Part shown: piece after piece, positions 1 to 63,432 of the stretch | How positions within the stretch are numbered: the stretch's first letter is position 1 | How the letters are laid out: each line of letters opens with the position of its first letter | The notes under the pieces: model-generated | Told to the model about the DNA's origin: nothing | Database searches by the model: none | The model's input: only the letters and a program-made list of their open reading frames with translations | IMG/VR virus record: IMGVR_UViG_3300025000_000097 | Location: 1-63,432 of that record | Direction: 5' to 3' (one strand) | DNA: 63,432 bases | DNA from: a virus | Made by a program: the position numbers and the translations under genes

Positions 1-104
1 TCTTACAGGTTCCATCCGCATTCTTCATCGGCTTGCCCTGGGGGTCCAGCAGCACCCCGGCTGGCGGCTTATCTCCACCGAGTGCGCCTTCTGGATTGCC
101 TATG
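1..104. repeat. Terminal assembly overlap, left copy
   Basis: Bases 6-104 are identical to 63334-63432. Bases 1-4 also match 63329-63332, and base 5 (a) differs from 63333 (c). An exact 99-base end overlap is what a k-mer assembler leaves when it closes a circle. The join restores one open portal frame, so the window is a complete circular or circularly permuted genome of about 63,328 bases. Confidence 0.93.
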
Positions 105-1528
105 TCGCCCAGGCTTGGGCCTTCCTCATCGATCAGCGCCTGATCTGCCTCAATATCATACTCCTCACTGAGCACGCCCCGCCGTACGAGCTCCGTGCAG
201 TAGGCAGTGCGGCTTATGTCCTTACGTGCCCGCCCTTTATCCAGAGCATCGAGGTCAGGCTGATTGCCCATGTTGCTGGTCAGGTCACACTCAAACATGA
301 TGCTACCAGAATCGACGTCAGGAGTGCCCAGCCAGGCCAGGGTGAACTTGATTGCCTGCTCCAAGGCATCGCTCAGGTCCTCGCCCATAGATTCCAGGAT
401 GGCTGCGCTCTGCGATGTATCGATGGCCTTCGCGGTCGCTGTCACATTCCCTGTCTTGGGCATGATCGGCTCCAATGCGCATATCTTCATCTGATTCTCG
501 AGGTCCTCGAGGTCCTGATGGCCTGCTTCGATCGCCTTGCCTGTGTGCTCGACGAAAGTGAGCTTCGACTGCGGGTCGCTGTTGGTCACCATGGTGTTCG
601 GGCCTACAGCCAGCTTGTTGTTGCTGCCGTCAGACTCGAATCCGGCGCCGAAGAGGATCGGTACGCGGGCAACGTGCAGGATGTTCCGCTGATCGCTGCT
701 CGACTGCCAGTGTGCCAGGTTGAGCTCGGCCAGCTTGGCCAGGGGTGGCTCACCGGTCATGAACCCCGTCCGCTTGGTGTAGACCGGGACTAGCGGGATG
801 AAGTCCAGGGTGGTCACCCCGCTCTTCACGATAGCCCAGTCGCCAGCATCGTTTACGCGCCAGGTCTCCCATCTCCCGGGATAGAGTACCTTGACCTGAT
901 CTATATTGGTAGTGCCCCAATCGCCGTTTTGTTCCTCAACGTGCTCCATGATCTGCAACCTGGCCAGACGTTCCTGCCCGTTGATTACCTCTGTCCGCCA
1001 GTTGATGACATTCTCCTGCTTGACATGCACCCAGAACGGACGCACGCCAGCAGCCTTCTCATCGGCCTTGCTCATAACAGGAGGTTCTGCGCCTTCCTCG
1101 GCAGCAGGATCAGCCTGCAAGGCCATGCCTGCATAGTCTACCAGCAGGTAGTCGACCCCGGGCTGAAGAGCACTTTCAAAGAGGTCACGCACGAAGCGTC
1201 GCAGGTCACGCCCTGTCAGATCGATATCTGCAAATAACGCCTCCACCTCGCCGGGTATCTTCTCCAGCTTGATGCCGTTACGGAACAGGCGCCCTACCAT
1301 CTCCTCTATGGTCATGCCATACTTGTTGAAGAGAAAGGTCCGCGCTAGGCGGTTCTTGTAGAGGTCGTCAGTTTCCTTCGGCTCCTGGGGGAGGAACTCC
1401 TTCCCGGCAGCCCGCATCCCATATGTTCCGGCCATCAGTGTTCTCGGAAGCTGTGCTGCTATCATCATCGCGTTGTGTGCAGCATTAGGCGTGCTCACAT
1501 TTGGCTTGTCTTCGGTCTTCTTGCTCAT
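1..1528 (-). CDS. Portal protein, DUF4055-like (5' part; continues at the window end)
   Basis: This is the head vertex protein through which DNA enters and leaves the capsid. The frame opens at ATG 1528 (MSKKTEDKP) behind AGGAGA and stays open to base 1. It then continues in frame at 63333 to a TAA at 63285, giving about 523 residues across the join. The N-terminal segment LARTFLFNKYGMT, followed by VGRLFRNG, is typical of DUF4055 portal-like proteins as I know them. The place directly after TerL and before a MuF head protein is the classic terminase-portal-MuF order. The final residues differ at base 5: Cys in this copy, Trp in the right-hand copy. Confidence 0.85.
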   Translation of the reverse strand, partial: MSKKTEDKPNVSTPNAAHNAMMIAAQLPRTLMAGTYGMRAAGKEFLPQEPKETDDLYKNRLARTFLFNKYGMTIEEMVGRLFRNGIKLEKIPGEVEALFADIDLTGRDLRRFVRDLFESALQPGVDYLLVDYAGMALQADPAAEEGAEPPVMSKADEKAAGVRPFWVHVKQENVINWRTEVINGQERLARLQIMEHVEEQNGDWGTTNIDQVKVLYPGRWETWRVNDAGDWAIVKSGVTTLDFIPLVPVYTKRTGFMTGEPPLAKLAELNLAHWQSSSDQRNILHVARVPILFGAGFESDGSNNKLAVGPNTMVTNSDPQSKLTFVEHTGKAIEAGHQDLEDLENQMKICALEPIMPKTGNVTATAKAIDTSQSAAILESMGEDLSDALEQAIKFTLAWLGTPDVDSGSIMFECDLTSNMGNQPDLDALDKGRARKDISRTAYCTELVRRGVLSEEYDIEADQALIDEEGPSLGDIGNPEGALGGDKPPAGVLLDPQGKPMKNADGTCK

Positions 1529-1543
1529 GAGGTCATCTCCTTG

Positions 1544-1747
1544 TTAGCAGGTATATCCATATGTGGAGCTCAGTAGGTAGTTATCAAGTGGCTGCTCGGG
1601 CTCGGTATCGTAGCAGCCCTCCTTCAGGGCCCTGATGCACATCCCGCAGTGCTGCTGGCTCCAACCGTGTTCTGTGCAGGTGGCATCCATTAGCTGCTGT
1701 GCATCGAGGTTGGCCCCTTCGTGCAGGGCGTGCATCATGGGTATCAT
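1544..1747 (-). CDS. Small Cys-containing protein between TerL and portal
   Basis: A 67-residue protein whose ATG overlaps the TerL stop codon (ATGA), so it is probably translated by coupling. It has six cysteines spread over its length, including CTEHGWSQQHCGMC near the middle and a C-terminal Cys, which suggests metal binding or disulfides. I do not recognise the family. Its place inside the packaging operon suggests a head or packaging accessory role, which is inference only. Confidence 0.65.
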   Translation of the reverse strand: MIPMMHALHEGANLDAQQLMDATCTEHGWSQQHCGMCIRALKEGCYDTEPEQPLDNYLLSSTYGYTC

Positions 1748-4275
1748 ATGTTGAGCTCGCTTGAGCCTGATTCTGCAGTCCGCTTGTAGATTCTGTACCG
1801 AGTCTCGTCGCCGCAGTTGTGGACTAATAACCCATTTGACAATGTAAAGGCGTGATAGTTAGGAACATTTAGGCAGTATACATCGGCATTAGTATCCGGC
1901 AACACATGCACCACGTCTAAGTTTCCAACGCAGCTTTGCTCCACAGCTTCTACTACAGGTCTTAGTGAAAAGATACTTGTTAACAGTAAATGGAGCGCTG
2001 CAAATGATACAGACACGATCTTCATTGTCTGTTCCAGCGGCACCGCGTGCTGCCGTTTTACAGGCATTGGAGCAGTATTTAAACTGTGCCCAATTAGTAG
2101 CCTTAACTGTTTTAATGGCGCCACAATGCATGCAAGCCATCTGTTTTTCAGGCATAAGTTGCCCGTTGCGTTTACCTTGCTCACTGTGCCAGGCCAATCC
2201 TTCAGGCGACCCGTGCCATGTGGCAGCAGCCATTCGGGCCGTATCTGAGAGTTTGTTATTTGTTCTGCTACCCGTGTGTAATGAGGCATGCTCACTATTT
2301 GTGCATAAGTTAAGGTTTGAAGACTGGTTATTGCTCTTATTTTCATCATCGTGATGCACTGTAAAACCTTCTGGAATTGGCCCATGATGATACGTATAAA
2401 CCACCCTGTGTAATCGGATACCATCATGCTGAAAGTAAGGCCCGCAAAGGTAGTACTTAATACCAGCGAACTCTTGGATTGTAGCGCTGATTTGAAATGG
2501 CTCCACAATAACCTCCTAATAGAAACGTTATAAATATTATAACATGTTTCATTAGATAAGTAAAGCGCTTCTTTCCATCCATCTTTCGTCATGAAGAGGT
2601 GATCTGGGGTACAGCGCACATGGGATCCGTCTGAAAGAGTAACCGTTACGGTCTCTGCTTGTTGCTTTACTAGTTGACAGTTATCATACGGCGCCCAGAT
2701 ACCACCGGCAGTAAGCACGCAGCCTGTTGTGCCCACCAATTCTAGCAGGGTCTTAACGCCAGCAGCAGTAAGTATGGTGGTATCCCCTGTGAAGCAATGG
2801 TCCTCGCACTTGGTGTCCACATCATCTGGCTTATCGGTATCACGAGGCATCATGGGGACGGTCCTGATCCACCCGCGACACGTGTTGAACACGAACAGCC
2901 CTGGTTCTTCCATCGGAGTGGTCCGATAGATAGGGTTCATGTGCTCATCCTTATCCAGTGCGCTGCTCAGGAGGTTCCTCAGCAGTTCCCACCCGGCACG
3001 CCGTGATCCAGGGCTCTTGTTGGCAGGCAACCAGGTCACGCCTTCCTTCTTCATCTCTGCAGCGATGCTCTTACCATCGAGCACGTCGAATATCGATGAG
3101 TCAGCCGGCCCTGGTTTCGGCTTCGTCTTGATGAACCCACCTTGGAGCATAGCAGTCTCACGCTCAACGATCCCCTTGGCGATATCCTTGGTCAGCATCT
3201 CCAGACCGACGTTGGGCTGATCCTCCTTGCAGCCGTACCATTCATTGATACGGAACAAGGTGCCCTTAGGCCAGGACTTAAACTGCGGACTGACTCGCCC
3301 GGTCATCGGATTCTGTGTGTTGCCGCAGTGGATGAGCGTCCCATCCGATTCTGCCCACCAACCGATGCTGAAGGGCTTGCTGCTGCCATAGTCGAAGGAT
3401 CGATCGATGCGCCAGGAGTGCGGAATGTTGAAGGGCTCGATCTCGTGCACAGCCTGATTGTACCACGCGCCGAGGATCGAGCCTGCCGTGATGTTCCAAT
3501 CCCCCTCTAGCCAGGCTTTCCGCTTATTCTCATCCTTGATCCCCATCAGCTTCGCGATGTACAGTGGATCGTTGTCGACCAGCTTCCTATTCTCTCGCCA
3601 GTCGCCGTGGATGTAGCAGCGACGCATATAAATCTTCTCGCCTGTGAGCGGATGGATGAAGGTCTCGATTACAGGCTTCTTCGCTGGGCCCTGATCGATG
3701 AACCGAGCCTTCACCCAGTGATGACCGATGCCGAAGGGGTTGCACGTGCCACCGTAGAAGCGAGGCATGGGCAGGATTCCAGGGGGCGCTTCATATGAGG
3801 ACCTGTTACAGGACTTCATGCTGTCGTAACAGCCGCTGTCTGCCCAGTTGGTAAGCTCCTCCCAGCCGATGAACGGATACTCATGACCGTGGTAGTTCCA
3901 ATAATCGATCGCGTTGTCCATGTAGCGGAAGAGGAGTGTCTCACCCCCAGGGAACTCCCACTGATGCTCGCTCTTGTTGTACCGTGCGAAAGGGAATATC
4001 TGCTTGAACCACTTCTGGCTCTTTGCAATGACGTCAGACAGCTGCTTGTAGGTCTTGCGAAAGATGATCCCTCTCCAGGCCTCTCCGTAGCCCTCGCCCA
4101 CGTGCTGTGCGAACTTCATCAGGAGAGCATCGGTCTTCCCGGGGCCTCGCGTGCCCGCGTACAGTACCTCTTCATAGGGGCACGTGAGAAATGAGACCTG
4201 GGAGCCTGGTTGGGGCTCCCAGATGATGATCGGGTCTGGTACGTGGATAAGTTGTTTGTCCTGGGGGGCTTCCAC
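1744..4275 (-). CDS. terL: Terminase large subunit interrupted by an intein
   Basis: This is the ATPase/nuclease that pumps DNA into the procapsid and cuts it. Extein residues 1-493 and 821-843 make the mature protein of about 516 residues; residues 494-820 are an intein. Walker A is GTRGPGKT at 41-48 and Walker B is FIGWEE at 135-140. The RNase H-like nuclease begins with FDYGSS near residue 290. Joining the exteins gives EDH|CGDETRY, the conserved C-terminal metal-binding motif (EDHxxDxxRY). Translation probably starts at GTG 4275, directly after the stop of the upstream gene; the ribosome site is weak, so coupling is likely. The central part of the intein is an out-of-frame reading of a nested HNH gene. 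Confidence 0.95.
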   Translation of the reverse strand: MEAPQDKQLIHVPDPIIIWEPQPGSQVSFLTCPYEEVLYAGTRGPGKTDALLMKFAQHVGEGYGEAWRGIIFRKTYKQLSDVIAKSQKWFKQIFPFARYNKSEHQWEFPGGETLLFRYMDNAIDYWNYHGHEYPFIGWEELTNWADSGCYDSMKSCNRSSYEAPPGILPMPRFYGGTCNPFGIGHHWVKARFIDQGPAKKPVIETFIHPLTGEKIYMRRCYIHGDWRENRKLVDNDPLYIAKLMGIKDENKRKAWLEGDWNITAGSILGAWYNQAVHEIEPFNIPHSWRIDRSFDYGSSKPFSIGWWAESDGTLIHCGNTQNPMTGRVSPQFKSWPKGTLFRINEWYGCKEDQPNVGLEMLTKDIAKGIVERETAMLQGGFIKTKPKPGPADSSIFDVLDGKSIAAEMKKEGVTWLPANKSPGSRRAGWELLRNLLSSALDKDEHMNPIYRTTPMEEPGLFVFNTCRGWIRTVPMMPRDTDKPDDVDTKCEDHCFTGDTTILTAAGVKTLLELVGTTGCVLTAGGIWAPYDNCQLVKQQAETVTVTLSDGSHVRCTPDHLFMTKDGWKEALYLSNETCYNIYNVSIRRLLWSHFKSALQSKSSLVLSTTFAGLTFSMMVSDYTGWFIRIIMGQFQKVLQCITMMKIRAITSLQTLTYAQIVSMPHYTRVAEQITNSQIRPEWLLPHGTGRLKDWPGTVSKVNATGNLCLKNRWLACIVAPLKQLRLLIGHSLNTAPMPVKRQHAVPLEQTMKIVSVSFAALHLLLTSIFSLRPVVEAVEQSCVGNLDVVHVLPDTNADVYCLNVPNYHAFTLSNGLLVHNCGDETRYRIYKRTAESGSSELNI
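1889..2506 (-). CDS. HNH homing endonuclease nested out of frame in the TerL intein
   Basis: A 205-residue protein from GTG 2506. It has a strong Shine-Dalgarno site (AGGAGG at 2512-2517, 5-base spacing) and a good promoter just upstream. The HNH core is VHHDDENKSNN...NLNL...SEHASLH at residues 50-77. Two CxxC-type zinc fingers follow (CMHC...CSNAC and CIIC...CSRSC), as in HNH_3 homing nucleases. It lies wholly inside the intein coding sequence, two bases out of phase with terL on the same strand. Its likely role is to cut intein-less terL alleles and spread the element. Separate expression from the splicing protein is the unusual feature. Confidence 0.92.
   Translation of the reverse strand: MEPFQISATIQEFAGIKYYLCGPYFQHDGIRLHRVVYTYHHGPIPEGFTVHHDDENKSNNQSSNLNLCTNSEHASLHTGSRTNNKLSDTARMAAATWHGSPEGLAWHSEQGKRNGQLMPEKQMACMHCGAIKTVKATNWAQFKYCSNACKTAARGAAGTDNEDRVCIICSAPFTVNKYLFTKTCSRSCGAKLRWKLRRGACVAGY
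2536..2564 (-). promoter_or_regulatory. Promoter of the nested HNH gene
   Basis: On the minus strand the -35 is TTTACT (2559-2564), followed by a 17-base spacer and a perfect TATAAT (2536-2541). It lies 30 bases before the GTG start and inside the intein coding sequence. The same TTTACT-N17 layout drives the gene at 38000. Confidence 0.75.
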
Positions 4276-4509
4276 TTACTTCTTGCTCCGCGGCTTGAAC
4301 AGTGAACCGCCAGCTGATTTATAACCCTCACGGAATGTGGTTTTACCTGCTGTGAAGTCGCGTATATTCTTAGATGCCACTCTACCTTGTAGCCTACCTA
4401 AGGACTTTGCCTCATTGCTGGCGGTGGACTTCCCGAAGCGCACCTTAGCAGTTGAGCTCCCACCTTTGCCTGCTGCGAACCATCCCTTGCTGTCGTGATT
4501 CTTGTTCAT
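4276..4509 (-). CDS. Small basic protein between TerS and TerL
   Basis: A 77-residue protein very rich in Lys, Arg, Gly and Ser, ending KPRSKK. Its ATG (4509) overlaps the end of terS and its stop abuts the GTG of terL, so it sits inside the packaging operon. The composition suggests nucleic-acid binding or an internal head component. The family is not recognised. Confidence 0.7.
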   Translation of the reverse strand: MNKNHDSKGWFAAGKGGSSTAKVRFGKSTASNEAKSLGRLQGRVASKNIRDFTAGKTTFREGYKSAGGSLFKPRSKK

Positions 4510-5201
4510 GGCTCCTCCTCCAGGTCTACTGTGTCGATAAGATTCTCTTGTGCTGCTCCAGCCTCAGTTATGCCCTCTTCCTCTTCCCACTGCTGGATGC
4601 TCGGCCGGTTCGGAACGCGAAGGACGCCTCCGATCTGTTTGCTCGGGTCGTCTACCTTGTCCCGGAACATAGCCATAGTCTTGCCTAGCAGTTCGAGCGC
4701 CTTCAGCTGATCGTGAGTCTTAACCTCTAACTTCGTGCCTCCACCTTTGATCTTTGTCTCTGTAACAGAGTGAATGCCCGCAGACTCGTGAGGCAGTAGC
4801 TGATTGAGGTCTCTCAATGTTACCTTATTCTTCTCCCACGTCATGATCTCAGCAACGTCGGCAAAGGCGATCGCTGCTATTGCATTGAGTACCTTGTCTG
4901 GGCTCACTTTGCAGCGGTCGGCCCGAGCATCCATGCCAGCCTGGATCGCCTCGAGTATCTCTGGCTTCTGCATAAGCTGGTGGGCTGTGCTTGACGCAGT
5001 GTGCTCGGAATAACCCGCAAAGATTGCTGCTCGCTTCTGGCCACCATGTAGATGCCCCCAACGCAGCATACCGTTAACGAATCCTCGCCGCATAACAACA
5101 GAGCCCAGCTCTTTGTCGAGGGTCTCGCGAGCAGTTCTGGCACGCTTCTCTTTGTTGGTCTCGGGCTGCTCAGGTGCTGAATTTATTGTTTGGTCGCTCA
5201 T
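4506..5201 (-). CDS. terS: Terminase small subunit (Terminase_2-like)
   Basis: This is the DNA-recognition subunit of the packaging motor. From ATG 5201 (MSDQTINS) it is 231 residues. The central part (FVNGMLRWGHLHGGQKRAAIFAGYS, then TASSTAHQLMQKPEI) has the helix-turn-helix layout of PF03592: repeated recruitment of A..AGYS and a conserved LM..PEI. The C-terminal third is acidic (QWEEEEGI, DLEEEP), typical of the TerL/portal contact region. An upstream TTG at 5231 would add ten residues, but it overlaps the putative promoter. I see no Shine-Dalgarno site before 5201. Confidence 0.88.
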   Translation of the reverse strand: MSDQTINSAPEQPETNKEKRARTARETLDKELGSVVMRRGFVNGMLRWGHLHGGQKRAAIFAGYSEHTASSTAHQLMQKPEILEAIQAGMDARADRCKVSPDKVLNAIAAIAFADVAEIMTWEKNKVTLRDLNQLLPHESAGIHSVTETKIKGGGTKLEVKTHDQLKALELLGKTMAMFRDKVDDPSKQIGGVLRVPNRPSIQQWEEEEGITEAGAAQENLIDTVDLEEEP

Positions 5202-5208
5202 ATGGTTT

Positions 5209-5236
5209 ATTTTAGCATGATCGCACGCCAATGTAA
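5209..5236 (-). promoter_or_regulatory. Putative promoter of the packaging/head operon
   Basis: On the minus strand TTACAT (5231-5236), 16 bases and TAAAAT (5209-5214) form a fair sigma70-like promoter. The -10 ends only seven bases before the terS ATG, so a transcript from here would be leaderless or nearly so. Confidence 0.45.
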
Positions 5237-5237
5237 G

Positions 5238-5351
5238 CGACTATTATTGATAGACTAAAAGTAATTCTTCTTGACCTCTTCCCTGGGGTTCCGCTCCTCT
5301 CTTTCCTTAAGTGCTCAAATGCGCAATGACTATTACCGACTATCGTTGATA
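5238..5351. repeat. Two 15-base operator-like repeats
   Basis: CGACTATTATTGATA (5238-5252) and CGACTATCGTTGATA (5337-5351) match at 13 of 15 positions in the same orientation, 99 bases apart. They flank the putative terS promoter and lie upstream of the divergent RHH gene, so they are candidate repressor sites. The assignment is inference. Confidence 0.5.
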
Positions 5352-5490
5352 AAGGACTGATTTAGTCTTAATAGCTCATATACGTAAGGAAATATTTTTC
5401 ACTACTTCAAAAACTTTTCGGAATTCCAATTCACTCGGGACTTGACCCCAGGGTAAAGCGACGCATAAAATACATTGCTTCCTCCACAAT

Positions 5491-5602
5491 ATTTAGGATA
5501 AGTCACTGATTTCATTACACTAAATACGCAAAATACGATAATACACACTTTTCTAAAAAAAATGTATTTAATACACTCTATAAAAATTCTTCCTATATAT
5601 AC
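5491..5602. repeat. 112-base intergenic element, copy 1
   Basis: An AT-rich element that recurs at 34301-34411 in the same orientation with nearly the same length. Arms ATTTAGGATAA (5491-5501) and TTACACTAAAT (5515-5525) form an imperfect inverted repeat with a 13-base spacer. Then come TAAATACGCAAAATAC, ATAATAC, CACTTTT, an A-run and CCTATATATACA, all shared with copy 2. The rest of the 473-base gap (5232-5704) holds two promoters and two 15-base repeats, and no convincing gene. Confidence 0.75.
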
Positions 5603-5641
5603 AACCGAGCTTTTAAATATGAACAATTACAAAAATAGGTA

Positions 5642-5670
5642 TTTACAAGTGTAATGTCACACGCTATTAT
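5642..5670 (+). promoter_or_regulatory. Promoter of the rightward early-like genes
   Basis: TTTACA (5642-5647), a 17-base spacer and TATTAT (5665-5670). The spacer contains GTGT-N6-ACAC, a small dyad that could be an operator. GGAGGT at 5695-5700 precedes the GTG of the RHH gene. Confidence 0.65.
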
Positions 5671-5704
5671 AAATAGACATTAACTATACTTTCGGAGGTA
5701 AATC

Positions 5705-6202
5705 GTGCTTTTTCATCTGTATCTCACAGACCCACAGGTCGCACAGATTAAGTTGCAGGCTGAAGCGACGGGAGTCCAGGACGATCCCCGTCGCTTCATA
5801 TTCTGTTGCATGAGTTACCTGTACCAAGAGGGAGCAGTAGAGCTCCAAACTCCAGTATTGCGTCCTGATCGCTACAACATAATCAATCTTGGGCTCACAG
5901 CAACGTGGGCGTCGCGGCTCCAGATGATGGCAAATATGCATGGCATGTCTCGCACACATGTCATCGTTGCTGCAATCAAACGGCACTCAACCCATATCTG
6001 TGAAGAAGCAAAAGTCGACCCGCTACCATCGATATTGCACGCACCTGGAGTGCCTCCAAAGTGCCACACTAACTTTGACCGGGACTCAATAACGCATACA
6101 CCACGAGCAAGATGCCTCATCCCCCAGAAGCATCTCACGCGTTATTTTGACATGCGGGCTGCATACTACCTCGAGAAAAATAATACAATTACTGCAAAAT
6201 AA
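5705..6202 (+). CDS. Protein with two ribbon-helix-helix-like units
   Basis: A 165-residue protein from GTG 5705 behind GGAGGT. Residues 2-43 (FHLYLT strand, helix DPQVAQIKLQAEATG, then RRFIFCCMSYLY) fit the beta-alpha-alpha RHH pattern. Residues about 60-95 (INLGLT strand, helix ATWASRLQMMANMHG, MSRTHVIVAAIKRH) fit it again. RHH repressors bind DNA as dimers whose strands pair, so two units in one chain could act as a single-chain dimer. It is the first rightward gene, next to operator-like repeats, so it is probably a transcription regulator. The fold call is from pattern only. Confidence 0.7.
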   Translation: MLFHLYLTDPQVAQIKLQAEATGVQDDPRRFIFCCMSYLYQEGAVELQTPVLRPDRYNIINLGLTATWASRLQMMANMHGMSRTHVIVAAIKRHSTHICEEAKVDPLPSILHAPGVPPKCHTNFDRDSITHTPRARCLIPQKHLTRYFDMRAAYYLEKNNTITAK

Positions 6203-6205
6203 ACG

Positions 6206-6234
6206 TGTACATTCTCCGAAAAGTACAGTATTAT
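6206..6234 (+). promoter_or_regulatory. TGTACA-family promoter (rightward)
   Basis: TGTACA (6206-6211), 17 bases, TATTAT (6229-6234), preceded by GCAAAATAAACG. It overlaps the end of the RHH gene and leads to the gene at 6278, whose leader ends AAGGATTATAGGAG. Confidence 0.8.
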
Positions 6235-6277
6235 GTAATCATTGATGTAACAACAAAAAGGATTATAGGAGCCGATC

Positions 6278-6472
6278 ATGAGCGCAACAACAGCATACAT
6301 GGAAGCGGGAGGAAAGGTAGCAACCAAGATGGCAAGGCTGCAAGTTCTCCTATCCGAGCACTCCCGCAGGCAGTCAAAGGACCCTAAGAATTGGGGTCTG
6401 GTAGGTGATCTTAACCGCATAAATTCACACCTGGATGATTTACTTGAGGGCTTCGAGGGCTTCAAATCATGA
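6278..6472 (+). CDS. Small helical protein, unknown
   Basis: A 64-residue protein with ATG 6278 behind GGATTATAGGAG. It is mostly predicted helix (MARLQVLLSEHSRRQ, LNRINSHLDDLLEGF). It has its own promoter and overlaps the SprT-like gene by four bases (ATGA). The family is not recognised. Confidence 0.75.
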   Translation: MSATTAYMEAGGKVATKMARLQVLLSEHSRRQSKDPKNWGLVGDLNRINSHLDDLLEGFEGFKS

Positions 6473-6834
6473 CACTGGCAGCCCTTATCGAGATAAGGTT
6501 TCATGCTGTCCGCAAGCAATTAAGCAACCTTTATCCGAAGCTGGCGCGCTCCACGCGGTTCAAGCGCATGGCGTTAACCTTCGCAGAGGATGAGAATAGT
6601 CCCGCTGGACAGGCATGGAAGGATGGCATCATCGAGATAAATCTGGCATACTTCGATGCCTACCCCAAGACCATGATCCGCGAGGTGGTGCCACACGAGG
6701 TGGTACACGTGGCCGCGTACATCCTGCACGGCGAGAAGGGTTGGGGCCACAAGCCCCGGTGGAAAGCATTGATGCGTGCATTAGACCTGCCTGATGGCAG
6801 GATACCCAACTATCAAGATGAGGAGACATTATGA
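6469..6834 (+). CDS. SprT-like zinc metalloprotease
   Basis: A 121-residue protein with the SprT/Spartan-type metal site: PHEVVHVAAYI (HExxH at residues about 77-81), then GHKPRWKALM with the third His. SprT-family proteases cut proteins crosslinked to DNA; phage versions are small like this one. ATG 6469 overlaps the upstream stop. It has the conserved W downstream of GH, which supports the assignment. Confidence 0.85.
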   Translation: MTLAALIEIRFHAVRKQLSNLYPKLARSTRFKRMALTFAEDENSPAGQAWKDGIIEINLAYFDAYPKTMIREVVPHEVVHVAAYILHGEKGWGHKPRWKALMRALDLPDGRIPNYQDEETL

Positions 6835-7178
6835 ACAAATTCGAGCTAAAACTGGTATGGCGGGTGGACCCTAAACCAACAGGGCCATATAAGTCCTTTG
6901 AAAAAAGGCAGTGGCCATCCGCTTCGTATAGCAATGGATCGCCAGCATTTTCTATAGCTTGCGAGGAAGTATACACCCCCAGCGTAGCAAAGGAGGGCAA
7001 ACATGGCGCACTCACAATCCGTGTAGCGGACCATTCTGAGCACAATTGGCGATGGAAAACTATAGCACAGCGCGCAGCAACGTTAGAGGAGGCCAAGAAT
7101 ATAGCGAGCAGATTCTTATTCCGTCACCCAAAGGTGGCCCCCAGGGAGGTGCAGAATGAAGCGAAAGCCCAGAAATAG
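6831..7178 (+). CDS. Unknown protein
   Basis: A 115-residue protein starting ATG 6831, overlapping the SprT-like gene by four bases. No domain is recognised. It is basic and aromatic-rich (FELKLVWRVD, HNWRWK), and its C-terminus overlaps the next small gene. It is part of a tightly packed rightward operon. Confidence 0.7.
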   Translation: MNKFELKLVWRVDPKPTGPYKSFEKRQWPSASYSNGSPAFSIACEEVYTPSVAKEGKHGALTIRVADHSEHNWRWKTIAQRAATLEEAKNIASRFLFRHPKVAPREVQNEAKAQK

Positions 7179-7281
7179 AGACCTAGAACAGATGCAGCGC
7201 ATGCAACAGCGTAGGCTACGGGAGGCCAAGCAGCTGGAGACCGTAAAGGCATTGCTACAGAGCGAGGACGACGATGATTGA
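7156..7281 (+). CDS. 41-residue charged protein
   Basis: ATG 7156 (MKRKPRNRD) behind GGGAGGT, stop TGA at 7279. It is almost wholly charged helix (EQMQRMQQRRLREAKQLE), ending in an acidic EDDDD tail. The overlaps on both sides fit translational coupling. Function unknown. Confidence 0.65.
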   Translation: MKRKPRNRDLEQMQRMQQRRLREAKQLETVKALLQSEDDDD

Positions 7282-7414
7282 GAACCTGTTACGAGCCCAG
7301 CTCGCCGTCAATACGGTGCTCATTGAGATGCTCCTGGGGATTAAACCCCTCACACACCGCGAGCGTAAGAGAATCAGATGGCAGGCTAAACAGAACAAGG
7401 AGGTAGAGCTCTGA
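7274..7414 (+). CDS. 46-residue protein
   Basis: ATG 7274 to TGA 7412-7414. The N-terminal half is a hydrophobic helix (LLRAQLAVNTVLIEMLLGI) and the second half is very basic (HRERKRIRW). It overlaps the genes before and after it by 8 and 1 bases. It could bind a membrane or a partner helix; unknown. Confidence 0.6.
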   Translation: MIENLLRAQLAVNTVLIEMLLGIKPLTHRERKRIRWQAKQNKEVEL

Positions 7415-7692
7415 TGTGCGGCGTGAAGGGTGCAGACAAGAACGGGCCTCGCTGGAAGGTGGTCAAGTACTGCCTCCACTGCGGTGCGCTCCTGGTGCAG
7501 CGGGAGGATGAGCCGAATCACAACTGGATCAAACGACTGACCTGCAACAAGGCTCACGGGGCTCTTGCCAAGCAGGCCAAGATCAGGGCCGAACAGGCTG
7601 GCCGCCTTAAAACGGAAGGAGAGCGCAGTGGACTCGTGACATATATCCCTGGCTCCCCCGAGTTCGAGGCTATTGCTTCGCTCTACCGCTAA
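7414..7692 (+). CDS. Small zinc-finger-like protein
   Basis: A 92-residue protein from ATG 7414 behind AAGGAGG. It contains CLHCG and a later TCNKAH, a possible Cys/His metal site. It is the last rightward gene and overlaps the convergent gene at 7689 by four bases. I saw no terminator between them. Confidence 0.75.
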   Translation: MCGVKGADKNGPRWKVVKYCLHCGALLVQREDEPNHNWIKRLTCNKAHGALAKQAKIRAEQAGRLKTEGERSGLVTYIPGSPEFEAIASLYR

Positions 7693-7913
7693 GGTCCGTT
7701 GGCCAACCGCACCAAGGCCAGGATCGCTAAGACCTCATCAGGATCGCACGTCGTCACCTCAATGCACTCTGCCTCTGTGACGACGTGTAGATCGTTACGG
7801 GCTGCATACTCATAGACTGCATCCCTCAGTGCAAACCACGCACCCCGGTTGCATACCCCGTTCAGCCTGTTCGGTTCCAATATCACCTTGATCTGCGTAT
7901 TTTCAGCGCTCAT
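7689..7913 (-). CDS. Unknown protein
   Basis: A 74-residue protein from ATG 7913 (MSAENTQIKV) behind GGAGGA. An in-frame ATG at 7982 overlaps the stop of the upstream nuclease (ATGA) and would add 23 residues. I prefer 7913 because of its ribosome site. No family recognised. Confidence 0.7.
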   Translation of the reverse strand: MSAENTQIKVILEPNRLNGVCNRGAWFALRDAVYEYAARNDLHVVTEAECIEVTTCDPDEVLAILALVRLANGP

Positions 7914-7978
7914 GTTGTCAGCTCCTCCTCGCCCAGACTTACTGAATAAGTAATTATTGTAATTTCTGAAGGGACTCC

Positions 7979-8404
7979 TCATACCATCAGCTCCTTTACC
8001 AGCGCATCCCAATCCACTCGACCACTGCTATGGTATACCGCCCGAGAGCGGCAATCGTCCTTGGTCCAGGTCACACCCAGGTTCCTGGCAGCATGTCCAC
8101 CCCGGAAAAGGAATGTCTCTGCATCAGCCCGGAGAAGCACCCAGCACCTTCCTCCTGCAGTCGCCCGTCGCATCAGCCAGGCTCTCTGTCCACCGGTGAA
8201 ATGATCCACCTTGACCACAGTGGCATCACGCTTCGGGAGCTCCACACGCTTCAGCTCGATCCACCCGTCAGCGCCACCGATACAGTAATTAACGTCGGGC
8301 GTCCCTTCCTCGCAGCTATTCTCGATACGCACCAGGTCGTGAAAGGGTCGCTTCCCCAGGGCACGCTTGATCTCTGCCCAGAATCCGGATTCACGCTGAC
8401 TCAT
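7979..8404 (-). CDS. VRR-NUC-like PD-(D/E)XK nuclease
   Basis: A 141-residue protein with the PD-(D/E)XK core: GTPDVNYCI (catalytic Asp) and WIELKR (Glu-x-Lys), with an upstream Glu in RIENSCEEG. Then comes the QRAWLMRRATAGGRCWVLLR helix-strand typical of phage VRR-NUC proteins. These enzymes cut branched or flap DNA in replication and recombination. Its start overlaps the upstream stop by three bases. Confidence 0.85.
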   Translation of the reverse strand: MSQRESGFWAEIKRALGKRPFHDLVRIENSCEEGTPDVNYCIGGADGWIELKRVELPKRDATVVKVDHFTGGQRAWLMRRATAGGRCWVLLRADAETFLFRGGHAARNLGVTWTKDDCRSRAVYHSSGRVDWDALVKELMV

Positions 8405-8559
8405 CGCAACCCCAGCTCTCGCAGCAGCTCCATGCGATCCTTGCGACCGAGCAGCTTGGTCTTCCCTGGGGTCTGTAGCTCCTGCCGTACCAGCGCGGCC
8501 CCGTACGACTTCAGACGCGCCTGCCAGTAGGGCAAGAATTTCTTGACCAGTGGCCTCAT
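8401..8559 (-). CDS. 52-residue basic protein
   Basis: ATG 8559 (MRPLVKKFLPYW) to TGA 8401-8403, overlapping the nuclease start. It is strongly basic and probably helical. It probably acts with the nuclease, but the only evidence is the overlap and shared operon. Confidence 0.65.
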   Translation of the reverse strand: MRPLVKKFLPYWQARLKSYGAALVRQELQTPGKTKLLGRKDRMELLRELGLR

Positions 8560-8606
8560 ATCTCGTACCCCCGCAATGTGTGGTACCAGGCTAGATCAGT
8601 GTTCAT
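8556..8606 (-). CDS. 16-residue micro-ORF
   Basis: ATG 8606 (MNTDLAWYHTLRGYEI) behind CGGAGGT, with a stop that overlaps the next ATG. The good ribosome site and ATGA overlap suggest it is translated, perhaps as a coupling leader for 8401-8559. Confidence 0.45.
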   Translation of the reverse strand: MNTDLAWYHTLRGYEI

Positions 8607-8670
8607 GGCGTACCTCCGAAAAGTGCCTTCTCATATTCCGATGCTCATCCGCCACTTGGGGGCTTGGTCG

Positions 8671-8928
8671 TTAAATCGACTCAAAAACATGCCACACCAG
8701 TGCACCAAGCATTTGAGCGGCGCCAATGAATTTGCGGTTTGCAGGCACGATATAATTGCCGGTGCCGTGGATCTCAATAATTCTCATCTCTTTGTTACTA
8801 GCCGGGGAAACCAACGCCCACAAACAGAGGTCACCGTTTTGCATCTGAGCAGATAGAATTTCCGCTCCTATTGGCATTTCAACCCGCTGCACTTCAGTAA
8901 TTTTGATTGGAAATTTCCAAATGGTCAT
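8671..8928 (-). CDS. DUF7352-like phage protein
   Basis: An 85-residue protein from ATG 8928 (MTIWKFPIKIT) behind AAAGGAG. The pattern IWKFP...EMPIGAEILSAQMQNG...LCLWALV...GTGNYI is that of a small family common in phages, annotated as DUF7352 as far as I recall. Its function is unknown. The frame stays open upstream to an amber codon that ends the preceding gene. Confidence 0.8.
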   Translation of the reverse strand: MTIWKFPIKITEVQRVEMPIGAEILSAQMQNGDLCLWALVSPASNKEMRIIEIHGTGNYIVPANRKFIGAAQMLGALVWHVFESI

Positions 8929-9048
8929 CTTTGTTACTCCTTTCGCTTGTCGAGAGGTATTGATTTCTTCTTCGCTCGCATCCTCATAGACCATCGCAGG
9001 ATGCACCCGACCAGGAGTAAAACCGTGTGTGCCGTAGAGATTGACCCA

Positions 9049-9195
9049 CTATGCTTCATGGAAGGGGTTAGCCGGGTCAGAGTGCCGGTGTGTTTTAATC
9101 AACACTTCACCCTTTACCTGTGTTGACCCGTACACGCCGGGATAAGCGGTTGCTGCATCAACTGTCTGAGATTCGTCAACGATGATAATTGCCAC
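9049..9195 (-). CDS. 48-residue protein
   Basis: GTG 9195 (MAIIIVDESQ) behind GGAGGG, ending at TAG 9049-9051. The frame after the TAG continues open for 40 codons into the DUF7352-like gene. Unknown function. Confidence 0.6.
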   Translation of the reverse strand: MAIIIVDESQTVDAATAYPGVYGSTQVKGEVLIKTHRHSDPANPFHEA

Positions 9196-9278
9196 GATAG
9201 CCCTCCATGATGAAGAATTGAGACGGGCATAACCTGCCTATCGACCGGAACAAAGGTCGTCCGGTCATCGGCTAACCA

Positions 9279-9461
9279 TTATCCGACTCTCTGCTCTTTG
9301 AAAATTTCGAGGTGAGCGGACGCCATGCCAATATTAGATTCTGCGCTAAGAAGGCGCCAATACTGGTCTTGTGTAAATCCCGGTGTTTTCCGCATTGCTG
9401 CAATTTTGGCTTTCAATGCAACAACGTCGGATAACAAATCATTGGACTCAGGTTTCGTCAT
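9279..9461 (-). CDS. 60-residue helical protein
   Basis: ATG 9461 behind AAGGAG. Predicted helices (LLSDVVALKAKIAAM and QYWRLLSAESNIGMASAHLEIF). No family recognised. A stem of GACCGG and CCGGTC lies just downstream (about 9248-9270). Confidence 0.65.
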   Translation of the reverse strand: MTKPESNDLLSDVVALKAKIAAMRKTPGFTQDQYWRLLSAESNIGMASAHLEIFKEQRVG

Positions 9462-9501
9462 ACGCTTCGCTCCTTCCTCAACTGGTCAATTCAGCTTAGC
9501 G

Positions 9502-9684
9502 TTATTTTTGCCGCGCTTCGTATTCGGCTTCTGAACAAACCTCGGTTCCGCATTCAGCGCAGAAATACTGATGCCCGTGATCTTGAGGGTTCCCGCCTGG
9601 TAACCCATTGAGGATATATTGTGTCCTGTCCCATTCATGGCGGATTTTTGCTTCCGGGTGTTTTTCGCAAAACGAAGGCAACAT
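9502..9684 (-). CDS. Small zinc-ribbon-like protein
   Basis: A 60-residue protein from ATG 9684 (MLPSFCEKHP) behind GGAGAG. FCEKH and YFCAECGTEVC provide a likely four-ligand zinc site. I chose 9684 because the ribosome site fits it; an earlier start at 9735 would overlap a small hairpin. Function unknown. Confidence 0.7.
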   Translation of the reverse strand: MLPSFCEKHPEAKIRHEWDRTQYILNGLPGGNPQDHGHQYFCAECGTEVCSEAEYEARQK

Positions 9685-9770
9685 TTTTCTCTCCGATCTC
9701 TGGCAAAAAATAACCAGAACATTCGACCCGTTCAACGGGTCAATTTAGCGTTATCTCTCATAATACCCAT

Positions 9771-10010
9771 TTAATCATTACTATTCATAACCACCACCCC
9801 AGCAGTCACAACAGTCAGCCCATAGTAATCAGTACCCCAACCCGAAAAATCCATGCTAGAAAAATAATTATCCTCATCCTGTTTGCTTAACTCAGCATCT
9901 ATCCGGCATTGCACTGCAATTTTAGCTTGTTCTTCAGACCCGGCCATCACAAAGAAGGACATTTCCCCATGTCCTTTGGGTTGCCAGGCATAAAGTTTCA
10001 TATCACCCAT
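9771..10010 (-). CDS. 79-residue protein, unknown
   Basis: ATG 10010 behind GGGAGGT; a second ATG nine bases on is also possible. MKLYAWQPKGHGEMSFFVMA followed by SEEQAKIAVQCRID looks like a small alpha/beta fold. No family assigned. Confidence 0.7.
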   Translation of the reverse strand: MGDMKLYAWQPKGHGEMSFFVMAGSEEQAKIAVQCRIDAELSKQDEDNYFSSMDFSGWGTDYYGLTVVTAGVVVMNSND

Positions 10011-10026
10011 CGGTGCTTTACCTCCC

Positions 10027-10212
10027 TTACCATTCTAGCCCATTAACTAAAAGCAACGTTCGATCCCCGTCTTTATAGATAACATTAAAGAACTTTAATT
10101 TTTTATTGATAAAATCTACCATGATTCGTTTATTGGCTTTATGAAGATCAATCCTAAGGCCACATTTCATAGCTGTGATACTACACCCTGCTATAGTTAG
10201 CACTATTCGCAT
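10027..10212 (-). CDS. 61-residue protein, unknown
   Basis: ATG 10212 (MRIVLTIAGC) behind AAAGGAGGAG, 18 bases after a strong hairpin. It is basic with beta-like segments (IMVDFINKKLKFFNVIY). Not recognised. Confidence 0.65.
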   Translation of the reverse strand: MRIVLTIAGCSITAMKCGLRIDLHKANKRIMVDFINKKLKFFNVIYKDGDRTLLLVNGLEW

Positions 10213-10228
10213 AGTCTCCTCCTTTAGT

Positions 10229-10258
10229 CTCCCCGGCGCATCCAACAACGCCGGGGAG
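10229..10258 (-). terminator. GC-rich hairpin without T-tract
   Basis: Arms CTCCCCGGCG and CGCCGGGGAG (10 pairs, 10-base loop) lie between two leftward genes. No run of T follows on either strand, so it may be an RNA-processing or mRNA-stabilising stem rather than an intrinsic terminator. Confidence 0.55.
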
Positions 10259-10307
10259 TTGTCCCATCGATGTTGTTTGAGTTACTTCATATGGCGTCAC
10301 CTCCAGA

Positions 10308-10505
10308 TCATTCCCCTGCCTGTCTCGTCGGCCGTACTATCCCGATGCAAAGCTGCTTCCCTTCCCACCAGACGGCGGCGCTGAACCCACCGGACTCCAT
10401 GATGATGGTCTTGCTGTGAGCGGCTTCCCGCTGATCGATAGCCCGCAGTGCTAGGTCCTTCAACGCTGCGAGGCTGCCCTCTGTCGATTGATGCTCATTG
10501 CTCAT
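10308..10505 (-). CDS. 65-residue protein, unknown
   Basis: ATG 10505 (MSNEHQSTEG) behind AGGAGAGG. It overlaps the upstream small gene by 11 bases. Pattern GGFSAAVWWEGKQLCIGIV suggests a small beta domain. Not recognised. Confidence 0.65.
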   Translation of the reverse strand: MSNEHQSTEGSLAALKDLALRAIDQREAAHSKTIIMESGGFSAAVWWEGKQLCIGIVRPTRQAGE

Positions 10506-10599
10506 GACGGGCACCTCTCCTGATATGCTCACGCAGCGTCGGATAGGTTCGCTCCTTTTTGAATACCTGCGCCCCAGTGATAATAGCTTTCCCGTTCAT
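10495..10599 (-). CDS. 34-residue basic protein
   Basis: ATG 10599 (MNGKAIITGAQVFKKERTYP) with GAGGTGGAG upstream, stop at 10495. It overlaps genes on both sides. The pattern resembles short phage peptides of the type FxKERxYPTLREHIRR. Function unknown. Confidence 0.55.
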   Translation of the reverse strand: MNGKAIITGAQVFKKERTYPTLREHIRRGARHEQ

Positions 10600-10778
10600 A
10601 GCTCCACCTCAACATACAGCACCCTTCCGGGCGGTATCCATATCTTCGGATTGCCTCCTACAGCGCCGGCAAAAACGAAGCCATCGCCGACCCAGAAACC
10701 CTCCCTGGCGGCCTCCATATTCGGTATCACAGTAGCTCTATCGACACCTGCATGTTCATACCAACACAATAAGCTCAT
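10596..10778 (-). CDS. 60-residue protein, unknown
   Basis: ATG 10778 behind GGAGAGGAG. FWVGDGFVFAGAVGGNPKIWIPPG is a beta-rich segment. Start and stop overlap the neighbours by four bases each, so it is translationally coupled. Not recognised. Confidence 0.65.
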   Translation of the reverse strand: MSLLCWYEHAGVDRATVIPNMEAAREGFWVGDGFVFAGAVGGNPKIWIPPGRVLYVEVEL

Positions 10779-11422
10779 GGCCGACTCCTCTCCCAGACAG
10801 TCTTGAGCTCATCCTTGCAGCTCTCCACGAGCTCAGCAGCCATGTATGCGGCCTCGCTCAGCGTGACGTGGTTGAAGTTGAAGATGTAGCTGGAAGCATC
10901 ACCCGTTACATCGCAGGAGGGCTCGAATCGGGCCCGCAGCCGGACCAAGGCCAGCTCCATCGCCTCATGCGTCAACGTCCCGAGCACGTGTATGAACTTA
11001 TCATACTTCAGCCCAACCTTGATGCGGGGGCAGCAGCTATCTGCTGGCAGCAGACTGAACGACCCGCCGAACATGTCCTCAGCTACGACCTCGATCTTCT
11101 CATAGCCCATGGCATATTGGCCAAGCGTTACAGGGAGGGTCAGCTTTGTCGTGGTTGGAATATAGCCTGTTGGGGGGGAGAATAGCTCCTGCTGTGTAAA
11201 TATGCTTAGCGGACGTGCTAAGCATCTACACTGAAACGGGGGTCGTAACGGTCGCGTGCAGCGATCGCGTTCAACAGCCATATCTTGCGCAAGATCCTCA
11301 CGAAGCTGCTGAAGCCGAACTATGTAATCGGCCGTTATTGGTTGCGTGTACATCACCTTGGGGATGATGTAATCCAACATGTCCAGGTGTTTCTTGTTCC
11401 TTTGTATCAGATCATTCTGCAT
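10775..11422 (-). CDS. 215-residue protein with conserved THEAME motif
   Basis: ATG 11422 (MQNDLIQRNK) behind AAGGAGG. Near residue 155 is LTHEAMELALVRLRARF, then CDVTGDASSYIFNFNHVTLSE and a helical tail. The His-Glu helix and a later His recall a metal-binding or protease-like arrangement, but it is not a true HExxH. I do not know the function. The N-terminal part carries Cys residues (QCRCLARP, CCPR). Confidence 0.7.
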   Translation of the reverse strand: MQNDLIQRNKKHLDMLDYIIPKVMYTQPITADYIVRLQQLREDLAQDMAVERDRCTRPLRPPFQCRCLARPLSIFTQQELFSPPTGYIPTTTKLTLPVTLGQYAMGYEKIEVVAEDMFGGSFSLLPADSCCPRIKVGLKYDKFIHVLGTLTHEAMELALVRLRARFEPSCDVTGDASSYIFNFNHVTLSEAAYMAAELVESCKDELKTVWERSRP

Positions 11423-11519
11423 TGTCATCCTCCTTGCGGTCACCAGCACAGGTATCGCACAGGCCACAACCCAGGCCGCATACCCTTAGTTTAGTTATAT
11501 CGCATATAAAACAAGCCAT
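11412..11519 (-). CDS. 35-residue cysteine-rich peptide
   Basis: ATG 11519 (MACFICDITKL) behind AAAGGAG. Seven cysteines in CFIC...CGLGCGLCDTC make a compact zinc knuckle likely. It overlaps the next gene start by 11 bases. Unknown role. Confidence 0.6.
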   Translation of the reverse strand: MACFICDITKLRVCGLGCGLCDTCAGDRKEDDNAE

Positions 11520-11538
11520 CTTGTTGAGCTCCTTTGCA

Positions 11539-12087
11539 TCAGGCTGCATCCAGCTTCCTGCACCAACGCAGAACCTTTTTCGGATATGGTGCTGTTGCCT
11601 CAGACCATGGAGAACCATTATAAGCTCTCAATGCGAGGACAACGTTCCCCTTGTACTTCTTGAGCATCAACTCGAGCACCATCGAGGCCTGCTCTGTCTG
11701 GCCCGCAATGTCGTGTGGTATGGGCCCCCAATCCCCAGGGGAGACCTGATAAGCGCCTCTGCAACCTCCCCACGTGATGTTTGCCCTGGGGTTGAACTGC
11801 CCCTCCTGACTGCACACACCGGCCAGCAGCCGTGGATGCGGTCGACGTGATATTGCTTCTGCAAACTGAACGGCTTCTTCATGTGATACGTTGAACCGCG
11901 TCATTGCGTGCCGATATATCTGGGCAATGATCTTCGGCCTGGGCTTGGTGATCGTTGTATCCCCCCTGAGCTCCGTCAGCTCCGTCAGCGTGGTCCATGA
12001 CCTGAACTCTGCCGATCCTGCTGTGCATGGGACGAATATGGCGACCAGGACACCCATCAGCAGCCATATGGCTGCATGCCTATTCAC
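11539..12087 (-). CDS. Exported lytic transglycosylase-like (SLT) protein
   Basis: A 182-residue protein from GTG 12087. Residues 1-25 look like a Sec signal or anchor (AIWLLMGVLVAIFVPCTAGSA). The C-terminal half has the SLT fold markers: GVCSQEGQFNP with catalytic Glu near residue 95, GGCRGAYQVSPGDWG, LALRAYNGS and PYPKKVLRW. Such enzymes cleave peptidoglycan glycan strands. It lies in the small-gene region, far from the holin/endolysin cluster, so it may act in DNA entry or as a secondary lysin. Confidence 0.8.
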   Translation of the reverse strand: MNRHAAIWLLMGVLVAIFVPCTAGSAEFRSWTTLTELTELRGDTTITKPRPKIIAQIYRHAMTRFNVSHEEAVQFAEAISRRPHPRLLAGVCSQEGQFNPRANITWGGCRGAYQVSPGDWGPIPHDIAGQTEQASMVLELMLKKYKGNVVLALRAYNGSPWSEATAPYPKKVLRWCRKLDAA

Positions 12088-12119
12088 GTAAAGGCTCGCG
12101 TATAGTGATCTGTGTTCAT
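12084..12119 (-). CDS. 11-residue micro-ORF linking two genes
   Basis: ATG 12119 overlaps the upstream stop (ATGA) and its TGA overlaps the GTG of the SLT gene (GTGA). It encodes MNTDHYTRAFT. The double overlap suggests a translational relay rather than a functional peptide. Confidence 0.4.
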   Translation of the reverse strand: MNTDHYTRAFT

Positions 12120-12385
12120 ATCGGTGTTCCCTCCTCTTCTATCTCTGTCGGTGATACCTGTAACGATACGAGGGCTGCATTGCTGTCCATGAGGACAGTA
12201 TTCTCCTCGACCATCGCATCCAGGCTATCGTGCAGCTGGATCAGCATCTGCATCTGTGTGTCAAGCACCGATCGCAGCCAGGTGATGGACTCCTTCCTGG
12301 CGAAGAATGTCCGCTCGATGCCGGTCACCGATTCCTTGAGCGTTACCACTCCGAAATCGATGGGCTCCAACAGTTTCTGCTGCAT
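12116..12385 (-). CDS. 89-residue coiled-coil-like protein
   Basis: ATG 12385 lies directly after CAGGAG, an unusually short spacing. The sequence LDTQMQMLIQLHDSLDAMVEENTVL has heptad spacing typical of a coiled coil, with an acidic C-terminus. Family unknown. Confidence 0.65.
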   Translation of the reverse strand: MQQKLLEPIDFGVVTLKESVTGIERTFFARKESITWLRSVLDTQMQMLIQLHDSLDAMVEENTVLMDSNAALVSLQVSPTEIEEEGTPI

Positions 12386-12405
12386 CTCCTGCGGTATCGC
12401 ACAGC

Positions 12406-12726
12406 TCAGGACCGGTCCCTCCTGACGAACATCAAGGGCACGCCTTCCAGCTTACCTACGCCGGGAATGTCGTGTACGTAACGGAACGGATGGCCACACT
12501 CGTAACAGGCGCCTTCGCCAGGTATCCCAGCCATATGCACGGTCTCCAGATTGTTTAGACCAAGGGTGCCGGTAAAGTAGCTCTCGCACTCCGGACACTT
12601 CTGCCCGAAGGCAGTCTCCTCTGGCCAGATGAACTGCCCAAGGTAATCGGCTACGGCCTGATGCTGCTTAGGGGTAAGCGTCTCTTCCTTGAACAGGTCT
12701 GCTGGTACTGCTGCGCGTCCGCTCAT
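12406..12726 (-). CDS. Zinc-ribbon protein
   Basis: A 106-residue protein from ATG 12726, which overlaps the stop of a 9-codon leader ORF. CPECESY and ACYECGHPF form a four-Cys zinc ribbon at about residues 44 and 74. It is the first full gene after a TGTACA-type promoter. Function unknown; DNA or RNA binding is plausible. Confidence 0.75.
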   Translation of the reverse strand: MSGRAAVPADLFKEETLTPKQHQAVADYLGQFIWPEETAFGQKCPECESYFTGTLGLNNLETVHMAGIPGEGACYECGHPFRYVHDIPGVGKLEGVPLMFVRRDRS

Positions 12727-12752
12727 GATTTCCCCCCGAAAAGATTGTCCAT
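12723..12752 (-). CDS. 9-residue leader peptide ORF
   Basis: ATG 12752 (MDNLFGGKS) behind AAGGATTATAGGAGG, with a stop overlapping the next ATG (ATGA). It has the best ribosome site in this operon and probably loads ribosomes for 12406-12726. Confidence 0.5.
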   Translation of the reverse strand: MDNLFGGKS

Positions 12753-12787
12753 GAAGGTAGTCCTCCTATAATCCTTATGATATAGCT

Positions 12788-12816
12788 ATATTATCACAGA
12801 AAAGGGTGCTTGTACA
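12788..12816 (-). promoter_or_regulatory. TGTACA-family promoter
   Basis: On the minus strand TGTACA (12811-12816), 17 bases, TAATAT (12788-12793). Followed by the GGATTATAGGAGG leader. It drives the leftward group from 12.7 kb. Confidence 0.8.
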
Positions 12817-12852
12817 CCTTTTTATTATAAAAACAGCACTTATTATCATTGC

Positions 12853-13146
12853 TCAGCATGGGTTCCTCCTATTGTATAGCTTTACCCCGAGTGCCTTCAT
12901 ATACCTGATCCAATACGTCTCCGCTGCAATCCAGTCCTCAGCTGAAACCCTGTCCAGGGCGATGATGATAGGCTTGAGCCCCCTTGCCCGTAGATGCTCA
13001 AGCCAAGCCCGTTTCGGAGGGTTGTAGTGTCCTGTCGAGTGTCGAAGGTGCTTCGATAACCGTCGTTCAAGCCGTTCCGTCGTCTTGCCCACCCACCTGA
13101 TCTCACCGCAGATAGGACACAGCATCATGTAGATGGTGACGGTCAT
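12853..13146 (-). CDS. GIY-YIG-type nuclease
   Basis: A 97-residue protein with the GIY-YIG core: TIYMMLCPICGEIRWVGKT replaces GIY/YIG, followed by ERLERRLSKH (Arg and His) and the catalytic Glu in AAETYWI. It is small, close to the domain length alone. It is probably a free-standing homing or repair nuclease. Paralogous in its core to the enzyme at 14360-15030. Confidence 0.8.
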   Translation of the reverse strand: MTVTIYMMLCPICGEIRWVGKTTERLERRLSKHLRHSTGHYNPPKRAWLEHLRARGLKPIIIALDRVSAEDWIAAETYWIRYMKALGVKLYNRRNPC

Positions 13147-13151
13147 ACAGG

Positions 13152-13382
13152 CTAGTCAGCTGGGCCGGTAAGCGTCACGACGCCTTTGAGTATGATGATC
13201 TCAAGCTCACCATCTGCCCTTATAACCAGTTGCCCCTGCTCATCCCGTACGAAGCAATGCGCCTCCCCCAGGTCAGTATCGGCTGTTACGCAGTGAGTTA
13301 GCGCCCGGCCATCGATACTGGGGGTGAACAAGCGCGAATCCTCACGATACCCCGGATCATCTTTGTTGACTGAAACTCTCAT
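13152..13382 (-). CDS. 76-residue protein, unknown
   Basis: ATG 13382 overlaps the stop of the upstream TOPRIM gene by four bases. It is acidic and beta-rich (HCFVRDEQGQLVIRADGELEIIIL). Not recognised. Confidence 0.65.
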   Translation of the reverse strand: MRVSVNKDDPGYREDSRLFTPSIDGRALTHCVTADTDLGEAHCFVRDEQGQLVIRADGELEIIILKGVVTLTGPAD

Positions 13383-14251
13383 TGATGTTCCTCTGCTATT
13401 TCTGTCAGTAGTTCACGCTGCTCATTGCGGTATCGTTTACGTGAGTTGAAAAGGTCCTCATCTAGCAACCCTTTTATCTTTGTCTCCACCAACTGCACTA
13501 GTGTCCGCGGTTCGAGAGCATCCAGCTCCCACGATGAGCGCCCATACCGTTTGATGTAGTCAGCAGCGCGTGAGTCGGTTATCTTGGCCGGATTCTCAGG
13601 TGGATTGTATCGTGACACCTGATCCATATTGAGCGCGATCCGATGCACAGTTACAGCTGCTTTACTGAACAGCTGCAGCCGTTCCTCAACATCCCGAGTC
13701 ATATCTATGCCGCTCGGATCATGATCGCCTAAGTACAGCACATGGAGCTCCTTACGTCGAGCCTTGCTGACCAGCCGCTTGCCAACTTCATACATCGCCG
13801 ATGATGAGGAATATCCCTTATTGGCGGTGAAGCCAATATCCCACTTACGGCAGACCGGCTCGAGCACGCCCTCTAATGCCTGCTTCTCCACCATGAGCTC
13901 CACGTGGTTCTCCTGATCTTCCCACAGGTCGATATTATACTGATATGCACAGGCTTGGATTATCTCACCGATGCTGTTCCAGTGCGGGTTTGTTAGGGTC
14001 TCTCTGCCCCGGTCCTTGATCGAGTCCTAATCGATCAGCCCTGCAAGCCTGGCATCCGAGATGATGTTGCCAAGACGCTTGTAGTTGGCCTCCGTGTTAG
14101 CGAGCAGGTCACGTGATACGAACTGATAATACAGCTGACGCAAGCTCAGATCATATCCCTGCCCTGCGTAGTCCTCGCAGATTTCGATGGCGGTATCAAT
14201 TATCCCCTGTGAATCTGGTCCGAACCGCTTTGCGATGAAAAATTCCTTCAT
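13379..14251 (-). CDS. Topo VI-A/Spo11-like protein split by an in-frame amber codon
   Basis: The frame from ATG 14251 (behind GAGG) runs to 13379 with one TAG at 14027-14029. The first 74 codons contain LSLRQLYYQF, which resembles the (T/S)LREIYY catalytic-Tyr motif of Topo VI-A/Spo11, then a winged-helix-like YKRLGNIISDARLAGLID. After the TAG come DSIKDR and VELMVEKQALEGV (TOPRIM Glu), GYSSSS, and YLGDHDPSGIDM (TOPRIM DxDPxG). In related phage proteins that I recall, LAGLID is followed by Trp, so TGG to TAG is a likely change. Read through, it is 290 residues; otherwise there are two pieces of 74 and up to about 215 residues. Confidence 0.75.
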
Positions 14252-14359
14252 TCGAGCCTCCTATTTGTATTGTGTAGCTATGCCACGATCGCCGTGGGAT
14301 CGTTCGGGCCATTTAGCCCTGACTACCCTATAGGCTTGGTGGACTAGTGTCCTACACCA

Positions 14360-15030
14360 CTATGCAGTCTGTCTATACTTATCTGTCGCTTTATCTTTGA
14401 TAAGGAGCAATACACCATGATAACCTGCGTATTTTGGATTTTTAAGATAGGAAATGCAATTCTGAAGCATTCTTATTGAGCAGTTACATTTTATCAATAA
14501 TTCCTCAAAAGAAAAAGCAGCACCATTAATATTATATAGCTTACGTATAATAGTTTTAACACTGCTATCTGATATTTTTCCGCGCTCTGTTTCTGCAATC
14601 TTTTTCTAGTCTCAAGCGAAACAGGCCTACCCAGTAAAGCAGCCGATATTTTTGCACGTGTTGTAAATGATGCTTTCTTACTGGTACTGACAACAACCAT
14701 ACGAGCTCTATTTTCAGCAGAGCGTACCAACCCAGAAACGCCCTCCCCACCTGTAGTGGCATTTAAAAGATTAGCACCAAGCCCTCGTAAATAGGCGATC
14801 CAGAAGCATTCTGCCGAAGCCCAGTCCTGATCGCTGGGTATGATTTCCAGTGTAAAGTATTCAGGCGTCTTGACCTTCCTGAACCAGCGTGCAGCTCGAT
14901 GCTGTAACTTTCCATTAATATGCTCGTTGATGCGTTTTCGAACTGCTTTTACAGTCTTTCCTACGTAGCGTACCTCGTGCGTCAACGGATCACATACAGC
15001 ATAAATAGTTGTGGAGAGATTGGTCCTCAT
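14360..15030 (-). CDS. GIY-YIG homing endonuclease with a frameshifted winged-helix tail
   Basis: The annotated frame (15030-14494, 178 residues) holds a GIY-YIG domain: TIYAVCDPLTHEVRYVGKT, Glu in SAECFWI. A NUMOD3-like segment follows (TRAKISAALLGRPVSLETRK). Its last 30 residues are unlike any nuclease. A slip of -1 in the A5 run (T5 on the plus strand, 14601-14605) restores KIAETERGKISDSSVKTII and a winged-helix-like module ending at TAG 14360. That module contains YLKNPKYAGYHGVL, shared with three other phage proteins. Full length would be 223 residues. Its ATG overlaps the DNA polymerase stop. Confidence 0.8.
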
Positions 15031-17093
15031 AAATAGCTGCGCCCTTTCTTTTCAAGTTCCTGCCAGTTTACAGGCTCATCATGGAGGTCACCCCAGGATG
15101 GGCCAACCTCAGTATCAACAAGTAGCGGGATGCAGAGCTTTACAGAAGTTTTCATAAGATGTACCATTTCTGCGTGAGCCTCAATAGCTATCTTATCCCG
15201 TCGGCGGCTAGTGTTAACTTCATCATGAACGAGGTTCAATGCTGGCCCTAGAGCCTTATCATCAAACACTCCAGCAGCCCAACACTTAGCCATGGCATTT
15301 TTGAACACATCGGCAGCTGAACCCTGGGCCAAGGCATTGAGGGCCTTGTGCGTCTGCGCACGACGAATACCGCGCTCGCCGTACATGCTGATCGCACGCT
15401 CCCTGCTCATGCAGCCCATCACCTTGGACTGGTCCCAGTCCTTCGATTCCCACAGGTTGAATCTAGCTCGTCGGTTAAGGATCGTCTTGATGTAACCGCG
15501 AGAAGAAGCCACCGCTGATACAGCTTTATTGAGCTCCTTGATAAAAGGCATTTCCTCATCATAGGTGTTCATGAACTCTATGGCCTGTGGAACGCTACAC
15601 CCTAGCATGCTAGCGGCCTTGTCCTTGCCGAAGCCGTACGCCTTGCCGAAGTTGATATTCTTGCAGGTCTTACGATTAAGGCCTGTCATTTCTGAAACCA
15701 TATTATGAAAGTCAGTAGTAGGATCAGTGCGATATAGGTTCTGCGCCTTCTCAGCGCTCGGACCTGTGCCGTAGTGAGTCATCACGCGGTATTCTATTTG
15801 TGAGTAGTCATCTGCACAGAAATCCTCATCCTCATCAGGCAGAAAGAGCGACCTGACAAGATTGCCCAGCTTCCACTCCTTGCCCTCCATCATTATCTTG
15901 GTCTCATCGCGGGTAGGTATATTCTCAAGGTTCGGGTTGGAGGAACTGAAGCGGCCACTGATCGTGCCGTTCTCGTCCGTCTTCAGCTGGTGGAACTGGC
16001 CATGGATGCGACCGTTGACATGCCCATTGAGTATGTAGCCTTCGATGAAGGTTGATCTGAACTTATCCCACTTTCGGACGTTTCCTATCAGCTTGCTGAC
16101 CGGATGCGGACAGGCTTCAAGCCACTCCTTCGTGATTGACGGCTGCCCGTTAGGGTAACTCTTTGAAGGCTTTGTCCTGGGATACGACAACCCCTCCTGC
16201 TCCAGGAACTTGCAGAAGGAGTCTGGTGCATTAACGTTGACTGCGTAGCCTATCATGGTTCGCAGCTTCTTCTCATCTTCGGCCGCCCGCTTGATGAATT
16301 CCTCATTCAATAGTTCTGCTCTGCGTACATCTACTCGGATGCCACGCTTGCGCATGGCTGCAAGCATAGGTATCAGGCTGGCCTCCATACGATACAGGTC
16401 AAGGAGCTCATCCCGAATAAGCGCCTGCCGCTGCTTCTCCCAGATGCGGAATGGCAGCGTAACATCGCTTTCTGCGTAAGGACCCACCAAGGCTACTGGG
16501 CACTTGTACATTCTGCTGGCCTGCGTCTGGCGCGTGGCGTTGCCACCATACGCAGCAGCCAGCCACTTGTACATGCCCTCCTGGACCTTCCCCTCCCCCA
16601 GGTAGTCCTGGGCCAGGTATTCAAGGCCATACTTCCGACGGTGTTCATTCAACAGGGGCTCAGCGATCTGAACATCGATCAGGTCTCCCCTGATGATGAT
16701 GCCCTCATGGTCAAGAGCTTCTATGTCGTAGAGCAGGTTGGCGCCGACCTTTGGTTGGTTGGCTCGGCCCAGCTCCTGCTGCGCCCATCGAAGTACCATG
16801 GTTGGGTCGAGGTTGCCACCGAGCTCATGCCGCATCGGAAAATATTGACGATACCCATCATCGGTTCCAACAGCGAGCCCGACGATATGCGCCTCTCCTC
16901 GCTGGTATCCAGGCCCCTTCTCTATCAGGCCGGGGTCGTATGATTCGACGTCAAAGCTGATGGCCTTGGCGCCTGAAAGATCGGGAAACTCATGCGGAGT
17001 CCGCCAAGGCGTCTTCGGTACGGGTACAACCTCCTCGATGCCGAAGAGGCTATCTTGTTCTCCATATTTGAGGCGCTTACCTGCAGCCCCCAT
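15027..17093 (-). CDS. DNA polymerase, family A, with 3'-5' exonuclease
   Basis: A 688-residue replicative polymerase. Exonuclease motifs: SFDVESYD (about residue 46), GANLLYDIEAL and YAESDV. Polymerase motif A is DDYSQIEYRV, motif B RKTCKNINFGKAYGFG, motif C LVHDEV. All catalytic acidic residues are present. The ATG (17093) overlaps the upstream stop. A homing-type GIY-YIG gene follows directly, as often seen beside phage polymerases. Confidence 0.97.
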   Translation of the reverse strand: MGAAGKRLKYGEQDSLFGIEEVVPVPKTPWRTPHEFPDLSGAKAISFDVESYDPGLIEKGPGYQRGEAHIVGLAVGTDDGYRQYFPMRHELGGNLDPTMVLRWAQQELGRANQPKVGANLLYDIEALDHEGIIIRGDLIDVQIAEPLLNEHRRKYGLEYLAQDYLGEGKVQEGMYKWLAAAYGGNATRQTQASRMYKCPVALVGPYAESDVTLPFRIWEKQRQALIRDELLDLYRMEASLIPMLAAMRKRGIRVDVRRAELLNEEFIKRAAEDEKKLRTMIGYAVNVNAPDSFCKFLEQEGLSYPRTKPSKSYPNGQPSITKEWLEACPHPVSKLIGNVRKWDKFRSTFIEGYILNGHVNGRIHGQFHQLKTDENGTISGRFSSSNPNLENIPTRDETKIMMEGKEWKLGNLVRSLFLPDEDEDFCADDYSQIEYRVMTHYGTGPSAEKAQNLYRTDPTTDFHNMVSEMTGLNRKTCKNINFGKAYGFGKDKAASMLGCSVPQAIEFMNTYDEEMPFIKELNKAVSAVASSRGYIKTILNRRARFNLWESKDWDQSKVMGCMSRERAISMYGERGIRRAQTHKALNALAQGSAADVFKNAMAKCWAAGVFDDKALGPALNLVHDEVNTSRRRDKIAIEAHAEMVHLMKTSVKLCIPLLVDTEVGPSWGDLHDEPVNWQELEKKGRSYL

Positions 17094-17263
17094 CAGCTCA
17101 CCACCGTCCCGGGTGCCATGCAGTTATTGCAGAGATGGGCGACCGTCTTACCCTTCGCATTTATCATCTGAACAGCCACAGAGCCATCGATTATCTTAGC
17201 TGTGCACTCTGTACAGCGGACCTTCTTCTTCAGGCGGATCGTTCTCGGCGTTGCTGTGCTCAT
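17093..17263 (-). CDS. Small zinc-ribbon protein
   Basis: A 56-residue protein from ATG 17263 (MSTATPRT) behind GGAGGT. VRCTECTAKI and HLCNNCM form a CxxC/CxxC zinc ribbon. Its stop overlaps the polymerase start, so the two are coupled. Role unknown. Confidence 0.75.
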   Translation of the reverse strand: MSTATPRTIRLKKKVRCTECTAKIIDGSVAVQMINAKGKTVAHLCNNCMAPGTVVS

Positions 17264-17682
17264 GGTACCTCCGTTGATAGGTGGAACATCTCGAACCGGC
17301 TCCGAAGCAGAGCCAGTGTATCCGGGTAGCTGTTGGCTTCGCTGTAAATCAGGACTTGCCCTGGGGAGTTCATCAGCAGCAGCCCACAGGAATTGCACGG
17401 CAGCCTGGTGACGGCAATATAGTGAATCTCGTTAGGCTGCGTGCAGAAGAGGGCACAATTCTGCTCCGCATGTATCACATTGCAGCTCCCTGTACCACCT
17501 GGTGGGTTGGTGCAGCTACCTTCATCGCAGTGAGGCATGCCCTTGGGGAGACCATTGTAACCGGCGCTAAGTATCCTACCATTCTTATCGGCGAACACGC
17601 AGCCAACCTTACGGCGACAGGTACTTCTAGACGCTACGGCCAAGGCTACGGCCAACAGGTACTCCTGGATGGTCGGCCTCAT
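17260..17682 (-). CDS. dCMP deaminase
   Basis: A 140-residue enzyme of the cytidine/deoxycytidylate deaminase family that makes dUMP for thymidylate synthesis. RKVGCVFADKNGRILSAGYNG, then HAEQNC (zinc His and catalytic Glu) and LPCNSC (two zinc Cys). It is followed by a Cys-rich insert typical of ComEB-like enzymes (CDEGSCTNPPGGTGSC). The overlap with thyX upstream (ATGA) fits a shared pathway. Confidence 0.92.
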   Translation of the reverse strand: MRPTIQEYLLAVALAVASRSTCRRKVGCVFADKNGRILSAGYNGLPKGMPHCDEGSCTNPPGGTGSCNVIHAEQNCALFCTQPNEIHYIAVTRLPCNSCGLLLMNSPGQVLIYSEANSYPDTLALLRSRFEMFHLSTEVP

Positions 17683-18386
17683 ATTGAAGCCCCAGGCAGC
17701 ATCGCCGTCCAGTCCCGATAGGGCTTACCGCAGCACATAGAACCTTGATCGCATACGCCGATCGTAAGGCATGCGGGGCCAGTATGCTTGCAGAGCTCTA
17801 CCATGCCTCCATTAGCTGCGATATGGAGCGCTTTGCTCATTACCAGCAACGTCTCAGGAGTGTTGCGTTTACAGAGCCGCTGTGGGAAGACTACAGTGAA
17901 CCACTCTCGCAGGTTGCCCTTCATCAGCAGCGTGTTACGGCACGCCCCAGGCAGGATGTAGCGGGCCCAGTCCCTACCAAGCAGCCGCTCTATATCCTGA
18001 TAAAGACTATCGATCTGAATCATCATGGCAACATAACGGCGGTGAAGCTCATCTTCCTCCGGGTCGTTAGGACTAAATGGTGGCACCAGGTAGTCGAAGC
18101 CATCATGCACCTGATACTGCTGCGAGGCCGATGTGAACGAGGCCAGCCGATGACGGGTGATCTGTGCAAGGAAGACCCTTGTGGCGTTCTCCACTACGAC
18201 AGCGAAGTCGGCATGCTCGAGCACGCTGGTGTGGCCCATCTTCAGCAGCCGACCGAGGAGACCGACGTTCAGCTCCACGCCATCAGGCATCAGCCCTCTG
18301 ACCTGCGTCATCTTCGCCGCCCCTGTCATCAGCCCGAGGTCAGCATCTGTCGGCAGGTGTACCGCCCTGACAATGATCTTATTCAT
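17679..18386 (-). CDS. thyX: Flavin-dependent thymidylate synthase
   Basis: A 235-residue enzyme that methylates dUMP to dTMP with FAD. The ThyX motif is RHRLASFTSASQQY near residue 79, preceded by GHTSVLEHADF. The C-terminal third carries extra cysteines (CKHTGPACLTIGVCDQ, MCCGK). It forms a dTTP-supply operon with the dCMP deaminase downstream. Confidence 0.95.
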   Translation of the reverse strand: MNKIIVRAVHLPTDADLGLMTGAAKMTQVRGLMPDGVELNVGLLGRLLKMGHTSVLEHADFAVVVENATRVFLAQITRHRLASFTSASQQYQVHDGFDYLVPPFSPNDPEEDELHRRYVAMMIQIDSLYQDIERLLGRDWARYILPGACRNTLLMKGNLREWFTVVFPQRLCKRNTPETLLVMSKALHIAANGGMVELCKHTGPACLTIGVCDQGSMCCGKPYRDWTAMLPGASI

Positions 18387-18966
18387 GGGTCGCCTCGAAA
18401 GGTACCTTCAGCGCCACGGTAATTTCATAGGTTTCATTGTCATAAGAGACTGGTATCTGGCAGCTGACAGCGCCCATGTTATGGAGATGATGCACCAGCT
18501 GTTTCCCAAGGAGCATCCCCTCTTCTACAGTCGCAGCAAGCTCTGTTTCATGATCGCTATGTTTCTTCTGTGGCATCAGCGTCCTGATACAAAGGGCTGC
18601 ATCATTGTGTGAGCATTCAAGTTTCTTAACTATTATCTCGGCCAGGTCATAAACCTGCTCATCGTACGTCCGGGGCATCTGCACAGCCAGTGTATCCTTG
18701 ATAATCTCATCCTCAAGACCTACGTAACCACAGAGGTCGATACGGTGGTCATCATTCCCAGGGGAGTAGAGATTCCTGATGAGCTTCGCCGACTGCATCA
18801 CCTGCAGCACGTTCCTGGCCGTGAGCGGAAAGCCCGTAAGCACCGATGCGATCGTAGCAACCTTGCTGAATGACTCGGTAGCCGGCCCGTAGTTCTTTAC
18901 CCGCTCACCGTGGATGTTCTCCTCGGCCTTCTGTAGTATATCCGTTACAGTCCGAATAGGTTCCAT
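18379..18966 (-). CDS. DUF6378-like protein
   Basis: A 195-residue protein from ATG 18966 behind AAGGAG. Residues 20-90 (RVKNYGPATESFSKVATI...MQSAKLIRN...DDHRIDLCGYVGL) fit the phage DUF6378 pattern as I know it, an all-helical fold. The C-terminal half is variable. Its neighbours (MazG, ThyX) make a nucleotide-related role possible. Confidence 0.75.
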   Translation of the reverse strand: MEPIRTVTDILQKAEENIHGERVKNYGPATESFSKVATIASVLTGFPLTARNVLQVMQSAKLIRNLYSPGNDDHRIDLCGYVGLEDEIIKDTLAVQMPRTYDEQVYDLAEIIVKKLECSHNDAALCIRTLMPQKKHSDHETELAATVEEGMLLGKQLVHHLHNMGAVSCQIPVSYDNETYEITVALKVPFEATHE

Positions 18967-18976
18967 ACTGTGCTCC

Positions 18977-19096
18977 TTAACTCAATAATTTAATTAGAAA
19001 TGGGTATGCATAAAAGATTAGGAAATAAAAACATAATGTAATACTGAGACACGCAGCAACTACAAGTGTATATTCTCGTCTATTGGTGATCTTCAT
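18977..19096 (-). CDS. 39-residue membrane protein
   Basis: ATG 19096 (MKITNRREYT) behind AAGGAG, stop TAA at 18977, which overlaps the ribosome site of the next gene. After a basic head comes one long hydrophobic helix (LVVAACLSITLCFYFLIFY), so it is a single-pass inner membrane peptide. Role unknown. Confidence 0.65.
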   Translation of the reverse strand: MKITNRREYTLVVAACLSITLCFYFLIFYAYPFLIKLLS

Positions 19097-19128
19097 GTCG
19101 TACTCCTTAAATCCTTGTTGATACAATT

Positions 19129-19165
19129 GCGGCGGGAAAGTTCTGCTGAACTGTTTTCCCGCCGC
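19129..19165 (-). terminator. Strong GC hairpin after the MazG gene
   Basis: Arms GCGGCGGGAAA and TTTCCCGCCGC (11 pairs) with a 15-base loop. The T-tract is weak on both strands, so termination may be partial. Confidence 0.65.
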
Positions 19166-19170
19166 TTATA

Positions 19171-19629
19171 TTAAGGCAGTAAATTCCCGCCTGATTGCAG
19201 CTCAATCTGCATCTCTAGTCTCGCTGCTTTCTTTCGCTCCTCTAATCTGAGTGCCCGTGCGATAATTGCTGCCCCTTGCGGTGGATTCCACCCTGGGGGT
19301 TTTACCACATCAAAGGCTGTGCCGCGCTTTGACTCATCAGCTGCCTGTGCTCGGACCTTCTCCATGTTGGCACGTTGGACGTCGTTCCAGAGTTCATCCC
19401 AGGGTAGGCCCATCATATGAGCAGTCCCCATCGCTACATAGACCAGGTCTATAAGGGCATCAGCAGCCTCGACCAGGTCGCCTCGTTCATGGGCTTCCTC
19501 AAACTCAGTAAGTTCCTCATGCATGAAGCCTTTGCGGAACTCGAAGAGCTCTTCGCTCGGCAAGAGCTGCGGGATCGTTGGACCCCGCAGCCCGAACCGT
19601 AGGTGGAAGGCTTCGATATCCTCCACCAT
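19171..19629 (-). CDS. MazG-like nucleotide pyrophosphohydrolase
   Basis: A 152-residue protein from ATG 19629 (MVEDIEAFHLRF). The MazG-type metal site is HEELTEFEEAHERGD...EAADALIDLVYVAMG (ExxE...ExxD). These enzymes hydrolyse (d)NTPs or alarmones; phage forms are thought to affect the host stringent response or modified nucleotides. It begins four bases after the stop of the upstream gene. Confidence 0.88.
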   Translation of the reverse strand: MVEDIEAFHLRFGLRGPTIPQLLPSEELFEFRKGFMHEELTEFEEAHERGDLVEAADALIDLVYVAMGTAHMMGLPWDELWNDVQRANMEKVRAQAADESKRGTAFDVVKPPGWNPPQGAAIIARALRLEERKKAARLEMQIELQSGGNLLP

Positions 19630-19633
19630 TTTA

Positions 19634-20230
19634 CTACTCACTGACCGACTCGGCAGCTTCAGTGGTTGCACCGGCAGGATCAGCAGCAGGAGCTGGAACA
19701 ACGACAGGGTTTGCCAGCTCGTAGGCAGCAGCAGCTTCAGCAGTGTGGAAGAAGCGATTCTGGGTCTTGACGACAGCCAGCACACCATGGAGACCGCAAT
19801 ACTTGGGGTTCTTCAGGTAGCAGACATAATCGCTGACACGCTTCTTGTCGCAGCCCAACAGAGCGGACATTTCTTCAATGTTCATACCCTTGTCACCAGC
19901 AGCTACCAGAGCAGCACGCAGCTTCTCTTTGTCGCCAGGCGCACGAGCGGGCTTTGCTTCTTTGACCTTGACTACCTTGGTCTCAGCTGCAGCCCACACC
20001 TGTTCAGCTGCGGTGTCAACGGTAGCATCATCAGCGAACTTCTTGATGCGATCGTCAGGTGCTACGATGGAATTGTAGCCGATGAGCAGCTGCTTGATAT
20101 CCAAGGCTTTGAGCGCTTCTGCTGAAGCATACGTGACGGATTCTGCAGGTGCTGCAGATGCAATGGTCTCTTCTGAACCGGCGGCGAACTTACCTACAAA
20201 CTTACCTTTTGCACTTAAAACGAGTAACAT
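19634..20230 (-). CDS. Internal-start product: paralogue of the 20872-21405 protein
   Basis: AAGGAGG stands five bases before ATG 20230, inside the glycosylase frame. The 198-residue product (MLLVLSAKGKF) has EALKALDIKQL...YNSIVAP...IKKFADD, aligned with EELRALDLPIA...FNAIVTG...VKKFADK in the adjacent gene. It then has a Lys-Ala-Pro linker and the LKNPKYCGLHGVL module, and ends in an Ala/Pro/Glu tail. It may once have been a separate gene that became joined in frame to the glycosylase. Confidence 0.6.
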   Translation of the reverse strand: MLLVLSAKGKFVGKFAAGSEETIASAAPAESVTYASAEALKALDIKQLLIGYNSIVAPDDRIKKFADDATVDTAAEQVWAAAETKVVKVKEAKPARAPGDKEKLRAALVAAGDKGMNIEEMSALLGCDKKRVSDYVCYLKNPKYCGLHGVLAVVKTQNRFFHTAEAAAAYELANPVVVPAPAADPAGATTEAAESVSE

Positions 20231-20878
20231 GACTGCCTCCTTGGCTCTTTCTGTGAGCCTGATAAATGTGCTGCTGAGAAAATTCTCGGCAGTTTGCGAT
20301 GCGGAATAATCCATCATCGCCCTCCAATGACGACTCTCCCCTGGGGGCAGAATCATCAGGTCGCGCCAGTAACCTGGTGCAATAGTATCATTCAAAACGA
20401 TGATCGCTGTACCGAGGTCAGTGCTTGGAAATCTGATACCAACATGGTTTGCAAAGTCCCGTACGACCTCACACTCTTCTATTCTAAACCACAGCATCCT
20501 TGCACGGAGCTTCATGTCTTTCGGAATGAAGGTGTGATCGGTATCGACCAGCATCCTCCACGTCTCAGCTGCATAACGTCCGCAGCCATCCAACTCAAGG
20601 ACGTCCTCCCACTTAGTTGGACGCTGCTTAAGATAGCCCGCGCTCATTTCGACGATGTACCCGCCTCGCTTCTTCAGCCTGATAGGGGCTATGATGGCCT
20701 CAACATCCTCTGCAGGTGCTTCGGCCATCGCGGCGGCGTTGGGCCACTCGTCAAGCAGTGCATCCAAGATGGGACGCACCTGCTCGACGCGGGTTTGGTT
20801 CAGCAAGATACAGGCTAACAATACCTGCCAAGGATCGTCAAGGTGATCCTCTTGAAGCAGTCGGAAGTGATCTAGCAT
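19634..20878 (-). CDS. MBD4-like DNA glycosylase fused to a winged-helix-like module
   Basis: A 414-residue frame from ATG 20878. Residues 1-135 resemble the MBD4/HhH-GPD glycosylase: DPWQVLLACILLNQT, EAIIAPIRLKKRGGYIVEMS, the hairpin LDGCGRYAAETWRML and PKDMKLRARMLWF with the catalytic-type Asp. Nth-type Lys is absent (Tyr in GCGRY), as in MBD4-like monofunctional enzymes. Residues 217-414 repeat the architecture of the next gene upstream: ALKALD...KKFADD and a module with YLKNPKYCGLHGVL. A strong internal start (AAGGAGG, ATG 20230) could also make the C-terminal part alone. Confidence 0.75.
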   Translation of the reverse strand: MLDHFRLLQEDHLDDPWQVLLACILLNQTRVEQVRPILDALLDEWPNAAAMAEAPAEDVEAIIAPIRLKKRGGYIVEMSAGYLKQRPTKWEDVLELDGCGRYAAETWRMLVDTDHTFIPKDMKLRARMLWFRIEECEVVRDFANHVGIRFPSTDLGTAIIVLNDTIAPGYWRDLMILPPGESRHWRAMMDYSASQTAENFLSSTFIRLTERAKEAVMLLVLSAKGKFVGKFAAGSEETIASAAPAESVTYASAEALKALDIKQLLIGYNSIVAPDDRIKKFADDATVDTAAEQVWAAAETKVVKVKEAKPARAPGDKEKLRAALVAAGDKGMNIEEMSALLGCDKKRVSDYVCYLKNPKYCGLHGVLAVVKTQNRFFHTAEAAAAYELANPVVVPAPAADPAGATTEAAESVSE

Positions 20879-21405
20879 GCCCCAGTAGCCTCAGATGCCT
20901 TATTGATTGCTAATGCAATCATGGCAGTCTCATGAGTAAAGCTCTCGGAGTTCTTCTCAACATAGGCCTTACCGACCCGAACTATATCCAACGTTCCATC
21001 CTTACCTGAATATTTTGGGTTCTTGAGGCGAGCAAGGTCATCGTGCAGCACTTTGTATGATGCACCCGTTTTTTCGAGAAGTTCCTCGACGGTGAATGCT
21101 GCCTTAGGGTCTGCAAAAAGACGACGCAGGACACTCTTTGTACCACTATGCACGCGGGGTTTCTTAGCATCGGTAGGTTTGGAAGCAGCTACAGCAGGCG
21201 CCTCTACATATTCAGGCAGCACAGCGAAGAGCCTTTTAGCTGCAGCATTCTTATCGGCAAACTTCTTAACTTCAGGGGTATCGGTACCAGTTACGATGGC
21301 ATTGAAGCAGGCAACTGCAGCTGCAATGGGGAGGTCAAGGGCTCTCAGTTCTTCTACGGTCTCGACGATAGTGGACGTTCCGTTGATGGTGATCTGCTTT
21401 TTCAT
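20872..21405 (-). CDS. Winged-helix-like protein of the LKNPKYxG family
   Basis: A 177-residue protein from ATG 21405 (MKKQITING) behind GGAAGGAG. The N-terminal half contains VEELRALDLPIAA and VKKFADKNAA; the C-terminal half has the shared module TKSVLRRLF...FTVEELLEKTGASYKVLHDDLARLKNPKYSG. That arrangement (helix, helix, recognition helix, wing) suggests DNA binding. It has its own TGTACA-type promoter. Its TAG stop overlaps the start of the glycosylase gene. Confidence 0.75.
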   Translation of the reverse strand: MKKQITINGTSTIVETVEELRALDLPIAAAVACFNAIVTGTDTPEVKKFADKNAAAKRLFAVLPEYVEAPAVAASKPTDAKKPRVHSGTKSVLRRLFADPKAAFTVEELLEKTGASYKVLHDDLARLKNPKYSGKDGTLDIVRVGKAYVEKNSESFTHETAMIALAINKASEATGAC

Positions 21406-21454
21406 GTGGTGCTCCTTCCTGCAATCCTTAGAATGTGTGCTGCTTGATGTTTTA

Positions 21455-21483
21455 AGTATAACACAGCCTGAGATGCTTGTACA
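21455..21483 (-). promoter_or_regulatory. TGTACA-family promoter
   Basis: On the minus strand TGTACA (21478-21483), 17 bases, TATACT (21455-21460). The transcript begins with the shared leader AACATCAAGCAGCA. Confidence 0.8.
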
Positions 21484-21545
21484 CAAAAAATGCACGTAGT
21501 AAATATTTTTTTTCTCTAATACACGGATGCAACGATATCAAGGCT

Positions 21546-21719
21546 TTAGTCCTCATCAGGCTCCTCCTCACATCGGCTTTCATCAGGGAAATCGCTACGG
21601 TCATGCTCCCAGGATGAATCATTCGCAAGAAAAAAGGGGGGTTTACGGGTCGCTTTGAAGCTCTCAGCAGCAAAGAGGTCATTACGCATCTTCACGAACT
21701 CTTGACTCTCTCTGCTCAT
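21546..21719 (-). CDS. 57-residue acidic protein
   Basis: ATG 21719 (MSRESQEFVKM) with GGGGGTG upstream. The C-terminus is highly acidic (CEEEPDED). It overlaps the upstream gene stop by four bases. Unknown. Confidence 0.6.
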   Translation of the reverse strand: MSRESQEFVKMRNDLFAAESFKATRKPPFFLANDSSWEHDRSDFPDESRCEEEPDED

Positions 21720-21928
21720 GGCTGCACCCCCGCAAATCTTCCGGTGGATTTGAAGACCGTGCCCGGACCTTGATCCCAGTCCATTCGACCAGCATGACCA
21801 GGGCAATATTGCGCTGGAAACGCACGACCATAATATTCACTGTAATATGCATCGGCAAGATGCGTCCCAGCGGTGCATCCACAGTTGCCGCAAATTTCTT
21901 TCAATCGTTGCTCTGCAAGCCTTTCCAT
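21716..21928 (-). CDS. 70-residue Cys/His protein
   Basis: ATG 21928 behind GAGGAGG. ICGNCGCTAGTH and YCPGHAG form a probable zinc site. Unknown function; similar small zinc proteins are scattered through this block. Confidence 0.7.
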   Translation of the reverse strand: MERLAEQRLKEICGNCGCTAGTHLADAYYSEYYGRAFPAQYCPGHAGRMDWDQGPGTVFKSTGRFAGVQP

Positions 21929-21938
21929 GTTAACCTCC

Positions 21939-22337
21939 TCATTCCACGGTACATTCGATCATCCCCTCTGCCACGCCGTCCAACAAAAAGCTCAGGACCT
22001 CGGCGAGTGGCACCGTAACAGTTGGCCAGCGGTTTATGGTTCCTGCACAGATGCAAAGGGTTGTTCTGCCATTATGCACATCTACGATCATGCGCGGTAC
22101 GAAGCCACCATCGATGTGGTAGCTCTCAAAACCTGTAGGCCCGCCTTTGAATGTCAGGATCGTCCTGCCGTCCTGCCGCTGCTCAAGCAGCATGTGCAAA
22201 TCCTTGCACGGCAGTTGCTCAGTCTTACGGTTGTAATAGCCAGCTGGGGTAGTACCATCCCCCCCAGACCAGGCCCCTTTCTCCTGCGTCCAGAGGCTCT
22301 TGATGCGGGTTTCTTTGATAGCAACTATCGGTCTCAT
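21939..22337 (-). CDS. 132-residue protein, unknown
   Basis: ATG 22337 (MRPIVAIKETRIK) behind AAAGGAGGA. It contains segments with protein-like periodicity (TILTFKGGPTGFESYHIDGG, VPLAEVLSFLLDGVAEGM). No family recognised. Confidence 0.75.
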   Translation of the reverse strand: MRPIVAIKETRIKSLWTQEKGAWSGGDGTTPAGYYNRKTEQLPCKDLHMLLEQRQDGRTILTFKGGPTGFESYHIDGGFVPRMIVDVHNGRTTLCICAGTINRWPTVTVPLAEVLSFLLDGVAEGMIECTVE

Positions 22338-22410
22338 ACAATCCTCCTTTGCACTGCTGGGACGTCAATCCACTTCGGGGGTGCAGACTTCTTCTATCGT
22401 TGGTGACCAT
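22225..22410 (-). CDS. Doubtful 61-residue ORF overlapping the next gene
   Basis: ATG 22410 has a good ribosome site (GGGAGGA), but the frame overlaps 113 bases of the much more convincing gene at 21939-22337 and its C-terminal half has odd composition. Possibly only the first 20 codons matter, as a leader, or there is a frameshift. Confidence 0.25.
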   Translation of the reverse strand: MVTNDRRSLHPRSGLTSQQCKGGLYETDSCYQRNPHQEPLDAGERGLVWGGWYYPSWLLQP

Positions 22411-22453
22411 GATGTAATCCTCCCTATTTATGTGTGTTGGGTCGCCAAAATGA

Positions 22454-22477
22454 GCCCCCAGGATCGATCCTGGGGGC
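22454..22477 (-). terminator. Palindromic terminator after the DUF932 gene
   Basis: A perfect 24-base palindrome centred on GATC (arms GCCCCCAGGATC) followed on the minus strand by TCATTTTGG. It ends the transcript of the DUF932 gene. Confidence 0.75.
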
Positions 22478-22488
22478 AAGCCTCTCAC

Positions 22489-23481
22489 CTATCCTACCAG
22501 CTCCATGGCCTCGGCCCAGGCGAGCTGCTTACGTCTTGCACCTGCACCCATCATGGCGTTATTGAAGCGGTAGTCTGCATTCTGTGAAGGGCGGTGATGG
22601 TCAATGAACTCGGTGACGGCGTTGACCAGGCCCCATGCAGTTCCAGCCCGTGAGGACTTATCGCTGCCCATAGCACCGCCGTTGAAGAGGTCATATACAT
22701 GTTTCAGCACCTTGAGGTCCTCGACGGCTTCAAGCAGCTGCTCATCGGTAGCGGTCTCGCCTTCCTCGAGCTCCAAGGCCCGCTCCTTGCCGAATACCTT
22801 GAGGATGAACTCGTTGGCCTCACGGTCAGTCACGGTGCGATCAGCAAGCAGCTTGGCTTTATCAGAGAACATCTCGAAGGAGCCTGTAGACTGATTGAGC
22901 TGCAGCAGGATTGCATCCTTGTCAAACTCGCTGCTATGAGGTATGCGGATCATGGCGCCGAACTTGGTGGCCTCGTTGATGGCTCTCTGCAGCATATTCC
23001 AGCAGGTCAAGGCCAGCGTGGTGAAGAACCCCCAATTTGAGGTAGTGGTATCGTAGGAGGTGCCCATGTAGAAGTACCCTTCGATCCGATCGTCACCCTT
23101 GAGGGTCAAGGCCTCACCAGTCTGAGCGACAGTCCAAATGCGCTTGCCGCCGAAGATCGCTCCTGCAGCCTTCATGCGGAAGCCCGCTGCATCTATGAGG
23201 CTCTTGTTGATATCAAGGAGCTCTATAGGCTGCACAACCTGATAGGCAGCACCGACGGTCGATATGCGCTCCATCGTGTCCGTACGGTAGAGGACCTTCT
23301 TCTCAGGTACACCGCGAAGGAGGCCATCAGGTCCCATCCAGAGGTCGGGTGCTTCTGCGATGGTGAAGTCAAGGCCTTTAAGTACAGCAGCCTCCTCGAC
23401 GGAGGTGCCTTCAGGAAGTAGGTTGAGCGGGTTGAACGGTGCAGTGCCGAGAAGTCGTGAGTTGCGGATAATTGATGCCAT
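22489..23481 (-). CDS. DUF932 / phage-plasmid-like protein
   Basis: A 330-residue protein from ATG 23481 (MASIIRNS) behind AGGAGG. Segments RISTVGAAYQVVQPIELLD, GGKRIWTVAQTGEALTLKGDD and TTLALTCWNMLQRAI match the family TIGR03299/DUF932 as I know it. The molecular role is unknown; it is often highly expressed in phages and plasmids near replication genes. Confidence 0.85.
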   Translation of the reverse strand: MASIIRNSRLLGTAPFNPLNLLPEGTSVEEAAVLKGLDFTIAEAPDLWMGPDGLLRGVPEKKVLYRTDTMERISTVGAAYQVVQPIELLDINKSLIDAAGFRMKAAGAIFGGKRIWTVAQTGEALTLKGDDRIEGYFYMGTSYDTTTSNWGFFTTLALTCWNMLQRAINEATKFGAMIRIPHSSEFDKDAILLQLNQSTGSFEMFSDKAKLLADRTVTDREANEFILKVFGKERALELEEGETATDEQLLEAVEDLKVLKHVYDLFNGGAMGSDKSSRAGTAWGLVNAVTEFIDHHRPSQNADYRFNNAMMGAGARRKQLAWAEAMELVG

Positions 23482-23537
23482 GATATTGCCTCCTATAATC
23501 ATTGTGGTAAGGGGTCCCGAAAGACCCTGCTTTAGGC

Positions 23538-23933
23538 CTACTTCTTGGTCTTCGACAGCTTGGTCACGCGCTTCTTGGTAAGGTCAAGCTCATGCCAGAG
23601 AGCATCCGATTCCTTGGTCATTTCGGTTCCATCAGAGCAGGTCCAAATTGTAATCTGCTGTGGGAAAGGATAAATCTGTTGAACTATGGCGCCGCTAGAT
23701 ATAAGTTTTGCCCCGTTTCTCACTGCTGGCTTGCGATCTTTCTTTGCCGCTTCCACGCAGCACTTGCAGGGCTGAATCATCGCGCCTGCATCAACAACTT
23801 CCTGCTCAGTCAGCCTAACAGTTTCACCGCCACGCTTTAAGATGGAACAATCCAGGCTATGATGATAGCTTACTGGCTGTTTCTTAAGCATCTTAGTTAA
23901 ACTATTCTCGGTGATGTAAAATGGTTTGTTCAT
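23538..23933 (-). CDS. 131-residue protein with CKCC motif
   Basis: ATG 23933 with the shared GGATTATAGGAG leader and its own promoter. It contains HHSLDCSIL, then IQPCKCCVEAAKK, a pattern seen in small Ada/zinc-binding-like segments, and a basic C-terminus (KKRVTKLSKTKK). Function unknown. Confidence 0.75.
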   Translation of the reverse strand: MNKPFYITENSLTKMLKKQPVSYHHSLDCSILKRGGETVRLTEQEVVDAGAMIQPCKCCVEAAKKDRKPAVRNGAKLISSGAIVQQIYPFPQQITIWTCSDGTEMTKESDALWHELDLTKKRVTKLSKTKK

Positions 23934-23977
23934 GCAAAGCTCCTATAATCCTTAGTTTGTTGCTGCTTGATGTTTTG

Positions 23978-24006
23978 ACTATAACGTGGTCATTCGGAAA
24001 AGTACA
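23978..24006 (-). promoter_or_regulatory. TGTACT variant of the TGTACA-family promoter
   Basis: On the minus strand TGTACT (24001-24006), 17 bases, TATAGT (23978-23983), preceded by AAATAAACG. The leader AACATCAAGCAGCAACAA follows. Confidence 0.8.
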
Positions 24007-24009
24007 CGT

Positions 24010-24687
24010 TTATTTTTTGATGCCGTCATAATAATAATAGTCGCCCATCTTGGTGATCTTGATGGCGCCCTTGGAGCCAGCATACTTCGCATTGCCAAGG
24101 TAACAGATGTAGTCGGACAGACGCTTCTTATCAATACCGAGGTCGGTGCAAAGGTTCGGGATGTAGAGGCCATCAGTCTCGGGGCTGGCGGCTGCAGCAA
24201 TAAGCATGTGGCGCAGCTTTTCTTTGACGCCTAAGGTCGGAAGGATGGCTTCATTGAATGCCTCTTCGACAGCCAGTTGCTCAATAGGGATGATCGAATC
24301 GGATGGGGTAGGCGTTGCTATAGGCTCGATGGGCTTTTCATCTACAATGGTCTCAGGTATCGTGAGCGTATGAAGCAGCGGGGCGATAGCAGACTCAGGG
24401 GCCATGATAAGCACCTTCCAAGAATAGGCCTTAAAGCTGATAGAAAGCTGCACCTTGCAACCATCCAGTATGAATTGGAAACCGAATGGACTTTTTGTAG
24501 CCTTGATGAACTTCATCTCGTAGGAAGCATCAGCCAGCTTATTGAAGGTATCCTCAAGAACCTTAGAATAATCTGCAAAGTCCTCGTATTCCTTCTCGTC
24601 CTGCCAGCGAGAATACAATGCGCCCATCTGCTTCTCCATGGCCACAAAGACTTCCTTAATTACCGCTACGCGTTGAACCTTGTTCAT
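24010..24687 (-). CDS. LKNPKYxG-family winged-helix-like protein with a different N-domain
   Basis: A 225-residue protein from ATG 24687 (MNKVQRVAVI) behind GGAGG. The N-terminal 100 residues are a distinct alpha/beta region (FGFQFILDGCKVQLSISF). The C-terminal 70 hold the shared module: VKEKLRHMLIAAA...LCTDLGIDKKRLSDYICYLGNAKYAGSKGAI, where NAKY replaces NPKY. Probably a DNA-binding regulator or replication accessory. Confidence 0.72.
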   Translation of the reverse strand: MNKVQRVAVIKEVFVAMEKQMGALYSRWQDEKEYEDFADYSKVLEDTFNKLADASYEMKFIKATKSPFGFQFILDGCKVQLSISFKAYSWKVLIMAPESAIAPLLHTLTIPETIVDEKPIEPIATPTPSDSIIPIEQLAVEEAFNEAILPTLGVKEKLRHMLIAAAASPETDGLYIPNLCTDLGIDKKRLSDYICYLGNAKYAGSKGAIKITKMGDYYYYDGIKK

Positions 24688-24732
24688 GCTGTCCTCCATA
24701 TAATCCTTGGGTTGTTGCTGCTTGATGTTTTA

Positions 24733-24761
24733 ACTATACCGCAGTCATTTCTGAATGTACA
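24733..24761 (-). promoter_or_regulatory. TGTACA-family promoter
   Basis: On the minus strand TGTACA (24756-24761), 17 bases, TATAGT (24733-24738). Spacer and leader are almost identical to the rightward promoter at 56578, over more than 60 bases. Confidence 0.85.
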
Positions 24762-24789
24762 CATTTATTTTGCATGTGCTGCATTTTTT

Positions 24790-26227
24790 TCAAAACTCGT
24801 AATAGCACCTCGTGGCAGGTTCGATAATATGCAGTGATTGCTTGGCTCGGGTGGCCCCTACGTAAAAGACCCTATGTTCGCAGTCATTGTCCTGCTGATA
24901 ACCCTCGTACGTCTTGGGGCTCATATCGGTCATTAGCAGCACGTTATCCGCCTCCCCACCCTTGACGCCATGGATGGTCGAGATGTTTATTCTGGGTGTC
25001 TTGGTGATGCTCTCACCTCGCCGCAGCATACTTATATAGTACTCACGATCATCGTATGATATACCTGTCAGAGCTTCATGCCAAATCTGGTTGCCCCAGG
25101 GCTTGCCCCGTAGCTGTTTCGGTAGAAAGGTTTCTACCAAGGTGCGCTCCTCTTGCGTAATGGCTTTACCCTTACGATGATCCTCCCACCAACGGATGGC
25201 CTTCTGATGGTTTATGGTTACAGCAGGAGCACCTCTGAACGTATACGGTATTCCCTCATTGCGTACGATCTTAACCAATGACTGCAACAGGTGAATGTTC
25301 CTAGCAAGCAGCAACCAGGTACCAGCGCCCAAGTCAACGTCGTCTGGCTGCCGATGCCACTCAACCAAGCCCGCTTCATCCTTCGCCTGGAATGGCTTAT
25401 CAAACCGCCTACTGATCTGCGAGGTGATCCCTACGGCCAGATCATGAACGCTCCTGGGGATACGCCAGGATTGATCCAGGATGATCCTCTTACCCTTGAG
25501 CCCGAGCACGTGGTCGATATCTGCCCCAGACCATTGGAATATGCCTTGATCGTCATCTGCCCCGATGTAGACCCGTTGCGCGTTGCAGAAGGCTCGCCGC
25601 GCGAACTCCCACTGCAACGTGCTTAGGTCTTGTGCTTCATCTATTATAACGACGTCGACGTCTGCTGTAGCATCAGCAGCCTCGAGCATGTCGGAGAAGT
25701 CGATTAGGTTCTTGACCTTCTTGTATTCTTTGAGGGTAGCTATGAAACGTCTGAACTCATACCAGTCCAGCTCCTCATTGCCCATGATATCCCAGACAGC
25801 CTCTGCTGTCATGCACCGTGATCTTGCCAGCCCATCGAGGAAAGTGTAGCGGTCGCCGAGGAAACGGCTGGAAGGGATGCCCTCTTCGGCATCGAAGCGG
25901 GTGGAGAACTCTACACCAAGCATGTCACCGAGCTCATGATAATTCTTTGACTGGATTACCTCATCACGCCGCACGCCCAGAATGCGAAAAGCCAGCGAGT
26001 GCAGCGTTCTGAAGTGGATGAGGTTTTGCTTTGAGAGTCTAAATTCTGTCATGACCCGCTCCATTGCCTCTTCCACTGCCTTCTTGGTGAATGACACGAA
26101 AGCAACGCGCTCAGGAGCGACACCGCGGGCTATTTCCTGCTTGATGATCGAAATGAGCTTCGTAGTTTTACCTGTACTCAATTCAGCCCGGCGGGCCAAG
26201 TATCAGTGTCTGCTCTTGCTCACTCAT
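24790..26227 (-). CDS. UvrD-like superfamily 1 helicase with a broken Walker A frame
   Basis: ATG 26227 (MSEQEQTLILGPPG) is followed at once by TGA (26183-26185). The rest of the helicase reads in the +1 frame from 26199: ELSTGKTTKLI, FVSFTKKAVEEAM, FRTLHSLAFRIL, VVIIDEAQDLS, GADDDQGIFQWSGAD, SWRIPRSV and the C-terminal ISTIHGVKGGEADNVLL...FYVGATRAKQSL. These are SF1A motifs Ia to VI. Skipping one base gives 478 residues with Walker A G-ELST-GKT. Without it the P-loop is lost. It is a frameshift, a recoded site or an assembly indel. Confidence 0.82.
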
Positions 26228-26637
26228 ACTTTAGCCCGCCGGATTCCTGTGTCACTCCATTGCTGCAACATGTGATACCTCGCATGCTCTGATTGATTAG
26301 GGAACACCTTAATATTATCAGGCGCAAAATTAGTGCGATCATTATCTTCATGATGCACTACCTCATCTGGAAGTAATTCTCTTCCTAATAACTGCACCGC
26401 TATTACTCGGTGTGCATGTTGTTGATGTAATTTAGGATAGTGCTTTGCTGTCCCAGTGCCTCTTAACTTTTCTCCGGTATTATGCTGCCCACGTCGAGAC
26501 TGCTCTTCACTTGTTAAGGTCCGCACATTATGACCACTAATAAAACGCATTATTTGACCAGCAACTTGATTGCGATAAGTTCTAGTCTTCTTAGCAATGG
26601 GTGCTGGTTTACCGCAACCACATTCACAAAGTTTCAT
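26224..26637 (-). CDS. HNH endonuclease
   Basis: A 137-residue protein from ATG 26637, which overlaps the upstream stop (ATGA). CECGCGK opens a Cys site. The HNH core is VVHHEDNDRTNFAPDNIKVF...SEHARYH near the C-terminus. Its stop overlaps the ATG of the UvrD-like helicase, whose P-loop lies about 40 bases on. It is probably a free-standing homing nuclease that has inserted beside its target. Confidence 0.87.
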   Translation of the reverse strand: MKLCECGCGKPAPIAKKTRTYRNQVAGQIMRFISGHNVRTLTSEEQSRRGQHNTGEKLRGTGTAKHYPKLHQQHAHRVIAVQLLGRELLPDEVVHHEDNDRTNFAPDNIKVFPNQSEHARYHMLQQWSDTGIRRAKV

Positions 26638-26834
26638 AGGCAGTATTTCTCCCATATTCTGATGATGCGCACAATTTGCCCAAGGGAATAACCTCTGTTG
26701 CCCACCCGCTCCATCATGTCAGAAATGAAGTCGAGCTCCCAATCGATCACATCGTTGTCCTTGATGTAGGCATCTATCTCCTTGACTAGCTCCCATGTGC
26801 GTGCATTATTGTGCTTACTTACGGGCATCGCCAT
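26634..26834 (-). CDS. 66-residue protein, unknown
   Basis: ATG 26834 behind GGAGG. Helical (NNARTWELVKEIDAYIKDN, SLGQIVRIIRIWEKY). The overlap with the membrane protein upstream and HNH gene downstream shows coupling. Not recognised. Confidence 0.7.
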   Translation of the reverse strand: MAMPVSKHNNARTWELVKEIDAYIKDNDVIDWELDFISDMMERVGNRGYSLGQIVRIIRIWEKYCL

Positions 26835-27045
26835 CGGGTGCCTCCATCTTCCAGTACTGCTTTATCGCCTGCTGCTCGTACTGAAGCAAACAGGCCAGCT
26901 GCAGAATGAGCAGCACGCCGCCGAGCTGATAGACAGCGCGCCAGGTATCGGGCACACCGCCGACGGTAAAGAAGATAAAGAGAAACATGAGCATATATGG
27001 GAGCAGCTTGTATAGGCTGAACTGTATCTTTAACAATGTACTCAT
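26815..27045 (-). CDS. Small membrane protein with two hydrophobic segments
   Basis: A 76-residue protein from ATG 27045 behind GGAGG. Helices LLPYMLMFLFIFFTVGG and LGGVLLILQLACLL are separated by a short loop, followed by a charged tail. A role in holding replication proteins at the membrane is speculation. Confidence 0.7.
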   Translation of the reverse strand: MSTLLKIQFSLYKLLPYMLMFLFIFFTVGGVPDTWRAVYQLGGVLLILQLACLLQYEQQAIKQYWKMEAPDGDARK

Positions 27046-28607
27046 TAGAAAGCCTCCGTATTAGTCATAGTTGGTTGAATAAAGTCCTCAGTCTGCCGTG
27101 CGAACTGATCTATTGACCAGCAACCAATGCAGCGTCCTTTAATCATCGGTTTATGATGCTTAGCACCTTTTCGGCGTAGGATAGCCCAGAGGGCCTTCTC
27201 CTTGAACTCTCTGAAGTGCTGCTGATCCAGGTATTTCATTAAATCCTTGCTGCGGAAATACGTTCGGCCCTCATCGGTCCATGGCTTGCCAAGCAGGAGC
27301 TCCTCTTGAGCCTTGGCCTGAACCTTGCCGGTGCAGAACTGCTCGATATGTAGGAAGAGTTGTCCTTCAGGCCCTGCATCGGGTGGGAGCTCTATGATAT
27401 CCTGCTCAGATAGCAGGTCGTTTATCATGTCTACCCACCGAGGCTCCTTTATTGGCAGCACCATCCGGTGGAACTTCTTAAGATACTCCCGTAGAAATTT
27501 CTGCTGGTCACGGATCATGTCAACGGACACATCAAACATCTTGCCTGCAATCTTGAACACCCACTGTGGTTCATCATCGCTGCCTTCTGGTGGTACATAG
27601 CACTTCACAGGACGATCCACGTCGTCCAGGATGCAAGGCCCATTTCCCTTGGCCTCCTTGTCAGGGGCAATACCGAAGGGCCGTTTGAAGCACTCTTTCT
27701 TGTTACAAACACCACAGATAGGTTGATCGTTGCACTTGTAAACGTAAGTTTGTTTCTTGGTCAGGCTCCTGATGATACCTTGCACTTCTGCATATGTACC
27801 GGGACCCATGAAGCGGTTGTTGTAGTCAAATATTTTCTCTTCCCACTCTTCTGGGAACTTACGCTTAGCATATACGCCCATGCTAAACAGGGCACTATTC
27901 TTGTTATCGGTGAAGCCTACATTGGCCAGATGTTGAAGACATGGGGGGGCATCAGCAAACTCATCTGATGCAGCCGTATTAGGCTTAATCTTTACGAGCT
28001 CAGAGCTGCTCACCGCCTTTGACTTCGCAAAGGCTATGAACTCATCAACAGGAACAGCTTTACCCGCACGAAATGCATAGCGGACAGTAAGGAGCGCCTT
28101 CTGATAAGGCATGTTGATCCAATTACCAAAGTCCTTCTCACTCTCTATCTTGTCCTGCTTTGGAAATATCTCGCTATTGACGAACCCCAATGCGAGCTCA
28201 AACTCAAGCAGCTTCTTGCGGACTATATTTGCCCGCGTAGGCTCGGTCATGAATAGGTATAGGTGACAACCACCGGACTTAGTGCGGCAGACAACCAGCG
28301 GCAACCCTAGCTTCTCAACCTTACGCTCCATCCCAACATGATCGAAGGCATCATAAAAGTCAAGGTCCAAAGCACCCCAGGAACACGTACCATCCTCACG
28401 GATAGGCGTTATCCCGATACCAATCTCGCCGGATAGGTGCTTCATCCAGAGCTCTTTGGTAATAGGCTTTGCGAGTGTTGCAGCCTTACCCTTCAGCTTA
28501 CCATTCTCATCAGGAGCTGTCCCTGGGGGGACTCTGTACTCACCATGCACCCTATCCAGTCCGGAAAACAGAGCCATAAATTCTGCTGCTAAAACGTCAA
28601 CCGTCAT
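27045..28607 (-). CDS. Archaeo-eukaryotic-type primase (AEP)
   Basis: A 520-residue protein. The AEP core is at residues 20-165: WGALDLDFYD (metal-binding DxD), VVCRTKSGGCHLYLFM (sGxxHlyLF) and ineighbouring IFPKQD. A zinc-binding cluster follows (CNDQPICGVCNKKECF), then a C-terminal helical region with FRSKDLMKYL resembling a winged helix. This family makes primers in phages that lack DnaG-like primases. It is adjacent to helicase and SSB-like genes. Confidence 0.85.
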   Translation of the reverse strand: MTVDVLAAEFMALFSGLDRVHGEYRVPPGTAPDENGKLKGKAATLAKPITKELWMKHLSGEIGIGITPIREDGTCSWGALDLDFYDAFDHVGMERKVEKLGLPLVVCRTKSGGCHLYLFMTEPTRANIVRKKLLEFELALGFVNSEIFPKQDKIESEKDFGNWINMPYQKALLTVRYAFRAGKAVPVDEFIAFAKSKAVSSSELVKIKPNTAASDEFADAPPCLQHLANVGFTDNKNSALFSMGVYAKRKFPEEWEEKIFDYNNRFMGPGTYAEVQGIIRSLTKKQTYVYKCNDQPICGVCNKKECFKRPFGIAPDKEAKGNGPCILDDVDRPVKCYVPPEGSDDEPQWVFKIAGKMFDVSVDMIRDQQKFLREYLKKFHRMVLPIKEPRWVDMINDLLSEQDIIELPPDAGPEGQLFLHIEQFCTGKVQAKAQEELLLGKPWTDEGRTYFRSKDLMKYLDQQHFREFKEKALWAILRRKGAKHHKPMIKGRCIGCWSIDQFARQTEDFIQPTMTNTEAF

Positions 28608-28646
28608 TCAGTCCCCCTCATAGCATCGATCTTTGGCAAAAATATA

Positions 28647-28676
28647 CCCCGCTACCGAGCGAACTCAGTAGCGGGG
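28647..28676 (-). terminator. Rho-independent terminator
   Basis: Stem CCCCGCTA/TAGCGGGG with a 14-base loop, followed on the minus strand by TATATTTTTG. It closes the SSB-like gene and separates it from the primase gene. Confidence 0.85.
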
Positions 28677-28686
28677 AGCATGCTAT

Positions 28687-29517
28687 TTAGAAGGGGACGT
28701 CTACATCATCAGCAGGTTTTGCTTTGCCAGACTTCACCATGGCCCTGAACTCTTGCGCTGTGGTGAAGACGTTCTCAACGTTCTGGAAGAGCTCCATCTT
28801 GGCTGCATCCTCAATACCACAGACATGCGTGATCTGCAGTCCGTAGTAATCGAACTGATCCTTTTTCTCTGGGACGGTGGTCAGGCGGTATACGTGCGTG
28901 TAGCTCGCATCAGGCCGCGGTTGGAGTGGATTCCGCTTCATGGCACCCATGTTGCTCATGAAGCGCTTGCTCTTCTTGATCTGCGTGGACGTCATCGACA
29001 GCACTACTGCCATCGGTACAAGCGTGTCAGGGTCTATCACCAGACCATAATGCTCACGAACATCCTGGATGATGTGGTTGTTGGGCAGGCGATCATTGCC
29101 ATCAGCATCACGGGTACACTGACTGAGAAGGTCCATCCCTGCTGCAACGTCATGCTGTGCGATCAGCCCGCCACCCTCATCAAGCGTACCTGCCCACTCG
29201 AGGAACTTCTGAACGAAGTGCACCGGGATAAACAGAACGCCATTCGTACCGTCATACACGCCGTTGCTGACCGTGTTGAAGAAGTTGCCCTCGATAGCGC
29301 CCTCGACGTACTCGGGATTCGCTCTCTTGCACTGCTTGCTCATGGACTGGAGCACCTTGAAGAACGGAATGGCATATGCTGAAGCGCCAGCATCCTCGAA
29401 GCCCTCTCCGGCCAGCCCCTCAAACATCTCAACCATTGCCAATGCGCCCGCTGCTTCGGTTACAGCTACACTTGTTGTCTCATCCTTCGTCTCTGTTCCT
29501 TTTGCTTTCGTCGTCAT
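28687..29517 (-). CDS. Probable single-stranded DNA-binding protein
   Basis: A 276-residue protein from ATG 29517. The last residues, KPADDVDVPF, copy the acidic SSB tail with terminal Phe that binds replication partners. The body (GNFFNTVSNGVYDGTNGVLFIPVHF, YGLVIDPDTLVPMAVVLSMTSTQIKKSKRF) is a pattern I associate with phage SSB-like proteins encoded beside primase genes. The OB fold itself is not proven here. Confidence 0.65.
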   Translation of the reverse strand: MTTKAKGTETKDETTSVAVTEAAGALAMVEMFEGLAGEGFEDAGASAYAIPFFKVLQSMSKQCKRANPEYVEGAIEGNFFNTVSNGVYDGTNGVLFIPVHFVQKFLEWAGTLDEGGGLIAQHDVAAGMDLLSQCTRDADGNDRLPNNHIIQDVREHYGLVIDPDTLVPMAVVLSMTSTQIKKSKRFMSNMGAMKRNPLQPRPDASYTHVYRLTTVPEKKDQFDYYGLQITHVCGIEDAAKMELFQNVENVFTTAQEFRAMVKSGKAKPADDVDVPF

Positions 29518-29580
29518 GTCTTGCTCCTTCTGCTTTAGTGCACCCCTTGGGGTGTTAACGGTCGGGAAGTCCCGCCGAAG

Positions 29581-30711
29581 TTAAACGCGTTTCCAGTCCC
29601 AGTGCTTCGCCAGCTCAACCACCGTCTTCAGCTCTGTGAACACGGCTGGTCTGTATCTGTCCGGATGCTTGAGCAGCCTTCGCAGCAGATCATATGGCTT
29701 TTCCTTGGTGATGCTCGTTGCCGTGAAGTTCTTATATTCATCCGTGCGCTTAAGGATTGCCATGAGCTGCTCAGATACAATGATGATCTTCGCACCATTA
29801 CCGTAGAGCGACCGAGCGCTGTCAGCTTCCCGCTGGCTTGTTACCGGGTAAGCAGTACAGCCGTGCTCACAATACCAGCTGCCGCCGATATACTTGACGG
29901 TCTCAGTCGGTATCTGCCAGACATAGCTATCAATGTGCTCAATATCTGGTGCCTTATCTTCTATCATCTTCTTGATGATTTCAGCATGCCCCGCCTGACC
30001 AGCCCACATCGCTGCTGTCTTGTAATAGATATCGAACTCGTTAATCAGATCGCGGTCACGACCGATCTTGACATGCTTCGGTTCGAAATCGTAACCATAG
30101 GCCGCCTTAGGAAGGGTGGTGATGTGCAGGCCTCTAACGAATATCTGTCCCTTGTACTTAGGATCAAGAAGAATTACACCTTGAGTCGCTATCAGGAACA
30201 CGTGCTGATTATCAGTGTGTAGGTTCCTGTTGCTGTCTACAATGGTAGCGTACTCCTCTGCCGTTATACCATTTATGCTGAAAATCAGATCATGTTCAGG
30301 ACAGGCTTTGAAGCGGTACTTGATAATATTGATATTGAGGACTGCAGTATTGAAGGCCTCACTGATCTTGATAGTTGGGGTCCAAACAGAGGGATTGTTG
30401 TAGATGGTGACGGTCTTCCCTAGACGTAGCAAAACAGCCAAGGCCAACTTGTAGCCCTCCCCAAACTGCCCTATGACGTTCTCATTCTTGGCCTTGCTCG
30501 TCTTCCCCAGGACAAGCGTGGACACATCCAGCGCGCTCTTCCTGTTGCCTATACGAAGCACCAAGGTCTGCGGGTTATAATCGAACAACAGCTCATTCTC
30601 AGGGTCCACTGTCTGCTGATCGAGGGCGTTCTGATATATCTCTCTGATAGCGGCCTGTATGTTCCAGTCTCCTACATACTCAGGTGATATGGTCAGCTCT
30701 AAATTTGGCAT
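29581..30711 (-). CDS. GHKL-type ATPase
   Basis: A 376-residue protein. The Bergerat ATP site is visible: IREIYQNALDQ (N-box Glu/Asn) at residues 22-32 and VIGQFGEGYKLAL (G-box) near residue 80. GHKL ATPases include gyrase B, Topo VI-B, Hsp90, MutL and MORC. The region after residue 120 is not assignable by eye. The phage also encodes a Topo VI-A-like protein at 13.4-14.3 kb, so the two may cooperate; no transducer domain was identified. Confidence 0.8.
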   Translation of the reverse strand: MPNLELTISPEYVGDWNIQAAIREIYQNALDQQTVDPENELLFDYNPQTLVLRIGNRKSALDVSTLVLGKTSKAKNENVIGQFGEGYKLALAVLLRLGKTVTIYNNPSVWTPTIKISEAFNTAVLNINIIKYRFKACPEHDLIFSINGITAEEYATIVDSNRNLHTDNQHVFLIATQGVILLDPKYKGQIFVRGLHITTLPKAAYGYDFEPKHVKIGRDRDLINEFDIYYKTAAMWAGQAGHAEIIKKMIEDKAPDIEHIDSYVWQIPTETVKYIGGSWYCEHGCTAYPVTSQREADSARSLYGNGAKIIIVSEQLMAILKRTDEYKNFTATSITKEKPYDLLRRLLKHPDRYRPAVFTELKTVVELAKHWDWKRV

Positions 30712-30823
30712 GTTACTCTCCTATAATCATTGATTTTATGCAGGCGGCGCGTGAGCATCTTATTGCCATGAGCATCGATGCCGCCCCCGCTACTCCGATA
30801 GCGTAACACTGCCTAAATTGGAT

Positions 30824-31612
30824 TTATTTCTTCTTAGATGCAGTAGCTTTCGGTGGCTCTACCAAGGCCTTCTTGAAGTCCATAATGCTGAACAAGTCCT
30901 GGGGGAACTCCACTCCCTTCTCACGCCGCTCCTTGACCATTGCTTTGAGTGTAGCGGCATTGATCGAGAGCTTCTCCTCGCCGGCAGTTTCGCAGAATAC
31001 CTTGGAGAAGGCAATGATCGCCTCACCCTTGGTCATGCCTACGGCATCCGCTGGTATGATCTTGTTCTCCTTGGCGACCATGAATAACTCTGTTGCTATG
31101 TCGGTTGTCAGCGGGAACTGTTCCTTTCGGCGGTCAAGGCTGAATTTAATCTCATCGTTCACTATGTCCCCGAGGCCATGTTCATCCATCCACGGAAGCA
31201 GCAAGGTCCACATATTGACCTTCAATGCAGCCCGAATATCTTCCTTAATGGTTACCGTGTAACCATTTGACAGCTTGAACTGTGATAGACCCACGCCGCC
31301 GACAGCAGCCATCGCAGCAGGCAGATCAATCTCACTCAGCTTGCGATATTCAGAGAGGCGCTCAACAAGAGCTCCGATTAGATTAGCGATGCTGAACCCC
31401 TTGAGCGATTCCAGCGGCTGAACCTTCTCTCTTTTGGCCCAGTCACGTAGTCCCTGTATCGCATCACCAGTAGGTCCCTTGGTTATGCCCTCGCCGAGCA
31501 GCTCGAGCTGTTTCTGAGCGAGCTGTGTCACCCGTGCGAGCTCATCGATTGCAGGCTCCTCATCAATACCTGCATTTGCTATCTGATCCATGAAGCTGTT
31601 CTTCTCCGTCAT
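30824..31612 (-). CDS. 262-residue protein, unknown
   Basis: From ATG 31612. Mostly helical, with LTTDIATELFMVAKENKIIPAD and a strongly basic end (TASKKK). It stands between the GHKL ATPase and a small gene in the replication block. I do not recognise it; a DNA-binding accessory is possible. Confidence 0.75.
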   Translation of the reverse strand: MTEKNSFMDQIANAGIDEEPAIDELARVTQLAQKQLELLGEGITKGPTGDAIQGLRDWAKREKVQPLESLKGFSIANLIGALVERLSEYRKLSEIDLPAAMAAVGGVGLSQFKLSNGYTVTIKEDIRAALKVNMWTLLLPWMDEHGLGDIVNDEIKFSLDRRKEQFPLTTDIATELFMVAKENKIIPADAVGMTKGEAIIAFSKVFCETAGEEKLSINAATLKAMVKERREKGVEFPQDLFSIMDFKKALVEPPKATASKKK

Positions 31613-31623
31613 ACAATCCTCCC

Positions 31624-32013
31624 TTAAGCAGTAAATGTGCCCGACGTCAGTGGTGTAGTGCCGAGCTTCTTGTTGATATCCACCTCAACCTTTATGTAAT
31701 CACGTGCATCGCGGTCATGCTTGAGCAGCTTGAAGCGCCCTCTGTTGTTAGCCGAGGCGATCGCAACGGCCATGGCTATAGCTGAAGGGTCACCAGCAGG
31801 GATCAAATAGTCATCATCACAGAAATCCCGCAAACCTTCCTTCAGTGCAAAGATCGTAGGTGCTGGGCTCAATGCGACCTGACCTTGCGGCAGCAGTATG
31901 ATGATTTCACCGTATTTGGCCGCCTTATTGAAGTTGAACACAGTGACCAATTTCTGCTGTGCGTGGTCAAATTTTGTCGGTTCCTGTACTACGAATACTC
32001 TTGATTTTTCACT
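31624..32013 (-). CDS. 129-residue protein, unknown
   Basis: ATG 32013 (MSEKSRVFVVQ) behind AGGAG with its own TGTACA-type promoter. YGEIIILLPQGQVALSPAP and SAIAMAVAIASANNRGRFKLLKHDR are conserved-looking. No family known to me. Confidence 0.75.
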   Translation of the reverse strand, partial: SEKSRVFVVQEPTKFDHAQQKLVTVFNFNKAAKYGEIIILLPQGQVALSPAPTIFALKEGLRDFCDDDYLIPAGDPSAIAMAVAIASANNRGRFKLLKHDRDARDYIKVEVDINKKLGTTPLTSGTFTA

Positions 32014-32044
32014 CATGATTGCAGCTCCTATTAACAATGATCTG

Positions 32045-32073
32045 ACTATATATAGCTTTTTCTTCTTTGTACA
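32045..32073 (-). promoter_or_regulatory. TGTACA-family promoter
   Basis: On the minus strand TGTACA (32068-32073), 17 bases, TATAGT (32045-32050). Confidence 0.8.
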
Positions 32074-32102
32074 TAGTTATTTTACTTGCGAGCAATTATT
32101 TT

Positions 32103-33848
32103 CTAAATCCAATTGATTAGCTTATCGCCGGTAATCATGTCTGCGAGTTCTTTCTTATCTCTGAGGGCCTGAACAACCTTCTCATCGAGTGTATCGGGCG
32201 CGATCCAATCGATTACCCCCAGGTTGTTCTTCTGCCCTGGACTGTGCGGACGATCCTCGCTCTGTAATCTATCCTCAAGGGAGAAGCTGTTGCTGTAGTA
32301 GTGCTCAGTTGCAGCTGAACACAGATTCTGTCCTCGGCTGACCCCTTTGGCTGCTGGATTAGCCACCAGAAACCGTGGTAACTCAGCCTCACGGAACAAA
32401 TCTATCGTGATCTGTCGCTGCTCGGACTTCTGCCCACCGTGAGCTTCACCCACGGCATCAGGGCCATATTTTTCCCGAAGCGCCTTAGCGATCGCTCGGA
32501 GCTCAGACTTGAATCGTGCCCAGATAAGCACCTTTCCAAAAGTCTGCTCGATATCCTCCAGGAGGGATTCTATCCTGGGGTTCACCTTATCGATCGGAAT
32601 ACCATCTAAATCTGCAAAGTTATCGGCGATGCGCTCCAGATTGTTATCCTCGAACAATCCGAGCTGAATGCTCTCATCAGGGACGTAGAAGCCCCCGATT
32701 ATCTGTTGGAGGCGCAGCATCTTCACGAGGGCATTAGATGCAGTCACGAACTTACCGTTGACCTCTACCAGGCTGCGGCGCTTCAGCTCATTATACATCT
32801 GCTGCTGCTTGGTCGATAATGGCACGTAGCGCTTCTGGTATACCTTCTCAGGGAGGTCAAGACAATCAACCTTCAGGACACGATCAGAGTGCGGATCGAT
32901 CAATGCTTTGAGCTCATCAAGTTTCTGGTAGCCAGCGATGACGGTGTACACATCCCCAGGCTGCAACACTATAAGCTCAGTGCCGCCATGCTTGCCTTCT
33001 ATACTCCAATTGAGGTCATATAGTGTCCGCATCTTTTTCTGCACCAAAATGAAGTCTATATTCCGGCCATCTTCCATCGGCTGTTGTCCTGCCGTTATCA
33101 CCCCATTCTCCTCAGACAGTATTGGAGGACCCCATGAATATGAGCCGAGCTTTCCAGCGATGCCATCAAGCTTACCACATATGAACCGCTTCATCTGGCC
33201 TTGGGTCTCAAGTATAGCATAACGATTGCGGAAAGCGTACCAGCTCGACGTGCGGAGGATATGCGGGTCCAAGAAGGTGAACTGTGGGAATATGTCTAGC
33301 GGTGACTGCGTAACCGGAGTACCATTCAGTAAACGTCGTATCGGGGCTAATCCAGCTAGTTTAAGCACGGCTTCAGTCTGACTGGCATTGAAGGTCTTTA
33401 TTATCGAGCCCTCATCAATAGTGAGCATGCTGCGATAAGACTGTAGGAATTGTTTTGCGAAGGCGAACCCCTTAGGCGTACGGATAGCTTCGATATTCAT
33501 AGACAGCACACGTAGACCATGACTCGTGGTCTTCATCAGGCGTTCAAGCTCTTTCTTCTGCATGGCCTTGGGTGTAGACTCATAAGCAAAGGCCTCGCAG
33601 CCGGTATATTCTGGCATGTGTGTAGGTATCTCATTCTTCACCCAATTCAGATGCACGCCATTAGGTGCAATGACTAATGCCCCTGTTATGTTGCCACGTG
33701 AATGCTGATATGCCATGGTGTCTATAGTGATCTTAGATTTGCCTGTCCGTTGCTCCCATAGATGGGCGTGAGCTTCTCTGTCACGATACAGCAAGAACCG
33801 CTCATGCTGATGATCGAAAGGGTCTGTTTTGTACTTGTAATCGATCAT
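32103..33848 (-). CDS. SNF2-type superfamily 2 helicase
   Basis: A 581-residue protein from ATG 33848, overlapping the upstream stop (ATGA). Motif I is WEQRTGKSKI, Ia ALVIAPNGVHLNW, II LTIDEGSI, III LLNGTPV. The C-terminal RecA lobe has KVLIWARFKSELRAIAKAL, FLVANPAAKGVSRGQNL and SLEDRLQSEDRPHSPGQ (motifs V/VI). Phage SNF2 proteins are thought to move or remodel nucleoprotein at replication forks. First large gene of the leftward replication block. Confidence 0.93.
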   Translation of the reverse strand: MIDYKYKTDPFDHQHERFLLYRDREAHAHLWEQRTGKSKITIDTMAYQHSRGNITGALVIAPNGVHLNWVKNEIPTHMPEYTGCEAFAYESTPKAMQKKELERLMKTTSHGLRVLSMNIEAIRTPKGFAFAKQFLQSYRSMLTIDEGSIIKTFNASQTEAVLKLAGLAPIRRLLNGTPVTQSPLDIFPQFTFLDPHILRTSSWYAFRNRYAILETQGQMKRFICGKLDGIAGKLGSYSWGPPILSEENGVITAGQQPMEDGRNIDFILVQKKMRTLYDLNWSIEGKHGGTELIVLQPGDVYTVIAGYQKLDELKALIDPHSDRVLKVDCLDLPEKVYQKRYVPLSTKQQQMYNELKRRSLVEVNGKFVTASNALVKMLRLQQIIGGFYVPDESIQLGLFEDNNLERIADNFADLDGIPIDKVNPRIESLLEDIEQTFGKVLIWARFKSELRAIAKALREKYGPDAVGEAHGGQKSEQRQITIDLFREAELPRFLVANPAAKGVSRGQNLCSAATEHYYSNSFSLEDRLQSEDRPHSPGQKNNLGVIDWIAPDTLDEKVVQALRDKKELADMITGDKLINWI

Positions 33849-34093
33849 CGCCGCAGCCCTTTCAAAACTGCCCCGCATTGGTTGCATATATAAACGCTTT
33901 GGAAGCTGCGTATCCTTTCCGTCCGTAAGTACCATGCAATCCTATCAGGTTCTCTCCTGGGGGAGAGAGCTCTGCACCCACAGGACAGCTGTTGCACGTT
34001 GATGCCGATCTTATACTCTAGCCACAGATACCAGAGGATATAGATTAAAAGACAGCAGACAAAAATACCTAGGCCTTGTTCAAGGGTAATCAT
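33845..34093 (-). CDS. 82-residue membrane-anchored Cys protein
   Basis: ATG 34093 behind AGGAG. One N-terminal membrane helix (GIFVCCLLIYILWYLWL), then SCGCRA and YICNQCG as a cytoplasmic zinc site. Coupled to the SNF2 helicase by ATGA. Confidence 0.7.
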   Translation of the reverse strand: MITLEQGLGIFVCCLLIYILWYLWLEYKIGINVQQLSCGCRALSPRREPDRIAWYLRTERIRSFQSVYICNQCGAVLKGLRR

Positions 34094-34145
34094 AATGCAG
34101 CTCCTATTAAATTAGTATGCAGTCCTTAATCCTTTTATCGTTGTT

Positions 34146-34175
34146 ATGATAGCATAAAAGAAGGCCTATTGTATA
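34146..34175 (-). promoter_or_regulatory. Promoter of the replication block
   Basis: On the minus strand TATACA (34170-34175), 18 bases, TATCAT (34146-34151), or CTATCA with 17. It is weaker than the TGTACA set but at the same kind of place, before the AATAGGAG leader. Confidence 0.55.
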
Positions 34176-34300
34176 CGACCATTTTATTATTATCGTTTAA
34201 TATTTTATCATATACATGCACATAAAAAATAAAAATAAAAAACATCGAAGAAAAAGAAAGCACCCCAGGCTAACAACAAATACGTTGAGGGTAATAGAAT

Positions 34301-34411
34301 ATTTATGATAAGTCATTGTAATTTTTATCATAAATACGCAAAATACAATAATATGCACTTTTAAAAAAATGGAGAAAAGAAAAAAGTATAAAAATATTCC
34401 CTATATATGTA
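34301..34411. repeat. 112-base intergenic element, copy 2
   Basis: This matches 5491-5602 in order, spacing and orientation. Perfect 11-base arms ATTTATGATAA (34301-34311) and TTATCATAAAT (34325-34335) have the same 13-base spacer; one more pair extends them. TACGCAAAATAC, ATAATA, CACTTTT and CCTATATAT follow. The gap 34094-34418 otherwise holds only the replication-block promoter. Confidence 0.78.
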
Positions 34412-34418
34412 CGAACCA

Positions 34419-36107
34419 TCAATACGTGCTTACATCCTTGGTATCGTCAGCAGTGATCGTAATTGTCTTGCTGAAATATGTTACCACTGGATTAGTGCCT
34501 CGCTTACACTCGATGGTTATCATTGCACCTTTGTCAACCAGTGTACCTGCGAGGCCATCTGCCGGATCGATGATGCTGCCAGTAGTGGCTACTGAGCAGA
34601 CAACAGATTGATTGCTTAAGATTGAACCATTGGCTGTTTGCGTGCCGGTTGGGGTCAGGGTGAGCGTATCCCCTTCAGCCCATACAGCCCCAAGCTCTTT
34701 GATCGAACCATATAGCCGCTGGTTGTCAGGGTTGGTGGGGGCTGGGATAGTCACCACAGGACCAATATAATCTGGGATGTAGAAGGAGTCGATCATATCA
34801 CCACGAGTAACTGGGGGATCAGAGCCAGCAACCACAGTAGCCATGGGGTCAACCCCTGCTGTGAGGTCTGAAATCTTGACTGCAAGACTGCCTTCCACTG
34901 TGTGGTCTGCAAGTAGTGCATCAAGAACCCCAGTAGCTACTGCTGTGGTATCCACCGTTGCTGTAGCATTAGCCTCAACCTTACCACCAACAAACACCAA
35001 CTGGTCTGTCTTGAGCTTGATTGCTGCTGTGCTGGTGTTATCAGGAGCTATGTAGTTGGCAGCTAGCAGAGGGGTGGTTGGAATAGCATCCACACTAGCC
35101 TGGGTAGCTGAGGTCTTTGCCGCATCATAGGCTCCAGTCAAGGTCATTGCTGCACCTGCCGCAAGGGTTGACCTAGAGCTTATTGTAGCATCTAGGTTGG
35201 TAAGCTTGGTGCTGTTGGTATCCATTTCAGTTCTGATTTGCAATACTGTGGGTGGTGCAGTAGCCAATGAGTATCCTGTTTTATCTGCAACAGTCGCAGG
35301 AACTGTGAACCCAAATGCTGACAGAGTTCTGGTTGCTGCTCCCCATACTGCGGTGGCTATATCAGCAACCAATGAGCCAAAGGTAGTCAATGAACGGGTA
35401 GCGTTTGCCCACACCGCTGTAGCTGTTTCCGCAGCCGTTGGTGGTGCTGTGGCAAGACTGAACCCGGTCTTGTCAGCTACTATTACTCCGGCTGTGACTG
35501 AAGCAACAGAACCCATATTGGAGCCCACTGCTGCTGGCTGTGCTGGGAGGTTGTCAGTCTTGAGCTTGATTGCGCTAATCTCTGTATCAAGATATCCAGC
35601 CACCACTCCAAGAGTAGTCTCTTTGGCAACTGTGCTATCTACCGCCAGCCCATGACCTGCAGCAAGCGTATAGTTGGACTTGTCATTGTTGGTGGTGACT
35701 GTTACTCCTGCTGTGACTGAGGCTACCGCTCCACCGGCATATGTTGATCTGGTTGACACAGCAGCATCGAGATTTGCAAGCTTGGTACTGTTGGTGTCTA
35801 ACTCCGTCCTTACTTCCACAGCTGTCAGAGGATCAACTACAGGGAATGTTTGTACCGTTGCATTGCAAGCTGCTGTGTTGGTGAACGTGAACGCCACCTG
35901 AGTGTAGTTGGTCTCAGCCTGGGCTGGTGCATATGACCAGTAACCATTGCCCTCATGAACACAGGCTCCAGCGCCAACCGAACCAGCTGCTTGAGTCCCG
36001 GCATCACCCGTTACATAAACCGTGGTATCCCCGGTGACAACAGGAGTGCCGTCAGTTTTTGAGAGTAACTGGCATCCGATAAATTGACCCGCTATATTAC
36101 GCCTCAT
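34419..36107 (-). CDS. Tail fibre/adhesin protein with repeats
   Basis: A 562-residue protein from ATG 36107 (MRRNIAGQFIG) behind AGGAG. The middle carries repeats of the type DKTGYSLATAPPT...AVWGAATRTL and TELDTNSTKLANLDA, common in phage and prophage fibre-like proteins. The C-terminal 150 residues are Thr/Ser rich and beta-like. It is the last gene of the late block. Confidence 0.75.
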   Translation of the reverse strand: MRRNIAGQFIGCQLLSKTDGTPVVTGDTTVYVTGDAGTQAAGSVGAGACVHEGNGYWSYAPAQAETNYTQVAFTFTNTAACNATVQTFPVVDPLTAVEVRTELDTNSTKLANLDAAVSTRSTYAGGAVASVTAGVTVTTNNDKSNYTLAAGHGLAVDSTVAKETTLGVVAGYLDTEISAIKLKTDNLPAQPAAVGSNMGSVASVTAGVIVADKTGFSLATAPPTAAETATAVWANATRSLTTFGSLVADIATAVWGAATRTLSAFGFTVPATVADKTGYSLATAPPTVLQIRTEMDTNSTKLTNLDATISSRSTLAAGAAMTLTGAYDAAKTSATQASVDAIPTTPLLAANYIAPDNTSTAAIKLKTDQLVFVGGKVEANATATVDTTAVATGVLDALLADHTVEGSLAVKISDLTAGVDPMATVVAGSDPPVTRGDMIDSFYIPDYIGPVVTIPAPTNPDNQRLYGSIKELGAVWAEGDTLTLTPTGTQTANGSILSNQSVVCSVATTGSIIDPADGLAGTLVDKGAMITIECKRGTNPVVTYFSKTITITADDTKDVSTY

Positions 36108-36949
36108 AGGAATGCTCCTGGCTGAATTATTTGGTTTGATTGCAATGCCCAGAATGGCTTGAATGTTGGTGTTCCCCCATCCTCCACCCACACCCACTTG
36201 ATCTCTGGCTCGTATATCTGCCAGGGGTTTGCGGATAAGCTGGCTATTTCGGAGGCGGAGAGGGCTCTTGAGTGCACCAATACTACCTGGAGATTTATGT
36301 TTGAACTGTATACACCTGTTGAAAAAAACCGGGCATCCCCACCAAGACCAATCTGGGCTGTTGTATCAATATACCGTGTTGCTGTAGCCGTAACTTTATA
36401 ATCGTTTGCATCCCCAGAAGGTTTGGCGGAGGAGTAGAGTTTTACACCTACACCATCAAATACATACCCGACTGTGCATACAGCATCATAGGGGAATCCC
36501 CCAACAATATAGGGTGTTACTGCGGCCCCATTTGATGATATCCAAGCACATTGTATAGATGGCCCCTCGCCTGTCCTCAATGATACAGGTGCTGTAGTAT
36601 ACCTAACTGAGTATAATCCTTCATACGCCGCTGCACCAACCTCTGGCCTGCTTGCACGAGCTATTACTGTCTGTGGGCCTGTAAGTTGAGATGGTGTGGT
36701 CCCTTGCCCGGTTATCGCGTGTCCACCAGCAGCATCAACGCATTGCAGCCCGTTACTATTAAAAAATGCTGCTGTTTTTAGTGTGGCATTGGCATGACCA
36801 ACAGAGTCAAAGGCCGTAGCACCTGCACCCTCATTAAACGCCCAAGCACCCGCCAACCCCTCAACACCCCAATGTCCATCAGAGCGCAGGGGAGTGCCAA
36901 GCGGTGGCTTGCTGGTCCAATCTACCTTTTTACGGGTCCAGTAGCCCAT
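36104..36949 (-). CDS. LamG-like tail protein
   Basis: A 281-residue protein. LAGAWAFNEGAGATAFDSVGH is the typical start of a concanavalin/LamG-like domain, and LVHSRALSASEIASLSANPWQIY its typical end. Such domains bind glycans on receptor-binding tail proteins. Start and stop overlap the neighbours. Confidence 0.8.
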   Translation of the reverse strand: MGYWTRKKVDWTSKPPLGTPLRSDGHWGVEGLAGAWAFNEGAGATAFDSVGHANATLKTAAFFNSNGLQCVDAAGGHAITGQGTTPSQLTGPQTVIARASRPEVGAAAYEGLYSVRYTTAPVSLRTGEGPSIQCAWISSNGAAVTPYIVGGFPYDAVCTVGYVFDGVGVKLYSSAKPSGDANDYKVTATATRYIDTTAQIGLGGDARFFSTGVYSSNINLQVVLVHSRALSASEIASLSANPWQIYEPEIKWVWVEDGGTPTFKPFWALQSNQIIQPGAFL

Positions 36950-37344
36950 CAGATAGAAATCCCGTCTTTTTTAACATACACGTTCGGGGTATACGCTCCG
37001 GCAGTCACGCCGTACTTCCGCACCTCAACCCGGAATTTAGAGCATCCAGAGACCTTATGAGGGCGGTACTGTGTTGTGGAAGCCACAAACGGCACAGAGC
37101 CAGCAGTCGTTGCAACTGTGTTGGCAACTTCGGAGCTATCGTCCAGCGTGGTGATGATCCGGTATGAGATATCAGCACCGGTCGCGCCAAAAGCTACACC
37201 TATCTGCAATTCCGCAGATTCGCCGGGGTTGAGCGTGTCCCATTGAGTGAAATGGTTTGTGGCTGTATAGTTGGCGTCCACGTTGGTTGTTTCGCTGAGT
37301 TCGGTATTTAATCCGGTTAGCGTTGCTTTTGCGCTCCATGTCAT
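36949..37344 (-). CDS. Tail-associated beta protein
   Basis: A 131-residue protein from ATG 37344. Sequence such as LQIGVAFGATGADISYRIITTLDDSSEV...KFRVEVRKYGVT suggests a beta sandwich. Its place among fibre genes suggests a virion or fibre accessory. Family unknown. Confidence 0.65.
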   Translation of the reverse strand: MTWSAKATLTGLNTELSETTNVDANYTATNHFTQWDTLNPGESAELQIGVAFGATGADISYRIITTLDDSSEVANTVATTAGSVPFVASTTQYRPHKVSGCSKFRVEVRKYGVTAGAYTPNVYVKKDGISI

Positions 37345-37345
37345 A

Positions 37346-37654
37346 TCAGCCCCCTATCACCGTCTGGATCGGATCAAATATCTGATTGACCGCTGATTCA
37401 AAGTCTGTGCTTGTCGGAAATCTTGCTACTCGCAATGTCTCTAACTCCTGTAATTTGCCGAGATACGAAAATACCTGCTCATTGAGTTGGCGGGTAATCT
37501 CCTGTTGGAAATCAGGTTCAGAGATGTTGTAGCTGGCGGAGATGCCTGTTGAGGCAATCACGGCTTCCCCGGCGTAGATGTTGAGAGTGGCCGAGACTGA
37601 GCAGACATTGTAGCCCTGGTAGCTGTATGATCTGTTCTCTATTTTTGGTGTCAT
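37346..37654 (-). CDS. 102-residue protein, unknown
   Basis: From ATG 37654, one base upstream of the next gene. No domain seen. It lies in the fibre/lysis region. Confidence 0.65.
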   Translation of the reverse strand: MTPKIENRSYSYQGYNVCSVSATLNIYAGEAVIASTGISASYNISEPDFQQEITRQLNEQVFSYLGKLQELETLRVARFPTSTDFESAVNQIFDPIQTVIGG

Positions 37655-37667
37655 CTTGGTTGCTCCT

Positions 37668-38000
37668 TTACTGAACGTCTACTGTAACTGTCACGGTGAT
37701 CTTCATCCCCGCTGGTGCTCCCGGCATACCTGGCATGGTTACTGTGTTACTTGGTGCAGATTCTCCAGTCATATTGGCAGCGGTCACATAGAACGAATGG
37801 GCGGACGGTGTTACTGATGGCAGCGTTACTGTAGTTGCTGGGGATATTACCGTGGCTACCTTTACGCCGTCTTGATAGACACGATACTCTGTTACTTGTT
37901 CTGATGCAGCATTGGCGTCCCACTGAAGTTTGACCGTGGTGGCGGATGCCGTTGTAGCCAGTGCCAGTGTTAAGATTATTGCCAGTATGATGTTTTTCAT
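37668..38000 (-). CDS. Exported fibronectin type III-like protein
   Basis: A 110-residue protein with a clear signal peptide (MKNIILAIILTLALATTASA). The single FN3-like domain has LQWDANAASEQVTEYRVYQDG...SFYVTAANMTGESAPSN. It has its own promoter (TTTACT-N17-TATTAT), so timing may differ from the virion genes. It might act at the cell surface, for example in superinfection exclusion, which is inference. Confidence 0.75.
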   Translation of the reverse strand: MKNIILAIILTLALATTASATTVKLQWDANAASEQVTEYRVYQDGVKVATVISPATTVTLPSVTPSAHSFYVTAANMTGESAPSNTVTMPGMPGAPAGMKITVTVTVDVQ

Positions 38001-38017
38001 GATGAACTCCTTTAATT

Positions 38018-38046
38018 ATAATACCACGAGTCTCACGGAAAGTAAA
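38018..38046 (-). promoter_or_regulatory. Promoter of the FN3-like gene
   Basis: On the minus strand TTTACT (38041-38046), 17 bases, TATTAT (38018-38023), with AAAGGAG before the ATG. Confidence 0.7.
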
Positions 38047-38047
38047 C

Positions 38048-38338
38048 CTATTTAAGCTGTTCAACTGCGGCCGCAATGGCCGTATCGATCATTTTTTCAG
38101 AGAAGTCCTTTGTCATCTGCAGGCCCTGTTTCTTCAGTTCATCCAGCACAAGATCATACGCGTCGTCATGTTTTACAGAGTTACTTGCAACACTACCCGC
38201 ATATTTTGCAATCGTTATTCTAACGGCAGCAAGCGCAGCCGCTTCCACAACAGGCGCACTTGCACGAAGAAACTCTTTTATCACGGGCCAAAGAAATGTA
38301 CCCATTCGTGACATCATTAATTTCATTTTTTCCCACAT
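38048..38338 (-). CDS. LLH-family holin-like protein
   Basis: A 96-residue protein from ATG 38338 (MWEKMKLMM) behind AAAGGAG. Residues KHDDAYDLVLDELKKQGLQM and MIDTAIAAAVEQL match the C-terminal half of Phage_holin_6_1 (LLH) as I know it. The N-terminal segment lacks a long hydrophobic helix, so its membrane role is uncertain. Confidence 0.6.
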   Translation of the reverse strand: MWEKMKLMMSRMGTFLWPVIKEFLRASAPVVEAAALAAVRITIAKYAGSVASNSVKHDDAYDLVLDELKKQGLQMTKDFSEKMIDTAIAAAVEQLK

Positions 38339-38475
38339 GAGAGTATCTCCTTTATTCGTTTGAAGAAGTTGATGACTGGGTATTCCCAATCAATGTTCCA
38401 CGTCTTCTGGAAAGTGATCTTCTGGTCTTTGCCCAAGACCCTTTCCAGTTCCTCTTTACTCAGCTTTGGCGACAC
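38323..38475 (-). CDS. 50-residue protein in the lysis region
   Basis: GTG 38475 (MSPKLSKEELERVLG) with GAGG upstream, overlapping the end of the membrane gene 38456-38728 and the start of the next gene. Helical, charged, Trp-containing. Unknown. Confidence 0.55.
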   Translation of the reverse strand: MSPKLSKEELERVLGKDQKITFQKTWNIDWEYPVINFFKRIKEILSCGKK

Positions 38476-38728
38476 TTGATGCCTCTTTAACTGCGGCGGT
38501 GTTCTTGTCGATCTTGCCGCCAATACCAAGAGCAACGCAACCGCCTGTCACTGACCCTATGCTTTCCTCAAGCGACATATGCGGTACGCCAGGAACTATG
38601 TCCGGCCATATGAAGTTGATAATGCCAATGATACCAAGCAGTATCAGACCAAACCCGCCGATCTTGGTTTTGTACCCGTCGAACTTCCCGCCTACCCACC
38701 GCAACCCTTTTCCAATAATCCAATCCAT
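38456..38728 (-). CDS. Small membrane protein, holin candidate
   Basis: A 90-residue protein from ATG 38728 behind AGAAGG. Hydrophobic segments GGFGLILLGIIGIINFIW and SVTGGCVALGIGGKI; charged C-terminus. Its place near an M15 endolysin fits a holin or antiholin. Confidence 0.65.
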   Translation of the reverse strand: MDWIIGKGLRWVGGKFDGYKTKIGGFGLILLGIIGIINFIWPDIVPGVPHMSLEESIGSVTGGCVALGIGGKIDKNTAAVKEASSVAKAE

Positions 38729-38865
38729 TGCAAACCCCCTTCTACCTTAGTTTTACCCACTTTTTCTACGGCCATCTTCTGACACAGATATAACTTATAC
38801 CACAAATGCATCTGTAATTGGTGCCTACACCTGAATGATCTGGTCTGTAGTCTTTGCAGCTATGC

Positions 38866-39036
38866 CTACTCGTTCAGCCTCCTCAATAAGCGCAGAATAC
38901 CATCAAGCGCTTTCTGTTCATTCTCAAGATAAGGACAATTTTCATGGCCTACGACAGTTACATGATACTTGGTACGAAGCACTGCTATTGCTAGTGCAAG
39001 ATCACTTCGGATATCCTCTTTCTTGAGCGTGACCAT
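38866..39036 (-). CDS. 56-residue protein, possibly frameshifted
   Basis: ATG 39036 (MVTLKKEDIRSD) behind AAGGAGGG. It ends at TAG 38866 after KALDGILRLLRRLNE. In the -1 frame the same region reads ALIEEAERVGIAAKTTDQIIQV before a TAG, which looks more like a natural C-terminus. An indel near 38891-38897 is possible. Confidence 0.55.
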   Translation of the reverse strand: MVTLKKEDIRSDLALAIAVLRTKYHVTVVGHENCPYLENEQKALDGILRLLRRLNE

Positions 39037-39046
39037 AGCACCCTCC

Positions 39047-39439
39047 TTATATGACTAACTCGATATGAGGTCTGTCCTTGAATGAATGTTCGAGGGTGTT
39101 GAAGTCCCCATCCCAATCCGCACCTATTCTGATCTTGATGCCCATCATTGCTGCAACGCCTAGGTATACGCCGGCAAGCAATGAGAATGCCTCTTCATCT
39201 TTCCAGTTGATCGGATACGGAGAAACGTCGATTGCTTCACTCGGGAACTTGTTGTGCTTACCCTTGGGCCATTCAATTGTGCTGTTGCCATCAGCTACGG
39301 CCTTGTCCTGATCCTTCTTGTTTCTGTGACCACAAATTACAGAGTGGTCAAAGTATTTTATGACCTCATTTGCAAGTCGTTGAAGATCAGGATGGCACGT
39401 TGCAAGATTTGATGTTGATACCTTTCCGAATATGCTCAT
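39047..39439 (-). CDS. M15-family endolysin (L-alanyl-D-glutamate peptidase-like)
   Basis: A 130-residue protein. The VanY/M15C zinc site is split as in T5-like endolysins: SVICGHRN early, then KFPSEAIDVSPYPI (Ser-x-x-x-Asp) and the terminal DRPHIEL with the last His. It cuts the peptide part of peptidoglycan at lysis. There is no signal peptide, so it needs a holin. Confidence 0.9.
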   Translation of the reverse strand: MSIFGKVSTSNLATCHPDLQRLANEVIKYFDHSVICGHRNKKDQDKAVADGNSTIEWPKGKHNKFPSEAIDVSPYPINWKDEEAFSLLAGVYLGVAAMMGIKIRIGADWDGDFNTLEHSFKDRPHIELVI

Positions 39440-39777
39440 TTCAAAGAACCTCCATGTTTCACAAATTCAACAATGATATACTTAGCTAGAAGTAATAACC
39501 CACTAAGAGTAGCCCCCACCAAACCCAAAACAATTGCAGTGTATGCTAGCGTATGAGTTCTATTGATGTTCTTTGCGACACTCTGTAACGTTCGTGATTC
39601 TTCTTCTTGGAATGGGCAATCATGACCACCCGCAATTTTAGCAATCTTGTATATCAGCAGAACATCACCTTTTGTGAGTGAATACTCTCTACGCTCCATT
39701 CCTGCATGGTCGCTACTGTCAGGAAGGTCATCAATGATTTCCCTCAGCTTTTCTACATCAGTGTCATGGTTTGGCAT
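39436..39777 (-). CDS. Holin-like membrane protein
   Basis: A 113-residue protein from ATG 39777 behind GGAGGT. A soluble N-terminal part is followed by one long hydrophobic segment (LAYTAIVLGLVGATLSGLLLLA) and a short tail. It overlaps the endolysin start by four bases, which supports a lysis role. Confidence 0.7.
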   Translation of the reverse strand: MPNHDTDVEKLREIIDDLPDSSDHAGMERREYSLTKGDVLLIYKIAKIAGGHDCPFQEEESRTLQSVAKNINRTHTLAYTAIVLGLVGATLSGLLLLAKYIIVEFVKHGGSLK

Positions 39778-39800
39778 TGATTACCTCCGGTTGTAAGATA

Positions 39801-40151
39801 TTAATACTGGAATACTTTGAAATTCAAACCTATACCTCTGCTAGCATTTCTCCACACAGAACGTGTTTCAATAAGTGTGATAGCTCCATACACCCAAGGA
39901 GCCCATTTGTCATTGAGAACATAATGGCTTGCAACTACTGCTAAGAATATCGATCCAAAATATAAGTCGACAATCTCCTGGGAGGGCTGCTTTCCCATAA
40001 TAGGGTTCTTTTCATAATGGCCCATCTCTCTCAGGTCTTTAGTCTGCGCCCAATCAGCGGCAAGTGTTGTCAGTGCAGCGGTGTACGTGATCTGTTTCAA
40101 AGAACAACCGTTCAGCATGACCAGAATAACAATCAAATAAAGATATCTCAT
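39801..40151 (-). CDS. Lipoprotein with membrane segments
   Basis: A 116-residue protein with a lipobox (IVILVMLNGC, acylated Cys about residue 16) and further hydrophobic parts (YFGSIFLAVVASHYVL). It lies next to holin and endolysin, so it may be a spanin-like or other envelope lysis component. Confidence 0.65.
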   Translation of the reverse strand: MRYLYLIVILVMLNGCSLKQITYTAALTTLAADWAQTKDLREMGHYEKNPIMGKQPSQEIVDLYFGSIFLAVVASHYVLNDKWAPWVYGAITLIETRSVWRNASRGIGLNFKVFQY

Positions 40152-40285
40152 TTAGCATCCTCACACTTATCTGCATTAAAGGCATACTTACAGTTTTCTT
40201 TCTTTTTCGGACACCAAGGATATAACCTTGGTTCAAGGACCACATGCTCACATATATAGAATGGATACCACGGAGTTTTCTTCAT
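40148..40285 (-). CDS. 45-residue Cys-rich protein
   Basis: ATG 40285 (MKKTPWYPFYICEHV) to TGA 40148, overlapping both neighbours by four bases. Four Cys (YICEHV, YPWCPKKKENC, DKCED) could bind a metal. Unknown. Confidence 0.6.
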   Translation of the reverse strand: MKKTPWYPFYICEHVVLEPRLYPWCPKKKENCKYAFNADKCEDAK

Positions 40286-40818
40286 TCAGGTATTACCCAT
40301 ACAGCCGCCTGAGCCGCACCAGCAAGACACATTGCTTCCGTGAGTTCAACCAGTGTTGCTTCTGTTGGAGTATTGTCAGCAAGTACCCATGTCAATGTCG
40401 GTTGTCCTGTGGCCTGCATTCCGATGATTGCACGAGCCATTCTGGTTTGGCTGATTTCATCACCATCAAATTCCTTACCTGTTGAGGTGGTTACTTTGAT
40501 TACATCGACAAGTTCCTGTCTGGCTTTCTTCTTATCTTCTCTGGTTGGTTCAGGGTCGGGAAGTATGTCAATACAGGGCAAATCCGTAATGTCAGCCCAC
40601 AAGTGCCGCTTTAAACGATCTGTAGGAATGTCAGCATCGGTTATCTCACGATGGCTGATATATTTGCCAGGGTTTGCGGCAGACCACCGGGCAACCTCGT
40701 TATCGGCAAAGGTGTTCAATTCTTCAAGTGTTATATCCTCTCTTTCAGTAAATTCATGAGGGAATACAACAGTCATAATTGCTACACCAGTTGGTGTTTT
40801 AATACACAGTTTCATCAT
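40282..40818 (-). CDS. DUF4376-like tail fibre assembly protein
   Basis: A 178-residue protein from ATG 40818 (MMKLCIKT). The C-terminal DEISQTRMARAIIGMQAT...TWVLADNTPTEATLVELTEAM fits the DUF4376 pattern found beside tail fibre genes. It follows the fibre gene by two bases and probably acts as a chaperone or fibre cap. Confidence 0.8.
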   Translation of the reverse strand: MMKLCIKTPTGVAIMTVVFPHEFTEREDITLEELNTFADNEVARWSAANPGKYISHREITDADIPTDRLKRHLWADITDLPCIDILPDPEPTREDKKKARQELVDVIKVTTSTGKEFDGDEISQTRMARAIIGMQATGQPTLTWVLADNTPTEATLVELTEAMCLAGAAQAAVWVIPE

Positions 40819-40819
40819 G

Positions 40820-41992
40820 TTATTGGTCTCCAAAACAAGATATTCGATAACTTCCCGGGTCAGCTTGTGCTCCAGCTAAGTTTATAGCTCCGATAGTAAA
40901 TGCACCCGCAGTTGCAGCCCCTACCAGAATTGGAAATGTTGCGGCGGCACCACCTCCAGTCATTGCTGTTATCACGTAATTAGCAGATGAAAAATCGGTA
41001 GCAATTGTGACTGTTACTTGACCAGTTCCGTCATCAGTCAGTGATGTAATGTTGTGGCTTGATATAATGTTGCCAGTAGCACCACATTGAACCCACGCTT
41101 TAGCAACCCCAGGATGCCATTTGACAGCAAGTGGTGTTGTTATTGCTCCGTTATTCGTGGCTGTTTCCATATCACTTTGACTAGCTACAGGAAGAATTTG
41201 CCCGGTTGTTGCCAACGTACCAGAAGCAGGTACAGTCACAGAAGAACCGGCAGACGTTGCTAATATGATACTACCCGCCCCAGACTTCTTAACTCTCCCT
41301 GCATACAGAAACAAAAAGGCTGTTCCAGTACAGTACAGATAACCACTTTCCCCTTCATACAAAGCCAGTGTAGCCGAACCGTTGATTGTTTCCGCACCAT
41401 TAGGATCAATCGTAACCACGCCAGTTCCACTATTGCTGTAGAAGCAATGCCAGCCTGCCCCCAACGTAGCAGCAGCGGTTAGGGTTTGGCTAAATGTATC
41501 AGAGGTCACATCAATGAAAGTTCTATTATCTGCGGCTGCGAGAATTGTATTTGTAGTCCTTGCAGAATAAACGCCAGGTAATTTGGGGAACTGATACGCA
41601 AGATGCTGTTGGGCTCGCAACGGACTCATCATCACCAAGTCAGAAGTACCTGCCTCGGCCTCAGCCTGTGTAGCAACTGGGTAATGCGCCCAATTGGTTG
41701 TATCAGAAGCAGGATCAGTTGTACCTGCGCCTGTTCCTTTTCTGCGATACGTTAAGCGAGTAGTAGGACTCCACACAAGCACACCATCCGTGTACGTTGT
41801 TCCGGATACCCACTTTGCCGCCATTGCCGCACCGACGAAGCCTGATGCCGTATTTATATCGGTAACGATAGCATTCAGTTCTGCTGTCCAAGTAGGGTGA
41901 TCTATCATCCACTGTTCCATCTTGGCAGGGAATGTTCCCGGCGATGAGCGTAACGCCGGGATTAATACTGTTTCAATCAATGATATGGTCAT
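40820..41992 (-). CDS. Tail fibre protein
   Basis: A 390-residue protein. ASDTTNWAHYPVATQAEAEAGTSD is a linker motif common in phage fibres. A beta-rich body then resembles fibre shafts (WHCFYSNSGTGVVTIDPNGAETING), and a C-terminal segment could be the tip (FPILVGAATAGAFTIGA). It is coupled with the upstream tail gene by four bases. Confidence 0.8.
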   Translation of the reverse strand: MTISLIETVLIPALRSSPGTFPAKMEQWMIDHPTWTAELNAIVTDINTASGFVGAAMAAKWVSGTTYTDGVLVWSPTTRLTYRRKGTGAGTTDPASDTTNWAHYPVATQAEAEAGTSDLVMMSPLRAQQHLAYQFPKLPGVYSARTTNTILAAADNRTFIDVTSDTFSQTLTAAATLGAGWHCFYSNSGTGVVTIDPNGAETINGSATLALYEGESGYLYCTGTAFLFLYAGRVKKSGAGSIILATSAGSSVTVPASGTLATTGQILPVASQSDMETATNNGAITTPLAVKWHPGVAKAWVQCGATGNIISSHNITSLTDDGTGQVTVTIATDFSSANYVITAMTGGGAAATFPILVGAATAGAFTIGAINLAGAQADPGSYRISCFGDQ

Positions 41993-43596
41993 GTCAACCC
42001 CTCAATCGTTATGTTACAAAGTGAATCATCTGGGTAAGGTATCGCTATTCCAAATCGTGTATAAAATCCATAGGCTGTCATGCAGGCGAACTCAGGGTCC
42101 GCTATGTAGATCAGTGGTCGTGCGCGGTATGTAGATCGCATATCGTGAACATCATCTACCTGCGTATTTGGTATCATGGTCTCGCATTCGATAGTCTTGC
42201 TGTATACGCGCTCCAGCACCGAATAATTCCCAAAGTCGTCCTGCTCCTTCTTGCTGTAGTCCTTTATACCTGCCGACATGCCTTCTGAGCTTGGGCCGAG
42301 GTCAATAACACTCCCTATGCCCATGGTGCCTATCTTTGCATAAGCTCCTGGATGCCGAAGGCTGATGGATAGCAAGGCATTCGGGTAGCTTGGGAGGTTT
42401 AATCTTACAACAACATCGATGTAATCGATGGGCTCAAAAAAGTACAGATATGAGCTAGTGATAAAGGCGTTATCAACTACGCTCACTGTCTCCGAATACA
42501 CAACACCTGCAACAGGGTCAACCAAGGCGATATCCAGGATTGAGCCCTCAATATCTAGCAGCGCCTGGGAGTCCATCTCCCCAGGACGTATGGTCACGGT
42601 GATATTTTCCGCTTGAGTGGTCTGAGAACTCGTGCCTGTATCAAACATTTTCCAGCGGTTATCGTAGCCTGTATCAAGCCACCATGTTGTAGCTGTTACC
42701 GGGTCATGGTTCAAGTTACCTGCTTGTAATGATTCGTAAACTTTATGGTTGTAAATCTTCAAGTCACCCAAAGCATATGTTGTAACACCATCCCACGTTA
42801 CATACTCAGTTTCAGGGACATTGCTCAATAACATTCCAGAACCCACTACATCGGCGGCTCTTGTTACTGCTGCTGTGGTTGTTGGGATGTAGGATGTTGC
42901 TTCTGAGCCTAATTCAAGTTGTGCTCCCCAAACGTAAATACCGGAAACCCCATCACCTGTGTAATTTGCGTAAGTGTCAGCATTACTGATCCTATACTCC
43001 ATATAAGCTGTGGCTGTAGTCAGTGCAGTGCCTACTCCGATAATTCGCCACCACCCATCACCTTGATATTCTGTTGTAATAACGCCGCTAAGGGTTTGTG
43101 TAACAGCACCATCTGTTAATCTCACATTTCCATTTACAGGATCGCCACCAGCAGCATTCAGCCTGATAAAAATGTAATTACGGGTGCCTGCTTTGGCATA
43201 CACAGAAAATGCAACTACATCATCTGCATTTAATACAAGGGCGTTCCCTGCCGGAACTAACAAACGATGGGCAATTAAAGCAGTATTTTCACAAATAAAA
43301 TCTGCGGTATTGTTACCATCAGGGGCAGTCGTTGCATTGGCGATGGAGCCTGCACCAAATGCCTGTAAACCAGAAGGAGTCCAGTATGTAGCATTGCTGA
43401 AATTCTCACTTGATTTTGCTAGATTTGTAGCCGCATCCTCAACCAGCAACCCATTAAACACACCGCCAGCATAATCATAACGAGGTTCATCAATGGCCGC
43501 AGTTTGCAACACACGATCAGAATCAGTATAGGTTGCTATGGATGCTCTGGTGAAATCTATTGCTGTATTTATAACGATAGGATCGATGGCTTTCAT
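41989..43596 (-). CDS. Tail tip/baseplate protein, paralogue A
   Basis: A 535-residue protein starting FTRASIATYTDSDRVLQTAAIDEPRYD and VEDAATNL, the head of a common phage tail family. The C-terminal 90 residues (DYSKKEQDDFGNYSVLERVYSK...YGFYTRFGI) are shared with the next gene upstream. Probably a distal tail or central fibre component. Confidence 0.75.
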   Translation of the reverse strand: MKAIDPIVINTAIDFTRASIATYTDSDRVLQTAAIDEPRYDYAGGVFNGLLVEDAATNLAKSSENFSNATYWTPSGLQAFGAGSIANATTAPDGNNTADFICENTALIAHRLLVPAGNALVLNADDVVAFSVYAKAGTRNYIFIRLNAAGGDPVNGNVRLTDGAVTQTLSGVITTEYQGDGWWRIIGVGTALTTATAYMEYRISNADTYANYTGDGVSGIYVWGAQLELGSEATSYIPTTTAAVTRAADVVGSGMLLSNVPETEYVTWDGVTTYALGDLKIYNHKVYESLQAGNLNHDPVTATTWWLDTGYDNRWKMFDTGTSSQTTQAENITVTIRPGEMDSQALLDIEGSILDIALVDPVAGVVYSETVSVVDNAFITSSYLYFFEPIDYIDVVVRLNLPSYPNALLSISLRHPGAYAKIGTMGIGSVIDLGPSSEGMSAGIKDYSKKEQDDFGNYSVLERVYSKTIECETMIPNTQVDDVHDMRSTYRARPLIYIADPEFACMTAYGFYTRFGIAIPYPDDSLCNITIEGLT

Positions 43597-45134
43597 GATA
43601 ACCCCTCAACTTCTAGAGTGCAGCGCGCATCGTTAGGTAAGGGTAGCGAAAGCCTGAAGTTGCGATAAAACCCATAAAGGATCATGGCGCTGAACTTATC
43701 ATCGGCACCGATCCACACATCAAGGCTTGCGCGATGCCGAGCCAGGAGACGATACAGGCTGTCCATTTTGCTGCTAGACAGCTGGAGTTCACAGTTCATC
43801 CTTTTCGAGAAAGCACGTTCCAGGACAGAGAAATCCCCCAATGCACCGACATCCTTCTTGGAGAAATCCTTGATATCGATGGTAGGGTTCTGCAGCGTCA
43901 TTCCTAGATCGCGCTGCGCTCCGACTATCATGGTGCCGATCAAAGCCATTCCTGCCTTCACCAGAACAAGCGACAAGGTGGCATTCGGATACTGACCTAT
44001 CCCTGCAAGTATCACATTCTTCTGCAAGATAATCGGAGCGAACAGGTAGCTGTCGCTCGGTGCTGTATAGGTCTTGTTTGCAACATCGATGTGCTCCCTG
44101 AACACCAGGCCTTCTATAGGATCATGTAGGGTAGCATAGATGTGATCCACGTCCAAATCTAATAGCCCCAGGCTGTCGAACCTGCCTGCCTTTATAGCGA
44201 CGCTTATCTTGGTGGCCTGGGAGGTCTGGGAGCCAACCACCTCGTCGAACATCTTCCACGTGTTGTCGTAGCCTTCATCGAGCCACTTAGGGGCTGCTCC
44301 TGTTGAATTGCTTTCAGGGGCATAGTTAGTGTTGTTCACCAAGCAGGAATAAATCTTGTGGAGCCTTATACACTTGTTACCAATCACGTATGCAGTTATC
44401 CCACTCCATGCTGTATATTCAGTTTCAGGCACGTTGCTCAACATCGTTGTGCCATTTACATCTGCCGCTCTTGTTACTGCTGCTGTAGTTGTTGGAATGT
44501 AGGAGGTTATTGCCCCCGCTTCCCACTGGGTGTCACTGACTAAAATACTGTTACCGACAACAGAAGTCACGGCATTGGCCGCAACAGGGTACGCCGATAT
44601 ATTATAAGCTGGAACGGTTGCGGCAGCCAATATTGAACATTTGTACCAACCATTGCCAATTAGTTCAATTTTGCCGGTGACGCCTGCTTGTTGTGTGCCT
44701 AACGTCCCTGTGGCCAAATTAAACCACACAGAGGTCCCTGCCATTAATCTAAGCCAACTATTTACCCCGGCTTTTGCATGGATTGAATAACCATAGACCC
44801 CAGTAACGCCAGACGCTCTATAAAGGACTCCTGTTCCGGTTGCGGTTATAGTCCACCCGGAATTAGCAACACCATCAGGACCAACTACATCTTGGACAGC
44901 AGTTAAATTGGCTTTAGCCCATGCGGCGTTGTTGAAGTCATTGCTGTAGGAAAACAGATTTGTGGCCTCACCCTCAATCAGCAAACCATTGAATACCCCA
45001 CCAGAGAAGTCATATGCGGGTTCATCAATGGCAGCAGTTTTCAGCACACCATCGTAATCAACGTATGTCTTTGTGGATGCACGAGTGAAGGCACCCAAGT
45101 TATCGGTAATTGTATTTTTGCGGATCAGCTTCAT
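43593..45134 (-). CDS. Tail tip/baseplate protein, paralogue B
   Basis: A 513-residue protein with the same architecture as 41989-43596: FTRASTKTYVDYDGVLKTAA at the N-terminus, a carbohydrate-binding-like middle (GYSIHAKAGVNSWLRL), DFSKKDVGALGDFSVLERAFSK and YGFYRNFRLSLP at the C-terminus. The pair overlap by four bases and look like a tandem duplication that diverged. Confidence 0.75.
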   Translation of the reverse strand: MKLIRKNTITDNLGAFTRASTKTYVDYDGVLKTAAIDEPAYDFSGGVFNGLLIEGEATNLFSYSNDFNNAAWAKANLTAVQDVVGPDGVANSGWTITATGTGVLYRASGVTGVYGYSIHAKAGVNSWLRLMAGTSVWFNLATGTLGTQQAGVTGKIELIGNGWYKCSILAAATVPAYNISAYPVAANAVTSVVGNSILVSDTQWEAGAITSYIPTTTAAVTRAADVNGTTMLSNVPETEYTAWSGITAYVIGNKCIRLHKIYSCLVNNTNYAPESNSTGAAPKWLDEGYDNTWKMFDEVVGSQTSQATKISVAIKAGRFDSLGLLDLDVDHIYATLHDPIEGLVFREHIDVANKTYTAPSDSYLFAPIILQKNVILAGIGQYPNATLSLVLVKAGMALIGTMIVGAQRDLGMTLQNPTIDIKDFSKKDVGALGDFSVLERAFSKRMNCELQLSSSKMDSLYRLLARHRASLDVWIGADDKFSAMILYGFYRNFRLSLPLPNDARCTLEVEGLS

Positions 45135-48100
45135 GCAACCCTCACATCGGGTGTACCATTAGCATCCCAATCCTCAGCTATATCAGTTGAAGCTTTGGTG
45201 TTCTTGTTGATCTGGATGAGTAGCGCTTTGAGTTCAGCACGCATCCCGGCCATTTCCACAAGGAGGGCATTGTAATTGTCCGCCATGCCACTTATTCTTA
45301 CTGGAATGTAACCCCCAGGCATTGGGATTGCTGCTTCTAGACCAGCTTCACCAAAGATTGCAGGCCGATTGGTGATTCCACCACTTGCAAATTTCGGCAG
45401 GGTACTTGTGACTGTGGATGGATTCATTGCAACACCAGCAGTTGACATAAAGCCCTGCATCGCTGCTGCTACGGATAGCACAGAATTATTGATGCTGTAA
45501 AGAGCCGTGATTTGTGTTACTGCAGCAGACATTTGGCTGTCAAGCCCGGCTATTTGAGCAGCGGATGCCTGATTGATAGCCGTGATCTGGCTATTGGCTG
45601 ACAGCGTTATGCTCTCCTGTTGCTTCGTAGACTCAGCTTTCAGTGCCTCCATTTCTTTTTCATGGTTAGTTATCATAGTTTCGAGCTGGTCTTTAGCGTA
45701 TTGGAGAGCGCGCTCAGCAGCGGATGCCTGTCCATCTGCGATCTTCCCCAGCGCCTCAACCCTGTTCGCATTGGTCAGCCGGTCACGATCAAAGTCTACC
45801 TTGGTTGCATAGTTAGAGGTATTGATACCCGAGAAAGTCTGCACGGCCCTCGACAGATCATCCTGGTTGCTGATATTTCCTGTCTTTATGGCTCTGTCCG
45901 CGAGCCCCTGAGCCTCAGCCATGGAGTATGGTCGCATTTCTTCAAGGGTGCTTTTCAAGGAATCAGCAAACGATCTCAGCTTGCTTGCAGAATCAGCCAA
46001 GCCATCGATGGATTTTTGAGCACTCTCAATGGCCTTGTTTTGTGTTTCCTGTAGGGCTTTTATCTTGAGGTCATAGTCGGCCTGAACCTTTGCTTTGGAC
46101 TTTTCAGACCTCTCAGAGAGGCCCTCGAGGTCACGTGCCGTTTGCTCTGTGATCCGTTTCTTCTCAGCATCAATGGATATTGACAACTCCCAAGCGGCAT
46201 TCTCAAGGGCCATTGTGTTCTTGAGGCGGGTGATATACTCAGCCCCCATCGCATTCTTCTCTGCATCAGCGACTGCACGTTGCAGCTCCAGCTGGTTGCT
46301 CATACGTTGTGCGGCAATAGTTTGACCCATCGCTGACAGGTTTCGTACCTGCAAATCTTCCATAGCTTGAGAGATTTCTAACAGTTTTTCCGTGGCCTTA
46401 TCCGCTGAATCCATCATAATGCCAAATGCTTCCGATGCATTTATCAATGAGGCGAAGGTTGCTGCTCCTGATTCGGTAGTTAAGTCAAGCCCAGAGACCA
46501 ATGCCTTGAACTCTGTTCTTGTTTTTGGTATCGTCGTGCCCTCCATCTCTGCGAATGCATAGTTGACGGTTCTTGTTGCAGCTGCTAATTTTGCGGCCTC
46601 TTGCTCAGATTCGGTGAAGATGGAGGTGAAATAGGTATCCATTTTTTCTTTGAAGGCCTCAACACCGCCCATTGAGGTCTCCAGGGTGTAGGCCAGATCA
46701 TTGATTGCACCTGTAGTTGGGATGAGAGTTGCACCAACAAGAGTTAACGCCTCATTGACATTGAGCATAGAATTGGAGAGTCTTGAGTATGTAGCGAACA
46801 GCTCCTCGCCGCCCAGCTGGAAATCTTTGAGCCCTGGGATGGTGTTGGCCAGTGCATTAGCGGCAGCTGTCACCTGTATTTCCCAAGCCTTTTGATAATC
46901 TTCGGGCTTAACGCCAGCGGTTGCAACCCTACCAAGCTTGGTATTTGCTCCGGCGAAACCAGACTCCACATCGACAGCACTCATGCCGAACAGCTTGGAA
47001 GCAGTCAGCATATCGGTTTTGATGCCAGAGAAGAAGGTGGTCATGCCTTCTTGGAATGCAGCATCAACAGGGGTATTCTGGTAACTGGTCTTGCTGTCTG
47101 TGAACCAGCCGCCATCCTTGTGCTTTTTCAGGTATCCGCCAGTCTGAAATTCACCGTTAACCAGCTGCGCAGTAATACCGGCACCTTGGGTATATGTCTT
47201 GCTTCCGAAAGCCATTTCTCCTATTTTTGAAGCAATCAACTCATTGAGATGGGCTGCCGCTGCAGTTCCTGACAGGTCGGAAAGAGCTGTACTGATCTTA
47301 AAATTATCCATAGCGCGATTATCAAACTGGGTAAGATTGTCAATTGCTGCGGGCCCTGATTGATTGGTACCCGTAAATCTCCCTGGGGCGATCTGCATCA
47401 ACATCGTCATGATGTTGGATTTGAACATTTCACCGATACTCAATAAACTTTCAGCGGCTTTGTTCATGGCGATTGCGGCACCATCCATGCTCCCGGCGAT
47501 ACGATCCATATCCTCACTGGTCTGTGAGTTATGCAGGGACTGGTATGGAGCAGTAATCCCTTGGCCTGCGCCCGAACCTGTAGCTCCACCACCGGCTACA
47601 CTAAATGCTCCTGGGGGTGCGGATACTGATCCGGTACTACCGAATGATGTGCTAGCTATTTTAGCAATCTGTGCGGCACCCGTAACAGCGGCTAGAGCGG
47701 CCATTGCAAGGCCAGCATAACCCCCAGGATTGGCGAAGGCGGAAATAATACCAGCGGCAGTGGACATTACAGCAGAAGCAATGTTCATGGCTTTGGCGGA
47801 TTCAAATCCTTTACGGCTTGCCTGGTCCTGTGCATCAGCTAGCGTTGCGAATAGCTGTGCGCCCATCCCTGCGTAATCCGCGATGGTGCTCAACTTGGAT
47901 TTCGTGGCCTTTACTTCCAAGGTGACGCCGTCTTGGGTTTTCTGTTTATCGAGAGCATCAAGTTTCAGCAGCAAAGCTTGACGCTTATCAGCACTCTCAA
48001 CAGCATTATCATACTCCTTATCAAGGAGCTCTTTTTTGAAATCATAATTATCCTGAATCATCTGCCGTTCACGTGCGAACGGGTCTTGGATCAAGGAGGT

Positions 48101-49618
48101 GTTGATCGCCTGAGTTTCATTCTTGAGGTCTTGAATCTCCTGTAGAACTTGCAGACGCTCCTTTTCAGAAGCGATACTGTCTTCGATATATGTTTGGGTT
48201 TGCTGCCAGATTTGTTCTGACGCAATACCAAAGGCTTTTTCAGCCTCTAATTTATCATCCTGCTGCTGCTTTTCGGTATAGGCCAGAGACTCAAGGTGGG
48301 CCTGGGACTGGTTGTAGATTTTATCTACTTCATGCTGATATGCTTTTTCAGCGGCAAGGGCTGCTGCTTTTTGGGCCTTTAGGCGCAGTGCAGCACCCGC
48401 TGCAGCGGCATCTTTTTCCACCTGTACTTTCTGGGCGGCAGCGGCTGCCAGCTTGGCTCTTTCAACCTCAGCTTGTTTCCCGGCATCAGCAGGAGCCCCT
48501 GCACTTTTCTGCCCTAAATCCTCTAGGGCTTTCATACCAGCTTTGTATCGTTCTTCAAGCATCTTGTTTAAGGCGGCGGCATCATCGGCCATATTTTTTA
48601 AGCCGTCGCCCATCTGTCCAAGTGTCATGAATCTAACGGTCAATTCAAGGGTCTTGTAGAAGATGTAGTTAAAGGTTGTAAGCGCCCCACCAACCTTATC
48701 AATCAGCATCGAAAAGCGCTGTAATTCAGCCATGGTAGAAATTACGGCCTCACGAAATACATCACCCCATGCAGATACAGTAGACTTATTCTTACCCAGA
48801 ACATCATCTGCACCTTTCAGTGCAACAGTCATCTGTTCTATCAATACGGTTAACGCCGGGGCGAATGCCTCTCCGAGCTTCAATTTGAACTCTTCCGTGT
48901 AGCGGCTCATTGAAAGCATCATCTTCCCAGCTGTACTCATAGAGGCTTCATAAGCCCCTGCAATATTCTTGCCATATTCTAATACAGCATTCATATTGGC
49001 TTGCGTCTTTTCTGCAGCAGTAAGTTGCTCGGTAGTCTTGCCCAACGATTCTGCATATTTTTTCTGTGCATCACCTAGCTGAACATTGATGCCCATGGTC
49101 TTAAGGATTTCAGCTTCACCAGAACGAATACCTTGGATCATTCTTCCAAAGGCTTCCGAACTATTTATGTTACCGATAACTGCTGCATCTTGAGCAACGC
49201 GGGCGAGCTTGCTTGCTTGAGCGAGGTCCATCTGGGCACCAGCCATCTTGATCAGGCTGTTCATTGATTCTTGCGTGGTAATACCCATCTTTTTTATTTG
49301 TTGCGTAAAGCCATCCATCTGAGCAGCAGAGTACCCAGCATTGTTGCCGACTGCGTGCATCACTACGCGGAGCGTTTCAACGCGGGCTGCCAGTAGAGTA
49401 GCATCCTTGATGTACTGATAGAGCTGCCAGGAGGCAAGAGCGGCCGTAGCTAATTGAATGTACTTGGCTACATTAGAGAATGAGGAGGAGAGTTTGTTGG
49501 CGGCACCTTCCGCTTTGGTACCTTCAGCGGTAAGCTGTTTAAGACGATCGCTGGCGACTACTACGCCATCGGAGCGGACCTCAAGACCAAGGGTGGCTAT
49601 ATCAACAGTTCCTGACAT
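45131..49618 (-). CDS. Tape measure protein
   Basis: A 1495-residue protein, the longest of the tail genes, following the chaperone pair. Long helical/coiled-coil stretches (EAERALQYAKDQLETMI, KAKVQADYDLKIKALQETQN) and an internal Gly/Ala-rich hydrophobic zone (AMNIASAVMSTAAGIISAFANPGGYAGLAMAALAAV, seen here in parts) are typical. It sets tail length; by the usual rule of about 1.5 Angstrom per residue the tail would be about 220 nm. Confidence 0.92.
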   Translation of the reverse strand: MSGTVDIATLGLEVRSDGVVVASDRLKQLTAEGTKAEGAANKLSSSFSNVAKYIQLATAALASWQLYQYIKDATLLAARVETLRVVMHAVGNNAGYSAAQMDGFTQQIKKMGITTQESMNSLIKMAGAQMDLAQASKLARVAQDAAVIGNINSSEAFGRMIQGIRSGEAEILKTMGINVQLGDAQKKYAESLGKTTEQLTAAEKTQANMNAVLEYGKNIAGAYEASMSTAGKMMLSMSRYTEEFKLKLGEAFAPALTVLIEQMTVALKGADDVLGKNKSTVSAWGDVFREAVISTMAELQRFSMLIDKVGGALTTFNYIFYKTLELTVRFMTLGQMGDGLKNMADDAAALNKMLEERYKAGMKALEDLGQKSAGAPADAGKQAEVERAKLAAAAAQKVQVEKDAAAAGAALRLKAQKAAALAAEKAYQHEVDKIYNQSQAHLESLAYTEKQQQDDKLEAEKAFGIASEQIWQQTQTYIEDSIASEKERLQVLQEIQDLKNETQAINTSLIQDPFARERQMIQDNYDFKKELLDKEYDNAVESADKRQALLLKLDALDKQKTQDGVTLEVKATKSKLSTIADYAGMGAQLFATLADAQDQASRKGFESAKAMNIASAVMSTAAGIISAFANPGGYAGLAMAALAAVTGAAQIAKIASTSFGSTGSVSAPPGAFSVAGGGATGSGAGQGITAPYQSLHNSQTSEDMDRIAGSMDGAAIAMNKAAESLLSIGEMFKSNIMTMLMQIAPGRFTGTNQSGPAAIDNLTQFDNRAMDNFKISTALSDLSGTAAAAHLNELIASKIGEMAFGSKTYTQGAGITAQLVNGEFQTGGYLKKHKDGGWFTDSKTSYQNTPVDAAFQEGMTTFFSGIKTDMLTASKLFGMSAVDVESGFAGANTKLGRVATAGVKPEDYQKAWEIQVTAAANALANTIPGLKDFQLGGEELFATYSRLSNSMLNVNEALTLVGATLIPTTGAINDLAYTLETSMGGVEAFKEKMDTYFTSIFTESEQEAAKLAAATRTVNYAFAEMEGTTIPKTRTEFKALVSGLDLTTESGAATFASLINASEAFGIMMDSADKATEKLLEISQAMEDLQVRNLSAMGQTIAAQRMSNQLELQRAVADAEKNAMGAEYITRLKNTMALENAAWELSISIDAEKKRITEQTARDLEGLSERSEKSKAKVQADYDLKIKALQETQNKAIESAQKSIDGLADSASKLRSFADSLKSTLEEMRPYSMAEAQGLADRAIKTGNISNQDDLSRAVQTFSGINTSNYATKVDFDRDRLTNANRVEALGKIADGQASAAERALQYAKDQLETMITNHEKEMEALKAESTKQQESITLSANSQITAINQASAAQIAGLDSQMSAAVTQITALYSINNSVLSVAAAMQGFMSTAGVAMNPSTVTSTLPKFASGGITNRPAIFGEAGLEAAIPMPGGYIPVRISGMADNYNALLVEMAGMRAELKALLIQINKNTKASTDIAEDWDANGTPDVRVA

Positions 49619-49621
49619 GTA

Positions 49622-50385
49622 CTACTCCTTGGACTCGGGTGTGATTGAAATGCGCCATGCTAGGTCTATCTGGGCTATACAGTCAAGCTCCCATTGCCTG
49701 GGTTTGATACCTGTAAGATTACTCCATGATTCTAAATCAGGCCAAGTGATGGGGTTGACTGATATAGCCCCTGTGGTGCGTCTGTTGGTTAGTTGTTCGT
49801 ACCAGTCCCAGACATGACTAGCACACTCTGGGAGCTCAGGTAGCCCCTCCAATTCAGGAGGGGTGAACCCTTTGCGTTCCAAATCTTCATACTGCTGCCG
49901 ATAAGTTCTTGTCGAACCTTTCGGTCGTTTTTCAAGGTTGAAGTGACTCTCAGCGTATGCTGCTACTTCGCTGACGAGCCATTGATAAAATTTTGACGCT
50001 CCATGATGCCTGTAGAGACTTGCTCAAAAATCCAGCCATACTTTGGCAGCGTGTAAGCGCGCTCAGGATCAGTAATTACTTCTCCTCTGTAAACGAGGCC
50101 CTTGATGGCCTTGGTGCACTTGATGACTTTCTGCCGATCAAGTTCCTCTCGCATTTCAGCTGGCATATACTTACCACGATTGCGACGGCTGTACTCCGTG
50201 AGCTTATTCTCAGCCTTTCTGGTTTCAGCCTTGAATACATCAGAATCCTGGCCATATACTTCCACTGTGAACCCTGGGATATCATCCCCTGTCCCTGGGG
50301 CGACCATCTGAATAACAGCTGTGTCGGTCTGATCGAGTGTTTCCAAGTCAAACGGTTTGATTTCGGTTGCAGTTGTTGGTTCCAT
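49622..50385 (-). CDS. Tail assembly chaperone GT fusion made by -1 frameshift
   Basis: The upstream frame (50385-49963) contains the canonical slippery heptamer A AAT TTT (49987-49993 on the plus strand as AAAATTT). A -1 slip reads FYQWLVSEVAAYAESHFN and continues in the frame to 49622 (YEDLERKGFTPPELEG...), giving 254 residues. The lambda G/GT arrangement just before the tape measure gene is widely conserved. The shifted frame has no stop between the slip site and the downstream ORF. Confidence 0.88.
49963..50385 (-). CDS. Tail assembly chaperone G
   Basis: A 140-residue protein from ATG 50385 behind AAAGGAG, ending 12 codons after the slippery site (stop TAG). ENKLTEYSRRNRGKYMP...VIKCTKAIKGLV is helical and basic. 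It is the short product of the frameshift pair and should bind the tape measure during tail assembly. Confidence 0.85.
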   Translation of the reverse strand: MEPTTATEIKPFDLETLDQTDTAVIQMVAPGTGDDIPGFTVEVYGQDSDVFKAETRKAENKLTEYSRRNRGKYMPAEMREELDRQKVIKCTKAIKGLVYRGEVITDPERAYTLPKYGWIFEQVSTGIMERQNFINGSSAK

Positions 50386-50498
50386 GGTGTTTCTCCTTTT
50401 CCTTTGGTTTCGTCATGTGGTGCATAAAATCGGCGGTAAGGGTGCTGGGACCATCCCAAACACCCAAGCCGAAGGAGGTAGACGGCTTCCGCCAACTG

Positions 50499-51683
50499 TT
50501 ACGGTGTACGCGTGATTTTCAGGGTTGTATCAGTGGCAGTGTAGGTTGCTGTGAAGCTCAGGGTTTCTGTTCTGGCCATCTCGGTATCGTCGCGATCATC
50601 CCCTGTATACTTGACTGTGCCAAGATCGAAGGTATATGCCTTGGTCGCCGCCACCGAACCGAGAATTAGCTGCAGAGATGATGCAACACCCTTGAGAAAT
50701 TTCTTTCGCAGGGACTGGTTGATGTAGTAAACATTCAGCGTCCCGGTGATATTGATTCCGCCTACAGACACAGACTGTGCAGATGCTGAACCGCAGGCGA
50801 AGTTGGCGGCGAGCGGGTTTTCAACTTTCAAATCCCACCCAGTAACATGAGCGATGGTCACGCCGCCCTCCTGGATAGACCCTGTGAAGGAGTCAAACGG
50901 GGCAGTGGTAGCAGCAGCAACTACGCTTGTTGCATTTGAAGCCTTGTTGACGGTGATGCCGGCCGTAGCTACCTTGGTGACGGCGCCTGTCATGGTGGTG
51001 AAGCTCATCACGGTATCGGTCAGAGTGGTCACTGTCCACACAGTGTCATTGTTACCGGCATCGGTGTTACCCTTCATGCTCACCTTGAGCAGCGGTACGC
51101 CGGCAGTCACGAGCGGGAAGTTATCGACGGTATTAAAACCGGCTGTTGCTCTGGTGATGGTCTTGGCCGTTGCATCGATGGCAATGTTTACGCCTGTGGT
51201 CTGCGCTGCCTCGGTATCCATGAAGATGCCCGAGAACTCGCCCTCAGCAATACCGTTGACCTTCTGGCTGATACTGAATGAGCCAAATTGCAGACCAGTG
51301 TTGGATTCGGTGATGCCAAGCTCGGTGGCTGTCTCTTCACAGGAGTAGGTCTTCGCTGCATTACCGATCTTGAGAACATTGGCACCCCAGGTTGCTGATC
51401 CAGCAGCGGTGGTGTCACCCATTACGGCGGCCATTATGTCATCATAAGAACCATAGCTGTACTCAACAGGAATACTGAAGGTTCCGGACTTGTTACCGTA
51501 GGAGAGTGAAGAAGTCTGGCGATCTGCACGCCGTTCCTTAGAGGCAAAGGTATCTCGCTTGAGGTTCAGCTTGACACCAACTTTGCTTCTCAAGGTCTGA
51601 TAAGCGCCTGCCGCAGCAACCCCAGGGGTTGCTTCAGGGAAGTAGGTGTAAAGCGATTTGCTTCCGTCTGTAGTAGTTAACAT
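50499..51683 (-). CDS. Major tail tube protein
   Basis: A 394-residue protein from ATG 51683 with a ribosome site GGAG. N-terminal TLRSKVGVKLNLKRDTFASKERRADRQ and FSIPVEYSYGSYDDIMAAVMG fit the tail tube 2 type; the C-terminal part repeats an Ig-like pattern. It precedes the chaperone and tape measure genes, as expected for a siphovirus tube protein. Confidence 0.85.
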   Translation of the reverse strand: MLTTTDGSKSLYTYFPEATPGVAAAGAYQTLRSKVGVKLNLKRDTFASKERRADRQTSSLSYGNKSGTFSIPVEYSYGSYDDIMAAVMGDTTAAGSATWGANVLKIGNAAKTYSCEETATELGITESNTGLQFGSFSISQKVNGIAEGEFSGIFMDTEAAQTTGVNIAIDATAKTITRATAGFNTVDNFPLVTAGVPLLKVSMKGNTDAGNNDTVWTVTTLTDTVMSFTTMTGAVTKVATAGITVNKASNATSVVAAATTAPFDSFTGSIQEGGVTIAHVTGWDLKVENPLAANFACGSASAQSVSVGGINITGTLNVYYINQSLRKKFLKGVASSLQLILGSVAATKAYTFDLGTVKYTGDDRDDTEMARTETLSFTATYTATDTTLKITRTP

Positions 51684-51702
51684 GATTTGCTCCTTCTATT
51701 AT

Positions 51703-52095
51703 TTAGTTAGCAACTTGCGTGTAAAAGGCGATGCTCAAAATATTATGCGTGAGATATACTTTTCTGACAGTAACAGTTACGCCATTATATACTAACGTAG
51801 TACCCCGTTTAAAATGGTTGCGCAAAGTACCGGCCAAGGTATTCAACGAATTTATACCCTCGCCTTCTGGAATATTACAGAGCATTAATTGATATATTCC
51901 AGTTTCCCAATTACGCCCTGTCTCACCAAGTTCAGCCTGCACACCTTCTCCCCACAACATCGTAGGGACGAGGTACGGAACACCAGCAACAGGGGTATAA
52001 GAGAAGTTCTCCCAGGCGACAACGATTCCTGGTTCCAGTGCATGTAATCGGGCAGCTAATGCTCCACGGATATCAGTGTACTGTGTTGTGCTCAT
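51703..52095 (-). CDS. Tail terminator (DUF4128-like)
   Basis: A 130-residue protein. IRGALAARLHALEPGIVVAWENFSY and RNWETGIYQLMLC fit the minor tail/terminator family DUF4128. Place between the connector proteins and the tube protein agrees. Overlaps the upstream gene by four bases. Confidence 0.8.
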   Translation of the reverse strand: MSTTQYTDIRGALAARLHALEPGIVVAWENFSYTPVAGVPYLVPTMLWGEGVQAELGETGRNWETGIYQLMLCNIPEGEGINSLNTLAGTLRNHFKRGTTLVYNGVTVTVRKVYLTHNILSIAFYTQVAN

Positions 52096-52511
52096 ATACC
52101 CTTCTTACCATTGGTTTTGATCCAGGCTAGCATCTCTTCCATTGTTACGCGAACCATGCCGTTTGGCGCTTGGGTACTCCCTGGGGTTCCATCTTCCTTC
52201 CCATACTCCAGCACACCGATATATGGTACGTTGTTGGTAAAGAAAAGAGACCCTTGACATTCCCAACTCAGTGTGCCATTAGCAGTGGCAGCGAGTGTTG
52301 CTGATCCACTCTTGTCCTCAGCTTCAATCGCAAAAGTAATTGGGGTTCCAGGTTGAACGCCCCAATTTGCGCGCGCTCGTCCGGTATCTACCGGGGTCCT
52401 GAGCACGATCCGACTAAAGGCTTCGAAGCTGATCTTTCTGATTACTGTCTTTACATCTGCATTAAACTTCTTTGCGAATTTAGAAATATCAGCCGAAAAA
52501 GAGTTGCTCAT
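52092..52511 (-). CDS. HK97 gp10-like neck protein
   Basis: A 139-residue protein. FSRIVLRTPVDTGRARANWGVQPG is the signature of HK97 gp10-like head-tail joining proteins, and VPYIGVLEYGKEDG is the typical second half. Overlaps its neighbours. Confidence 0.87.
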   Translation of the reverse strand: MSNSFSADISKFAKKFNADVKTVIRKISFEAFSRIVLRTPVDTGRARANWGVQPGTPITFAIEAEDKSGSATLAATANGTLSWECQGSLFFTNNVPYIGVLEYGKEDGTPGSTQAPNGMVRVTMEEMLAWIKTNGKKGI

Positions 52512-52873
52512 TTTCGTATCTGTGCTGTATAGACTATTGTGATGCCACCGGGGCTTGTTGGTTTGCAGTCAATAACATGCCAGACAGTGCTCGCCATGAT
52601 TACTTTGAAATCGGGGGTAATAGGCGGAATTGTTATATCAACTGCGATCAGGAGTTTTTTATCGCCGCGCTTTATATTGGTCCCATCAACATCGCGCTGT
52701 GCATACTCCTCTTCGATGGCGTAACCAGTATAGTCCACCGTAGCCCCAGGGGTGATCGTGCTTGTTACAGGGTCAATGGATGCAATAACCGGAGGACGAA
52801 GTAGTATCTGCTGCCCGTATTTTTTTATGAGTGGGGCTGCGGTATTATCACGCAGCGATTCATAAAAACCCAT
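52508..52873 (-). CDS. Head closure-like protein
   Basis: A 121-residue protein from ATG 52873, which overlaps the stop of the upstream gene (TAATG). Position and size fit the head closure or stopper protein. Segment YTGYAIEEEYAQRDVDGTNIK is common in that group. Confidence 0.72.
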   Translation of the reverse strand: MGFYESLRDNTAAPLIKKYGQQILLRPPVIASIDPVTSTITPGATVDYTGYAIEEEYAQRDVDGTNIKRGDKKLLIAVDITIPPITPDFKVIMASTVWHVIDCKPTSPGGITIVYTAQIRK

Positions 52874-53388
52874 TAGCTTCGCACCAGTTGACAAACATTT
52901 GCTGGCTCCAGTAAAGGGGCGAGGAGCTGTTCTACGATCTGATAAGTTTTTGCAGCCGGAGCACGATCGGAAAAGGTCTGGGTTACCGGACCAACCTGAA
53001 CGCTTTGAACCAAACCACCACGATCTAAATCTTCAGCCAAGTCACCGCTTAATGCACGCAATGCTAATTCACATTGCGCATCTTTTAACCGTTGCGGAAT
53101 AAGAGTCGAGGGGATAAGGTCAAAGGTGCTTTGCCCTAAGTTAGCATTTTTTCTTGGCCATTGTAGGCACTGTACCAATGGACTTACTTGGGCACCCTTC
53201 CAGCGTGGGTAATACTTACCATCCAGATAGGCTACCGCCCTACGGAGCGCTTGCTCACGAAGGGTGTCAGAGGCAGCCAAGCCCCAAGCCGTGTTTCCAC
53301 GATTGAGATGATACGTAGCTGCAGATTCAAGACTCACGTATGAATCTGCAGCTGTAATTATCGTACCTGTTTCAATTACGAGGGGCAT
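52873..53388 (-). CDS. Head-tail adaptor (DnaT-like)
   Basis: A 171-residue protein. DSYVSLESAATYHLNRGNTAW at the N-terminus and ALRRAVAYLDGKYYPRWKG...LQWPR are hallmarks of the head-tail adaptor that databases often call DnaT-like. C-terminal DLIPSTLIPQRLKDAQCELALRAL completes the helical bundle. Confidence 0.85.
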   Translation of the reverse strand: MPLVIETGTIITAADSYVSLESAATYHLNRGNTAWGLAASDTLREQALRRAVAYLDGKYYPRWKGAQVSPLVQCLQWPRKNANLGQSTFDLIPSTLIPQRLKDAQCELALRALSGDLAEDLDRGGLVQSVQVGPVTQTFSDRAPAAKTYQIVEQLLAPLLEPANVCQLVRS

Positions 53389-53400
53389 GAGCTGGTCCTT

Positions 53401-54144
53401 TTATACAAAGGCTACATTGCGCGGGGTGGCGAATACGCCAGAGATTCTGCCGGCGGCATCCTTCACCCAGGGGTAAATGTCTTTGGTGGTTGCGGTAGCA
53501 GAGGTATATTCTACCGGCTTAACAGCATTCCATCCAGCAGCATCAATCGCAGGGACTGTGTTGCTCTCTGTGATGATGTAGGCAGCAACAGCTTTATTAT
53601 CCGACCCGGTAAATGATGCGATGACAACAGTGGTTCCTGTTACGGCGCCCACTGTAAATGCCGTGACAGCCGGCGTTTCAGAGGTCGCTCCTGTTGATAC
53701 TGCAGAAGCAATCGCAGTATCATAAGCATCAGAAGCAGCTGCCAATGCAATGACAGCAGCATCGTAGATATCATCCACCGCATCGTAAGCAGCTTGAGCA
53801 GCGGTCTCAATTACTTGAGCAGCCACTACTTTAGCTGAAGCATCCGTCAGTGTAGCTTGGGCATTAACCCTGTTAAGTGTCGCAGTAGCAAGGGCAACGC
53901 TTGCGGCATCAAACAGCCCTCTCTTTACGATCGCATCCAGACGGGCAGCTACAGCTGCTTCCAGCTCGCCCTTGACTTTTACACGGCCAGAATACAGCAA
54001 GGGTGCAGCCTGTGCTTCTGTCATAATGGCATCGAGGGCATTATTAGCCGCAACAGTAAACGGATAACCGTAATGCATTTCGGTATCACCTGCTGCAGAG
54101 CGTGAGACTTCATCCTTTATCAGTTCAACAGTTAGATTTGCCAT
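53401..54144 (-). CDS. Head protein with Ig-like C-terminal domain
   Basis: A 247-residue protein from ATG 54144. An Ala-rich helical middle (KVVAAQVIETAAQAAYDAVDDIYDAAVI) is followed by an Ig-like end (VTAFTVGAVTGTTVVIASF...VKDAAGRISGVF). Between capsid and adaptor genes, so a decoration or neck-associated structural protein is likely. Confidence 0.65.
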   Translation of the reverse strand: MANLTVELIKDEVSRSAAGDTEMHYGYPFTVAANNALDAIMTEAQAAPLLYSGRVKVKGELEAAVAARLDAIVKRGLFDAASVALATATLNRVNAQATLTDASAKVVAAQVIETAAQAAYDAVDDIYDAAVIALAAASDAYDTAIASAVSTGATSETPAVTAFTVGAVTGTTVVIASFTGSDNKAVAAYIITESNTVPAIDAAGWNAVKPVEYTSATATTKDIYPWVKDAAGRISGVFATPRNVAFV

Positions 54145-54176
54145 TTGTCAATTCCTCATGTATTGCTACGGAGAAG

Positions 54177-54479
54177 TTACTTACCTTTTTTAGCAGGAGC
54201 AGGAGCGTCAGCAGGAGCGTCAGCAGGAGCGTCAGCAGGCGCGTCAGCAGGAGCAGCAGCAGGAGCGTCAGCTTCGTCTTCTATGATCTGAACCCGGCCA
54301 GCTTCTTCCATGAGAAGGGCATCTTCATCAGAGAGAATGGCTGTCAGACACAGAATTGGATTCCCTTTCTTATCTTCTTCATTGGTTTCCGTAGCAATGA
54401 ATGGGATACCGTAATGCAATTCTGGCAGGCCTACCGCACATTGCGGTGCAAACAGGCTATTAAGCAGTACTCGCTTCAT
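54177..54479 (-). CDS. Head-region protein with APAD repeats
   Basis: A 100-residue protein from ATG 54479 (MKRVLLNSLFAPQ) behind AAAGGAT. The first 70 residues look like a small fold, followed by DEADAPAAAP and a repeated APAD tail, ending PAKKGK. The tail is coded by a 12-base tandem repeat. Role unknown; similar tails occur in capsid accessory proteins. Confidence 0.7.
   Translation of the reverse strand: MKRVLLNSLFAPQCAVGLPELHYGIPFIATETNEEDKKGNPILCLTAILSDEDALLMEEAGRVQIIEDEADAPAAAPADAPADAPADAPADAPAPAKKGK
54199..54270. repeat. 12-base tandem repeat (six units)
   Basis: Units of gcaggagcgtca at 54199, 54211, 54223 and 54259, with variants at 54235 (gcaggcgcgtca) and 54247 (gcaggagcagca). 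In frame it encodes APAD units. Copy number is likely to vary between strains and the assembler may have collapsed copies. Confidence 0.9.
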
Positions 54480-54578
54480 AATCATATCCTTTCTTTTATA
54501 ACAAGGAGCTGTCCTGGGGGATACTCTCTCTCCTTACCTGTCGCCTAAGGAGGGGGAGTATCTTTGTTCAGTCGGTGC

Positions 54579-55511
54579 TTAGTTGTTGATGGAGGTAAGG
54601 CGTGCAACGCCTTTGCGATTGAAACTGGCGAAGTTGGCATACTGCTTGACACGCCAGATTTTGCCGTCGACGGCTTCCTGCGCACCGATAGGCTCGACCT
54701 GGATACCAGCGGGGACGTTGATGGGGTGGATACCAGCAACACCGACCTTGTTGGTGCCATCGTCAAAGACGCCGCCATATACGGAGGTCAGTGCGCCGCC
54801 AGCCAGTGCAGCACCGTTGGCAGTTTCAACTACGGAGAGATACTCGTTCTTGAAGAACGGAACGCCTTCATAACCGATTACGGTACGGCCACCAGGGAGG
54901 GTGATAACCTCGTTGATGGAAGCGCCACCAAGGGCACGGAGCAGAACCTTGTAGGAACGGATGGTACGTGCAGGGGCCTGGAGCCAGTCAACCTGGCCAT
55001 CCTTGGCCTTTATCAGGTCCATCAGCTCATCCAGGAGGGCGAATGACAGGGCCTGACCAGCGGACGCGGTCGTATACTGCCCGGAGTCCACCAGGGAGTG
55101 CAAGGAGTTCATGGCAGGGGTAGCACCAGTGCCAGTAGCCATGCCGGTCTGAAAGAGACGACCGATTGACTTCGCTTTCGAGCTGATCTCGATAGCGGTC
55201 TGGTCGACGCCAGCAGAAGATGATTCAGCAACCACCAGGCCGTCAAGCTCCGCATCACCAATCAGCTTGGTTGCGGAGAAGGTTACCTGCGTGAATGTTG
55301 CAGCACCCTTATGGGTGATGGTATCGCCGACGGAGTAAAGACCCGCATCGCCGAGTGCATTCTCACGGTTAACGATGAGACCCTGACCTTCATAACCGGT
55401 GAAGGGGAGGATATCGAAGATAGGGTTGATGGAGATGATATCCTCAGCAACGCCCTGAACGATCTGGTTGTTGATGAGTTTCTTTGCTTCTGCGAGTGTC
55501 TGAGTTGCCAT
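54579..55511 (-). CDS. Major capsid protein
   Basis: A 310-residue HK97-type capsid protein: AEDIISINPIFDILPFTGYEGQGLIVNREN at the N-terminus, KSIGRLFQTGMATGTG in the spine helix region, and PVNV-like GIQVEPIGAQEAVDGKIWRVKQYANFASFNRKGVARL at the C-terminus. It follows the scaffold gene and comes before the connector genes. Confidence 0.88.
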   Translation of the reverse strand: MATQTLAEAKKLINNQIVQGVAEDIISINPIFDILPFTGYEGQGLIVNRENALGDAGLYSVGDTITHKGAATFTQVTFSATKLIGDAELDGLVVAESSSAGVDQTAIEISSKAKSIGRLFQTGMATGTGATPAMNSLHSLVDSGQYTTASAGQALSFALLDELMDLIKAKDGQVDWLQAPARTIRSYKVLLRALGGASINEVITLPGGRTVIGYEGVPFFKNEYLSVVETANGAALAGGALTSVYGGVFDDGTNKVGVAGIHPINVPAGIQVEPIGAQEAVDGKIWRVKQYANFASFNRKGVARLTSINN

Positions 55512-55545
55512 GACTTGTTTCCTCCTGGGGGAAATTGGTTGCGAC

Positions 55546-56316
55546 TTACCCGCCCAGTTCTTTCAATCCGTTTGCGATCTTCTGGGTGGAAGTCAGGTTC
55601 TTGGTATCGGTATTTAAATTGCCATGTTGATTGTTCTGTCGTGTTTCATTACCGGCTGCGTTTGTCCCGCGGAGGATACGATCCTTGAGCGGGTACCTAT
55701 CGACGACAACCTGAATTGCTTCTTCGAAATCAGCAAGCTCGCCAGGTTTCTCCTTGGAGTAAATCTTCTCTTCGCCGATATAGGCAACCATGCGGCCATC
55801 TTCGATCTTGAAGTTCTTCCCGAACGTTGCTTCAGCAATGTCTGGGGGAAGGATGATCTTCGCATCCTTGCCGTTAATGAACGGGCTGGACGAGAACCGG
55901 TTGGACACTTCCAGCTTGTAGATGTGACCGTCCTTTGCTGCGATCTGCTCAGCATGGGCTTTGGTCATATTGGCGATCTTCTCCTCATAACCAGCGGAGA
56001 CCTGCTGCTTCACCTTATCTACCTCGCCTGCATCGATCAGCTTCTTGGAGTCAAGGTTGCTGAATGTCTCGAGTGCTTTGGCGGCTGCTACTGGGTCCAT
56101 GTTGTTGTAGGCGGCGAGCTTGGTGGTTGCTGCTTCAGCTGTTTCGCGGTGCGTCTTATTCTCAGCATTCAGCGCGGTGATCTTGCTGAACATATGAGGT
56201 ACGTCAACTGCGATATCTGCTCCTGCATCATCCACGTAAATCGGTTTGCCGTCTTTCATACAGATCACTTCTACTTCTTGACCATCTACCAGGACCTTCA
56301 TGGTTTTTACTCTCAT
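55546..56316 (-). CDS. Scaffold protein
   Basis: A 256-residue protein from ATG 56316 (MRVKTMKVLVDG) behind GGAGGA. A helical middle (ITALNAENKTHRETAEAATTKLAAYNN, in parts) and a Gln/Asn-rich end are typical. It lies directly upstream of the capsid gene and should guide procapsid assembly. An in-frame ATG at 56346 is possible. Confidence 0.8.
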   Translation of the reverse strand: MRVKTMKVLVDGQEVEVICMKDGKPIYVDDAGADIAVDVPHMFSKITALNAENKTHRETAEAATTKLAAYNNMDPVAAAKALETFSNLDSKKLIDAGEVDKVKQQVSAGYEEKIANMTKAHAEQIAAKDGHIYKLEVSNRFSSSPFINGKDAKIILPPDIAEATFGKNFKIEDGRMVAYIGEEKIYSKEKPGELADFEEAIQVVVDRYPLKDRILRGTNAAGNETRQNNQHGNLNTDTKNLTSTQKIANGLKELGG

Positions 56317-56444
56317 GGTGCATTCCTCCTGCGGTTTCCTCCGCATGTGATCCCGTTTCCACGGGTGCTACTGGTTCGACAGCATCCGCCGTCTGTGAGC
56401 TAACTCGCAACTAGTGTGTATTGAGTCGAACTCAATTAATATTG

Positions 56445-56473
56445 ATTATATCGCAGGATGGCGCTCGTGTACA
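56445..56473 (-). promoter_or_regulatory. TGTACA-family promoter of the head/tail genes
   Basis: On the minus strand TGTACA (56468-56473), 17 bases, TATAAT (56445-56450), preceded by AAAAATAAATG. It drives scaffold, capsid and tail genes. The 333-base gap (56317-56649) holds this and the divergent promoter below. Confidence 0.87.
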
Positions 56474-56577
56474 CATTTATTTTTGAGAATCTCAAAATAA
56501 ATCAAGCACTTAGACTCAGAGTTTTCTGCATAATAATTTGTTGATCTAAAAATAATAGCTGATGCGCAAAATAAATG

Positions 56578-56606
56578 TGTACATTCAGAAATGACTGCGG
56601 TATAGT
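56578..56606 (+). promoter_or_regulatory. TGTACA-family promoter, rightward
   Basis: TGTACA (56578-56583), 17 bases, TATAGT (56601-56606), preceded by GCAAAATAAATG, about 100 bases from the divergent promoter. Leader contains AACATCAAGCAGCAACAA and AGGATTATAGG. Confidence 0.87.
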
Positions 56607-56649
56607 TGAAACATCAAGCAGCAACAACTCAAGGATTATAGGGGGTAGT

Positions 56650-56847
56650 ATGGGGTTCACTAACTATGAGCTAACGAAAAAGGAAGGGTATAATGCTGCG
56701 AAGAAAGGCTATGATAAGGACGCTTGCTGCTACTGTGATGCAAATCAAAAGCGTGCATGGCTGAAAGGATGGAATGCGTATCATGAAGAAATTGGCACTG
56801 AGGGCGATCTTTCTCTCACGCAGGCACAAAACAAGATGTGGAGTTAA
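56650..56847 (+). CDS. RMF/CrpP-like small protein
   Basis: A 65-residue protein from ATG 56650. KEGYNAAKKGYDKDACCYCDANQKRAWLKGWNAYHEE copies the pattern GYxAG..G...CPY...R..WLxGW of ribosome modulation factor and CrpP (shown here in two parts). RMF pairs ribosomes in stationary phase. A phage copy could alter host translation; this is inference. It is the only rightward gene in this half of the genome and has its own promoter and terminator. Confidence 0.7.
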   Translation: MGFTNYELTKKEGYNAAKKGYDKDACCYCDANQKRAWLKGWNAYHEEIGTEGDLSLTQAQNKMWS

Positions 56848-56873
56848 TCCTCGAACCATCCCCACGTTGTCAA

Positions 56874-56905
56874 AAAGGCCTACCAGAGCGATCCGATAGG
56901 CCTTT
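56874..56905. terminator. Bidirectional terminator
   Basis: Arms AAAGGCCTA and TAGGCCTTT with a 14-base loop; each strand ends in a short T run (CCTTTCC on plus, CCTTTTTG on minus). It separates the RMF-like gene from the converging genes at 56.95 kb. Confidence 0.8.
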
Positions 56906-56951
56906 CCTTGTAACTAGTCAGCCCGTCCTATCCGGACGTCTCCTAGGCGTT

Positions 56952-57149
56952 CTACTGCGTATTCTCTTCATACTGGATTCCGTGGTCCCCAGGGAAAGGC
57001 TCAGTATGTAAGTGGGCCCCAGAAATGATTTCTGTAGGGATACCTTCTGGGAAGGCTTTACATACTAGAATCTGTGTCCGCTCGTCGTCGCCCTGTGCCC
57101 CCACGAAGTGGATGCATTTTCTTGTGTAGCACGGTGGTTCTATCATCAT
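56952..57149 (-). CDS. 65-residue protein overlapping its upstream gene
   Basis: ATG 57149 ([12 protein letters not shown]) behind [40 protein letters not shown] (in parts) fits small phage proteins I recognise by pattern. It shares 92 bases with the end of 57058-57585 in another frame, and both frames look real. Confidence 0.72.
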
Positions 57150-57585
57150 CAGCTGTATCCTCCTCAAATAGATTCCCGTAGTAGTCCTCTTGCTGCTCAG
57201 CGGCTTTCTTGGCATCGAAGGATTCTGCCCTAGGGAACAACGTCAACTTGACCCCATAACACCCAGTCGCGAAGGCACTCAGTAGGGCACTCCATACTTT
57301 ATGACAGGCGTTGTTATATGGTCCGGGTTTCAATGCGCCTTTAAAGTTGGTGTAATCAATGTCGCGTAATACCTTTGCCATGGCCCCCTGTAGCTCCCCA
57401 CGCGTCAGCTTGGCCCGGAAGGCATAGTCATTATTAGGCGTGGCCGTGATGCGACGCCTAGCAAGAGGCAGAGCTTCGAGAAAGGCAACTAGATGATCCC
57501 TGCTCCTGGTTCTTATCCACAAATATTTCGGTGTTTTCCAGTCTTGTACTACGCTTAATGCTCCGTGCTTTGTAAATACCCACAT
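57058..57585 (-). CDS. 175-residue phage protein, unknown
   Basis: ATG 57585 ([15 protein letters not shown]) with [29 protein letters not shown] is characteristic of a widespread phage/bacterial family of unknown function. The C-terminal 30 residues, where the next gene overlaps, are basic and low in complexity. Confidence 0.75.
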
Positions 57586-57604
57586 GTTTTGCCTCCTATA
57601 ATCC

Positions 57605-57937
57605 TTAGTCTACGATTGCCCCGCTTCTGATAGCAGCCGTGATGAGCATCTCATCTGTGAGATAGCCTTCACTTTCCTTATGATCCAACCACCGTTGCCA
57701 CTCATCCCATTCCTCATCGTTCTTGGTCAGGGTTCTAAGGGTACAACCACCGACGGTCCACGCGCCGCCTCCGTTGTCCGCCAACTCGCCTTCCAACACA
57801 TGGAATGGTTGCCCCTCAGGTGTATCCCACCAAAGGGCTACGAAGCAGGCTCCATCCGCGTGCCTGAAAACTGTATCCGCAATACAGGTCGCTCCATGTT
57901 TGAAGGTAACCAATACAGGTCTCTCTATGCTAAACAT
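57605..57937 (-). CDS. 110-residue protein, unknown
   Basis: ATG 57937 with GAAAGGAG and its own TGTACA-type promoter. Beta-rich first half (VLVTFKHGATCIADTVF) and WDEWQRWLDHKESEG helix. Not recognised. It stands between the MuF fusion and the RMF-like region. Confidence 0.7.
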   Translation of the reverse strand: MFSIERPVLVTFKHGATCIADTVFRHADGACFVALWWDTPEGQPFHVLEGELADNGGGAWTVGGCTLRTLTKNDEEWDEWQRWLDHKESEGYLTDEMLITAAIRSGAIVD

Positions 57938-57975
57938 AATGCACTCCTTTCCTAATATACCCTCCTATAATTGTA

Positions 57976-58004
57976 ATCATACTACGATCAGAGCTGCTTG
58001 TACA
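57976..58004 (-). promoter_or_regulatory. TGTACA-family promoter
   Basis: On the minus strand TGTACA (57999-58004), 17 bases, TATGAT (57976-57981). It sits right after the MuF fusion stop and leads to 57605-57937. Confidence 0.8.
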
Positions 58005-58007
58005 CGA

Positions 58008-61000
58008 TTATTTTACGATGACATCGGTTAGAGCGCGACCATCAGGCCACTCTGTTATCTTATGCTTTCTGAATATAGCCAGGACTTTATCATATTGCTC
58101 TCGCGGTACTTTGATCTGTTCTACATCTTCAAATATAGATAACCCGCCTTTGAAGATAGTCTCGTTGCTACTATGTTGTTGTGCCATATTCTTCCAGCCT
58201 TTGATATTGGAGGCTGCTCTGTTTGTGAGCACGAAGCCATCCTCACCCAATGCAGCATCTGGCGTCCCACCCCGGCCTACAGGATTCGTTGCCTTGGTCT
58301 GGCCATAAGTGTCACCGCTGTAGCTGATCGCATCCAGCCGGCGCAGGTGGTTATCTGCACGCCAGGTTATACCAGCTTCACTTTTTGAAGAGGACAAAGT
58401 CTTGACCCGTGTGTACACGTAATCAGCGCCTCCATACTTGAAGTCGGTAGAAGCGGAGGAAGTCCCCCAAGGAATGCCACGCCGTACGCGGTCTGTTGAA
58501 GCAGCCAGCTTGCCCCCTGAATCAAGGATGCGATCGAATCCGCCGACATAATCGCCTGACCAGAATGAATGATGCAGACGGTACTCCTTCGTGAAGGCAT
58601 CCCAAGCAGGCCCTTGCAGGTCTGGGCGGTGAAGCAAGATGTTACCCTGATTGAAGTGCTCCAGCGTACCATCGGGCTTGTAATCTGGGAGTGTGGTGAT
58701 ATCCTTTATACCGAGCTTCGTATTGAGGTACTCCTTCCACCGCGTTATGCGTACAGTAACATCTGACTCATTACCAATGGAAGCTGCTCGTACGCTGTAG
58801 TCGCTATTATTAAGGTGGTAGGCGATCTTCTGGAGGTACATCTCTTCCTTCTGGATGAGGGCTGGAATTTCGACATTGAGCCCGATCTTGTCTAGCGCAG
58901 AAATGGCCTTATTGATGGCCTCCTTGGATGCGCCGTCAGTTATGATCTGTACTCTACCCTGTAATGAGTACGCAATGCTGTCATCACCTTTCGGCCAGTA
59001 GCGTACCTTTACGCCATTAATCTCTGCTTCGTAAAAATAATTCTCCCCGCCAACAGAGAGCGACTCTTGAATATTGCTGCGGATAATGTTGCCCTTGTCT
59101 ATCGTTGCTTTCTCAAAGGTACCTGCTTTCTTGAAGAATTTAATTTCTGATGACTCCGGTAACTTCGGTGCCGGGATAGTTATTGATGGTACCTCGAAGG
59201 CCTTGAATTGTTTGGTTGGCACGAAGTCCTTAGCGGGCGCACCTTCCCCTGCCTTGATTATCTTGCCGAGCAGTCCATTCCAGTCTCGGTGATACAGGTC
59301 CCATTCGCTCCCTACAAGGTTAGTGCCTGCGAGTGAAGCCTTATCCCAGAAATCGGATAGTTTAGCCACAGCTGCTTTTGCCCTATCAATATCCTTGGCC
59401 CGGAGTGACTCGCCGTTTTTAGCCTGCGCCCCAACACCCTTTAATGTATCGATGATGCTGTTGGATACGCCATCTATATCGGTTTTAGTTATACCTTTTA
59501 TAGCATACTCAAGTGTTGGGCCCGGCTGTAATCCGCCTGCGCGCGCTACGTAGCCATCCATGATCTTAGCACCTTCAGCCCGCACCTTGAACGTTCCGAC
59601 GATACCATCATTGCCGTTAGAGAAACGCTCCTGATGGAATAATATCTGCTGATCCTCCAGCTGCTTGTAATCCACACGAACAGCCACACCATTTCCGCGG
59701 GCGGCACGGATCGCCCAGAATTGATCCTGGGACACCACCGCCTTGCCCATCATTTCTACCGTCTTCTCAACCAAGTCTGGAAACTGCTGGGCTATGTACC
59801 GTTGACGAGCGATGAGTGTATCAACGAGCTCTCTACGCTGTGAAACAGACCATAAGTCACCGTATCCGTGGACAGTGGCTGCTATGTCGGACTCCTTGAT
59901 ATTGAGCACGCGGCGTATCGCAGCCTCGAGGTCCGCTTGCTTCATACCGGCGAACACGGTTGCAGACTGTGAATTGATGCTGGCATCTCGAAGTGACTTG
60001 AGCTCCTCTACCACATTGCCTAGGGTTTTAGTGCCACCTTGCGCACGGTAGAAAAGTGCACCTCCGGGATCGACCCTTACAGCAGTCACTCCATTCAGCA
60101 CCTTCATATTATTGTAAGTCTGACCCACGACGTCCCAGTTGGCGAGCCAGGCATCAACGCCGAATCCATCGTACACCCCAGCCAGCTTGCCGCTCTGTAG
60201 CGCCCCAGGGTTTACCTCCAGCCCATCTATCCAGCGACTGGCCACACCCCACTTGCCATTGCCCAGATCGATCAGCTGCATATCAGTTGCATTGACTCCT
60301 GCCATCTTGTATAGATGCGTGGCCATTACCTCGTTCTGTGCAATATCGTTGCTGGCAGACAGCTTGATGTAGAACTGCTCGCCTGTAACCTTGTTGACGT
60401 AGGTGCCACCCTCGTTGGAGCCTAGCTTGCCGCCTACCTTTTTAAAGTCATCCAGGCTAAGCGTTGTAGGCGCAGGGGGCGGCACAGAAGGACCCGCCAC
60501 AGCGGTGCCGGTCTTACTGCTCATCGTTGCATCGACCTTGTTCATGAGGTCATCATACTCGTGCTTAGGCACATCCCCCAGTATCTTCTTCTCAGCGGGA
60601 GTTAGGTCAAGGCCTTTGACGAGCTTCCCTTTGATCTGGGGTTTGTATGCCTTCCACTTCTTCTGTAAGGCATCATCGAATGCTGCGACCTTAGCGGCAT
60701 TGATCGCGGCCTCCTCAGCAAGTGCCTTCTCGATAGCGAGCGCACTTTCCTCAGCCAGCTTATCAAGGGCTTCCTTCGCAGCCTTCGCCTCAGCATTTAT
60801 CAAGGCTTTCTCTTCACCTGACAGTTTGCCCAACAGCTCAACCATATCATCACTGAGCACCTTTCCGTTGACGTAACCGTCGATGTATGCCAGCTTCGCC
60901 TCATCCAGCGCCTTCTTGGCAGCCTCGAACTCTTGCAACGCCTTGGCTGATATAGCTGTCATCTCATCGGAAGATAGTCCCTTACCTGCCTTGCTTATAA

Positions 61001-63269
61001 TGGCAATGTCGGCCTCGGAAAGTGTCTTGCTGTTCATCACATTAAGCAGCGCATCTTTAAGAGACTCCTTATCTGTAGCAGTGAACACGTTGGCCTTGGC
61101 CTTGGCCTCATCTACTGCCTGCATGAAGGTGGCATGCTCTGCTTCGGTGATCTCACCGAGAATCTTCATCTCAGCCTGCGATAACGGTATCCCCTTGACG
61201 AGCTTCCCTTTTATCTGCGGCTTGTACGCCTTCCACTTCTTTGCGAAGGCAGCAGCTTCAGCCCCGATATCAGCCACAGCATTCTTAGCTACAGTCTCAG
61301 CGATGATCGTCTCTGCTGTCTTGGCTATAACGCGGAGACCGAAGCGATCTATGAGCAGTTCTTCCAGCTGTTTTGGAAACTGACCCATAACGTAGTTGGG
61401 ACTCAGATAGTGTGACGTCGCCTCCGCAAACAGTTCACTTGCATTAGTAGCGCCATACTTGCTGACATGCTTCAATAATGATCCCTCAGCTTTTAGCTTA
61501 TCGAATACAATATTGAGTGCCTGTTTTTGAACATCCATTGGCGCCAAGTGAAGGCCGAGTTCATGGCGGAGTAGGCCCGTCATGTTCTTGTAGATAGTCC
61601 AGGCTCCGAGTTGGGGGCCGCTTGATACCTTGCCTTGATCTGTGCCGAGCACCATCATCTTCTTGTTGGCCTGGTACCAGCCAGCAGTTACCCCTGGTTT
61701 GCCGCCTGCATCATTCAGTATCTTTACATCAACGAGGCGCAGCGTTTCCAACTGGTTGCTCTTCATTAACTGCGCAACTTTAGGAAATTCTGCATGGATA
61801 CGTTCAAGATCAGAGGTTAATGTTTTACCGACAATCATCATTCGATTCTCATTACCGGCAAATGACTTCGCTTCAAAAGAGAGATTGTTGACACCCAGGT
61901 CGCTAAGGATAGTCTCCAGCGTCTTGATAGAAGTAGCTTCATCGGCTAACCCTACGAATTTTCCGATCTCTCCTGGGGCGTTCACCAGCGTGCCTGCTGC
62001 GAGACCGAGTTCCTGTTCCTGAGCAGTGAGCGCCGCAACACGGGCTGCTTGTGCACGACTGCTGGCTGCTGCCTGTAACCCCTGCCTCGTTGCATCATCA
62101 GCAGTTAGGACCGGGGATTGTATGTGGGAGAAGTCCATCGGGCCGCTAACAGGGATGGTCTTGCCAAGGTGTCCGCCTCCTGATCCGGGCATTCCATCAG
62201 GAAAGAGCTTGCCTACGGTCGCAGCCTCCTTTGCGGCCAGCTGATCCAGGCTCAGCACGTTTCCGAACTTATCTGCAAACTTATCCACTGTCAGCTTACC
62301 ATCACGGAACAGCGTAGCCCTGGTCTTACCAAGTATCTCATTCTGAGAGGCATCATCCTGCGTGCGCAACCAGTCGCTGAAGCTAATATCCGCATCAACA
62401 GGCCCACCTATCGAGGCCCGCTTGCTTGCAGGTATCTCATTGAGGTCTATGCCGAGCTGGCGCCAGGTCTTCAGCAAAGGCAGGGCAAAGGAACGGCAAC
62501 GGAAGTGTCTTGGCGGGATGGGACCTTCACCGACAGGCCACTTAGTACCGCTTAGCGATGCACACGTGATGGTAGTCCTTGTATCCAGGGTAGCAACAAA
62601 CGTCCATCCTTGCATCAGGTCCTCATTCTGCTTGTACACGCTCTGCTGGGTGGTGTTGGATACGTGGTTCACAGCAGTCCGTACCACGGCCTCGGCATTG
62701 CGGCGCCCTATCTCAAGGATGCCATCTGCATAACCGGCAGCTTTAGTTCCTGTCAGCCTCGTCACCATCTGTTCTATCGTCTCACCGAGGCCATCGCCTG
62801 TTCTGACTGCTTGCGTGATTGCATGCTGTTTGTCCAGTGCGATCTTATCGAACCACTCCCCCAGGATCGCTCCCTGGAAGGGCTGGGCCGTTACCAACGT
62901 GGCTAGCTTGTCAGGGGAAGGGGTAACTATATCTATTTTATCGAGGAGTGTCTTGGATAGTACAGATGAAGTAAAAGTGGCCTCATGCGCGCCAAATGCT
63001 GTCAGCTTGTCCGTTGCTGTTTTCTTGAGTACAGCATAACTTTCAGCCGTCAGCTTATGGGTTTCCTTGAGCATCGCTTCCAGCCGTGCTTTGGTAAAGG
63101 AGCCCACAGCAGCTTTCTGTATAAGCCCCACCAGCTCCTTATCCATGCCGTTAAGCAGGCCTATGATATCGGATACCGTAGCATTCGTGTATCGTCCCAG
63201 GTTTACCTGATGCTTGATGAATGCATCGAGCAGTGACGCCGGGACAGTGATCTTTTCTGCTGCAGCCAT
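58008..63269 (-). CDS. Giant MuF head protein with kinase-like and ART-like regions
   Basis: A 1753-residue protein from ATG 63269, directly after the portal gene. Residues about 150-260 are a MuF/SPP1 gp7-like domain (VVRTAVNHVSNTTQQ, TCASLSGTKWPVGEGPIPPRHFRCRS). Residues about 675 and 870 carry a repeated KKWKAYKPQIKGKLVKG block. Residues 940-1150 look kinase-like: GGTYVNKVTG, YIKLSAS, NEVMATHLY, NWDVVGQTYNNMKV (D..N) and VRVDPGGALF (DxG). Residues 1555-1625 (HHSFWSG, FDRILDSGGKLAAST, GTSSASTD, GGADYVYTRV) resemble an ADP-ribosyltransferase-like toxin core. MuF proteins enter the capsid, so these may be injected effectors. Confidence 0.85.
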   Translation of the reverse strand: MAAAEKITVPASLLDAFIKHQVNLGRYTNATVSDIIGLLNGMDKELVGLIQKAAVGSFTKARLEAMLKETHKLTAESYAVLKKTATDKLTAFGAHEATFTSSVLSKTLLDKIDIVTPSPDKLATLVTAQPFQGAILGEWFDKIALDKQHAITQAVRTGDGLGETIEQMVTRLTGTKAAGYADGILEIGRRNAEAVVRTAVNHVSNTTQQSVYKQNEDLMQGWTFVATLDTRTTITCASLSGTKWPVGEGPIPPRHFRCRSFALPLLKTWRQLGIDLNEIPASKRASIGGPVDADISFSDWLRTQDDASQNEILGKTRATLFRDGKLTVDKFADKFGNVLSLDQLAAKEAATVGKLFPDGMPGSGGGHLGKTIPVSGPMDFSHIQSPVLTADDATRQGLQAAASSRAQAARVAALTAQEQELGLAAGTLVNAPGEIGKFVGLADEATSIKTLETILSDLGVNNLSFEAKSFAGNENRMMIVGKTLTSDLERIHAEFPKVAQLMKSNQLETLRLVDVKILNDAGGKPGVTAGWYQANKKMMVLGTDQGKVSSGPQLGAWTIYKNMTGLLRHELGLHLAPMDVQKQALNIVFDKLKAEGSLLKHVSKYGATNASELFAEATSHYLSPNYVMGQFPKQLEELLIDRFGLRVIAKTAETIIAETVAKNAVADIGAEAAAFAKKWKAYKPQIKGKLVKGIPLSQAEMKILGEITEAEHATFMQAVDEAKAKANVFTATDKESLKDALLNVMNSKTLSEADIAIISKAGKGLSSDEMTAISAKALQEFEAAKKALDEAKLAYIDGYVNGKVLSDDMVELLGKLSGEEKALINAEAKAAKEALDKLAEESALAIEKALAEEAAINAAKVAAFDDALQKKWKAYKPQIKGKLVKGLDLTPAEKKILGDVPKHEYDDLMNKVDATMSSKTGTAVAGPSVPPPAPTTLSLDDFKKVGGKLGSNEGGTYVNKVTGEQFYIKLSASNDIAQNEVMATHLYKMAGVNATDMQLIDLGNGKWGVASRWIDGLEVNPGALQSGKLAGVYDGFGVDAWLANWDVVGQTYNNMKVLNGVTAVRVDPGGALFYRAQGGTKTLGNVVEELKSLRDASINSQSATVFAGMKQADLEAAIRRVLNIKESDIAATVHGYGDLWSVSQRRELVDTLIARQRYIAQQFPDLVEKTVEMMGKAVVSQDQFWAIRAARGNGVAVRVDYKQLEDQQILFHQERFSNGNDGIVGTFKVRAEGAKIMDGYVARAGGLQPGPTLEYAIKGITKTDIDGVSNSIIDTLKGVGAQAKNGESLRAKDIDRAKAAVAKLSDFWDKASLAGTNLVGSEWDLYHRDWNGLLGKIIKAGEGAPAKDFVPTKQFKAFEVPSITIPAPKLPESSEIKFFKKAGTFEKATIDKGNIIRSNIQESLSVGGENYFYEAEINGVKVRYWPKGDDSIAYSLQGRVQIITDGASKEAINKAISALDKIGLNVEIPALIQKEEMYLQKIAYHLNNSDYSVRAASIGNESDVTVRITRWKEYLNTKLGIKDITTLPDYKPDGTLEHFNQGNILLHRPDLQGPAWDAFTKEYRLHHSFWSGDYVGGFDRILDSGGKLAASTDRVRRGIPWGTSSASTDFKYGGADYVYTRVKTLSSSKSEAGITWRADNHLRRLDAISYSGDTYGQTKATNPVGRGGTPDAALGEDGFVLTNRAASNIKGWKNMAQQHSSNETIFKGGLSIFEDVEQIKVPREQYDKVLAIFRKHKITEWPDGRALTDVIVK

Positions 63270-63284
63270 CTAGTGCCCCCAGTA

Positions 63285-63432
63285 TTACTCGGTTTGTGCT
63301 GCAGGTTTCTTAACCTTGGCAGGGTCCATCTTCCAGGTTCCATCCGCATTCTTCATCGGCTTGCCCTGGGGGTCCAGCAGCACCCCGGCTGGCGGCTTAT
63401 CTCCACCGAGTGCGCCTTCTGGATTGCCTATG
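63285..63432 (-). CDS. Portal protein, 3' part (joins 1..1528)
   Basis: The frame enters from the window end and stops at TAA 63285-63287. The last residues are DPAKVKKPAAQTE. Bases 63334-63432 repeat 6-104. Here the residue after DGT is Trp (TGG), where the left copy has Cys (TGT). The MuF ATG follows 16 bases downstream. Confidence 0.85.
   Translation of the reverse strand, partial: IGNPEGALGGDKPPAGVLLDPQGKPMKNADGTWKMDPAKVKKPAAQTE
63329..63432. repeat. Terminal assembly overlap, right copy
   Basis: Second copy of bases 1-104, with one mismatch at 63333. Closing the overlap makes the portal frame continuous (524 codons including the stop). Confidence 0.93.

What the first reader, a model, noticed from the sequence alone, without database searches (positions are those of the whole stretch)
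1816..2796. A TerL intein whose linker is overprinted by an independent, promoter-driven HNH endonuclease
Blocks A, B, F and G of an intein are in the TerL frame, but no endonuclease motif is. The 618 bases between them encode, in another frame of the same strand, a full HNH protein with two zinc fingers, a GTG start, an AGGAGG site at ideal spacing and a TTTACT-N17-TATAAT promoter. The TerL frame stays open through all 206 codons. With equal base use that would happen about 5 times in 100,000 by chance, so selection keeps both frames. Usual intein nucleases are fused in frame. Here the nuclease can be made without, or at a different time from, terminase.
Basis: partly seen in the sequence, partly recalled or inferred. 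Interest (0 to 1): 0.88.

Follow-up and report, generated by a model that had tools for sequence, protein, structure and literature searches.

The report
Homing nuclease hidden inside terminase intein
A phage DNA-packaging gene carries a self-removing protein insert whose middle is also read, in a second reading frame, as a complete DNA-cutting enzyme; about a hundred related phages do the same, so this is a widespread and apparently little-described way for a selfish gene to hide inside an essential one.

Summary
The window is a phage genome whose terL (4275..1744, minus strand) carries a complete class 1 intein (2796..1816). The intein's linker is overprinted by a 205-codon HNH gene (2506..1889) in the -1 frame, with its own start, AGGAGG site and sigma70-like promoter. 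A second contig is 99.99% identical, so it is no artefact. Nor is it a one-off: by two sampling routes I found 119 contiguous terL-type inteins (90 clusters at 70% identity) with an HNH of this family out of frame, and none in frame. The terL frame has 0 stops where synonymous shuffles expect about 245; intein-less HNHs of the family carry several. Other relatives are split inteins with the HNH between the halves, mini-inteins without it, or free-standing HNHs 30-135 bp past the same terL motif. One near-identical phage set shows the site empty, with intein plus HNH, and with a mini-intein left by in-frame HNH deletion. Selection keeps the HNH amino acids; in the terL frame it only excludes stops. 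Best reading: a homing endonuclease gene nested out of frame in an intein. For this window alone openness is weak evidence (P about 0.03, not 5e-5). Expression, cutting and splicing are inferred.

The parts
1744..4275 (-). terL, large terminase subunit with intein; 843-aa continuous frame, GTG start
   Evidence: PHROG 979 E=3.5e-31; Pfam Terminase_6N; Mesyanzhinovviridae/Yuavirus TerLs at about 50% identity
2797..4275 (-). N-extein (493 aa), ending ...TKCEDH at the conserved third nuclease motif xDHxxDxxRY
   Evidence: alignment with intein-free TerLs
1747..1815 (-). C-extein (23 aa), CGDETRYRIYKRTAESGSSELNI, Cys+1
   Evidence: alignment with intein-free TerLs; +1 residue is mostly I, A or V in 70 intein-free genes
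1816..2796 (-). intein, 327 aa in terL frame
   Evidence: Pfam PF14890, TIGR01443/01445; Foldseek to DnaB/RecA/gp41-1/NrdJ-1 inteins
2521..2796 (-). N-terminal Hint splicing block (residues 1-92)
   Evidence: AF2 pLDDT 90-98
1930..2505 (-). through-frame linker (residues 98-289), non-conserved, mostly low-confidence sequence
   Evidence: AF2 pLDDT about 45-60 over most of it (80-85 in one helix, residues 141-160); no conserved residues
1816..1929 (-). C-terminal Hint block (residues 290-327); its first 14 codons are dual-coding with the HNH C-terminus
   Evidence: AF2 pLDDT 95-98
1889..2506 (-). HNH homing-endonuclease gene, 205 aa, GTG start, -1 frame relative to terL
   Evidence: Pfam HNH_3 7e-16; phrog_15471 6e-41; AF2 pLDDT 94
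2285..2416 (-). HNH_3 nuclease domain (H51, H52, N60, H73, H77 region)
   Evidence: conserved columns
2060..2134 (-). zinc ribbon 1: C125-x2-C128 ... C145-x3-C149
   Evidence: invariant Cys in 41-48 homologues
1943..2011 (-). zinc ribbon 2: C166-x2-C169 ... C184-x3-C188
   Evidence: sequence; CxxC...CxxxC pattern in full-length homologues
2512..2517 (-). Shine-Dalgarno AGGAGG, 5 nt before GTG
   Evidence: sequence; family enrichment of SD
2536..2564 (-). sigma70-like promoter TTTACT-N17-TATAAT
   Evidence: sequence; promoters scoring >=10/12 upstream of 13 of 53 nested HNHs against 3.9% in shuffles

Best explanation
This is a mobile intein in the nuclease motif of terL whose homing endonuclease is not an in-frame domain. 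It is an independent I-HmuI-like HNH gene nested out of frame between the two halves of the splicing domain. The long terL frame is translated through the HNH-coding DNA into a poorly structured linker, and the Hint domain then splices itself out, restoring TerL. The HNH is started separately from its own GTG and Shine-Dalgarno, probably also from its own promoter, so it can be made before or without terminase. It would cut intein-free terL at or near the xDH|xxDxxRY codons, and repair then copies in the intein together with the HNH. The HNH frame is under amino-acid selection; the terL frame is selected only to contain no stop. Shown from sequence: anatomy, conservation of the arrangement, zero stops, empty/full/mini alleles. 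Inferred: splicing, separate expression, cleavage and homing.
For: Intein blocks and Hint fold. HNH family, fold and I-HmuI kinship. The same nested arrangement in named phages TJE1, Highwayman and LS06-2018-MD07, all with the same +2 offset and zero stops. A first sample of 66 contiguous loci (53 clusters): 162 stops expected under synonymous shuffling, 0 observed; four clusters in the other phase expect 10-12 stops each and also have 0. A second sample, chosen by the terL|intein junction and blind to the HNH: 53 of 78 contiguous inteins carry the HNH out of frame and 0 carry it in frame; 37 new clusters, 83 stops expected, 0 seen. Stop counts are bimodal: 0, or 5-28 in split inteins, with one at 2. 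Same-family HNHs without an intein nearly all have stops in that frame. dN/dS is low in the HNH frame (0.04/0.33 in the closest pair) while the through-frame pN/pS is about 1-1.6 and no more conserved than the control frame. Promoters enriched 13/53 against 3.9%; SD of 5 or more matched bases at 15/66 starts against 4/300 internal starts. Allele series: L250 empty, L214 intein+HNH, L226/L230 mini-intein, with terL 98-99% identical; the mini-intein is a 573-nt in-frame deletion of the HNH at GCAAAAAC microhomology. Free-standing relatives sit 30-135 nt after the same terL motif.
Against: No expression, cleavage or splicing data. For this window alone, openness by chance is 0.027. 29 of 66 nested HNHs have no recognisable SD, so independent initiation is not equally clear everywhere. 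The cut site is inferred from insertion positions only. Foldseek to I-HmuI is weak (E=0.06). No HNH relative closer than about 47% exists for a direct dN/dS test of this copy.
Confidence: 0.88

Rival explanations
1. Assembly indel or recent frameshift that broke an ordinary in-frame intein-HNH fusion.
For: Usual intein nucleases are in frame (established knowledge).
Against: Second contig 99.99% identical with no difference in the feature; 119 contiguous homologous loci with the HNH out of frame and none in frame; an intact start, SD and stop, and purifying selection in the HNH frame of relatives; a frameshift would also have broken terL downstream.
Confidence: 0.01
2. The HNH is made as a fusion by programmed frameshifting from the terL/intein frame, giving a bifunctional intein-endonuclease, rather than by independent initiation.
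For: 29 of 66 relatives lack a clear SD, and some HNH frames are open upstream into the intein (e.g. TJE1).
Against: In the window an in-frame TAG lies three codons before the GTG, leaving almost no room to shift; promoters and SDs are enriched at the HNH start.
Confidence: 0.07
3. The HNH is a DNA-packaging cofactor (like HK97 gp74 or the GVE2/HrdP-type HNH between terL and portal) and its place beside terL reflects that role, not homing.
For: Free-standing members sit between terL and portal, and HrdP HNHs of Skunavirus are proposed to act in packaging (PMC12724721).
Against: Family is HNH_3/I-HmuI-like with zinc ribbons; sporadic: 20 phage records with this HNH against 706 with related TerL; found within inteins and deleted without loss of terL in L226; PhiSTP1 carries it antisense to terL.
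Confidence: 0.04
4. It is really a split intein: two polypeptides trans-splice and the HNH is a free-standing gene between them (fractured-gene type).
For: Related loci of this kind exist: CL2, BL3, Vibrio 1.245.O and some 30-40 others with 2-28 stops or different N/C frames.
Against: In the window the N and C halves are in one frame with no stop.
Confidence: 0.02

Closest known systems
ShiLan domain (Arsenault, Gosselin, Gogarten 2025, PMC11855218)
   Same: HNH gene out of frame inside a phage gene, host frame free of stops, GTG start, third frame (the same offset), zinc-finger-flanked HNH, actively homing
   Different: Sits in a DNA methylase and has no intein or intron splicing domain, so the insert is thought to stay in the protein. 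Here the HNH is inside a complete intein in the essential terL, with promoter and SD. The authors found no RBS and proposed leaderless initiation.
[quoted passage not shown] known only from its citation in PMC11855218)
   Same: May describe inteins with overlapping or out-of-frame endonucleases; PMC11855218 cites it for overlapping frames in actinobacteriophages
   Different: Could not be read here; restricted by title to actinobacteriophages, whereas the nested loci here also lie in phages or genomes of Pseudomonadota, Bacteroidota and candidate phyla
Fractured genes: split inteins with free-standing endonuclease between halves (Dassa et al. 2009; from general knowledge, paper not held)
   Same: Endonuclease gene between the N and C halves of an intein, expressed separately
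   Different: There the host gene is broken into two ORFs and splices in trans. Here the host frame runs unbroken over the HNH gene.
Free-standing HNH homing endonucleases and collaborative/intronless homing (classified in PMC12724721)
   Same: Same-family HNH genes next to the conserved terL motif
   Different: In this window the gene lies inside the intein instead of beside the target gene
In-frame HNH inteins such as the Ssp GyrB type (established knowledge)
   Same: Hint splicing domain plus HNH endonuclease
   Different: HNH in frame as a domain there; never in frame in this family

Membership tests
Class 1 intein (Hint protein-splicing element) | C1 nucleophile, block B TxxH, C-terminal HN, +1 Cys/Ser/Thr, Hint fold | tested here: met
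   C1 and H66 invariant in 53 homologues
Class 1 intein (Hint protein-splicing element) | splices itself out | not testable with these tools
   needs expression; inferred because terL is essential and its nuclease motif would otherwise be broken
Mobile intein with in-frame homing endonuclease domain | endonuclease encoded in the intein frame | tested here: not met
   HNH in -1 frame; 0 in-frame cases in 78 contiguous junction-sampled inteins
HNH_3 / I-HmuI-like homing endonuclease | HNH_3 profile, catalytic His/Asn, Zn ribbons | tested here: met
HNH_3 / I-HmuI-like homing endonuclease | cuts the allele lacking the element and drives its own copying | not testable with these tools
   indirect: sporadic distribution, same insertion motif in unrelated TerLs, empty/full/mini allele series
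Split intein / fractured gene | host gene interrupted between IntN and IntC | tested here: not met
   no stop between IntN and IntC in the window
ShiLan-type hidden HNH insertion | out-of-frame HNH in a host gene, no splicing domain | tested here: not met
   out-of-frame HNH present, but a complete intein surrounds it
Group I/II intron | catalytic RNA core | tested here: not met
   no intron family in Rfam scan of 1000-5000

The most novel reading that the evidence does not exclude
A previously undescribed, widespread class of 'overprinted inteins': a free-standing HNH homing-endonuclease lineage that targets the terL nuclease motif has repeatedly become nested, out of frame and often with its own promoter, inside inteins at that same motif. 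The host frame is kept only as a stop-free pass-through, so endonuclease expression is uncoupled from the essential late gene. Split inteins, mini-inteins and flanking free-standing copies would be alternative states of one homing cycle.
Probability: 0.55. Interest if true: 0.85.

Novelty: new variant of a known kind. Interest (0 to 1): 0.78.

Why it matters
Inteins are usually described as one reading frame holding both splicing and endonuclease domains. Here around 90 distinct clusters keep them in two frames of the same DNA, a natural large-scale case of overprinting in which one frame folds (AF2 pLDDT 94) and the other is mostly poorly ordered linker. It can separate the timing of the endonuclease from that of the essential host gene, suggests how split inteins with free-standing nucleases could arise or be repaired, and gives a ready set of empty, full and mini alleles to test the homing cycle. 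It also shows that public phage records hide nuclease genes inside single 'terL' annotations.

Tried and rejected
Group I/II intron instead of intein: no Rfam match. Assembly artefact: second contig identical across the feature. Close relatives of the window's terL intein in the phage collection (megablast): none. Intein profile search of viral contigs with A5: no conserved stretch long enough; replaced by junction patterns. Intein-free allele of the L143/L153 group: none found; found for the L214/L226 group. The tree of the HNH shows overprinted, split and free-standing states interleaved (18 changes by parsimony, but only 3 forced by well-supported branches for the main nested class), so the number of independent origins is not fixed. 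Gorbalenya 1998 and the Gosselin preprint were not held.

Full report
WHAT IS THERE. The window is a 63-kb phage record related to Yuavirus/Mesyanzhinovviridae: its TerL is about 50% identical to those of that family and portal, small terminase, polymerase, primase and helicase genes are present. Its ends overlap by 104 bp with one mismatch, so the record is probably a complete genome. terL runs from 4275 to 1744 on the minus strand, 843 codons without a stop. Residues 494-820 (2796..1816) are an intein: C1, block B TPDH, terminal HN, then Cys+1; Pfam Intein_splicing E=3e-9 and NCBIfam N- and C-terminal splicing regions. The insertion lies in the conserved third nuclease motif of TerL...EDH | CGDETRYR, which is uninterrupted in relatives and in 70 intein-free viral contigs with the same motif.

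THE NESTED GENE. In the -1 frame, 2506..1889 encodes 205 residues: Pfam HNH_3 E=7e-16, PHROG 15471 'HNH endonuclease' E=6e-41 from residue 1, two CxxC...CxxxC zinc ribbons, and similarity to I-HmuI (1u3e) by sequence profile (E=4e-4) and, weakly, by fold (E=0.06). It begins with GTG, AGGAGG 5 nt upstream and TTTACT-N17-TATAAT at 2564-2536; an in-frame TAG lies three codons before the start. AlphaFold2 gives the HNH a mean pLDDT of 94. Read in the terL frame, most of the same DNA gives an unconserved linker at about 45-60 (one predicted helix reaches 80-85) between two Hint halves at 90-98. The last 14 HNH codons overlap the folded C-terminal Hint block, so that stretch is truly dual-coding.

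IS IT MORE THAN CHANCE? For this locus alone, only modestly: with the HNH protein and its codons kept and synonymous codons permuted, the terL frame stays open in 2.7% of shuffles. The family settles it. An HNH alignment found 80 viral and 34 genomic loci. With the phage records, 66 loci have IntN and IntC in one frame with 0 stops and the HNH in another; about 20 more are split inteins; about 30 have no intein. Taking one per 70% cluster, 53 clusters expect 162 stops and show none; four of these clusters are in the other phase, where 10-12 stops each are expected, and still show none. Free-standing homologues have a median of about 9 stops in the same frame. The counts are bimodal, 0 or at least 5 apart from BL3 with 2. 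Because 'contiguous' was defined by zero stops, I made a second sample chosen only by the terL|intein junction: 78 contiguous inteins, 53 with the HNH out of frame, 25 without HNH (23 of them mini-inteins of the usual size), none with the HNH in frame; 24 split. Together 119 loci and 90 clusters (a few contigs occur in both samples); the 37 new clusters expect 83 stops and show none. Clusters are not fully independent by descent, so joint probabilities are descriptive.

WHAT SELECTION SEES. In close pairs of nested HNHs, substitutions concentrate at HNH third positions as in free-standing ones. dN/dS is 0.04/0.33 in the closest pair, whereas pN/pS in the through frame is about 1.0-1.6 and its amino-acid identity does not exceed that of the unused frame. 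So the HNH is kept as a protein and the host frame is kept only free of stops. Sigma70-like promoters scoring 10 or more of 12 precede 13 of 53 nested HNHs against 3.9% in shuffles (p about 1e-7), and good SDs precede 15 of 66 starts against 4 of 300 internal start codons, supporting separate expression; the SD test took the best of a few candidate starts per locus, which favours it slightly, and 29 of 66 have no clear SD.

THE HOMING CYCLE IN ALLELES. Phages L250, L214 and L226/L230 have terL 98-99% identical. L250 has no intein (EDH-LHDMIRY). L214 has the intein with the nested HNH and Cys in place of Leu at +1. L226 has a mini-intein that still carries the HNH's 3' end and differs by a 573-nt, in-frame deletion with breakpoints in GCAAAAAC. 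Free-standing HNHs of the family start 30-135 nt after the same terL motif in unrelated phages. The simplest account is one nuclease lineage with one target region, living beside the target, between split-intein halves, or overprinted on an intein.

EVOLUTION. Overprinted, split and free-standing states are interleaved on the HNH tree. The bias to the +2 offset fits the lower stop load of that phase (about 1-5 against 10-12 expected). Origins cannot be counted reliably.

COMPARISON WITH THE KNOWN. The nearest published case is the ShiLan domain, an out-of-frame HNH in a mycobacteriophage methylase with the same phase, but without any splicing element (PMC11855218). A preprint by the same group on non-canonical intein architecture in actinobacteriophages was not available and may overlap with this finding. 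Dassa-type fractured genes have a nuclease between split halves but no continuous host frame. Known HNH inteins carry the HNH in frame.

WHAT IS INFERRED. Splicing, the HNH transcript and protein, cleavage at terL and homing were not observed and need the experiments listed.

Noticed in passing
window 26227-26718 (-): A second, free-standing HNH_3 gene in the same phage, weakly related to the nested one (E=2e-7 to the family profile).
   Followed up: partly
window 1-104 and 63329-63432: 104-bp terminal overlap with one mismatch, and contig L002 joins the two ends: the record is probably a complete genome.
   Followed up: yes
L012 (TJE1), L013 (Highwayman), L014 (LS06-2018-MD07): Public records annotate one long terL; each hides a full out-of-frame HNH gene inside an intein. 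Poludnitsa (L016) has an unannotated HNH after terL.
   Followed up: yes
L084:2622-3712: HNH between an intact terL 3' end and a second, diverged copy of the terL C-terminus (CCDAMRYACMWAESSSKGVYV), with the through frame open; possibly an intermediate or relic of intein loss or target duplication.
   Followed up: partly
L015 (Brochothrix phage BL3):1936-2607: terL intein with HNH internally deleted and only two stops between halves; gp2/gp3 look like a recently split intein.
   Followed up: partly
L054, L063, L072, L088, L089, L098, L099, L138: Nested HNHs in the other phase (offset +1), where 10-12 stops would be expected and none occurs; the strongest single cases of selected overprinting.
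   Followed up: yes
L143 group against L153 group: Nearly identical terL flanks carrying quite different inteins, one with nested HNH and one a mini-intein: allele replacement at the site.
   Followed up: partly
L052: HNH on the strand opposite to an intein (antisense nested arrangement).
   Followed up: no
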